Source of the DNA: an uncultured Clostridia bacterium | GTDB taxonomy: Bacteria > Bacillota > Clostridia > Peptostreptococcales > Anaerovoracaceae | DNA: 34,146 nt | Direction of reading: 5' to 3' | Assembly: GCA_945644815.1 (NCBI GenBank) | Contig: CALZFA010000004.1 | Location: 1-34,146 of the forward strand | In this document: positions 1 to 34,146 of the stretch, piece by piece | Layout: every line of letters starts with the position of its first letter | Numbering within the stretch: the stretch's first letter is position 1 | Translations under genes and position numbers: made by a program | The notes under the pieces: generated by a model | Told to the model about the DNA's origin: nothing | The model's input: the letters and a program-made list of their open reading frames with translations, nothing else | The model's database searches: none

Positions 1-5
1 CCTCC

Positions 6-770
6 TTAACCGAATCTTCCGGTGATATAGTCTTCCGTCCTCTTATCCTCAGGGAAGGAGAACAGCTTTTCTGTATCTGCATACTCGATAACCTCTCCCA
101 GAAGGAAAAAAGCGGTCTTGTCGGAAATCCTGGCAGCCTGCTGCATATTGTGGGTTACCATAACTATAGTATACTTGTTTTTAAGCTCCGCCGCAAGGTC
201 TTCGATCTTAGATGTGGAAATGGGGTCCAGGGCAGAAGTCGGTTCATCCATCAGAAGCACCTCCGGCTCCACGGCCAGAGCCCGAGCTATGCAAAGCCTC
301 TGCTGCTGTCCTCCCGAAAGTCCCATGGCACTGTCCTTAAGCCGGTCTTTGACCTCATCCCAGATGGCCGCCCCTCGAAGAGAATTCTCCACAATTTCAT
401 CAAGTCGCACCCTGCTGCGCACTCCATGGGTTCTGGGTCCGTACGCGATGTTGTCATAAATACTCATTGGAAATGGATTGGGTTTCTGGAACACCATTCC
501 TACCCGCTTTCTCAGATTATTTATGTCAACATCTCCGTAAATATTCTGTCCGTCAAGCCTGATGTCGCCGGTAATTCTGCATCCCTCCACCAGATCATTC
601 ATTCTGTTAAGTGACTTGAGGAGCGTGGATTTGCCGCAGCCGGAAGGACCGATAAAGGCAGTAATTCTGTTTTCGGGAATGTCCAGATTTATACCTTTAA
701 GTGCCTGAAAATCCCCGTAAAACAGATTCATATCATGTATTGTCATCTTATCCATTTTTCTTTTCTCCAT
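6..770 (-). CDS. pstB: Phosphate ABC transporter ATP-binding protein PstB
   Basis: Walker [10 protein letters not shown], signature LSGGQQQR, Walker [13 protein letters not shown]; lies downstream of pstA/pstC/pstS in the same orientation. Confidence 0.97.
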
Positions 771-806
771 ATGACCAAAATCCAGTAATAAACTCTATAT
801 GTCATA

Positions 807-1679
807 TTATTTGTTTGTAAGGCGCTTTGCCACTGCTGCCGAAAGAGCATTTATCAATATTACCACAACCAGCAGCACCACTGCCACGGCATAGGCCTGA
901 TCTGTGTACCTGCCCTCATTGAGCAAAGTATAAAGGTGCACGGAAAGGGTGCTCGCCGATGAAAACAGGCTCTTTGCCGCCACCGGGTTGGTTCCAGAAG
1001 TAAATATCAGCGCCGCCGATTCTCCCACAATCCTTCCTATTGCCAGAATTACTCCGGAGAGTATTCCCGGCACAGCAGACGGAAGAACGATTTTAAAAAC
1101 TGTCCGAAGTTTTCCCGCTCCCAGTCCGAAGCTTCCCTCCCGGAAAGAATCCGGAACGGCCATAAGGGCTTCCTCTGTGGTTCTCATTATTAACGGGAGT
1201 ATCATTATAGCCATGGTTATTACCCCGGAAAGGAGGGTGAAACTCCAGCCCAGAGTTATTACGAAGACTATATATCCGAAGAGTCCGTATACAATGGACG
1301 GAATTCCCGAAAGGGTTTCCGCCGTAATTCTGATGACCTTAACCAGCTTGTTTCCTCTCTTTGAATATTCCACCAAATATATAGCGGCAAAAGCTCCTAT
1401 GGGCACCGCCAAAAGCAGAGTCAGGACTATCATAATCAGCGTATTGATAATAGCCGGCATCATGGACTGGTTTTCTGCGTTGAAGTCCCATGCGAAAAGA
1501 CCCGGCAAAGTCAGATTTGGCACTCCGTGATAGAGTATATATCCTATGAGAAAAAGCACCACCCCCGCGGTTATCAGCGCGCTGAGGCACACCGCCGCAT
1601 AAATAATCAGCGACAGAGGCTGATGCCTGTAGTTTTTTATTTTTTGTCTCAAAGTCTGTCTGTTAATGTATTCCATCAT
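807..1679 (-). CDS. pstA: Phosphate ABC transporter permease PstA
   Basis: Multi-TM permease, IYLVEYSKRG, GIPSIVYGLFG, EEALMAVPDSFREGSFGLGAGKLRTVFKIVLPSA; 4-bp overlap with pstC. Confidence 0.96.
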   Translation of the reverse strand: MMEYINRQTLRQKIKNYRHQPLSLIIYAAVCLSALITAGVVLFLIGYILYHGVPNLTLPGLFAWDFNAENQSMMPAIINTLIMIVLTLLLAVPIGAFAAIYLVEYSKRGNKLVKVIRITAETLSGIPSIVYGLFGYIVFVITLGWSFTLLSGVITMAIMILPLIMRTTEEALMAVPDSFREGSFGLGAGKLRTVFKIVLPSAVPGILSGVILAIGRIVGESAALIFTSGTNPVAAKSLFSSASTLSVHLYTLLNEGRYTDQAYAVAVVLLVVVILINALSAAVAKRLTNK

Positions 1680-2524
1680 TTATTCCCCCTTTTCAGAAGA
1701 GAGAAAGAAATATTTATTATGAGTATAAATACGAAAAGCACCACTGCAGTGGCTATGAGTGCCTCCCTGTGAAGCCCCTCTGCATATCCCATCTCAATGA
1801 TTACATTGGCGGTCATGGTTCTCACTCCGGAAAGAATTGAGTCCGGCAGAATGGGCTGGTTTCCTGCCACCATTGAAACAGCCATGGTTTCTCCTATGGC
1901 TCTTCCTATGCCCAAGACCACTCCCGCCATTATGCCTGATTTTGCTGCGGGAAGGGTGGCAAAGAAAACACTTCGCTCGTGAGTTGCACCCAAAGCCAGT
2001 GAACCCTCATAATAACTTTCAGGTACAGCTCTGATGGCCGCCTCGGAAACGCTGACAATGGTGGGGAGAATCATTATTGCAAGCATTATGGATGCCGAGA
2101 GAATTCCCTTTCCGCTGGTTCCGGTGAGTGTCTGTACCACCGGCACAATAACCATCAAGGCGAAGAATCCGTAAACGATTGACGGTATTCCTGCCAGCAG
2201 ATCTACTGCCGGCTTCATTATTCTGTAAATACCGGATGGACAAAACTTTGCCATAAATACGGCGCAGAGAAGCCCAACCGGCACACCTATAATAATTGCT
2301 CCTGCTGTAACATAAATGCTGCCTACAATCATAGGGAAAATTCCGAATTGTCCTTCAAGAGGCTTCCATACCGTACCTGTCAGAAAATCGAGTACCCCTA
2401 TTTCCCCTATGGCAGGAAAACCCTGCTCAAAGAGAAAGAAGCATATTACTATGACTGCAAAAATTGATACTGTAGCCGACAACGTAAACACTAATTTCAT
2501 TGTTTTTTCAGAAAAAATGTTCAT
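1676..2524 (-). CDS. pstC: Phosphate ABC transporter permease PstC
   Basis: Multi-TM permease, GIPSIVYGFFALMVIVP, AIRAVPESYYEGSLALGATHERSVFFATLPAA. Confidence 0.96.
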   Translation of the reverse strand: MNIFSEKTMKLVFTLSATVSIFAVIVICFFLFEQGFPAIGEIGVLDFLTGTVWKPLEGQFGIFPMIVGSIYVTAGAIIIGVPVGLLCAVFMAKFCPSGIYRIMKPAVDLLAGIPSIVYGFFALMVIVPVVQTLTGTSGKGILSASIMLAIMILPTIVSVSEAAIRAVPESYYEGSLALGATHERSVFFATLPAAKSGIMAGVVLGIGRAIGETMAVSMVAGNQPILPDSILSGVRTMTANVIIEMGYAEGLHREALIATAVVLFVFILIINISFSLLKRGNK

Positions 2525-2572
2525 TTTTTTACCCGCCGTTTTTTTACCTGCTGATTCTTTATCCGCAATGCT

Positions 2573-3451
2573 TTACCACTCAGTCACTTCACCTGTAAAT
2601 ATCTGTCTGATCTGCTCTGAAGTCAGGTCTTCTGTCGTATTTTCCTTGTTTACTATAACCGCGATACCATCCATGGCAATGGTTTCTCCTTTCACACCCT
2701 TTGCCAGTTCTTCATCCTTCAGTTCTCTTGATGACATCCCCAGATTGACAGCCCCTTCAATAGTTGAGGTGATTCCTGCACCGGAACCTGTCTGCTGAAT
2801 TTCAATTTCAACCTCCGGATTAATAGCTTTATATGCATCAGCCAGCTTCTGCATTACAGGTGCTACCGATGTTGAACCGCCCACTGAAATTTTCCCTTTA
2901 AGGCCGCTTCTGGTTTCATATGCCTTAGCTTCGTTCTTTACAGAGATGCACCCGTCTTCTTCAATAATAGTCTGACCTTCCTTACTCATAATAAAGGCGA
3001 TAAAGTCTTTTGTAAGTTCATCTGTCTTCTTTCCCGTAACTACCAGGAAAGGTCTCGACACCGGATATACTCCTGCCTTAATGTTTTCTACTGTTGGTTC
3101 AACACCATCAACCTTTATTGCCTTTACTGAATCGTCCATGGACGCCAGAGAAATGTAACCGATGGCGTTTTTGTTCCCTGATACTGTTGCCATCACTACA
3201 GATGTGCTTTGTGAAATTTCTGCCTTTGGAGTAGTATTATCCACATCACCCGCCATGATTCCCATTAGTTCTGTAAATGCCCCTCTGGTGCCGGAACCAT
3301 CCTCTCTTGATACAACTGTTATGGGGTTGCCGCTCTGATCCTGTCCATTGGTCTTATTGCCTCCACAGGCTGTCATGGCAAATACCATGGTAAGAGCCAG
3401 TGCTGATGCCGCAATCTTCTTTATTCCGTTCATAATCTTATTCTTTTTCAT
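2573..3451 (-). CDS. pstS: Phosphate-binding lipoprotein PstS with permuted half order
   Basis: Lipoprotein signal (LTMVFAMTACGG) and PstS motifs SREDGSGTRGAF and GGSTSVAPVMQKLADAY; the usual C-terminal half precedes the usual N-terminal half. Confidence 0.93.
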   Translation of the reverse strand: MKKNKIMNGIKKIAASALALTMVFAMTACGGNKTNGQDQSGNPITVVSREDGSGTRGAFTELMGIMAGDVDNTTPKAEISQSTSVVMATVSGNKNAIGYISLASMDDSVKAIKVDGVEPTVENIKAGVYPVSRPFLVVTGKKTDELTKDFIAFIMSKEGQTIIEEDGCISVKNEAKAYETRSGLKGKISVGGSTSVAPVMQKLADAYKAINPEVEIEIQQTGSGAGITSTIEGAVNLGMSSRELKDEELAKGVKGETIAMDGIAVIVNKENTTEDLTSEQIRQIFTGEVTEW

Positions 3452-3515
3452 AATTTTCCTCCTCGATTTCAGCCCGTTCTTCTTCGCGGGCTCCTTATAT
3501 TTTTTCCTTTTTACG

Positions 3516-3576
3516 AGCTCAGTATACTGCTCTAATGTTAAGTCCGAAACCGCATTTATGTTAAATGTAGGTAAAA
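3516..3576 (-). promoter_or_regulatory. Candidate pstS promoter region with PhoP-box-like repeats
   Basis: Minus strand TTTACC-N5-TTAACA (11-bp period), a further TTAACA about 23 bp on, then TATACT; also a TATAAT just upstream. Confidence 0.3.
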
Positions 3577-3677
3577 CATTATACGGGCTGCAGGCTCGGT
3601 CTTATTCCTCAGCGAAAAAAATCATAAGTGCCGGTGTCTCCGAAGTGCGGCTCCCACAATAAAATTAAAAACAGTCG

Positions 3678-3767
3678 ATTTACTGGGGAAATTTTGTCAA
3701 TAAATGTAAATTACGTGCTGATTTTCGGCCAAAATCTTGGTTTTTTTGCAAAAATTCCCCAGTAAAT
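3678..3767. repeat. Long imperfect inverted repeat with nested hairpin
   Basis: ATTTACTGGGGAAATTTTG (3678-3696) versus CAAAAATTCCCCAGTAAAT (3749-3767), 18/19 complementary; inner GATTTT-CGGCC-AAAATC at 3720-3736. Confidence 0.7.
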
Positions 3768-3828
3768 GTGCTTTTTTGCTCGAATTTTGTGGGAAATCAG
3801 CTGTGTAGCGGCTCGCCCAACATAGAAA

Positions 3829-3860
3829 TAAAAAAACGCCACCCTGAGGCAGCGGTTTTC
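3829..3860 (-). terminator. Intrinsic terminator of the GTPase-NYN gene
   Basis: Minus strand CGCTGCC-TCAG-GGTGGCG followed by TTTTTTT (7-bp stem including two G-U pairs). Confidence 0.8.
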
Positions 3861-3901
3861 GTTTTTCCAAAATGTATGGCCGAGAAAGCGGCTCAATTAC
3901 T

Positions 3902-6607
3902 TTATTCTGTCAAAGCTTTCTCAAATGGCCTGTTTTTTTTCAGTTTGACTTTGCAATCCGACAATCTTGCTCGTATTTCCTCGGATACACCGGTAACTTC
4001 CGCATGGAATTCTCTTGCCGACATGCGGCGTGCGCCGTCTCCCAAGGCTGCCATCTGTACCGGTCTGTCCGATGTAACTACTGCCACATCGTATTTGCGC
4101 CCCATCTCATAAACAGTCTTTTCTATAAACCTGTCGGCTGTCTCCGCTTCCTTGGTATAGACTACCTTTATTTCTCCATAGTCCATCCTGGTGCCCGGAT
4201 TTCCGACCACCTTATATCCATCAAAAACCACCACCATGTCGGCTTTAGTATAGCCCTGGTAGTTTCCCAGAATATCCAGAAAAGCCTCTCTGGCCGAATC
4301 AAGGTTTACCGCAGCAAGCTCCTTAAGCTCATCCCAGGCAAAGATTACATTGTATCCGTCTATTACCAGGAAAGGCTGTCCATTGCCCGTCTCATGCTTC
4401 CATTTAGGCTGCGGAAAAGTATCAGATCTGCCTGCAGCTTTGGAGTGGGTAGCTTTGCTCAAAGCTTCTTTTCGCAGAGCTTCATCACGCTTGCTTTTGC
4501 CGTAGGTCCTTTCAAATATAGCCAGAAGTTCTTTTTCCCCTGCCGCAGAAAGCTTTTCTCTGTCTGTGTTGCTTCCGTCTTTGATGCCGTCTTGCAGCAG
4601 AGCTCCGCCATAAGTGCCTGTCCTGTCGCTCCGCCTGATGAAGTGCCCGTTCTCAATAATGTATCCGCTGTCCACATGAGCCATTTCATCAACCTGCTTC
4701 CAGTCCACATATTCTGCTGCGCCGCGGCTGCAGAACACAGAACCTGTAGGGTTTTCAAGATCTGCCTCAGGTACATAGGCGCTGTTCGCCACAACTTCAT
4801 CCGCATTATGGCAAGGCCTGAATCCGCACAAAGCAGCTTCAAACCTGCCCTCACCTTTTGTATATGCGCTTACTTCTCTCTGGTAGCCCTTAAGAGTGGC
4901 AACAGGTCCCTCTCCTTCAATAACGTTGTTCATCATTCCATCTATTTCCGGAAGGCCACAGGAAGCCCCCAATCTCTGCATGTCGGACATGGCTCTCCCC
5001 ACACAGTCCTGAGGCACCTTAAGAGAAAAGCTGTAGAAAGGTTCCAGCAGCACGCTTTTCGCCTTTCTGAGCCCCTGACGCACAGCCCTGTACGTGGCCT
5101 GCCTGAAATCTCCGCCTTCCGTGTGCTTGAGATGAGCCCTGCCTGCCAGTATGCTGATCTTCATATCGGTTATCTCCGAGCCGGTGAGCACGCCTGGAAA
5201 AGGTCTCTCCCCAAGGTGAGCAAGTATAAGACGCTGCCAGTTTCTGTCAAGGCTTTCTTCGCTGCACAGGCTGCCGATTACAAGTCCGCTTCCCGGAGGC
5301 AAAGGCTCCAGCAGCAGCTGGACCTCAGCATAGTGACGCAGGGGCTCGTAGTGACCTATACCGATTACGGGCTCTGCTATAGTCTCCTTATATATTATGC
5401 TGCTTTCGCCAAAGGAAACATCTTCGCCGAATCTGTCCTTTATGCGAGTTTTCAGAATTTCCTCCTCCAGCTCACCCATTATCTGAACATGGATTTCTTT
5501 AACTTCTTCTTTCCATAATACGCGCATAGTAGGGTCTTCTTCTTCAAGCTGCCGGAGTTTAGAAAGAAAAACCACAGGATCAGTGTCAGGTGACATGATT
5601 ATCCTCGACGTTATCGCGGGAAGAAGCAAGGGTTTTATGTCTTCACTTTGAGCTTCCTCTCCCAGGCCCTGTCCGGCATATGTCCCTGTCAGCCCTGTAA
5701 CTGCGCAGACGGTTCCCGCCTCTGCTTCACCGGTCATTGTAAAGCTGTCACCGGAATAAAGTCGTATCTGCTCTGCTTTTTCCTCTCTTCCGCCGCAGTT
5801 CAAAAGCATTTTGCTCCTGAGCCTTCCCCCCGTGATCCTCATGTGACTAAGCCTGTTTCCCTGCTTGTCCCTGCTGATCTTATATACTCTTGCTCCGAAC
5901 TCTTCGCTGTATTGTTTAGCCCGAGTATATCTGTCAAAACACCGGAGAAACTCTTTTACACCCTCCAGTTTAAGAGCGGAGCCGAAGATGACAGGAAACA
6001 GCTGTCTGCCCTCAACAGCATCGGTAATGGTTTTGTCACTGATACTTCCGCCATTGAGATATTCCTCCATAAGTTCCTCGCTTGCCATGGCTGTCTCATC
6101 CTCGTTTAGACTGCCGTCGGTCTTTGCTGTGGCAAAGCTGTCCCCAAAAGTATCTGTCAGTTCCTTCATCAGGTTTTCCCGGTCAGTCCCGGGCCTATCC
6201 ATTTTGTTTACAAATACAAAAACCGGCAGTCCTCGATCTTCCAGCAGCTTCCACAAAGTTCTGGTGTGGGCCTGAACACCGTCGGTGCCGCTTACCACCA
6301 ATACTGCATAATCCAGAACCTGCAATGTCCTCTCCATTTCAGCGCTGAAATCAGCGTGGCCCGGCGTATCCAGCAAAGTGACCTGCTTTTCTCCCAGCAC
6401 AAAACGAGCCTCCTTGGAAAATACGGTTATACCGCGGGCTCGTTCTACTTGTACGTTATCAAGAAAGGCATCTTTGTGATCAACCCTGCCCAGCTGCCTT
6501 ATGGCTCCTGTCAGGTACAGTATTGCCTCCGATAAGGTTGTCTTTCCTGCATCCACATGGGCTAATATGCCCATAGTCAGGGGGTTAGGTCTGTTGTCCT
6601 TCTTCAT
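3902..6607 (-). CDS. Tet(M)-like/EF-G-family translational GTPase fused to C-terminal Rae1/YacP-type NYN endonuclease domain
   Basis: GTPase motifs AHVDAGKTT, RGIT, DTPGH, NKMD with Tet(M)-like collinearity; the last ~157 aa (LVIDGYNVIFAW..NYQGYT..VVVFD..TKEAETADRFIEK..VVTSD..GARRMSARE) match the Rae1/YacP pattern. ORF track starts at TTG 6679; the ATG at 6607 looks more likely. Confidence 0.9.
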   Translation of the reverse strand: MKKDNRPNPLTMGILAHVDAGKTTLSEAILYLTGAIRQLGRVDHKDAFLDNVQVERARGITVFSKEARFVLGEKQVTLLDTPGHADFSAEMERTLQVLDYAVLVVSGTDGVQAHTRTLWKLLEDRGLPVFVFVNKMDRPGTDRENLMKELTDTFGDSFATAKTDGSLNEDETAMASEELMEEYLNGGSISDKTITDAVEGRQLFPVIFGSALKLEGVKEFLRCFDRYTRAKQYSEEFGARVYKISRDKQGNRLSHMRITGGRLRSKMLLNCGGREEKAEQIRLYSGDSFTMTGEAEAGTVCAVTGLTGTYAGQGLGEEAQSEDIKPLLLPAITSRIIMSPDTDPVVFLSKLRQLEEEDPTMRVLWKEEVKEIHVQIMGELEEEILKTRIKDRFGEDVSFGESSIIYKETIAEPVIGIGHYEPLRHYAEVQLLLEPLPPGSGLVIGSLCSEESLDRNWQRLILAHLGERPFPGVLTGSEITDMKISILAGRAHLKHTEGGDFRQATYRAVRQGLRKAKSVLLEPFYSFSLKVPQDCVGRAMSDMQRLGASCGLPEIDGMMNNVIEGEGPVATLKGYQREVSAYTKGEGRFEAALCGFRPCHNADEVVANSAYVPEADLENPTGSVFCSRGAAEYVDWKQVDEMAHVDSGYIIENGHFIRRSDRTGTYGGALLQDGIKDGSNTDREKLSAAGEKELLAIFERTYGKSKRDEALRKEALSKATHSKAAGRSDTFPQPKWKHETGNGQPFLVIDGYNVIFAWDELKELAAVNLDSAREAFLDILGNYQGYTKADMVVVFDGYKVVGNPGTRMDYGEIKVVYTKEAETADRFIEKTVYEMGRKYDVAVVTSDRPVQMAALGDGARRMSAREFHAEVTGVSEEIRARLSDCKVKLKKNRPFEKALTE

Positions 6608-6741
6608 AATTTGTATTATATATAAAAAAACATAAAAAGTCGACCCGATTTTTATCTTATTGCCCATGTTGGTGTGCAATTCAGGCTTTGTTTTGGTGTC
6701 TTATCCGCAGAAGTAAACCTATATTTTCTATTTGCAATGGT

Positions 6742-8142
6742 TTATAATTCCCTGATCTTATCCGCCAGCCTTTCGGCATCTTCCCGACTATGAGTGATGA
6801 GGATTACAGTCCTGCCCTCGGTCTCACGCTTCCACAGTCTGTCAATAATTCTATCCTTCAGAGAACCATCCAGTCCACGGAAAGGCTCATCCAATATCAC
6901 CAGCGCTCCACCTGCAGCAAAGGTTCTCGCCAAAGCAGCTCTATGACGCTGACCCCCGGACAATTCACCGGGAAGTTTCCAAAGCTCAGTTTCGATTTCG
7001 AGCTGTCCTGCCAGATCCCTGATTCTTTCCGCATTTCCACCGCCTATGGCGATATTATCATAAATATTCAGCCAGGGCAGCAATCTGTCCTCCTGAAACA
7101 GAAAAGAAATCTTCCCCGCAAAAGCTTCTGTTTTCCCTATCGCCATTTTCCCTTCATCCTCAATGAAAACTCTTCCCGACTCTGCAGCTTCAAGCCCTGC
7201 GATAATTCGTGCGAGGGTAGTTTTGCCCTGACCTGAAGATCCCATGAGTGCCGTAACTTTTCCGGCCTCAAAGGTCATGTTCACATCGTCTAATACCCTT
7301 TTACCCTCAAAGGCCTTGGTCAAATGAGACACCTCAATGCCGGTTGCAGCCGGCTGCTGCGGCAAGTTTTTGACACCGTGAGCATGGAGTCTGCTGCCCT
7401 CATATCCTTTCCATTCAATGCGTCTCATACCAAGGTTTATCAGTTTCTCAAAGGCCATGCTGAGTACTACGATTACAAAAATATACGCAAATAGATCAGC
7501 TGTCTCCAGATAATACTTCGCGTTTATCATTTCATAGCCCAGAGAATATTTCGGTATTGAAAGTACTTCTGCAGCCACTACCGCCTTCCAGCTGAGTCCT
7601 GCAGTGAGACTGATTGCCGCCTTTATTTGCGGCAAAAGGCCGGGACCGTAAATATACTTCACGATTTCGCCTCTGCTCAGGCGACATATTTTTCCCACTT
7701 CCGGGTACGCTGAAGGCATGGCGTCCAGCCCTTCCAGAATATTGGTGTATACTATAGGAAAACACATAAAAAAGCACACTGTTACCGCAACCCAGTCGGA
7801 TTCTGCCAGCAATATAACATAGATTATGATGGCCATGACGGGGACAGCTTTAAAAAATCCCACAGGCAGGCTCAAAATGTTTCTAACCTCATCATACCTG
7901 AAGGAGAGAGCCGCCGCCGGAATTCCCGCTGCAAAAGAAACGGCCATTGCAACAAGGCACCTTGCCGCAGTCCAACCTATGTCCATATAAAATTTACTCG
8001 TACCGGCCAACGCTGTCAGAGCAAAAAAAGCATCCGCAGGGTCCGGCAGCAGCAGCTTGTTTGAAACCAGCAGCGCTGCTGCCTGCCACACTGCCAGCCA
8101 AAACATGGCGGTAATAAATTTACTGTATTTTTTATTTCGCAT
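6742..8142 (-). CDS. Fused ABC transporter: SsuC-type permease + SsuB-type ATPase
   Basis: N-terminal half is a multi-TM binding-protein-dependent permease; C-terminal half has Walker A GSSGQGKTT, LSGGQRHRAALARTF, LVILDEPFRGLD. Confidence 0.9.
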   Translation of the reverse strand: MRNKKYSKFITAMFWLAVWQAAALLVSNKLLLPDPADAFFALTALAGTSKFYMDIGWTAARCLVAMAVSFAAGIPAAALSFRYDEVRNILSLPVGFFKAVPVMAIIIYVILLAESDWVAVTVCFFMCFPIVYTNILEGLDAMPSAYPEVGKICRLSRGEIVKYIYGPGLLPQIKAAISLTAGLSWKAVVAAEVLSIPKYSLGYEMINAKYYLETADLFAYIFVIVVLSMAFEKLINLGMRRIEWKGYEGSRLHAHGVKNLPQQPAATGIEVSHLTKAFEGKRVLDDVNMTFEAGKVTALMGSSGQGKTTLARIIAGLEAAESGRVFIEDEGKMAIGKTEAFAGKISFLFQEDRLLPWLNIYDNIAIGGGNAERIRDLAGQLEIETELWKLPGELSGGQRHRAALARTFAAGGALVILDEPFRGLDGSLKDRIIDRLWKRETEGRTVILITHSREDAERLADKIREL

Positions 8143-9142
8143 AATATAAATCGTCTGCCGGCAGTTTGCCTCCCACCGCCTGAGGGTTCATTTCAAACAA
8201 AGTCTCATTAAATATTCTGAGGATTTCGTTGCCCTCCTCAACCTTATTTCCTGTATAGAGCACAATATGACAATTAGGAATTGCAGCCTCAGCGATTTCA
8301 ATCTTCCCGATAAAGCCCTTTTCCACTATGATCTGAGCCGCTTCTTCAGGCACCCCGTTTACGAAATCAACGGATTCCCGCAGATCACTTAAAAGCACCC
8401 TAAGGTCATCGGTCCTTTCTTCCACAAAGGCCTTGCGTGCAACCAGCACTCCCATAGGCAGCTCCTGTCCTGTAGCATCTTTCCACAGGGTGTTCATGTC
8501 GAATACCTCTGCAACGCCTTCTTTGCCTGCGGCAAGAGCCGTTGATACAAACGGTTCAGGAATCATGGCGATGGTGCCTTCTTCACTGAGGAGCCTGGTA
8601 TTTACTTCTGAATGATTTGCAAGCCACTCCACCTGTACATCTTCGTAGAGCTTAAGGCCTGCGTCCTCTAAGACCTTCTGCAGCACATACTCCGGTGTGC
8701 CTCCCTGTCCGCTGGCAACGACGGTGCTGCCTTTAAGCTGAGAAACCTCTGCGACCTGGATATTGTTTCCAAGAATATGAAGTACTCCCAAAGCAATCGG
8801 GCTTATGGCTGTCACCTGTCCCTCCGTCTTATTGTAAAGCACTGCCGCCATGTTTGACGGAAGTGCAGCCACGTCAACCTCGCCCTTTACCAGCTTTGCC
8901 GTAATATCTGTAGGGCTTTGATACGTTTCCACTGCATATTTGTCAGTCATATCCATAAGCTGCACCATACCCATACCCGTCGGGCCGTTGAGAGCAGCCA
9001 CATTCACCGTTTTGCTTACCGTATCCGGCACATGGCTGTCATCGCCGCCGCAGCCTGTCAGCACCGCAAAAGTCATGAACACGGCAAGAACCGCTGCCGT
9101 AAGTCTTATGATGCCTCTCTCCTGAATTTTTCTTTTCTCCAT
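8132..9142 (-). CDS. ABC transporter substrate-binding lipoprotein, NMT1/SsuA-like
   Basis: Lipobox LTGCGG, NGPTGMGMVQLM, KGEVDVAALPSNMAAVLYNK; start region overlaps the fused permease-ATPase gene. Confidence 0.88.
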   Translation of the reverse strand: MEKRKIQERGIIRLTAAVLAVFMTFAVLTGCGGDDSHVPDTVSKTVNVAALNGPTGMGMVQLMDMTDKYAVETYQSPTDITAKLVKGEVDVAALPSNMAAVLYNKTEGQVTAISPIALGVLHILGNNIQVAEVSQLKGSTVVASGQGGTPEYVLQKVLEDAGLKLYEDVQVEWLANHSEVNTRLLSEEGTIAMIPEPFVSTALAAGKEGVAEVFDMNTLWKDATGQELPMGVLVARKAFVEERTDDLRVLLSDLRESVDFVNGVPEEAAQIIVEKGFIGKIEIAEAAIPNCHIVLYTGNKVEEGNEILRIFNETLFEMNPQAVGGKLPADDLYYAK

Positions 9143-9166
9143 ATCGCTTCACCTCTCACTGTTTTC

Positions 9167-9415
9167 TTATTTTTTTGAATAAACCGTTTTAGCACTGACT
9201 CCTTCCAAAGCACCCAGCTTTCCGGAAAGCGCACTGACCACATCCATAGGGCAGTCCATGGCCACGCTGATGATGGAAATATCTTTTTTAGGATATGGAA
9301 CCCCCATACGGCCTATGATATGCTGCCTGTAAAGATGAAGCAGAGAGTTTATCGCCTCAGCGGCATCAACATTTTCCACAATTATACTCACAACAGCTAC
9401 TCTTGTTTCTGCCAT
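9167..9415 (-). CDS. ACT-domain protein of the TM1266 / putative iron-only hydrogenase system regulator family
   Basis: MAETRVAVVSIIVENVDAAEAINSLLHLYRQHIIGRMGVPYPKKDISIISVAMDCPMDVVSALSGKLGALEGVSAKTVYSKK; SD GGAGGAGG upstream of the ATG at 9415 (ORF track start 9478 judged too long). Confidence 0.85.
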   Translation of the reverse strand: MAETRVAVVSIIVENVDAAEAINSLLHLYRQHIIGRMGVPYPKKDISIISVAMDCPMDVVSALSGKLGALEGVSAKTVYSKK

Positions 9416-9430
9416 CATTTCCTCCTCCAA

Positions 9431-9463
9431 CAAAAAAACGGTGCCGGCAAAAATACCGACACC
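9431..9463 (-). terminator. Intrinsic terminator hairpin immediately upstream of the SD of the TM1266-like gene
   Basis: Minus strand GGTGTCGG-TATTTTTG-CCGGCACC-GTTTTTTTG, 8-bp stem including one G-U pair, then T7. Confidence 0.85.
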
Positions 9464-9556
9464 TGTCCACAAATACAAATGCTGTCTGTATATGTTTCCT
9501 CAGCCTTTCCCCTCAGAAAACCTTCGGGCGTCAGTACCATCAAAACAATTATTTCA
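9452..9556 (-). ncRNA. Candidate cis-regulatory leader (riboswitch/attenuator-like)
   Basis: GGTACTGACGCC (9527-9538) can pair over 12 bp, including G-U pairs, with GGTGTCGGTATT (9452-9463), which contains the 5' arm of the terminator. Confidence 0.5.
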
Positions 9557-10660
9557 CTATTTATTATATTCCTCCGTATGACCCCTTTCAACCACATTTT
9601 CAGCTTTTTCTCCGGTATTTGGGGAAGCTTTTATCTGCGGCATAATATGATTTGCATCCGTAAGGAAAATATATATCATCAGGAATGCAATTGCAAAAAG
9701 TCCCATGGTTTCTACCCACAGTCCTCTGCTAAAGGTAACCGCTGCTATGCCCATAATGCCGCTGACGCTGTAAAGCATCAAAGTGGCTCTCCTCTGTCCG
9801 TATCCAAGCTTCATCAGTCTGTGATGAAGATGCCCCTTGTCCGCTTCCATAATGGGCCTTTTATTTATCACTCTTCTGAAAATAGCAAAAGCCGTATCAA
9901 AGATAGGTACTCCCAGGACCAGAACCGGTATAATAACCGCCACAATGGTAGCGCTTTTTACGGGCCCCAGAATGGAAAGGGCGGAAAGCATAAATCCCAG
10001 ATACAGCGACCCTCCGTCGCCCATAAAAATCTTGGCAGGATAAAAATTGTAAGGGAGAAATCCCAAGGCTCCGCCTGCCAGGGCCAGCATAGCCCCGCAG
10101 GCAAGATACATGCCGTGAATATAGGCTACATAAGCAATGCAAAGGGATGCAATGGCGGAGGTTCCCGCTGCCAGACCGTCTAAGCCGTCTATGAGATTTA
10201 CCGTGTTGGTTATTCCCACTATCCATATTATTGTTACGATAAAACAAACTGCCGTACCAAGCTCATTTCTTCCTTCTCCGAAGAAGTTGGATATAAACTC
10301 AATCCTCACATCGTATACATACATTAATATTGCAATTGCAATCTGTCCCAGGAACTTAACCTTGGCAGGCAGATTCTTAAGGTCATCGATTATTCCCAAA
10401 ATATAAATCAGCACTCCGCCGATTATGATAACCGGCACTTTTGGTTCTGAATGCATAAAAATAAGCATTGCTGCGGTAGTTCCAATGAAAATTGCCATTC
10501 CTCCGAACCTGGGCATGGAATGTGTATGCATCCTGCGTTCATCCTTAGGAACATCTATTGCTCCGATTTTAGGAGCGATTTTTATAGCAAGGGGGGTAGC
10601 CGCCAGCGAGAGGAAAAAAGCTACGGCAAATACAGCCCATAAGATATTATACATTTTCAT
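9557..10660 (-). CDS. Undecaprenyl-phosphate GlcNAc-1-phosphate transferase (TagO/WecA, MraY family)
   Basis: [66 protein letters not shown]. Confidence 0.93.
9563..9591 (-). promoter_or_regulatory. SigA-type promoter for the leader and TM1266/ABC operon, inside the 3' end of the upstream gene
   Basis: Minus strand TTGAAA-N17-TATAAT. Confidence 0.6.
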
Positions 10661-11121
10661 TCTCCTATTTTTTCTACTTCTAAACCTGCTTCTTTTAGAA
10701 TTTCAACGGAAAGCTCATCGGGATAGCCTTCCTTGACCACAATGCGCTCTATACCTGCGTTCACAATCATCTTTGCACAGATTACGCAAGGCTGATGGGT
10801 TATGTATATGGTTCCGCCTTCGATGGCATGTCCCATAGCCGCTGCCTGAATAATGGCATTTTGCTCAGCGTGCAGTGCCATGCACAGCTCATGTCTTTCA
10901 CCGGAAGGAACATTTAGCTTCTGCCTGAGACACCCTCCTCTGTCTTCGCAGTGCTTTATGCCTCTGGGTGCACCGTTATATCCTGTAGCAATAGCATGCT
11001 TATCCTTCACAATGACTGCACCTACATTTCTTCTTATGCAGGTAGATCTCTTAGCCGTAAGTTCGGCCATTTCCATAAAATACTGATCCCAGCTCGGTCT
11101 GTTCATTTCTCCTGTCTCCAA
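10657..11121 (-). CDS. comEB: dCMP deaminase (ComEB-like)
   Basis: [41 protein letters not shown] zinc-deaminase motifs. Confidence 0.93.
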
Positions 11122-11148
11122 TCTCCCGTGAAAATCTTTCTATATTAA

Positions 11149-11916
11149 TCAGTAATATACCTCTATTAAATACAGTCCCCCCGGCGGTGCAGTATGCCCC
11201 GCTTTTTGTCTGTCACCGCTTTCTATTATTTCAATGACATCCTCCGGGTTTTTCTTGCCCATACCAACCTCTGCCAGGGTTCCGGCTATTATTCTTACCA
11301 TATTGTACAGGAAGCCGTCTCCGGACACTTCTATTATAATATTTTCAGATACTTTCTGTATGGAGAGGCTGTGAATTGTTCTCACTGTGGTTTCTCTTTC
11401 CTGCCCGCCTGCAGCCTGAAAACACCTGAAATCATGGGTGCCTGCAATATATTCCGCTGCCTGCTTCATAGCCGCAAGGTCAAGAGGCTGACATATCTGA
11501 TAGCAGTAATGTCGCTTAAAAATATCCACTTCAGGCAAATTTCTTATGATATAGCGGTACATTTTTCCCCGGCTGGAAAATCTCGCATGAAAATCTGCGG
11601 GGACTTCCTCAGCAGATATAATACGAACATCTCCCACCCCATTCTGAGCACTCGCGCCGCCTGCCAGCAGATTGTTTACAGCCAGAGGTATTCTATCTGC
11701 AGGAATACCAAAATCACCTTTAAATGAGGCTCTCTGTCCGAGAGCATGAACACCTGCATCGGTTCTGCTTGTTCCGTTTAAAGCGACGGGTATTCCACAT
11801 ATGTGGGTAAGCACCTTTTCCAGCTCTCCCTGAACAGTCCTGACTTGAGGCTGCCTCTGCCAACCATGAAAACCGCTTCCATCATATTCGATTGTCAGCA
11901 AAATATTTCTTTCCAT
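11149..11916 (-). CDS. truA: tRNA pseudouridine synthase A
   Basis: LTIEYDGSGFHGWQRQ, GTSRTDAGVHALGQ, DGFLYNMVRIIAGTL. Confidence 0.96.
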   Translation of the reverse strand: MERNILLTIEYDGSGFHGWQRQPQVRTVQGELEKVLTHICGIPVALNGTSRTDAGVHALGQRASFKGDFGIPADRIPLAVNNLLAGGASAQNGVGDVRIISAEEVPADFHARFSSRGKMYRYIIRNLPEVDIFKRHYCYQICQPLDLAAMKQAAEYIAGTHDFRCFQAAGGQERETTVRTIHSLSIQKVSENIIIEVSGDGFLYNMVRIIAGTLAEVGMGKKNPEDVIEIIESGDRQKAGHTAPPGGLYLIEVYY

Positions 11917-12212
11917 TATTTTCTCGGCAGTTCTATCTGCCTGTTTTCTTTGGATTCTCTGTATAAAGTAAACTTGCGGCCGATAGCCTGAACAAACTCG
12001 GCTCCCAGCACAGGTGCCAGCTCATTGGCTGTGGCTTTAGCATCAAGAACAGCTCCTTCCTGAAGCTTAATCTTTACCAGTTCTCTCGCTTCAAGGCACT
12101 GATCTATTTCCTTAATCACATTATCTGTAACTCCGGCCTTTCCGATGTATACCGTCGGATCAACATTATGAGCCAGACTTCGCAGATAGCTTCTCTGTTT
12201 GCTTGTTATCAT
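11916..12212 (-). CDS. yhbY: YhbY/CRS1-type RNA-binding protein
   Basis: MITSKQRSYLRSLAHNVDPTVYIGKAGVTDNVIKEIDQCLEARELVKIKL; matches the small YhbY family. Confidence 0.93.
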   Translation of the reverse strand: MITSKQRSYLRSLAHNVDPTVYIGKAGVTDNVIKEIDQCLEARELVKIKLQEGAVLDAKATANELAPVLGAEFVQAIGRKFTLYRESKENRQIELPRK

Positions 12213-12236
12213 ATTTATCTCTCTTTCGTTTTTCTT

Positions 12237-12956
12237 CTAAAGCTGCACCACTATATTGTAACTCATTTCATGCAAAATGACCAGATAAATTGTTGCTGCT
12301 GCTGCAATATATGGTACCATAGGTCTCTCGTCAGACAGTCTGACCCCTTTTCTTATCATGAGCCAGATAAAGTGTCCTGCGCTGAGAAAGGTTGAAATCA
12401 CGAAAACGGCAATTATTCCGTCGGTGCCCAATGCCAGCCCCAGAGCCGCAAAAAGTTTTATATCTGCCCCTCCTACAGCAGGCTTCTTATATACCAGCCG
12501 GCTTATGAGTGCCAATATAAGAAGCACACCAAAGCCGATAACCGATCCCCTCAGGCAGTCCATAACCCCGAAGGCATGGTGGGAAATAAATCCCAGTCCG
12601 GTAACTACAAGGAGCATTATAAGCTGATCCGGTACTATCATATATTTTATGTCTGCCATGGACATTTCCAGAAGCAGCCAGATTGCCAAAAGAGCGGGGA
12701 GAGCAAAGAGAGGATCTTCCAGACCCATCTTGATGCCTATAACAACAAAAAAACCTGTGAATACATATTTCCACGGAGTGCTTTTTACTCTCTGACAGGT
12801 GGGATGCGCAAGCTCCTCTGTCGGTTCTTCCCCATAGTCGCAAAGCCACTTTCCGGGTATCTTATTAAAGAAATACACAGCTCCGTTTCCCAGCAGCACG
12901 CCTGCTCCGATGGCAGCCGCACATATTATCACAGTGACAAGCAACTGTTTTTCCAA
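12237..12956 (-). CDS. A24-family prepilin peptidase
   Basis: Polytopic membrane protein with DIKYMIVPDQL and GGADIKLFAALG aspartate motifs. Confidence 0.88.
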   Translation of the reverse strand: MEKQLLVTVIICAAAIGAGVLLGNGAVYFFNKIPGKWLCDYGEEPTEELAHPTCQRVKSTPWKYVFTGFFVVIGIKMGLEDPLFALPALLAIWLLLEMSMADIKYMIVPDQLIMLLVVTGLGFISHHAFGVMDCLRGSVIGFGVLLILALISRLVYKKPAVGGADIKLFAALGLALGTDGIIAVFVISTFLSAGHFIWLMIRKGVRLSDERPMVPYIAAAATIYLVILHEMSYNIVVQL

Positions 12957-13058
12957 TATGCCGTTCCCCCTTTGTTCAATCGCTGCATTGCAGCAAGTTT
13001 AATATATGTATTTTACCATATCATACAAAAAATGTACAATTCTTCTTTCGTGCAGCGG

Positions 13059-13087
13059 TTGAGGTTTTGGATTTTATTAGCTATAAT
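13059..13087 (+). promoter_or_regulatory. SigA-type promoter for the AspT/YidE-like transporter
   Basis: TTGAGG-N17-TATAAT upstream of the ATG at 13124. Confidence 0.55.
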
Positions 13088-13123
13088 TAAGAAAGGCTTA
13101 AATAAAACAGGAGGAAGAGAAAA

Positions 13124-14536
13124 ATGCCATTTGTCAAATTTGATATAATAAGTCTTCTGATGAACCCCTTTGTGCTTATGTTCGTGACTATTGCACTGGG
13201 GCTTTTGTTTGGAAAGATTAAATTCGGAAAGTTCAGTTTCGGCACTTCCGGTGCTCTCTTTGTTGGCCTTGCCATAGGCTGGGGAGTATACGGATTCGCA
13301 CAGAAGATATATGAATCAGGTGACTCCGCAGCAGCCGGCATGAAAGCTGCCGTTCAGATAATGGAAGGCAACGGAGGAAAGGTAATCAACTCATACTTCT
13401 TCTCCACCGCTCTCATAATCTTCGTTGCAGCCGTCGGTCTTTTGGCTGCCAAGGACCTGGGTGTGGTAATAAAGAAATACGGCGCCAAGTTTGTGGTTCT
13501 GGGGCTTTTAATCACCTTCATAGGTGCCGCCGGCACCTATGCCTGCACTGCTTTTACAAAAAACACCAACGCATATGCCGTGGCAGGAGTATACACCGGA
13601 GCCATGACCAGCTCACCGGGCCTTGCTTCCGCCCTTGAAACAGCAGAAAACCACGCAACAGAGTACGCGGAAAGCTGGTCAGAAAGAACAGATTCAGAGA
13701 AAGAGGCAATGCTTCAGGTTCTTCATCTGGAGGAAAAGTATGCTTCTCTTACCGCAGCTGACATAGATGAGTTTACACCTGAGATGGAAGCAGACTATGT
13801 TAACCAGGCCACAGGTCAGGTGGGAATCGGCCATGCCGTAGGTTATCCTTTCGGAGTTATCATAGTAATACTTGCTGTTAACTTCCTCAATGTGGTATTC
13901 AGGTTTGATGTTGAGGATGAAAAGAAAAAGTACCTGCTTGAGATGGAAGCGGCAAGAAATGCAGGTTCTGTAAAAGATATACCTACAACTGATTTCAGCA
14001 TAATTGCCTTTGCTGTAGTGTGCTTCGCAGGATACCTGTTAGGCTCCATAAAGATATATATGGGACCTTTAGGATATGTCAGTCTCGAGTCTACAGGCGG
14101 AGTGCTTATAGGTTCCCTCATATTGGGATACATAGGAAAGATAGGACCTTTATCTTTCAGGATGGACCCTAAGACACTGGGAGTAATCAGAGAACTGGGT
14201 CTGGCATTTTTCCTTGCCATAGTAGGACTTAACTACGGATACGGAGCGGTGGATGCTGTTACGGGTTCAGGTATCACCCTTGCGCTTGTAAGCCTGATAG
14301 TTGGATTCGTTGCGGTAATCATAGGCTTCCTGGTAGGAAGATATGTGTTCAAGCTCAACTGGATAATGCTCTCGGGAGCAATCTGCGGAGGTATGACATC
14401 AACACCTGGTCTTGGCGCTGCAACAGAAGCGGTGGGAAGCGACGATCCCGGTGCAGGCTACGGGGCCACATATCCGTTTGCCCTGCTGGGTATGGTAATC
14501 TTTACTATCATTCTTCACAAGCTGCCGCTGCTGTAA
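13124..14536 (+). CDS. AspT/YidE/YbjL-family transporter
   Basis: Two-fold repeated membrane architecture with GAMTSSPGLASALE and GGMTSTPGLGAATE repeats. Confidence 0.88.
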   Translation: MPFVKFDIISLLMNPFVLMFVTIALGLLFGKIKFGKFSFGTSGALFVGLAIGWGVYGFAQKIYESGDSAAAGMKAAVQIMEGNGGKVINSYFFSTALIIFVAAVGLLAAKDLGVVIKKYGAKFVVLGLLITFIGAAGTYACTAFTKNTNAYAVAGVYTGAMTSSPGLASALETAENHATEYAESWSERTDSEKEAMLQVLHLEEKYASLTAADIDEFTPEMEADYVNQATGQVGIGHAVGYPFGVIIVILAVNFLNVVFRFDVEDEKKKYLLEMEAARNAGSVKDIPTTDFSIIAFAVVCFAGYLLGSIKIYMGPLGYVSLESTGGVLIGSLILGYIGKIGPLSFRMDPKTLGVIRELGLAFFLAIVGLNYGYGAVDAVTGSGITLALVSLIVGFVAVIIGFLVGRYVFKLNWIMLSGAICGGMTSTPGLGAATEAVGSDDPGAGYGATYPFALLGMVIFTIILHKLPLL

Positions 14537-14578
14537 TCTGAAGGGTACAATACATAACATCAATTGACAGTATTAAAG

Positions 14579-14612
14579 CCTGCATTGAGGGTGACCTCCG
14601 GTGCAGGTTTTC
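14579..14612 (+). terminator. Hairpin terminator downstream of the AspT-like gene
   Basis: CCTGCAttgAGG-gtga-CCTccggTGCAGG followed by TTTTCCTTT. Confidence 0.6.
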
Positions 14613-14651
14613 CTTTGCATATATTTTTTTCAGTCAATATGATATAATCTT

Positions 14652-14680
14652 TGTAACGAAATGCCCCCGGCAGACACTAA
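14652..14680 (+). promoter_or_regulatory. Candidate ECF-type autoregulatory promoter
   Basis: TGTAAC-N15-GACACTAA, ECF-like -35/-10 arrangement ahead of the sigma gene start at 14712. Confidence 0.35.
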
Positions 14681-14711
14681 TATACAGAAACGCTTGGAAG
14701 GAGGAAAAAAC

Positions 14712-15206
14712 ATGGTGTCAATGGAACAACTTTATAAGAAACATTCCATGATGATTTATGCTTTTCTTCTGTCCAGGACCGAAGACCCCGGCCTTGCTGA
14801 AGAGCTTACTCAGGAAACCTTTTATCAGGCTGTGAAAAGCCTGAACAGCTTCAAAGGTCAGAGCAGCGCTTCTACATGGCTTTGCGGCATAGCAAACAAT
14901 GTCTGGCTTACGCACCTGAGGAAACAGAAAAAGGAGAAGGACCTCATGGCTGCGGATACAAATTCAGATGAAGTGAAATATTCCTCCGCCGAGGATGTTT
15001 TTCTTAAAAAATCAGACAGTATTGCGCTTCTTAAGGCCCTGCACCAGGTTAAAGAGCCTATGCGCGAGGTTCTCTATCTGAGGCTTATGGGATGCCTCTC
15101 CTTCAGAGAAATCGGTCAGATAATGGGTCAATCGGAAAACTGGGCCCGGGTAACATTTTACCGGGGCAAAACCAAGCTGATAGAGGGGGTTAAAATAGAT
15201 GAATAA
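14712..15206 (+). CDS. RNA polymerase ECF-type sigma factor
   Basis: Region 2 (PGLAEELTQETFYQAVKSLNSFKGQSSASTWLCGIANN) and region 4 (EVLYLRLMGCLSFREIGQIMGQSENWARVTFYRGKTKL); SD GGAGG before ATG 14712 (ORF track start 14661). Confidence 0.93.
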   Translation: MVSMEQLYKKHSMMIYAFLLSRTEDPGLAEELTQETFYQAVKSLNSFKGQSSASTWLCGIANNVWLTHLRKQKKEKDLMAADTNSDEVKYSSAEDVFLKKSDSIALLKALHQVKEPMREVLYLRLMGCLSFREIGQIMGQSENWARVTFYRGKTKLIEGVKIDE

Positions 15207-16203
15207 TAAAATACCTTGCGATGTAATACTGGACCTGCTTCCTCTTTGTGCTGAGGGGCTTTCTTCAGATAAAAGCAGTGATGCTGTTCAGCAGCATATA
15301 AAAAGCTGTCCGTCCTGTCAAAGGGCCGCTGAGAATATCACGAAGAGTCCGGCAGATGGATCTGCTCCCTGTGACGAACGGGATAATGAGAGAAGCGTGG
15401 ATTACCTGAAAAAGATCCGCAGCCGCAGCCGCAAAAAAATAATAACGGCAGTCTGCATTACCTTTTGTCTGGCGCTTTTAACGGCAGGATTCAAGCTTTT
15501 TGTCTACGGCTCTCCTGACTACGACTACACTGTAAAAATTTCATCTGAAGTCCCTGCGGGTTCTGATGCGGACTATACCATCAAGGGAAACTTTATCGGT
15601 TCAGCAGCTGTATTCGGCCACTATAAAGTCAGGGCTACGGCTGACGGCGGCGAAGAGCTCATAGTCTACAGCTGTCTCTCCTCGCCCCTGAACCGGACGG
15701 GAAGCTTTTCAATAGACTGCTCTGTAAATGCAAAGTATCTGGATATAAACGGTACGCGCATTATGGCCGACGGGACCATATATGACGCAGGACTGGCCAA
15801 AAGGCTGTTCGACGCAGCACACCCGTATATAGGAGATATGCCTGCCAACAACGAACTTGCTTTTGTTTTGGATATTGCCGGTCTGGCAGGGCAGTATTAC
15901 AATAGACTTCACACAGAAGCTGAGCCCTACGGGTGGGAATTTGTTTTTAGCGAAACACAAAACTTGAACAAGCAGGATGAAATAAACGAGTATATGAAAA
16001 AAAATGCGGTAATTCTGCTGGCGCTGGTAGGAAACTGTGATGAAATCATGTGGTCTTTTGCCGCCGATGTTGACGATGCGCCTGATGAGCCTGCATATAA
16101 GGTAACCTCCGCAGAAGCAAGCTCTCTTCTGGGGACGGATGTCAAATCTTTCGGAGAAAGTCCGGAGCAGATAATGATGCTGCTCAAAGTCCTTAACCTT
16201 TAA
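15199..16203 (+). CDS. Zinc-finger (ZAS/zf-HC2-like) anti-sigma factor, membrane-anchored, possible DUF4825-like C-terminus
   Basis: HIKSCPSC (HxxxCxxC), one TM segment, 8-bp overlap with sigma gene; homologous along its length to the next gene. Confidence 0.82.
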   Translation: MNNKIPCDVILDLLPLCAEGLSSDKSSDAVQQHIKSCPSCQRAAENITKSPADGSAPCDERDNERSVDYLKKIRSRSRKKIITAVCITFCLALLTAGFKLFVYGSPDYDYTVKISSEVPAGSDADYTIKGNFIGSAAVFGHYKVRATADGGEELIVYSCLSSPLNRTGSFSIDCSVNAKYLDINGTRIMADGTIYDAGLAKRLFDAAHPYIGDMPANNELAFVLDIAGLAGQYYNRLHTEAEPYGWEFVFSETQNLNKQDEINEYMKKNAVILLALVGNCDEIMWSFAADVDDAPDEPAYKVTSAEASSLLGTDVKSFGESPEQIMMLLKVLNL

Positions 16204-16228
16204 ACTTCCAATGAGAGGAGGATGCGTA

Positions 16229-17167
16229 ATGAAAAACAGAATACCATGTGAAATAATCCGTGACCTGCTTCCCCTCTATACGGATAAGCAGACAAGGCCG
16301 GATACCTCACAAGTAATTGCCGGACATTTATCCCACTGCACCGAATGTGCTCGCATATACGAAGAAATGAATGCTCCCCTTACTCCCGCCGGTGCAGACG
16401 CCCCCACTGATGCCCTTGGAAAAATCCGCCGAAAAAACCGTCTGGAGGCTCTTGCCGGGGCGTGCATCACATTTTTCATCATTTTAATTATCACATTATT
16501 TAAGCTTTTCATATATGGCTCACCGGAAGCTTTCTACTCATCAATGGTTGAAGTAAACAGCGATATGTGCACAATTACAGTCAGCGGAACAGTTTCCGAT
16601 GAAAATAAGGCCTACAGCCACTACAAAATCGAGAAGCAAGGAGACGGATGCCGCCTGATTGTATACAGCTGTCTGCCTTCCTTTATACACGGCGAAGAGA
16701 CCTTTTCCATAGATCTTACCTACCAGGATATTCCTCTTAAAATCGGTGACCGTACAGTTATGCCTGACGGAAGTATAGTATATTCAATGGCAAATGCCCT
16801 GTACGACAATGCCGGATTTACGGATATTGCAGATAAAATAGGTTTGAGGAAAGCTTTGGGAAGCTTCGAGCTGCGACTGCTAAGTACAAGTGGTCCCTAC
16901 CAATGGGAAATTATTTTTAAAGAGACCTGCAGCTACAATGAAGCAGAATCAAAATCAGCCCTTATGGTAAAATATGCCTGTGCTATGCTGGCGCTCAGCG
17001 GCACATCAAAAGAAATAAAATGGAGCTTTGCCTCAGATGACGGCAGTACCATTTCCTCGTCTTTAGAAAGAAATCAAGCAAACAGCATGCTTAAAAACCC
17101 TATAGAGGGATATGCATCGACTCCCCAAGCAGTTCAGCAGCTCCTTGATGAGCTTGGAATTCTTTAA
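16229..17167 (+). CDS. Second zinc-finger anti-sigma-like paralogue, membrane-anchored
   Basis: MKNRIPCEIIRDLLPLYTDK versus MNNKIPCDVILDLLPLCAEG; HLSHCTEC zinc motif; shared C-terminal YGSP/LIVYSCL/WSFA blocks. ORF track start 16211; ATG 16229 preferred by alignment to the paralogue. Confidence 0.8.
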   Translation: MKNRIPCEIIRDLLPLYTDKQTRPDTSQVIAGHLSHCTECARIYEEMNAPLTPAGADAPTDALGKIRRKNRLEALAGACITFFIILIITLFKLFIYGSPEAFYSSMVEVNSDMCTITVSGTVSDENKAYSHYKIEKQGDGCRLIVYSCLPSFIHGEETFSIDLTYQDIPLKIGDRTVMPDGSIVYSMANALYDNAGFTDIADKIGLRKALGSFELRLLSTSGPYQWEIIFKETCSYNEAESKSALMVKYACAMLALSGTSKEIKWSFASDDGSTISSSLERNQANSMLKNPIEGYASTPQAVQQLLDELGIL

Positions 17168-17191
17168 ACATTTGAAAGGAGACCATTCTTT

Positions 17192-17869
17192 ATGGAACTA
17201 TCAAGAAAACAGAAAATAATAGCTGCAGTAGTTTTTTTTCTGGTCATAGGCTCTGCTGCCGCAGTTTACATGATCACGTCCTATGAGCGAATGAATAACG
17301 ACGAAAGCCGCATTTCTGCCGAGGAAAGCAGCTGCTACCTCAAGGTTAAGAACTACGCCCATGAAACGCTGAAATCCTATGCCAGCGACCATAATTACGA
17401 TTTTTCCGTCTGGACGAGTCCCATGATATCCGTCTCCACCAATTACCGTCCTCAGCTTGTTATCAGCCAAGGTGAGCATAATGTGGGAATGATAAAAATC
17501 TATCAGCGTATTGACCTGAGTACATTGGGAATTTCCTGCCAAAGCGGGCTTTACTGCACCGGAAATTCATGGGATGAAACCGTCAATTTGATGAAAAAAA
17601 ACCTCTCCAAGCTCTCAGAGGTTCACAGCCTCTTCGGAAGCACGGAATTTTCTGAGGAACTCCTTATTGAATTTGTATCGATGTATGAAGGCTCCGCAGG
17701 TTTTGATGCGAGCAGTGGAGACGACGCTGACCTGCAATCAGATTACATGGTACTGCGCTCCGGTTATTACAGTAAAGATGGCCAAAGCCAAAATCCGTAT
17801 TACTACGCTAAGCTGGAACTGACTGACACCTTCTCTGATGAAAAGGCAGAAATTGCACAGAGCAAATAG
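17192..17869 (+). CDS. Uncharacterised single-TM extracytoplasmic protein, last gene of the sigma operon
   Basis: N-terminal TM (IIAAVVFFLVIGSAAAVYMI), GGAG SD upstream, short gap from upstream gene; no family recognised. Confidence 0.75.
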   Translation: MELSRKQKIIAAVVFFLVIGSAAAVYMITSYERMNNDESRISAEESSCYLKVKNYAHETLKSYASDHNYDFSVWTSPMISVSTNYRPQLVISQGEHNVGMIKIYQRIDLSTLGISCQSGLYCTGNSWDETVNLMKKNLSKLSEVHSLFGSTEFSEELLIEFVSMYEGSAGFDASSGDDADLQSDYMVLRSGYYSKDGQSQNPYYYAKLELTDTFSDEKAEIAQSK

Positions 17870-17902
17870 TATATTCAGTTCCCATGCTACCGCCGAACCG
17901 CA

Positions 17903-19945
17903 TCATAGTATCCCCTGAAGCACCTGAATAGCAGCCAGCACCAGTCCAGCTATGGTCAACAGATTTATCAGCCTGTTGGTGCTGGTCTGATATAGCAGGT
18001 CCAGTTCTGATTCCAGAAGCTCCAGCAGATATTTTATCTTCTCTATTATAGGTTCAATCTGCTGGCTTGTCAGAAGAACTCTTTCCATTTCACCTATTTC
18101 GGCAATCTCCAGATTTTCCACTTTATTTAAAGTTGTGATAAGCTCTCCTCTGTAAGTCTTGATTTTACGAATTTCTGCTCTCAGCTTGCTGCTCTGACCT
18201 CCCGTGTAGTAATCAGCCTGCCTTCTCAGTATTCTGTTACATATGGTCTTGATAACCATAACAAGTTCTGCAGAAAACAGCACTCCGTGGTTTACACCGG
18301 CCACATTGCTGTTCATTTCAAAATATGGGTTCATATCGCCGTAATAATTGTGATCGTAATCCATGCGGTCCGCCCTGTAGTTAACCGCATCACTGCTGTC
18401 AAACAGGTTAAAGAATACCGTGTTTGCGCCAAAGGAGATCAGTCTGATGAAGTCTCTGCTCCCCCATAGGTTACATAGCCGCTCGTCAGCTAATTCCTCA
18501 GGCACATGGCGCCATCCCTCATCTCCTGTCATGAGTCCGTATATCAGCTTTTTCTCTTTTCTTAAAACCTCATCAACGCTCTCATACTTTCCCAGCCTTT
18601 TAATCTCTACAAGATATGTTTCGGTCACATCCGTAATTTTCCGCCCCAGACAGCTGCTGACTTCATTAAAAATTTCTCTCACCGAAAGCTGTCGTCCGTC
18701 GGCGTTTTGCAGTACTGCTCCATTTCCCTGTACCTGACGGCAATACACAAAATCATCTGCATTGCCGTTCTTTACAGTAAGACATATGCACACCTGTACG
18801 GTGTCTGATTCAGGAAACACTGTCATAAAAACCGCGGAATCACGTATATCAAAATCCTTGCTTCTCTTTCCTGCCGAAGAAACAGTCTCCAGACGGAACT
18901 TAAAATCGTAGTTGTTTATGAGGATACGGAAGCAGTTAAACGGCAGTCCTCCGCCGTGAAGGAAGTTTTCTCCCACCTTCAGGTCCCTGAAAAGCGGCTC
19001 ATCATCTGCCTTTGGCTCATCCATAAAAACCGCATCGGGGTACGCTTTTTTTATGGAATCCCGCAACTCCTTCTCATCGTCAGTACGCAGTCCTGTCTCC
19101 TCGTCAAAAATGCTGAAGCTGAAATGATAGCATATATTCCCGTCAATCAGCATGCTGCTTTTCCTTCTGAAAATATACATTGCGTCTCTGGCACCCTCAT
19201 ATTCCCCGGCCAGGTTGGCTTTTTCATCTTCTGCAATGCTGTGATGATTCTGATAATGATACCTTGACATGCGGAGAAGTTCCATTCCTTCCGCTTCAGC
19301 CATAGACACTATGCTGTCCTCCGCAAACATACGCACAGGAAGCACGCTATCTGCACCAAAAAGCCCGTCGAAGCGTTCCCTGTCTATTTTCTCGCTTTTG
19401 CGGCTCTCACCTTCCCAGCTTTCGCAGAAAAACCGGTCTTCCTCGCCCTCAGTGTATGTGGTCGTCATCACCAGGATTCCCTCAGGCTCCAGCAGATCAG
19501 CTATTTTTTTCATCATATCTGCAGCCATATTGCATGTGATATGCTGAAGCACATGGCTGGAAATCACTGCGCTGTATTTTTTATCTTGCGGCAGTGAGGA
19601 GGCATCTCCGTTAATTACAGTAATCGGTATATTTACTGACTGTGACACTCTGTGTCCTTCATTTTCAGCCGCAGAAAACCGATTCGCATCAGGCTCCGCA
19701 GCTGTTATTTCATCCGCTACCATCGACTCTTCGCTGAAAAGCCTCCCCATGCCGCAGCCCAGGTCCAGCACACTGAAAGGAATGCCCTTTCCTGATGAAT
19801 TTCTCTTTTCCTTAAATGCTCGCAGTTCTTCACGCGCCTGCTCCAGCACACGTGCTTCACTCTCTGCCCAGTATTCTCCGTCAAATTCCTTTTCTATGAG
19901 TTGACAGGTCAGCCTGTCGTCCTTGTCCGGGTATGTATATGACAT
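17903..19945 (-). CDS. Class I SAM-dependent methyltransferase fused to a large uncharacterised region with coiled coil and C-terminal TM
   Basis: VLDLGCGMGRLF SAM motif, AAEPDANRF, VISSHVLQHI; C-terminus has long charged helices then INLLTIAGLVLAAIQVLQGIL. Start 19945 has SD AAAGGAAATGAG (ORF track start 19984). Confidence 0.82.
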   Translation of the reverse strand: MSYTYPDKDDRLTCQLIEKEFDGEYWAESEARVLEQAREELRAFKEKRNSSGKGIPFSVLDLGCGMGRLFSEESMVADEITAAEPDANRFSAAENEGHRVSQSVNIPITVINGDASSLPQDKKYSAVISSHVLQHITCNMAADMMKKIADLLEPEGILVMTTTYTEGEEDRFFCESWEGESRKSEKIDRERFDGLFGADSVLPVRMFAEDSIVSMAEAEGMELLRMSRYHYQNHHSIAEDEKANLAGEYEGARDAMYIFRRKSSMLIDGNICYHFSFSIFDEETGLRTDDEKELRDSIKKAYPDAVFMDEPKADDEPLFRDLKVGENFLHGGGLPFNCFRILINNYDFKFRLETVSSAGKRSKDFDIRDSAVFMTVFPESDTVQVCICLTVKNGNADDFVYCRQVQGNGAVLQNADGRQLSVREIFNEVSSCLGRKITDVTETYLVEIKRLGKYESVDEVLRKEKKLIYGLMTGDEGWRHVPEELADERLCNLWGSRDFIRLISFGANTVFFNLFDSSDAVNYRADRMDYDHNYYGDMNPYFEMNSNVAGVNHGVLFSAELVMVIKTICNRILRRQADYYTGGQSSKLRAEIRKIKTYRGELITTLNKVENLEIAEIGEMERVLLTSQQIEPIIEKIKYLLELLESELDLLYQTSTNRLINLLTIAGLVLAAIQVLQGIL

Positions 19946-19968
19946 CTCATTTCCTTTCATTTTAAACA

Positions 19969-19991
19969 AGACCCTGCATATCACAGGGTCT
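19969..19991 (-). terminator. Hairpin between glnS and the methyltransferase gene
   Basis: Perfect 8-bp inverted repeat AGACCCTG / CAGGGTCT; the following T tract is weak. Confidence 0.45.
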
Positions 19992-20001
19992 CACGAGTTT
20001 C

Positions 20002-21630
20002 CTATTTCCACGAGCTCTTAAGCCCTACGATTTCGTTAAATAAAAGATTGTCCTTGCTGAACAGCTTCGGCTCTGCTATGAAGTAGCCGTGTCTGAAGAA
20101 CTGAAATCTTTCTCCCGCCTTTGCTTCAGTTATCGACGGTTCAGCATAGCAGGTGATTTCCCTCATGGTCTCAGGGTTCATAGTCTTCTCGCCATTCTCA
20201 TTCTCCAGCATAAGGTAATCAAACTGGCGGATCTTCACCGGCACTGCCGTTGCTGCATCCACAAAGTGAATAGTGCCCTTTACCTTGCGGCCATCAAATC
20301 CTGAGCCCGACTTGGTTTCAGGGTCATAGGTGCAGTGAAGTTCTTTAATTGAGCCGTCCTCGTTCTTCACAACATCATTGCAGGTGATGAAATATGCACC
20401 CTTGAATCTTACCTCATTGCCCGGAAAGAGTCTGAAATACTTCTTTGCAGGCACCTCCATAAAGTCAGCTCCATCAACCCAAAGCTCTCTTGAGAAAGGT
20501 ATCTGACGCGTTCCCATCTCAGGAACCTGCGGGTTGTTTTCTACCTCACAGAGCTCGCTCTGTCCTTCAGGATAGTTGGTTATGATCACCTTAACCGGAT
20601 CGAATACCACGTTTCTGGTTTCAACCTTTTCCTTAAGGTCATCTCTTACGCAGTGCTCCAGCAGAGAAATGTCCACTGTACTGTTGGCCTTTGATACGCC
20701 GATTTTTTCACAGAAATCTCTCACTGCCTCAGGAGTGTACCCCCTGCGGCGGATGCCTGCAATGGTAGGCATTCTCGGGTCATCCCAGCCGTCAACCGCA
20801 CCATCGTCCACGAGCGCCTTCAGATATCTCTTAGACATTACCGTGTTGGTAAGGTTGAGTCTGGCGAATTCAATCTGCTGCGGAGGCTCAGGCCACCAGC
20901 CCACTTCTCTCAATACCCAGTCGTATAAAGGCCTGTGGTCCTCAAACTCCAGAGTGCAGATGGAATGTGTAATACCTTCAATGGCGTCTTCTATAGGATG
21001 AGCAAAATCATACATCGGATAAATGCACCACTTGTCACCGGTATTGTGATGAGACGCATGAGCTATACGATAGATAATAGGATCCCTCATATTGATGTTA
21101 GGCGATGCCATATCTATCTTGGCACGGAGAACCTTTTCTCCGTCGGCATACCTGCCCGCCTTCATTTCCCCAAAAAGTGTGAGATTTTCCTCAACGCTCC
21201 TGTTTCTGTAAGGGCTTTCCTTACCGGGTTCTTTAAGAGTACCTCTGTATTCTTTAATCTGCTCCGGTGTCAGATCGCACACATATGCCTTTCCTTTTTT
21301 AATGAGCTCGACAGCAGCCTCATACATTTTGTCAAAATAATCTGAGGCCCAGAGTCGCTTGTCCCATTGAAATCCCAGCCACTTTACATCTTCTTCGATG
21401 GAACTTACATATTCCACATCCTCCTTGACAGGATTGGTATCGTCATATCTCAAATTACACTTTCCGCCGTATTTTGCCGCTGTTGAAAAGTTGAGGCATA
21501 TGGACTTGGCATGTCCGATATGCAGGTATCCGTTGGGCTCCGGCGGGAAACGAGTGTAAACCTTATCTCCGTATTTCTGGTTTTCCAGATCTTTTTCGAT
21601 GATGCCGTGAATGAAATTGGTCTCTGCCAT
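20002..21630 (-). CDS. glnS: Glutaminyl-tRNA synthetase
   Basis: [48 protein letters not shown]; class I synthetase motifs with GlnRS order. Confidence 0.95.
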
Positions 21631-21681
21631 TACATTTTCCTCCGAGTATACTATTAAGCAATCTTAAACCTTATTTTAACA

Positions 21682-22392
21682 CTATTTTTCAATACTATCA
21701 AGAAATTTAGGACCTTTAAGACGGCATATTTTATCCTGACAGTTTTTGCATTTCAAAACAGCATTTGAACCTTCCCAGAACCTTTCCGGATGTTTGATTA
21801 TGGTTATTTCCCATCTTATAACCAGCACCAGACTGGTAAAGAAAAGGCTCCATGTGAAGAAGTTTCTTATAAATAACATCGGTGTAAACATCATGAAATA
21901 TCCCCAGTTAAAAATTCGGCAGTTGACGCAGCATTTGTTCTTTATAATGAATGACTGGAAAGGGCACCAGATTACGACGCATATCAGGTCGCACATGTAA
22001 TAGAAGGTTGAAAGGAGCAAGAGTTCCCGCGGGCCTATTATTTCAGCCACATACAGTATTCCGAAAACAGCATTGAAACTGAGCCACACTAAAAGCACCT
22101 TCATGGCAGCCAGATTATTCTTCTGTACATACTCATACATCTTCAGCCGGTCATAATCCTGTTCCTGGGTGAAATGCACCGCAAAGCCTTTTTTGCTTCC
22201 CATGGTGATTCTTTTGTTTTCCGGAAAAAGCTGCATGGTCATGCTTATCATAAATATTGCCCATACGGCATATATCCAAGGTTTTTCCATATATTCAGGT
22301 CTGAAAATATACACCGCTAGTACAATCACAAAGATTATGCATCGAAAAACCAGCTTTCCCACATACTCTTTAAACATATCTATTTTTTTCAT
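21682..22392 (-). CDS. Uncharacterised integral membrane protein with paired-cysteine motifs
   Basis: Several TM segments, KNKCCVNCRIFNWGYFMMFTPMLF and CKNCQDKICRL; start ATG 22392 directly after ybaK stop (ORF track start 22425). Confidence 0.75.
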   Translation of the reverse strand: MKKIDMFKEYVGKLVFRCIIFVIVLAVYIFRPEYMEKPWIYAVWAIFMISMTMQLFPENKRITMGSKKGFAVHFTQEQDYDRLKMYEYVQKNNLAAMKVLLVWLSFNAVFGILYVAEIIGPRELLLLSTFYYMCDLICVVIWCPFQSFIIKNKCCVNCRIFNWGYFMMFTPMLFIRNFFTWSLFFTSLVLVIRWEITIIKHPERFWEGSNAVLKCKNCQDKICRLKGPKFLDSIEK

Positions 22393-22393
22393 T

Positions 22394-22873
22394 TTAAACC
22401 CGGTCCTCCTTAGTGATATCCTCAAGTTTATACTCTATTACCCTGCCTAGATCTTCTATGTCCAGCTCAATCTGAAAGCCTATGCGCCCTCCGCTGAAAA
22501 AAATTGTATCGTAATCTGCCGCCGTATAATGCACCGTGGTCTTAAAAAATTTTTTCATTCCGATGGGCGAACATCCGCCGTGTATATATCCGGTGAGAGG
22601 TAACAGATCTTTTGATTTTATCATTTCGACAGACTTCTCGCCCACTGCTTTGGCCGCTTTTTTAAGGTCAAGCTCCGAGGCGACGGGAACCATAAAAACA
22701 TAGTGTTCCCCTGTCTTCCCCACGGTAACCAGGGTTTTGAAGCACCGGTCGGGGTCCTGTCCGAGAACCTCAGCCACTTCAGTTCCGCTTATGGCATCGG
22801 TGTCCGTATATGTATGCTCTTTATACTGTATTTTCAGTGCGTCAAGTCTGCGCATGGCATTGGTCTTTATCAT
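22394..22873 (-). CDS. ybaK: YbaK/EbsC-type Cys-tRNA(Pro) deacylase
   Basis: RCFKTLVTVGKTGEHYVFMVPVASELDLKKAAKAVGEKSVEMI, GYIHGGCSPIGMKKFF. Confidence 0.9.
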   Translation of the reverse strand: MIKTNAMRRLDALKIQYKEHTYTDTDAISGTEVAEVLGQDPDRCFKTLVTVGKTGEHYVFMVPVASELDLKKAAKAVGEKSVEMIKSKDLLPLTGYIHGGCSPIGMKKFFKTTVHYTAADYDTIFFSGGRIGFQIELDIEDLGRVIEYKLEDITKEDRV

Positions 22874-22876
22874 AGT

Positions 22877-23395
22877 TTATTTTTCACCTTCCCCACTGCC
22901 GGACAATGCTTCCTGCAGATAAATTTTTCTCACATAAAGCTGACAGGCAAAAGCATTGCAGGCATTCCACAGAAGCTCTCTGGGATCTCCTGCGTTCTGC
23001 CCTTTTTTCATTGATGTACGGTTAAATGCACAAAAAACGGCCTCCTCCACATAGTCGCAGAACAGGTTGTACGCTTCCCGTCGCTCGGAATGACCCAGCG
23101 ACAACCTTATGAGATATGCGATTTCCTCAATAGTATACACCGGCTTGAGAATAGCAATTACAAACAGAGAAGCAATGGCCAGCCTGTCGTATCTGCGACT
23201 CACCGGGGACGGGAGAAAACGCAGCTTCACATAATTATTTACCATAGTCCTGGTTATAACCTGCCTGCCGTCATGACTCAGGAAAGGTCCCAGCCATTCA
23301 TTCACCAGCAAAAGCACCTGGTCCAGATACTGTGGCACGGAAGGCAGTTCCTCCCACCTTGGCATTCTTAATTCGCCCGCTTCCTTAGTCTTCAT
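22877..23395 (-). CDS. DUF1836-family protein
   Basis: TRTMVNNYVKLRFLPSPVSRRYDRLAIASLFVIAILKPVYTIEEIAYLIRL fits DUF1836; SD AAGGAGG before ATG 23395 (ORF track start 23437). Confidence 0.8.
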   Translation of the reverse strand: MKTKEAGELRMPRWEELPSVPQYLDQVLLLVNEWLGPFLSHDGRQVITRTMVNNYVKLRFLPSPVSRRYDRLAIASLFVIAILKPVYTIEEIAYLIRLSLGHSERREAYNLFCDYVEEAVFCAFNRTSMKKGQNAGDPRELLWNACNAFACQLYVRKIYLQEALSGSGEGEK

Positions 23396-23427
23396 CTGTT
23401 GTTTCCTCCTTGATAATATGCATAACA

Positions 23428-23456
23428 AAAATACCACAGCATCAGCAGGTTGTCAA
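23428..23456 (-). promoter_or_regulatory. Promoter for the DUF1836/ybaK/membrane-protein operon
   Basis: Minus strand TTGACA-N17-TATTTT; the -35 lies in the palindrome TGTCAA-TCG-TTGACA. Confidence 0.55.
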
Positions 23457-23459
23457 TCG

Positions 23460-23488
23460 TTGACAGGGTTATAATAACGTTATATCAT
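23460..23488 (+). promoter_or_regulatory. Divergent plus-strand promoter with no downstream ORF
   Basis: TTGACA-N17-TATCAT. Confidence 0.4.
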
Positions 23489-23552
23489 AGTTTCTATAAC
23501 TATATAAAGTGTTTGTTAAAACTCAAATTCTTAAGAAATAAGGAGATAAAAT

Positions 23553-23597
23553 AAAGAAAACGCTCTCCCGGTAATTTTCCGGGCGAGCGCCTTTTTT
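23553..23597. terminator. Bidirectional intrinsic terminator
   Basis: CGCTCTCCCGG-taatttt-CCGGGCGAGCG stem with CCTTTTTT on plus and TTTTCTTTATTTT on minus. Confidence 0.75.
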
Positions 23598-23611
23598 GCT
23601 GTTCTTTATTG

Positions 23612-24598
23612 TTACAGTTCTCCGTCACGCATACCATATCCGCCGATTTTTACCATATTTCCTGCCGCTTTCTTTTCCTTGACTTTAGAGACAATTGTAG
23701 GGATTGCTCCGATCAGGACAAAAACGTACAACATCATCAGATTGGTTAAGTAGCTTGATAAATCTATAATTCCTTCTGAAATGGCTGTAAAAACCATTCT
23801 GTAACATTCAAAGAATGTGTATCCTACTTCTGCTCCGCCTGCGTCTCTGTACAGGATAATGGCCCAATCAAGACGGTCTCCGAAATATGTCATAAACAGC
23901 ATTATAATGGATGTGATCACGATTCCTTTTTTGGTGAGTTTCCCGCCAAGTATTTCATATCCCTTCAAAGCAGCAACAGCCATAAGCACTCCGGACAGAG
24001 CTGCAATATATCCAAGCTGGCTGAGAAGCAGGATACATGCAGCGCCGATCAGCGAACCCAACAGTGCTCCTACAATACCGCCCACTAAATTTTCTTTCTT
24101 CTGAGCGTGCTGCTGTGCCGCCATGGAAATGTTACTGCGCATTTGGGCCTCGCAGTCTGCGCACAGATGCCAGCAACCTGAACCTACAATATATGCCGAT
24201 ACCTGGCCCGTTTGTCCGCAGTAACCACAGCACGGAACAAAAGCATTGTTACGCAAAAATGCAGACATGGCAGAAAGACTGTCAGCCACTGCTTGTTCCA
24301 ACTTTTCAAGGTTTGTCTGATTCTTCAGATAAATAATGATATTATTGTTTTTTTGAACGAGCCTTGTAATCGGCTTGTTTTCTTTGACAAATGTTTTGAT
24401 TGTATCCTTATTCAAAATCGCACCATCAGTACTCTTTGCAGAGGTATGTATGGTAAGCATATTGGGATATGATGCGTTTTCCGCATATATAATTATATCA
24501 TATCCATCTTTCTGACCGTATAATACATTGTTTGCTTCATCGTATCGCAGTCCAACTGCCGCAGCCAGTGCCGCATAGTTGTCGCTTCTCTTGCTCAT
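23612..24598 (-). CDS. Uncharacterised membrane protein with zinc-ribbon-like cysteines
   Basis: CCGYC...CADC motif then several TM segments; SD AAGGAGA upstream of ATG. Confidence 0.75.
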   Translation of the reverse strand: MSKRSDNYAALAAAVGLRYDEANNVLYGQKDGYDIIIYAENASYPNMLTIHTSAKSTDGAILNKDTIKTFVKENKPITRLVQKNNNIIIYLKNQTNLEKLEQAVADSLSAMSAFLRNNAFVPCCGYCGQTGQVSAYIVGSGCWHLCADCEAQMRSNISMAAQQHAQKKENLVGGIVGALLGSLIGAACILLLSQLGYIAALSGVLMAVAALKGYEILGGKLTKKGIVITSIIMLFMTYFGDRLDWAIILYRDAGGAEVGYTFFECYRMVFTAISEGIIDLSSYLTNLMMLYVFVLIGAIPTIVSKVKEKKAAGNMVKIGGYGMRDGEL

Positions 24599-24711
24599 AA
24601 ACTTGATTATCTCCTTTTTTCTGTAATTAAAAAAGAAAGTACCTTTCTGTGTTCAATCATACTATATTCTCTATATTCTTTGCAACCATTTTTTCCCTTG
24701 AGCTGATAAAA

Positions 24712-25233
24712 CTATATCCCCGGGATACCTCTGCATCCTTCATGCATCAGCAAACGTCTTTTAAGCTCTATGCCACCTGCATATCCTGTCAGACTGCCGT
24801 CTGCACCAATAACGCGATGGCAGGGGATAATTATGGAAATAGGGTTATGACCCACAGCTCCGCCTATGGCCTGTGCTGACATTTTGTCTCTGCCAAGGTT
24901 CAGTGCTGCCTTGGCCGCCAGCTTCCCGTAGGTTGTTACCTCTCCATACGGTATTTCACACAGAAGTCTCCATACTTCCTGCCTGAAGGCACTGCCCTCG
25001 GGTGCTAAGGGGAGTTCATCGGGACAAGGCTTTTCACCGTGAAAATATCTGTCAAGCCATTCCCTTGCAGCATCAAAGATTGCAAGGTCATTTTTTTCTA
25101 TATGTTCATGGTCCCCGGTTCCTCCATAATATTTCTGTCCTTCAAACCATACGCCCGTGATCTTCTCACATGCGACATCGGATGCCAGTGTCATCCCTCC
25201 CAAAGGAGAAATATATTCGGTTACATAGTACAT
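24712..25233 (-). CDS. ogt: Methylated-DNA-[protein]-cysteine S-methyltransferase
   Basis: IPYGEVTTYGKLA, IIIPCHRVIGADGSLTGYAGG active-site block. Confidence 0.95.
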   Translation of the reverse strand: MYYVTEYISPLGGMTLASDVACEKITGVWFEGQKYYGGTGDHEHIEKNDLAIFDAAREWLDRYFHGEKPCPDELPLAPEGSAFRQEVWRLLCEIPYGEVTTYGKLAAKAALNLGRDKMSAQAIGGAVGHNPISIIIPCHRVIGADGSLTGYAGGIELKRRLLMHEGCRGIPGI

Positions 25234-25256
25234 AGCTTTTTCTCCTCATACAGGAA

Positions 25257-25282
25257 TGCCGCTCCCAAAGCCGGAAGCGGCA
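25257..25282 (-). terminator. Hairpin downstream of thiolase gene
   Basis: TGCCGCT / AGCGGCA perfect 7-bp arms; no strong T tract. Confidence 0.4.
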
Positions 25283-25314
25283 TCAAATCATATGTATTAA
25301 TTGTTCCTTGCTGA

Positions 25315-26493
25315 TTATCTTTCAACGATAAGAGCTGTTCCCATACCGCCGCCGATGCAAAGAGTTGCAAGACCGTATTTGGAATCTCTCTTCATCATTT
25401 CGTAGATGAGAGTGATAAGAATTCTGCAGCCGGAAGCTCCGATTGGATGTCCGATTGCAATAGCTCCACCGTTTACGTTAGTCTTTTCAGGATCAAGGTT
25501 AAGATCCTTTCTTACTGCTAATGACTGAGCTGCAAATGCTTCGTTAGCTTCTACAAGGTCAATATCCTCAATGGTGAGGCCTGCCTTCGCAAGAGCCTTC
25601 TGAGAAGCAGGGATAGGTCCAACGCCCATGATTGAAGGGTCAACACCTGCGGAAGCATAGGACTTGATTGTGCAAAGAGGCTTGATTCCTAACTCATCAG
25701 CCTTTTCCTTTGACATTACCACTACAGCAGCACCGGCATCATTGATACCTGAAGCGTTTGCAGCAGTTACGATACCATCCTTCTTGAATGCAGGCTTCAG
25801 CTTTGCAACCTTTTCCATAGTCGTTCCGAACTTAGGGAATTCATCTGTATCGAAGATGATAGGATCGCCTTTCTTCTGAGGGATTTCTACAGGAACGATT
25901 TCATCCTTGAATTTGCCTGCCTTGATAGCAGCTTCTGCTCTGTTCTGAGAAATTACTGAGAACTCATCAAGCTCTTCTCTGGTAATTCCCCACTGTTCTG
26001 CAACGTTTTCTGCTGTGATACCCATGTGGTATCCGTTGAATGCGTCCCAAAGACCGTCGTTAACCATCATATCTACCATCTGGGTGTTATTCATTCTTGC
26101 TCCCCATCTTGCTGTAGGCATTGCATATGCTGTAGCTGACATGTTTTCAGCACCGCCTGCTACAATAACATCAGCGTCTCCCGCTTTGATTATCTGAGCT
26201 GCAAGCTCAACAGCTCTTAAGCCTGAACCGCAAACCTTGTTGATAGTCATAGCCGGTGTCTCAATAGGAAGACCTGCATCTAATGTCATCTGTCTTGCAA
26301 CGTTTTGTCCCAATGCGCCCTGAAGAACAGCACCCATGATTACTTCATCAACCATTTCAGGCTTGATTCCTGCTCTTTCAACTGCGCCCTTAATTGCGAT
26401 TGCTCCCAGCTTTCTTGTCGGCACACCTTTCAGCGAACCTCCAAAGCTTCCGATTGGTGTTCTTGCTGCACTTACAATTACAACTTCTCTCAT
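25315..26493 (-). CDS. Acetyl-CoA C-acetyltransferase (thiolase)
   Basis: [48 protein letters not shown]. Confidence 0.95.
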
Positions 26494-26534
26494 TGTTATG
26501 TTTCCTCCTTAAAGAAAAAATGCTTTATGTTTCA

Positions 26535-26577
26535 AATGTTGTATACCATTTTTCCTTTGAATTCTGTATACAACATT
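26535..26577. promoter_or_regulatory. Candidate repressor operator upstream of thiolase
   Basis: Perfect 12-bp inverted repeat AATGTTGTATAC (26535-26546) / GTATACAACATT (26566-26577), GTATAC cores 25 bp apart. Confidence 0.6.
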
Positions 26578-26605
26578 ATTATACACCACAAAACCCAAAA
26601 AGCAA
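26578..26605 (-). promoter_or_regulatory. Thiolase promoter
   Basis: Minus strand TTGCTT-N16-TATAAT, immediately upstream of the inverted repeat. Confidence 0.5.
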
Positions 26606-26667
26606 GATATTATAGTTAAAAAAATAACAAAGTCTTGTTCTTTTTGGAGTACATCACTATATTACCA

Positions 26668-26697
26668 GTAAAACTGCCGGAGCGCAATACCTCCGGC
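26668..26697 (-). terminator. Intrinsic terminator of the DUF2156 gene
   Basis: GCCGGAG / CTCCGGC perfect 7-bp stem then AGTTTTAC on minus strand. Confidence 0.6.
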
Positions 26698-26706
26698 GAA
26701 AGTAGT

Positions 26707-27654
26707 TTATTTAACAAGAGTTGAGTATTTTTCTCCCATTTTATAAGGCTTGTACGAAAGCTTTGTCTGACGCAGGTTTTCCATTCCCATATCCTCTTCG
26801 CGATTGACATACACAGTCTCTTCAGGCAAGCGTTTACAGAATTCGTTGTTAATGGCCTGATAAAGTCCTCTTATTCTGTCATCAGCTTTTTCAACATGGA
26901 CAATTACCGTCTCCTTATCTGTAGAACGAGCAAATTCTCCTATGGTAACAGCCTCAATTTTACCGCCGATTCTTATTATCCCCGTCAGAAGTCCTTTCCC
27001 CACAAATTTAAGGAGTTCATCTATCGCCACATTTTCCATCTCAAGAATGTCTTTCCACTCCTCCGGCGTCTCCCCCAGCTTGTACTCATTTTTGCTGCGG
27101 ATGTACTCCCGGATTTCGGGAACCATGTCAGGAGTGGCTTCCTCATAAGTAAAGTCATAATTACGCATGAAAAAGTTCAGATGATTTTTCTTTTGGTGCA
27201 GCTTGCGTCCCCTTAAGGTTATCAGGTCTTCCTTAAGATATATATAGTCGTCGTCATCCCTGTCGTGTTGAGGGTTTACTGCATCACCCATAGCTTCGGA
27301 AAGATAATGAACAAGGTGCCCCGGAATCAGACTTATATACAGCTGCTGCCCCCTTGCTTCAAAAATATTCTTTGCCTCGCCTATGGTGTATCTGAGCGCC
27401 TTAATGTCATATTCCCCGGTTCTGGTCAGCGGAAAGGACATGAAATATTCTCTTTCATCTTCACCTACATCGCCTCTTCCGGCTATGCACAGATATTCCC
27501 CTATAATCTGCCAGCTCAGATGATGGGTGTTTCTCCATATATAGTTTGCCAGGAATGTGTGTCCGGATGATTGATAGTCGTATCCGTCAAAATATTCTTT
27601 AAGCAGTTTTTCATCTGCTTCTGTAAGGTTGTTAAAGGTCTTTTTAAAAATCAT
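26707..27654 (-). CDS. DUF2156-family protein (GNAT-like/phosphatidylglycerol lysyltransferase C-terminal-like)
   Basis: FDGYDYQSSGHTFLANYIWR, LHQKKNHLNFFMRNYDF, YQAINNEFCKRLPEETVYVNREEDMGMENLRQTKLSYKP. Confidence 0.85.
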   Translation of the reverse strand: MIFKKTFNNLTEADEKLLKEYFDGYDYQSSGHTFLANYIWRNTHHLSWQIIGEYLCIAGRGDVGEDEREYFMSFPLTRTGEYDIKALRYTIGEAKNIFEARGQQLYISLIPGHLVHYLSEAMGDAVNPQHDRDDDDYIYLKEDLITLRGRKLHQKKNHLNFFMRNYDFTYEEATPDMVPEIREYIRSKNEYKLGETPEEWKDILEMENVAIDELLKFVGKGLLTGIIRIGGKIEAVTIGEFARSTDKETVIVHVEKADDRIRGLYQAINNEFCKRLPEETVYVNREEDMGMENLRQTKLSYKPYKMGEKYSTLVK

Positions 27655-27689
27655 AAATATCTTCTATCTTTTGCTTCTAATCTTCAGAT

Positions 27690-28241
27690 CTATTTGATGA
27701 TAGCCGAAACAGCCTTAAATTCAGCTGCCCCGGAACTTCCGAGAAGTTCATAAAGAATGCTTTCTCCGCAGGTGACGACCACTCCTGCCTCTTCCATTCT
27801 TCTGAGCGAAAGCTCCCTGTTTGCAGGGTTTCTCGACTGAACGCAATCTGCAGGAACAAAAACAGTAAACCCGTTTTCAAGCAGATCAAGTGCCGTCTGT
27901 TCCACGCAGATGTGGGTTTCAATCCCCATGATTATCACTGTTTTCCTTTCCGTTCTTTTCAGCGCATCCCTGTATTCTTTGTTTGCCCAGGCACTGAATG
28001 TATTCTTATCTATAGGCTGGAACTCTCCGAGAGCTTCCGCCACGGGAGCGACGGTTTTTCCCAATCCTTTTTCATACTGAGTGGTAACCAGCTTGGGAAT
28101 TCCCATCACATCCAGTCCTGCAGCCAATTTTATTGCAGCGGCCTCTGTCTTATCAGCCTCAAACATGGCAGGCAGCAGTTTTTCCTGAAAATCTATGGCC
28201 GTAAGTACGACATCTTCTCTCTTTATTCTCTTAATACTCAT
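27690..28241 (-). CDS. Isochorismatase-family cysteine hydrolase
   Basis: AIDFQEKLLPAM, MGIETHICVEQTALDLLENG catalytic Asp/Cys context. Confidence 0.9.
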   Translation of the reverse strand: MSIKRIKREDVVLTAIDFQEKLLPAMFEADKTEAAAIKLAAGLDVMGIPKLVTTQYEKGLGKTVAPVAEALGEFQPIDKNTFSAWANKEYRDALKRTERKTVIIMGIETHICVEQTALDLLENGFTVFVPADCVQSRNPANRELSLRRMEEAGVVVTCGESILYELLGSSGAAEFKAVSAIIK

Positions 28242-29008
28242 TACAGCTTAATCTCCCATTTCTTTATTTCTTCCAAACCTTGATAGTCATTAAGATCATA
28301 TTTTATCATTGAAATCACCGCATAGCCTTTTTTCACCAGCAAGGCGTCGGTATCACCGTTCCAGTCGGGGGAATCCATTGGCTTTCCCGAATATCTGTAT
28401 GTAACAGAATTTTGGTTTTTTTCAACGACATTAAAACTCTCTTCGTACTGCATGACCCCCAGTGTGGCAGCAGTTACTCCCTTTATTTCCTTTTCCGGAA
28501 GGTCAGGTGTATTGATGCTTATAACCTTCCTCTGATTCTCTGCCTTCATGGCAAAAGGTAAAATCCGCTCTGCAAAGGAACACGCTGCATCAAAATGTTC
28601 AGGTTCATGGGAGGCAACGGATACCGCTACTGCCGGCTTTCCTAAAAAAGCCCCTTCCGCCGCAGCAGACACAGTCCCCGAATACATGGTGTCGCTGCCA
28701 AGATTTCCTCCGTGATTTATACCTGAATACACAATGTCGATTTCTATGCCTCTTTCGTGCAAGGCATATATGCCCAGTTTCACGCAGTCTGCCGGAGTCC
28801 CGTCAACAGAGTATGCCTCCTTGACTCCGGGAAAATCTTCTCTGGTAATCGTCAGATTATTTCCGATGGTGAGGGCATGGCTGCTGGCGCTGCGCTGTCT
28901 GTCAGGCGCAAAAACATAAACATCCCCCTCTTTGCCAAGAGTCGACGCAAGTCTTCTTATTCCTTCTGCCTTTATTCCGTCGTCGTTTGCAACAAGTATA
29001 TTCATCAA
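28241..29008 (-). CDS. surE: 5'/3'-nucleotidase SurE
   Basis: ILVANDDGIKAEGIRRLA, FAPDRQRSASSHALTI, YSVDGTPADCVKLGI, SGINHGGNLGSDTMYSGTVSAAAEG. Confidence 0.96.
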   Translation of the reverse strand: MMNILVANDDGIKAEGIRRLASTLGKEGDVYVFAPDRQRSASSHALTIGNNLTITREDFPGVKEAYSVDGTPADCVKLGIYALHERGIEIDIVYSGINHGGNLGSDTMYSGTVSAAAEGAFLGKPAVAVSVASHEPEHFDAACSFAERILPFAMKAENQRKVISINTPDLPEKEIKGVTAATLGVMQYEESFNVVEKNQNSVTYRYSGKPMDSPDWNGDTDALLVKKGYAVISMIKYDLNDYQGLEEIKKWEIKL

Positions 29009-29733
29009 TCCAAATCCATTACCTTTCCTATACTGTCATTTATGACTAAATCCGCCTTACTGTCGTAAGGTGTGGATTGTTTATTGATCAGTACTAATTT
29101 ATTACCCCTAAAATACCTTATCAAACCTGCGGCCGGATAAACCACCAAAGAAGTTCCTCCGATTATCAGAGTGTCCGCCTTCTCAATAGCACTGACAGCA
29201 CCCATCATGCAATCATCATCAAGCGCTTCTTCATAAAGGACAACATCCGGCTTAACAGTTCCACCGCATTTTTTGCATTTAGGTATTTGTCCTTTGCAGT
29301 TTGCTTCATCCATGATATAGTCCAGGTTATAGAATTCTCCGCAGTCCATACAGTAGTTTCTCAGCACGGAACCATGAAGTTCATAAACATTTCCGCTGCC
29401 TGCTTTCTGATGAAGGCCGTCAATATTCTGCGTAATCACGGCTTTAAGCTTTCCTGCCTCTTCCAGCCTGGCCAGAGCTCTATGCGCCTTATTAGGCTCT
29501 GCATCCCGGTAAATAAGGTTGTTTTTATAGTAATCAAAGAAAGTCTCCGTATGCCTTAGAAAAAAGCTGTGAGAAAGCATTTCCTCCGGCGAACGTCCGT
29601 ATTTTTGCTGTGCATTGTAGAGGCCGCTTTCCGAGCGAAAATCAGGAATATTGCTTTCTGTCGAAACTCCGGCTCCTCCGAAGAATACAATGTTTTGACT
29701 ATTATCTATTATTTCTCTCAGTCTTTTATCCAT
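29005..29733 (-). CDS. Sir2-family NAD-dependent protein deacylase
   Basis: FFGGAGVSTESNIPDFRS, TQNIDGLHQKAG, ELHGS, CMDC/CKKC zinc site. Confidence 0.95.
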   Translation of the reverse strand: MDKRLREIIDNSQNIVFFGGAGVSTESNIPDFRSESGLYNAQQKYGRSPEEMLSHSFFLRHTETFFDYYKNNLIYRDAEPNKAHRALARLEEAGKLKAVITQNIDGLHQKAGSGNVYELHGSVLRNYCMDCGEFYNLDYIMDEANCKGQIPKCKKCGGTVKPDVVLYEEALDDDCMMGAVSAIEKADTLIIGGTSLVVYPAAGLIRYFRGNKLVLINKQSTPYDSKADLVINDSIGKVMDLD

Positions 29734-29756
29734 ACTACATCCTCCCCTGTTTTTTG

Positions 29757-29786
29757 TTGCTTATAGTATATCATTTATGGTACAAT
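29757..29786 (+). promoter_or_regulatory. Candidate promoter for the patatin gene
   Basis: TTGCTT-N18-TACAAT. Confidence 0.35.
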
Positions 29787-29821
29787 TTTGGTAGATAATT
29801 TCAAGGATTGGGGGAAATTAA

Positions 29822-30973
29822 ATGTCGGCAAACGGAAAGAAGAAAACAGCCCTGGTACTGTCCGGAGGCGGAGCCAGAGGCGCCTACGAAGCAGGTGTGT
29901 GGCAAGCCTTGACCGAGCTGGGAATAGAAATAGATATCATAACCGGAACCTCTGTAGGTGCCATAAATGCAGCCATGATCGCTCAGGGCGAACTGGAACT
30001 TGCCTGTAATCTTTGGAAGGAAATGGAGACCCATATGGTTTTTGATGTTCCGGAAGGCAGTCAGCCCTTTGACTATGCCAGAGAAATTGTATTCAACCAC
30101 GGTGCCGGCACATCAGGATTGAAGGAGCTTATGGAAAAGTATATTGACGAGGAAAAGGTGAGAAATTCTCCTGTGGACTTTGGCATCACTGCAGTTTCCT
30201 TGCCTGATTTTAAGGCTCATCTTCTCTTTAAAGAGGATATTCCTCCCGGCAGACTGATTGACTTTATCATGGCCAGCGCTTCAGCATTTCCCGCCATCCA
30301 CAGCTACCCTATCGACGGTACTGAATATATTGACGGAGGCTACGCAGATGTGCTGCCTATAGATATGGCTCTTTCCAAAGGTGCTACCCATGTTATCGCT
30401 GTAAACTTGAGAGGTTACGGTATAATTGATCAGGATGCGGTAAAAGCGGCGCCTAACCTTGTCTGGATTGAGTCGCCTTGGGAACTGGGCCTTCAGTTTG
30501 TATTTGATGTGGATAATGCAAGACGTCTTTTGAGGCTGGGATATCTTGACACACTTAAGGCCTACGGCGTATTGGACGGAACCTATTATGCCTTCGGGCA
30601 CGGCTCTTTTGACAAGACCACCACCAAAATGGCTGATGCCTGTGCCAAGATTTTTGAAATGGATCCTACTCTTCTATATACAAAGGAAACCTTCCTTGAA
30701 AAACTTTCCGATGCTCTGGCAGCATCTCAAGCAGAAGCCGAAGAGGCGCTGGAAAGCTATCGCACAGCTCCCCGTCACCGCCCTGCTTCTGAAATCAAGG
30801 AACTCATCAAAAACATCAAAAGCATCGCCAACCAGCAAGTGCTCACTTATATAATAGCCGACGCTCTCAAAGAAAAAGGCCAGGACAGTATTTTCCTGAC
30901 GAGGCCTGTTTTCAAATTACTTTCAGAGCAGATACCTGCCGCCAGATTTTTAGTCAAATACGAACTGGTATAG
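29822..30973 (+). CDS. Patatin-like phospholipase family protein
   Basis: LVLSGGGARGAYEAGVWQAL oxyanion loop, GTSVGAINA nucleophile elbow, DGGYADVLPI catalytic Asp. Confidence 0.93.
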   Translation: MSANGKKKTALVLSGGGARGAYEAGVWQALTELGIEIDIITGTSVGAINAAMIAQGELELACNLWKEMETHMVFDVPEGSQPFDYAREIVFNHGAGTSGLKELMEKYIDEEKVRNSPVDFGITAVSLPDFKAHLLFKEDIPPGRLIDFIMASASAFPAIHSYPIDGTEYIDGGYADVLPIDMALSKGATHVIAVNLRGYGIIDQDAVKAAPNLVWIESPWELGLQFVFDVDNARRLLRLGYLDTLKAYGVLDGTYYAFGHGSFDKTTTKMADACAKIFEMDPTLLYTKETFLEKLSDALAASQAEAEEALESYRTAPRHRPASEIKELIKNIKSIANQQVLTYIIADALKEKGQDSIFLTRPVFKLLSEQIPAARFLVKYELV

Positions 30974-30999
30974 GCCTATGAGAATCAGGAGGTCATAAA

Positions 31000-32385
31000 T
31001 TGAAACCCGTCATACTGAGCCAGAAGGAAAACAGTGATTTCTTATATGTCCAGCTTTATGAGGCTATTAAGGAGGATATCCTTTCCGGAGATATGACCGC
31101 AGGAGAGAAGCTTCCATCCCTTCGCAGCCTTTCAAAGGAGCTTGGAATCAGCATTACAACCACTGAGCTTGCATATAATCAGCTCCTGGTGGAGGGCTAT
31201 GTCATCAGCAAACCTCAGTCAGGTTATTATGTAGCAAGCATAAATCCGGAAGCAGGATTACCGGACGGGCGCCTCATAAAATCTGCTCCTGCCAACCTTG
31301 AAGACTACACTTTTGAAGAATCACCATATATAACTGACCTTTCATGTTTTGACTTCGGCAAGTGGAAAAAGTGTGCCGCAAGAGTTTTTAACGATTATTC
31401 GTCACTGCTTTTGTTTGAGAGCGACCCTCAGGGAGAACCTGCCCTGCGGTACGAAATCTCCAAATATGTCTATCGTTTCAGAGGTGTTACGGCAAGTCCC
31501 GAGCGTATCGTTATCGGTGCAGGAACCCAGCAGATTACAAGCCATCTTTCCAGAATTCTGAAAAGAATGGGAATAAATCACGTATCCCTGGAGGCCCCCG
31601 GATATCTGCCGGTACAGAGCATGTTCCGGGATGCCGGATTTAATGTTTCCCATATTCCAGTGGAACGTGACGGCATAGATATTTCAAAGCTTCCGGCAAA
31701 CATCAGCTCTGCAGTGTATGTAAGCCCTTCCAATCAGTTCCCTACCGGTGCAGTTATGCCCGTAGGGCGCCGTTATCAGCTCCTTGACTGGGCATGCGAT
31801 AACAACAGCATAATCATCGAAGACGACTACGACAGCGAACTGAGATATTTCGGAAAGCCGGTTCCTGCCATGCAGGGATTGGATAAGCATGGTCGTGTTG
31901 TTTATCTGGGCTCTTTTTCATCTACCCTTTTCCCTGCTATTAAAATTTCCTACATGGTTCTGCCGGAGGAAATGGCGGAGATATTCAGAGGCATAAAGAA
32001 TCAGTACACTCAGACCTGTTCCAAATCAGAGCAGCTGACCCTTGCTTTTTTTATGGAAGACGGCTACTATTATACAAATATAAAAAGGCTGCGCAGTCTC
32101 TATGCCCAGAAGCTTCAGGCGGTTATTCAAGCCTTTGCCCGACATGCTGCAGGCAGTGTGGAGCCTGTGGATACACAGTCCGGAATCAGCCTGACTGTGA
32201 AAGTCCATTCAATGAAAAAAGCCTCGCTGCTGTGCATCGAGGCAAGGTCCGTAGGGCTTCAGATGGTTCCCCTTTCCCAGGTTTCTGACCAGAGCACCAG
32301 CGCCCTTATTTTTTACTACAATCAGATACCATCAGAGCGCATCGACGAATGTGTGGGCAGGCTGACCGATATATGGTTCAGTTAA
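31000..32385 (+). CDS. MocR-type regulator (GntR wHTH + PLP-dependent aminotransferase-like domain)
   Basis: GEKLPSLRSLSKELGISITTTELAYNQLLVEGYV wHTH; PSNQFPTGAVMPVGRR and IIEDDYDSEL; TTG start with AGGAGG SD. Confidence 0.93.
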   Translation: MKPVILSQKENSDFLYVQLYEAIKEDILSGDMTAGEKLPSLRSLSKELGISITTTELAYNQLLVEGYVISKPQSGYYVASINPEAGLPDGRLIKSAPANLEDYTFEESPYITDLSCFDFGKWKKCAARVFNDYSSLLLFESDPQGEPALRYEISKYVYRFRGVTASPERIVIGAGTQQITSHLSRILKRMGINHVSLEAPGYLPVQSMFRDAGFNVSHIPVERDGIDISKLPANISSAVYVSPSNQFPTGAVMPVGRRYQLLDWACDNNSIIIEDDYDSELRYFGKPVPAMQGLDKHGRVVYLGSFSSTLFPAIKISYMVLPEEMAEIFRGIKNQYTQTCSKSEQLTLAFFMEDGYYYTNIKRLRSLYAQKLQAVIQAFARHAAGSVEPVDTQSGISLTVKVHSMKKASLLCIEARSVGLQMVPLSQVSDQSTSALIFYYNQIPSERIDECVGRLTDIWFS

Positions 32386-33542
32386 AATTTTATATCGTCG
32401 CTCGAAAACTCCACATTGCCCTCTACATCCACAAACACCGCCTCAAAACCATCGAGGCTCTTTACAAGTTCCATACCCTTGTCCATGCCCAGGACAAGGC
32501 AGGTGGTGCTGAGACCGTCGCAGTCGGCAGACTTGCCTCTGTCTGCAATTATAGTCACGGAAAGTACATCTGTCTCAACCGGATATCCCGTCTTTACATC
32601 CAAAATATGATGATATCTGACACCGTCCTTCTCAAAGTACCTTTCATAGGTGCCTGAGGTAACGACGGTTTTGTCTTTGCACGGAACTACTCCTAAAAGT
32701 TCTCCCTTGTCTGACAGAGGATTCCTTATGCCCACATTAAAGTCTTCTGTATTCTCAGTTGAGGTGACATCCTCCGATGCAGTCACAAGGCAGGATGTCT
32801 TGGCTCCGACGGCAACGATATTTCCGCCCAGGTCCACAATGGCACTTACTACCCCACGGCTTTCAAGATATTCGGCCACCTTATCGGCAATATATCCCTT
32901 TGCAATTCCCCCCAGATTAATTTCTGTCTCCGGGTCTGTCAAGCTGACCTTTTGACCATCTATCACAATGTTTTTATAATTTACATGAGCCACTGCTTCT
33001 TTTAAATTTTCTTCTTCAGGGACAATGCCGCCTTCATGACCTGTTTCTTCGCCATCGTGAAAGTCCCAGAGATCGGTAACCTTTCCTATTGTTATATCAA
33101 AAGCACCTCCCGAAAGCTCACCGAACCCCATGCCTTTTTTAAGAACTTCTATAGTCTCTTTACTGACGGTGACTGCTTTCCCGCCTGCATCGTTTATTCT
33201 GGCAATGTCGCTGGTTTCGATGGTCTTACTGAGCATATTTTCGTATTTCGTGCAGATTTTGAAAGCATCAGTGATAATAAGATAACACTCCTTTTCAAGT
33301 TCTTCGGCGCTCATTGCTGCCAGCCTGCCATCCGCATCCTCCATCCCGTAGATGGTGACAGTGCAGATAGTATCAAGATAAAAACCGGTTTTTGAAACGC
33401 CTTGATTTGCGGCTGCATTTTGACCGTTGGACATGCATCCCGTTTGTGTTATAATTAAGACGAAAGCAGTAAGTAACAGTCCTGCTTTTACGATAAAATT
33501 ATTTGTTGAAAATTTTTTCATTTTGATTAAAGCCTTTCTCAT
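32382..33542 (-). CDS. apbE: FAD:protein FMN transferase (ApbE), lipoprotein
   Basis: Lipobox ITQTGCMS, LDTICTVTIYG, INLGGIAKGYIADKVAEYL, HHILDVKTGYPV; actual start may be 33521. Confidence 0.92.
   Translation of the reverse strand: MRKALIKMKKFSTNNFIVKAGLLLTAFVLIITQTGCMSNGQNAAANQGVSKTGFYLDTICTVTIYGMEDADGRLAAMSAEELEKECYLIITDAFKICTKYENMLSKTIETSDIARINDAGGKAVTVSKETIEVLKKGMGFGELSGGAFDITIGKVTDLWDFHDGEETGHEGGIVPEEENLKEAVAHVNYKNIVIDGQKVSLTDPETEINLGGIAKGYIADKVAEYLESRGVVSAIVDLGGNIVAVGAKTSCLVTASEDVTSTENTEDFNVGIRNPLSDKGELLGVVPCKDKTVVTSGTYERYFEKDGVRYHHILDVKTGYPVETDVLSVTIIADRGKSADCDGLSTTCLVLGMDKGMELVKSLDGFEAVFVDVEGNVEFSSDDIKF
33427..33455 (+). promoter_or_regulatory. Promoter within apbE driving the NusG-II/Gx genes
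   Basis: TTGGAC-N17-TATAAT on plus strand about 100 nt upstream of ATG 33553. Confidence 0.5.
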
Positions 33543-33552
33543 AGGAGTTTAT

Positions 33553-33927
33553 ATGATAAAAAAAGCCGATATTATTTTACTGATTGTTATTCTGGCCGTA
33601 GGTATTCCCCTGGCCGTACTTTCTCTTTCCTCCGGCACCGGCGGCGACAAAGTTAAGATTTCTCTGAACGGGAAAGTATACGGTACCTACCCTCTCCATG
33701 AGGACAGGGTAATCGAAGTGTCCGAAGACGGCCACACTAATCATATTACCATAAAAGACGGTCAGGTTTCAATGTCTTATTCCACCTGCCGCAACCAGGT
33801 GTGCGTAAATACGGGTGCAATTTCCGAGACAAAGGATGCCATTGTGTGCCTGCCCAACCGGGTAGTTGTGGAAATCATCTCTTCAGTTAATGGCAAAGGA
33901 GGTGATGCCGATGTCATCTCAGGATAG
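33553..33927 (+). CDS. NusG domain II-containing membrane-anchored protein
   Basis: N-terminal TM, ISLNGKVYGTYPL, CRNQVCVNTGAI, IVCLPNRVVVEI; AGGAG SD before ATG 33553 (ORF track start 33427). Confidence 0.85.
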   Translation: MIKKADIILLIVILAVGIPLAVLSLSSGTGGDKVKISLNGKVYGTYPLHEDRVIEVSEDGHTNHITIKDGQVSMSYSTCRNQVCVNTGAISETKDAIVCLPNRVVVEIISSVNGKGGDADVISG

Positions 33928-34146
33928 CTCCCATGGAATACGCAGACGGAGCTCATCACAAAACACGCGGAGACTGGCTTTCGGTGCCATGTTCACCGCT
34001 CTTGCCATAATTTTTTCCTATGTGGAATTTCTGATTCCACTGCCTGTTCCCGTTCCCGGCATAAAGCTTGGCCTTGCCAATCTTGTGATTATAATAGCAA
34101 TTTACAGAATGGGCTTTAAATATGCCTTTACCATAAACTGCGTGCG
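33911..34146 (+). CDS. Gx transporter family protein (heptaprenyl diphosphate synthase component I-like), truncated by window edge
   Basis: ATG 33911: MSSQDSSHGIRRRSSSQNTRRLAFGAMFTALAIIFSYVEFLIPLPVPVPGIKLGLANLVIIIAIYRMG; open to window end. Confidence 0.8.
   Translation, partial: MSSQDSSHGIRRRSSSQNTRRLAFGAMFTALAIIFSYVEFLIPLPVPVPGIKLGLANLVIIIAIYRMGFKYAFTINCV

Follow-up and report, generated by a model that had tools for sequence, protein, structure and literature searches.

A translational GTPase fused to a Rae1-type nuclease appears to take the place of stand-alone Rae1 in Clostridia

A single gene at 3902–6607 (minus strand) of the 34,146-nt stretch of Clostridia DNA analyzed here (the window) codes for a 901-aa protein in which a translational GTPase is followed by a linker and a Rae1-type NYN nuclease. 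The GTPase and the nuclease both look intact from their sequences, and, as its distribution shows, the fusion stands in for a separate rae1 gene. Rae1 is a ribosome-dependent A-site mRNA endonuclease (PMC10100781, PMC12320835, PMC6613710). The explanation that we consider best, to which we give about an even chance, is that the fusion is a GTPase-docked Rae1 cutting mRNA on stalled ribosomes, that is, a dedicated chromosomal ribosome factor encoded by one gene.

The 901-codon frame, counted from the ATG at 6607, contains no internal stop. The original prediction of a GTPase-Rae1 fusion in one open reading frame was borne out, the same uninterrupted arrangement being found in independent genomes, and Pfam searches recovered all the domains that it implied. 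On the minus strand, these are the G domain (GTP_EFTU, 2.6e-53; residues 11–228, 5924–6577), containing the motifs AHVDAGKTT, RGIT, DTPGH and NKMD; EF-G domains II (EF-G_D2; residues 237–311, 5675–5899), III (EFG_III; residues 341–400, 5408–5587), IV (EFG_IV; residues 404–517, 5057–5398) and V (EFG_C; residues 519–601, 4805–5053); and the nuclease (NYN_YacP, 9.5e-45; residues 747–891, 3935–4369), which scored 153 bits vs. a Pfam cut-off of 24.6. The full set of GTPase motifs already noticed is conserved, with residues K22, T23, T61, D80, H84, K135 and D137 invariant in 56 homologs and N134 present in 55 of them. Domain IV is the best-conserved domain of the whole fusion protein, and its tip loop III (residues 489–503, 5099–5143, minus strand) contains GRAHLKHTEGGDFRQ in place of the GLYYSPVSTPADFR of Tet(M).

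Domain V is followed by an extension (residues 602–646, 4670–4804, minus strand; PCHN...SVFC.HGA...W..V..MAH), that is common to the fusion and to its nuclease-free sisters and is absent from Tet(M/O/W/S). The linker to the nuclease (residues 647–744, 4376–4669, minus strand) is mostly predicted to be disordered. It includes a motif, KELxxIFxRTYG (about residues 690–704, 4496–4540), recognizable in 38 of the 56 fused proteins and with variable surroundings. Across the fused forms, the linker between extension and nuclease spans 64–137 residues (median about 80), a length that would in principle let the nuclease move on the ribosome. The full-length structure model (mean pLDDT 84) has a pTM of 0.62 and disordered stretches at residues 665–690 and 716–742 of the linker, so that the placement of its domains, including the position of the nuclease, is not informative; the Foldseek matches shown for this model are EF-G-type structures.

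When the last 157 residues were compared by sequence with solved structures, Rae1 from Bacillus subtilis (5mq8/5mq9) was the first match (2.3e-23). Four acidic positions, D750, D796, D825 and D847 (codons at 4358–4360, 4220–4222, 4133–4135 and 4067–4069, minus strand), align with D7, D53, D81 and D104 of Rae1 and are Asp in all 56 homologs. Additionally, a model of the nuclease (pLDDT 89) had the Rae1 structures 5mq8 and 5mq9 as its sole fold matches below an E value of 0.001, superposing on 5mq9_B with a TM score of 0.78 and 1.6 Å over 143 columns. These results agree with the Rae1/YacP identity and the four acidic positions originally proposed for this domain. Nevertheless, the fusion does not correspond to Rae1/YacP in the sense of a stand-alone protein of ~170 aa encoded in the order rlmB-rae1-sigH, because it is fused, is located elsewhere and leaves that slot empty in its own genome.

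The fused and stand-alone nucleases also differ at their ends: a basic C-terminal tail (LEKWRR or similar) occurs in 44 of 47 stand-alone Rae1 proteins vs. 1 of 119 fused forms, and 56 of these 119 terminate at or before position 160. The lost tail contains W164 and R166; structure 5mq9 is that of the W164L mutant, which affects a tail residue, and R166P was isolated in B. subtilis among suppressors that include rae1 loss-of-function alleles (PMC6613710). This leads us to infer that Rae1 is assisted by its tail at the ribosome, a task that the GTPase would have taken over in the fused forms. Loss of the tail may predate the fusion, because the basic tail is also missing from L126, a fused-type nuclease that stands alone and whose genome encodes the GTPase separately, without a nuclease.

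In a sequence search of solved structures with the whole protein, Tet(O), Tet(M) and EF-G were at the top, and the five EF-G-like domains with intact GTPase motifs expected of a tetracycline protection protein are all present. Membership in this protein family was, however, rejected on the basis of the score with the curated profile, the position in the tree and the tip of domain IV. Profile NF012153 (NCBIfam) yielded 389.4 bits, about half of its cut-off of 775. In a tree rooted with EF-G, Tet(M/O/W/S) and L215, a protein taken as TetB(P)-like for its identity of about 80% with annotated TetB(P), lie across a branch from the fusion GTPase with a support of 100/96–97. The Tet tip SP[VA]STPADFR is absent from domain IV of the fusion, in which tip loop III reads GRAHLKHTEGGDFR, with H492 and K494-Q503 identical in the 56 aligned fused proteins. 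The position of Tet(M) Pro509, the residue overlapping or clashing with bound tetracycline (PMC7456112), corresponds to Lys494 in the fusion, and is Lys in 56 of 56. The loop has the same length as that of EF-G, and His492 is situated at the position of the EF-G tip His (GSYHDVDS). The designation Tet(M)-like in the original prediction is valid for the fold, and not for family membership.

The subfamily shows a nearly invariant tip signature, H-x-K-H-T-E-G-G-D-F-R. The divergent fused members L158 (genome G425) and L159 (genome G589) have altered tips (HNKYTDEIALQE and HNKYTDGTALKE, respectively) and represent natural tip variants.

Similar fusions in other Clostridia, previously only suspected, proved to be widespread, with many carriers among those of the gut and rumen. 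Every one of the best 80 loci in the genome collection codes for a protein related to the query, with 81% identity at most; the hosts are Clostridia, including Faecalibacterium, Coprococcus, Gemmiger, Oscillibacter and Lachnospiraceae. At 78 of these loci, a single unbroken frame of at least about 860 codons contains both parts; of the remaining two, one is truncated by a contig end and the other is frame-broken. One frame likewise holds GTPase and nuclease in five genomes of the same genus, and 40 matching close relatives carry exactly one copy each. About half of the genomes in the window's own family carry neither form, and Rae1-type function is therefore dispensable. A complete 856-aa GTPase-NYN fusion was also found in a record from human feces designated 'UNVERIFIED Bacteriophage sp.' (L141; MT835514.1, 1862–4429), which is more probably bacterial DNA misassigned to a phage than a true phage gene.

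Fused and stand-alone forms rarely coincide. The YacP domain occurs in 190 of 289 genomes of a class-wide sample. Among the matches listed, 149 genomes included 83 with only the fused form, 57 with only the stand-alone form and one, G331, with both, while eight had partial frames of 295–734 aa that fall outside these classes; by families, also among the matches listed, 16 had the fused form alone, 19 the stand-alone form alone and 6 a mixture. Genomes G174, G227 and G258 were discarded as double genomes, their second matches being fragments below the cut-off.

A position next to rlmB and/or sigH was seen for nearly all genuine stand-alone rae1 loci of the kinship and class samples (exceptions are L126, L183 and L185), whereas rlmB was found at none of the 80 fused loci and a sigH-type match only at L107. 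The window's own genome has rlmB (contig C24) directly overlapping sigH, which leaves no gene between them, and the same overlap without rae1 occurs in G082, G007, G016 and G009; G331, carrying both forms, keeps the order rlmB-rae1-sigH. This indicates that the rae1 slot was vacated where the fusion is present. Concerning the original question of a separate copy, a stand-alone rae1 was not found in the window's own genome, an 85.8% complete draft in which the usual rlmB/sigH slot was seen and is empty. As judged from gene content and order, the fusion thus takes the place of a separate rae1 gene. Both the exclusivity and the co-occurrence, which are partly inherited within families, also fit a mere move of the gene that left the two activities uncoupled.

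A maximum-likelihood tree was built from 113 NYN domains. Every fused domain, together with the stand-alone L126, was on one side of a branch with a support of 99/94, and two changes between the labels fused and stand-alone suffice to explain the tree, which supports that the fusion arose essentially once. Two other proteins in the fused clade that seemed to stand alone, L016 and L137, proved to be fusions truncated by contig ends. The fused-type NYN domain of L126 (genome G259) is located outside rlmB-sigH, and the GTPase of the same genome (L212) is a separate protein without a nuclease that groups with the unfused sisters in the tree. This pair may be a relic of a two-gene state preceding the fusion, or the result of a later split.

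The nuclease-free sisters, of 640–674 aa, share the tip signature and the post-domain-V extension and are found in other Bacillota genomes and in megaplasmids of Ligilactobacillus salivarius. A stand-alone rae1 was present in seven of the nine genomes counted with a tip-bearing or basal nuclease-free GTPase (G652, G535, G639, G556, G613, G660, G259, G337 and G323); from the class-wide sample, these included G259, G323 and G337. The pairing of a nuclease-free GTPase with a separate rae1 fits with shared work. Conversely, five of eight checked genomes with stand-alone rae1 had no such GTPase, so that Rae1 is not generally dependent on it. The nuclease-free protein from L. salivarius (L140) branches inside the fused clade, which suggests a later loss of the nuclease.

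L140 is encoded at 5992–7911 of NZ_CP089851.1, and about 30 further L. salivarius megaplasmid records contain a nuclease-free member. Proteins of this type are named as TetM/TetW/TetO/TetS family, have the tip HTVGGDFRQ, without the Tet tip, and score about half of the profile cut-off; their annotation as resistance genes is a probable misannotation.

A sigma-70-like promoter match (TCGACT-17-TATAAT; 6615–6643, minus strand) is situated just upstream of the fusion gene, and a terminator-like stem-loop with a T run (3837–3854, minus strand) directly after its stop codon. Both are consensus matches only, and they suggest a single-gene unit. Since the TATAAT ends only 8 bases before ATG 6607, this start is not certain; there is no clear ribosome-binding site (6607–6643), the frame stays open upstream as far as TTG 6679, and the transcript may be leaderless or translation may begin further on, e.g., at Met12. 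The gap downstream of the gene also contains an imperfect 37-nt inverted repeat (3668–3704/3741–3777, 78%) with arms separated by 36 nt.

Its neighbors in the window comprise a phosphate-type ABC transporter set (about 6–3451) and a permease and an ATPase joined in one 466-aa frame (BPD_transp_1 and ABC_tran; 6742–8142, minus strand), which adjoins a gene for an NMT1-like binding protein (8132–9142). A search for a conserved neighborhood at the 80 fused loci identified generic ABC transporters in 25, any other neighbor in at most 6, and no mobile context. Because its neighbors are not conserved across relatives, the fusion gene probably acts alone. A role in anti-phage defense was rejected, since no PADLOC model matched.

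In the mechanism that we propose, the Rae1-type nuclease would be brought to the ribosome by a dedicated translational GTPase, and not by its own C-terminal tail. Going by its EF-G/Tet fold, the GTPase part would bind 70S ribosomes with a free A site, and the subfamily-specific tip of domain IV would read the state of the decoding site, not expel tetracycline. Domain IV and Rae1 are expected to occupy the same A-site space, and for this reason the tethered nuclease would act once GTP has been hydrolyzed and domain IV has withdrawn, or else at the mRNA entry side. The cut might leave a truncated mRNA for rescue by tmRNA, which is present in the window's own genome; this step and the preceding one are the least certain. 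The genetics fit a putative GTP-driven delivery or gating of cleavage. A more ambitious version, which we hold only tentatively, is that of a GTP-timed, single-chain quality-control factor: the tip would sense the stall, GTP hydrolysis would hand the A site to Rae1, and the cut would commit the ribosome to rescue. In a large part of the gut Clostridia, such a factor would have supplanted free Rae1, and it would be the first translational GTPase with a built-in mRNase.

The main rival to a docked Rae1 is that Rae1 was merely joined to a housekeeping-type GTPase, both keeping their old jobs, with GTP hydrolysis not controlling cleavage and the fusion providing only proximity. The long, disordered and poorly conserved linker, the occurrence of both nuclease-free GTPases and GTPase-free genomes with rae1, and the apparent later loss of the nuclease in L140 all speak for such a relocation; but essentially one fusion has been kept in at least 16 families with undecayed active sites, and almost none of the fused forms retains the Rae1 tail, as might be expected if the GTPase had assumed its task. 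We regard this alternative as rather unlikely. An artifact, through a frameshift or an assembly join of two genes, might be feared for a window from a fragmented draft of 136 contigs. It is refuted by independent genomes with the same fused frame, comprising genomes of the same genus, 78 of 80 public loci, cultured isolates among them, and complete single-contig genomes, and we give it practically no credence.

The remaining alternatives concern function. Ten Clostridiales species were reported, in one sentence of Atkinson 2015 (PMC4342817), to have Tet proteins with an acquired YacP-like NYN RNase domain, and a new mechanism of antibiotic resistance was proposed there for these Tet-YacP proteins; the fusion would then be a protection protein against tetracycline, or another A-site drug, with an added nuclease. 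The EF-G/Tet fold, the top PDB sequence matches to Tet(O) and Tet(M), and the TetM/TetW/TetO/TetS names given by NCBI to some nuclease-free relatives are in line with this proposal. We nevertheless deem it improbable, given a profile score of 389 vs. 775 bits, a GTPase that branches outside Tet(M/O/W/S) and TetB(P), the lack of SPVSTPADFR, with Lys in 56 of 56 proteins at the Pro509 position, and a neighborhood that is neither conserved nor mobile; moreover, only 2 of 1,237 matching plasmid records cover at least 80% of the query. Still less probable, to the point of being far-fetched, is a role in rRNA or tRNA maturation, with the YacP domain trimming stable RNA on ribosomal particles brought by the GTPase. 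It follows a prediction for NYN domains, earlier than the work on Rae1, that is cited in the same article (PMC4342817), and stand-alone rae1 does adjoin rlmB, an rRNA methyltransferase gene; however, the characterized member is a translation-dependent mRNA endonuclease, and the fused domain retains its active site.

The fusion architecture itself is not new, having been in print since 2015, and Rae1 was characterized as an A-site mRNA endonuclease only afterwards. A literature search, which did not reach the main Rae1 papers, found no experimental or functional study of the fusion. What is new here is the mutual exclusion of fused and stand-alone rae1, the vacated rlmB-sigH slot, the single fusion, the non-Tet GTPase with its own tip, the nuclease-free sisters and the loss of the tail. 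Taken together, the sequence data make a GTP-driven, mRNA-cutting ribosome factor plausible. A fusion replacing the free enzyme names a likely partner of Rae1, a GTPase of the EF-G/Tet fold, and one purified chain would allow docking, GTP use and cutting to be separated by point mutations. Also, because relatives without the drug-displacing tip carry tetracycline-protection labels, surveys of resistance in the gut may overcount them.

Among known systems, the closest are the Tet-YacP fusions of Atkinson 2015 (PMC4342817), which are likewise Tet/EF-G-like GTPases of Clostridiales with a C-terminal YacP-like NYN RNase domain; the sentence devoted to them records their existence, filed under Tet, and does not deal with a single origin, rae1 replacement, tip divergence or nuclease-free sisters. 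Rae1/YacP of B. subtilis shares the NYN fold and the four Asp residues with the fused nuclease, which differs in its linkage to a GTPase, in its location outside rlmB-sigH and in the absence of the C-terminal LEKWRR tail. The nuclease-free proteins annotated as 'translation factor GTPase family' (from L. salivarius megaplasmids, G652, G535 and G337) have the tip signature, the extension SVFC/SIFC..G..V.W and 37–44% identity to the fusion, but neither linker nor NYN domain, and rae1 is usually elsewhere in the genome. Finally, Tet(M), Tet(O), Tet(W), Tet(S) and TetB(P) resemble the fusion as five-domain, EF-G-like GTPases with ~28–30% identity over residues 3–598, whereas the fusion forms a separate clade with another tip, a post-domain-V extension, an added nuclease and a mostly chromosomal location.

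Follow-up and report, generated by a model that had tools for sequence, protein, structure and literature searches.

A stretch of 34,146 nucleotides from an uncultured Clostridia bacterium, referred to here as the window, carries on its minus strand a leader in front of a short operon for a TM1266-like protein and an ABC importer. The questions raised by this locus are what kind of RNA the leader is, which genes it controls and to which signal it would respond. The leader is a cis-regulatory RNA class absent from Rfam. It is fairly probable that it works as a metabolite-sensing attenuator of a regulon for the supply of the [FeFe]-hydrogenase H-cluster, in which the importer would salvage an H-cluster precursor.

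All features of the window described below lie on the minus strand. A promoter TTGAAA-N17-TATAAT had been claimed in the original prediction, and a sigma-A type promoter of this sequence is present at 9563..9591 (read from 9591 to 9563), within the 3' end of the tagO-like gene. It matches the consensus at 11 of 12 positions, while shuffles average 0.9 promoter-like sites with any quality counted, and equivalents occupy its position in the nearest relatives (TTGAAA-N17-TAAAAT or TAATAT in L005, L050 and L052). The terminator said to abut the Shine-Dalgarno sequence of the TM1266-like gene was also found. This intrinsic terminator (9432..9463) consists of a stem at 9463-9440 and a T7 tract at 9438-9432, directly before the Shine-Dalgarno sequence GGAGGAGG (9421..9428), which is followed by the ATG at 9415. 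Folding z-scores of the leader are -3.0 and -3.4, and at full length the terminator fold is favoured (-36.1 kcal/mol).

The first gene of the operon (9167..9415) encodes a TM1266-like protein of 82 aa, which scores 105.9 bits with TIGR03959 against a cut-off of 60.8 and has a solved relative in PDB 2nzc. Within the TM1266 family (TIGR03959, PDB 2nzc), this member is set apart by its place at the start of an importer operon, in a genome where HydE, HydF and HydG were not detected. It is followed by the lipoprotein substrate-binding protein (SBP) of the ABC importer (8132..9142), to which profile and structure matches assign an NMT1/SsuA-like fold, and by a fused ABC permease and ATPase (6742..8142), which are separate genes in some relatives. 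The structure of the SBP was predicted with a pLDDT of 92.6, and the model is closest to BDI_1369 (3hn0) and also close to SsuA, TauA, Thi5 and PqqT. The predicted fold and the lipoprotein importer architecture are shared with these proteins, but identity is at most 23%, and the window importer is genetically linked to [FeFe]-hydrogenase. The closest solved relatives of the importer bind sulfonates, pyrimidines or PQQ, and none binds an organometallic compound. An assignment of the SBP to the aliphatic sulfonate family SsuA (TIGR01728) was rejected at 38 bits against a cut-off of 163.5, with only the fold in common. A contig search with the importer SBP matched close relatives only.

The conserved part of the window leader is 9539-9501, inside a covariance-model match at 9495..9546 (models R1/R2/R3, E 8.5e-16 to 5.9e-13). 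The core is a hairpin of about 40 nt with an invariant internal loop, GU[A/U]CUGA...AAGGC, and relatives of the operon have in common a 35-nt block, GUACUGANNCCC[G/A]AAGG-N4-5-CUGNGGGGNAAGGC. According to comparative pair counts, helix P1 is formed by U9539, G9538 and G9537 (9537..9539) with C9503, U9502 and G9501 (9501..9503); its middle pair is UA in 21, CG in 18, GU in 8 and AU in 3 relatives, and its closing pair is GC in 51/57. The internal loop has an invariant 5' strand, UACUGA (9531..9536; U[A/U]CUGA in relatives), and a 3' strand, AAAGG (9504..9508), of which AAGG is nearly invariant and is the antiterminator target in most relatives. In P2, CCC (9526..9528) pairs with GGG (9512-9510), and this helix is replaced by UGC/GCA in L083, CAC/GUG in L084 and L090, UAC/GUA in L088, CCG/CGG in L089 and GCG/CGC in L092. 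The comparison also places a 2x2 purine loop (G9525 A9524 / G9514 A9513), P3 and the apical loop at 9513..9525; P3 comprises the pairs A9523-U9515 and G9522-C9516 (A-U 38 and G-C 21 in relatives), and the apical loop is 9521-9517. The 2x2 loop shows a concerted non-canonical change from GA/GA to AA/GC (columns 25-26 and 57-58 of alignment A6, between P2 and P3). This comparatively supported arrangement of P1, P2 (CCC/GGG), the 2x2 RA/GR loop and P3 (AG/CU) replaces a helix GTTTTC/GGAAAC that had been proposed earlier, and a second proposed helix, ACATATACA/TGTATTTGT, falls in a linker without conservation in relatives.

Covarying helices in this structured core of the 5' leader were evaluated on 60 distinct sequences. 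Double-sided changes were found in 8/8 core pairs, 90.8% of the cells were paired (shuffled 75.9 +/- 1.1), and the covariation score was 0.415 (shuffled 0.155 +/- 0.015; slid controls at most 0.163), values to be read with the fact that alignment A6 was fitted to the covariance-model structure, which favours that structure. The first structure was taken from a MAFFT alignment. The inner P2/P3 hairpin is also recovered by plain folding, and the stability of the P2/P3 segment is better than the shuffled mean in 61/63.

The RNA is not restricted to the window. It was found in about 70 genomes belonging to many families of the phylum, so that the conservation and covariation of the leader, on which the original prediction depended, are present. 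Of 349 genomes of the family, 16 contain an exact sequence pattern of the leader, none of them more than once, and a reversed control never matched. Three covariance models, built stepwise and without gene information, matched in 15/297 genomes of the order, 47/349 of the family, 24/391 of the class and 7/249 of the phylum; each of these counts includes the window's genome, and those for the family and class take E up to 0.05 and so contain a few false matches. Weak model matches in L101, L102, L104 and L119-L123 (E about 0.02-0.05) were false or within coding sequence and were excluded. The regulon count below leaves out eight clearly false matches, all with E > 0.02.

The leader had not been recognised in the original prediction as TPP, ZTP, THF, FMN, fluoride, guanidine or cobalamin class, and the comparison with Rfam agrees with this. 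Rfam 15 (4227 families) gave no gathering-score match in the window leader or in 40 relative loci, and the single Rfam match among the relative loci was a tRNA elsewhere in L126. The best sub-threshold matches of the window leader were the PyrR binding site RF00515 (18.1 bits, threshold 54) and the L20 leader RF00558 (14.5 bits, threshold 58.7). Both are attenuators with an antiterminator and a terminator, as here; both matched mainly on the terminator and were rejected. The molybdenum/tungsten cofactor RNAs (RF01055 and relatives) likewise accompany genes of anaerobes that serve a redox metal cofactor, but the present RNA has no Rfam match, other genes and a much smaller core (about 40 nt). 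No earlier description of the leader RNA was found in the literature searched, with subscription papers and preprints outside its scope; because this coverage is incomplete, priority is claimed neither for the RNA nor for the salvage system.

In all 68 copies with enough downstream sequence, the next gene is TM1266, hydE, hydG or the SBP of one importer family, a regulon coherent with one metabolite. Where TM1266 comes next, the arrangements are TM1266-hydE (22 copies), TM1266-importer (17), TM1266 then hydG (11) and TM1266 alone (2); elsewhere the RNA directly precedes hydE (7), hydG with or without a hydE cross-match (6) or the SBP (3). The operon is hydE-hydG-hydF in L141 and L142 and TM1266-hydE-hydG in L130; in the window's genus and relatives, it consists of TM1266 and the importer, with its SBP and fused permease-ATPase. 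This gene context points to the H-cluster of [FeFe]-hydrogenase; the ligands suggested at first, namely thiamine/HMP, sulfonates and nucleobases, have no support. Riboswitches such as those of the TPP and FMN classes regulate biosynthesis in one species and uptake through an importer in another. The leader shares with these classes a common plan, in which one leader stands before a biosynthetic operon or an importer with a terminator/antiterminator platform and OFF logic, but it matches no Rfam family in sequence or structure, and its regulon is that of H-cluster assembly. Such a plan is how cofactor riboswitches are arranged.

The frequent presence of TM1266 allows another explanation, in which the hairpin is a protein site, most likely for TM1266 itself, which would control its own operon through feedback, with the terminator either stabilised or blocked. 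TM1266 has a small ferredoxin-like fold and is named a putative regulator of the hydrogenase system, and protein targets are typically small irregular hairpins. It is encoded directly after the RNA in 52/68 readable copies, and strict dependence on it in cis was rejected, as the next gene is not TM1266 in the other 16/68. Elsewhere in the genome, TM1266 was found in 12/15 tested genomes whose RNA precedes hydE, hydG or the importer without TM1266. Because TM1266 is present in nearly all genomes with the RNA, a protein-dependent mechanism stays the main rival. It is nevertheless rather unlikely: in G048 (98% complete) the RNA precedes hydG and TM1266 is absent, as it is in G100 and G317, though these are just 71-74% complete, and the invariant bases are part of a large internal loop, a feature shared with aptamers for small molecules.

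A riboswitch could also respond to a more general signal. HydE and HydG use SAM, tyrosine, cysteine and iron, and the fold family of the importer binds diverse small molecules. Both points would suit a sensor of Fe2+, SAM or 5'-deoxyadenosine, tyrosine or cysteine, with this compound, or some other nutrient, as the substrate of the importer. If the RNA sensed iron, SAM or an amino acid, it would also be expected on the genes for these compounds, but among the 68 readable copies the RNA was not seen on genes for iron, SAM or amino-acid uptake or synthesis. It is restricted to H-cluster genes and one importer family, which makes a general signal unlikely. The preferred reading, in which the signal is a compound of H-cluster supply, gains from the genomes in which the importer occurs.

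A review states that every microorganism with [FeFe]-hydrogenase was found to have HydE, HydF and HydG (PMC6212873). Fifteen genomes with the window-type importer were searched for these maturases, including one (G163) in which the RNA itself was not detected. HydE and HydG above the cut-off were found in 0/15, and HydF in 1/15, namely G091, which lacks HydE and HydG. The H-cluster domain of [FeFe]-hydrogenase is present in 15/15, and both hydrogenases of the window's genome keep the cluster motifs TSC[C/S]PGW, MPCTAKK and EIMACPGGC. The combination proposed for salvage, with hydrogenase and importer present and maturases absent, is thus found, with HydF retained in G091. Importer operons without detected RNA adjoin hydrogenase genes as well, for a large subunit in L162 and for NuoE/NuoF-like subunits in L156 and L168. 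In L162, the gene at 151-1306 (+) encodes an [FeFe]-hydrogenase that contains both large and small subunit domains and lies just upstream of the importer operon, which has no detectable leader.

The apparent loss of maturases might instead reflect an assembly artefact or undetectable divergence, in which case the importer would have no role in H-cluster supply. The completeness of the window's genome is 85.8%, and one importer operon of G045 (L163) ends, directly after the importer ATPase, in a HydE-like radical SAM gene (2048-3025, reverse on the locus) that scores 191 bits against the cut-off of 254.6. Against this explanation, which appears improbable, eight of the 15 genomes reach a completeness of 92% or more and every one of these lacks HydE and HydG, true HydG proteins in relatives score about 880-920 bits in the same search, and the importer adjoins hydrogenase genes in G096 and G144/G175. 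The HydE-like radical SAM protein of G045 may act on the imported compound.

In a wider sample, genomes with the importer tend to lack HydE. HydE is absent in 24/33 genomes with the importer vs 3/18 without it (Fisher p = 2.8e-4), a comparison of 51 genomes of known status that are hand-picked and non-independent and include many incomplete MAGs. The swap between importer and maturases was seen twice within a genus, in g77 (G132 vs G077) and in g12 (G011 and G095 vs G144). The importer does not substitute for the maturases strictly one to one, because G062 holds both maturases and an RNA-controlled importer, and eight more genomes hold HydE together with an importer homologue. Both HydE and the importer are missing in G004, G083 and G136. 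Loss of the HydE/F/G maturases with retention of [FeFe]-hydrogenase is described for Giardia and Spironucleus barkhanus (PMC11437800). The window's organism resembles them in having a hydrogenase without these maturases, but the case is bacterial and comes with an RNA-controlled candidate supply route. Neither a bacterial importer replacing maturases nor bacterial H-cluster salvage was found in the literature searched.

The direction of control can be read from the way in which the terminator competes with the core. The 5' strand of the antiterminator, GGUACUGACGCC (9527..9538), overlaps the conserved core, and the 3' strand, GGUGUCGGUAUU (9452..9463), contains the 5' arm of the terminator. 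The 12-bp pairing with this arm that had been claimed is real: the complementarity of 9538-9527 with 9463-9452 scores 18 (shuffled-arm mean 9.1; reached in 0/100 shuffles), and the pairing is the MFE fold (-28.9 kcal/mol) of the leader without the terminator 3' arm. Almost every copy examined is followed by a predicted terminator, in a few cases a weak one, and two copies have none. Complementarity between the terminator arm and its own core averages 12.8, compared with 9.8 for shuffled arms and 11.7 for the cores of other copies, and GCCUU, which pairs with the conserved AAGGC, occurs in 24/58 arms vs 1.6 expected. The attacked strand of the core is the 3' AAAGGC in many lineages (L037-L039, L060-L063, L088, L096) and the 5' UACUGAC in the window's genus; the arm attacks P2/P3 in L090 and in L124, where the pairing spans 14 bp. 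A compensating pair is found in L086, with the core changed to AAGGG and the arm to CCCUU. As computed, the expression platform and the core are mutually exclusive.

In the comparative structure, the GUACUGA and CCC of the antiterminator lie in the local hairpin 9539-9501. It follows that a ligand-stabilised core would free the terminator arm and turn the operon off. In the lineages named above, the core is lost when the arm pairs with it, and stabilisation of the core would thus allow termination. The attack of GCCUU on the other core strand, AAGGC, in most relatives agrees with the same OFF direction. We thus infer an OFF switch, opposite to the ON direction first proposed. Of the original idea of a riboswitch-like attenuator, the transcription attenuator outside Rfam stands, whereas the layout of P1 and terminator in an ON switch does not, the 12-bp pairing being an antiterminator. 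An ON riboswitch, in which the ligand would stabilise the 12-bp pairing as P1 and block the terminator, is very improbable. This pairing is present in the window and its genus but lacks conservation as P1: in other genera, the partner of the terminator arm is the opposite strand of the core, and the covarying P1 and P2 use the same nucleotides locally.

The mechanism proposed here builds on the computed conservation and covariation, the regulon, the terminators, the overlap of antiterminator and core, and the loss of maturases with the hydrogenase kept. A folded core, to which a small molecule of H-cluster assembly is most probably bound, would let the terminator form, and the operon would be off. 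When the ligand is scarce, the core strand would pair with the terminator 5' arm and transcription would enter the operon. In maturase-bearing organisms, the RNA stands before (TM1266-)hydE/hydG(/hydF). In the window's organism, the maturases appear to have been lost, and the RNA stands before TM1266 and the ABC importer, whose role is most probably the salvage of an H-cluster precursor. The simplest compound common to both situations would be a product or intermediate of HydE/HydG that can also be imported. Direct sensing of a ligand, the identity of that ligand and the substrate of the importer are what we infer from these patterns. A more specific version is tentative: maturase-less bacteria could keep their [FeFe]-hydrogenases functional with an imported, diffusible organometallic H-cluster precursor that neighbours release, possibly a mononuclear Fe-CO-CN synthon or the [2Fe] subcluster, and the RNA would be a riboswitch for the same compound.

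The RNA joins maturase operons and an importer in one regulon, and the importer stands where bacterial maturases are missing. This suggests that bacteria with the importer in place of maturases obtain a preformed precursor of the hydrogenase iron centre from outside. A natural route that supplies a finished or half-finished H-cluster was not found in the literature searched. With this regulon, experiments can directly address whether the cofactor is salvaged, whether anaerobic communities cross-feed parts of the H-cluster and whether RNA senses such a compound. The leader also adds a new class of RNA, whose core is small and defined.

Two further observations concern the surroundings of the leader and the operon. 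In G191 (end of L050, start of L004), the contig ends just past the terminator, and repeat-like sequence, possibly an inserted element, lies between the leader and TM1266. At 3902-6679 (-) of the window, there is a gene for a 925-aa protein, in which an EF-G/tetracycline-protection-like translational GTPase (389 bits, under the cut-off of 775) is fused to a YacP-like NYN nuclease (PF05991), and a similar ORF of 912 aa follows the importer in L137.
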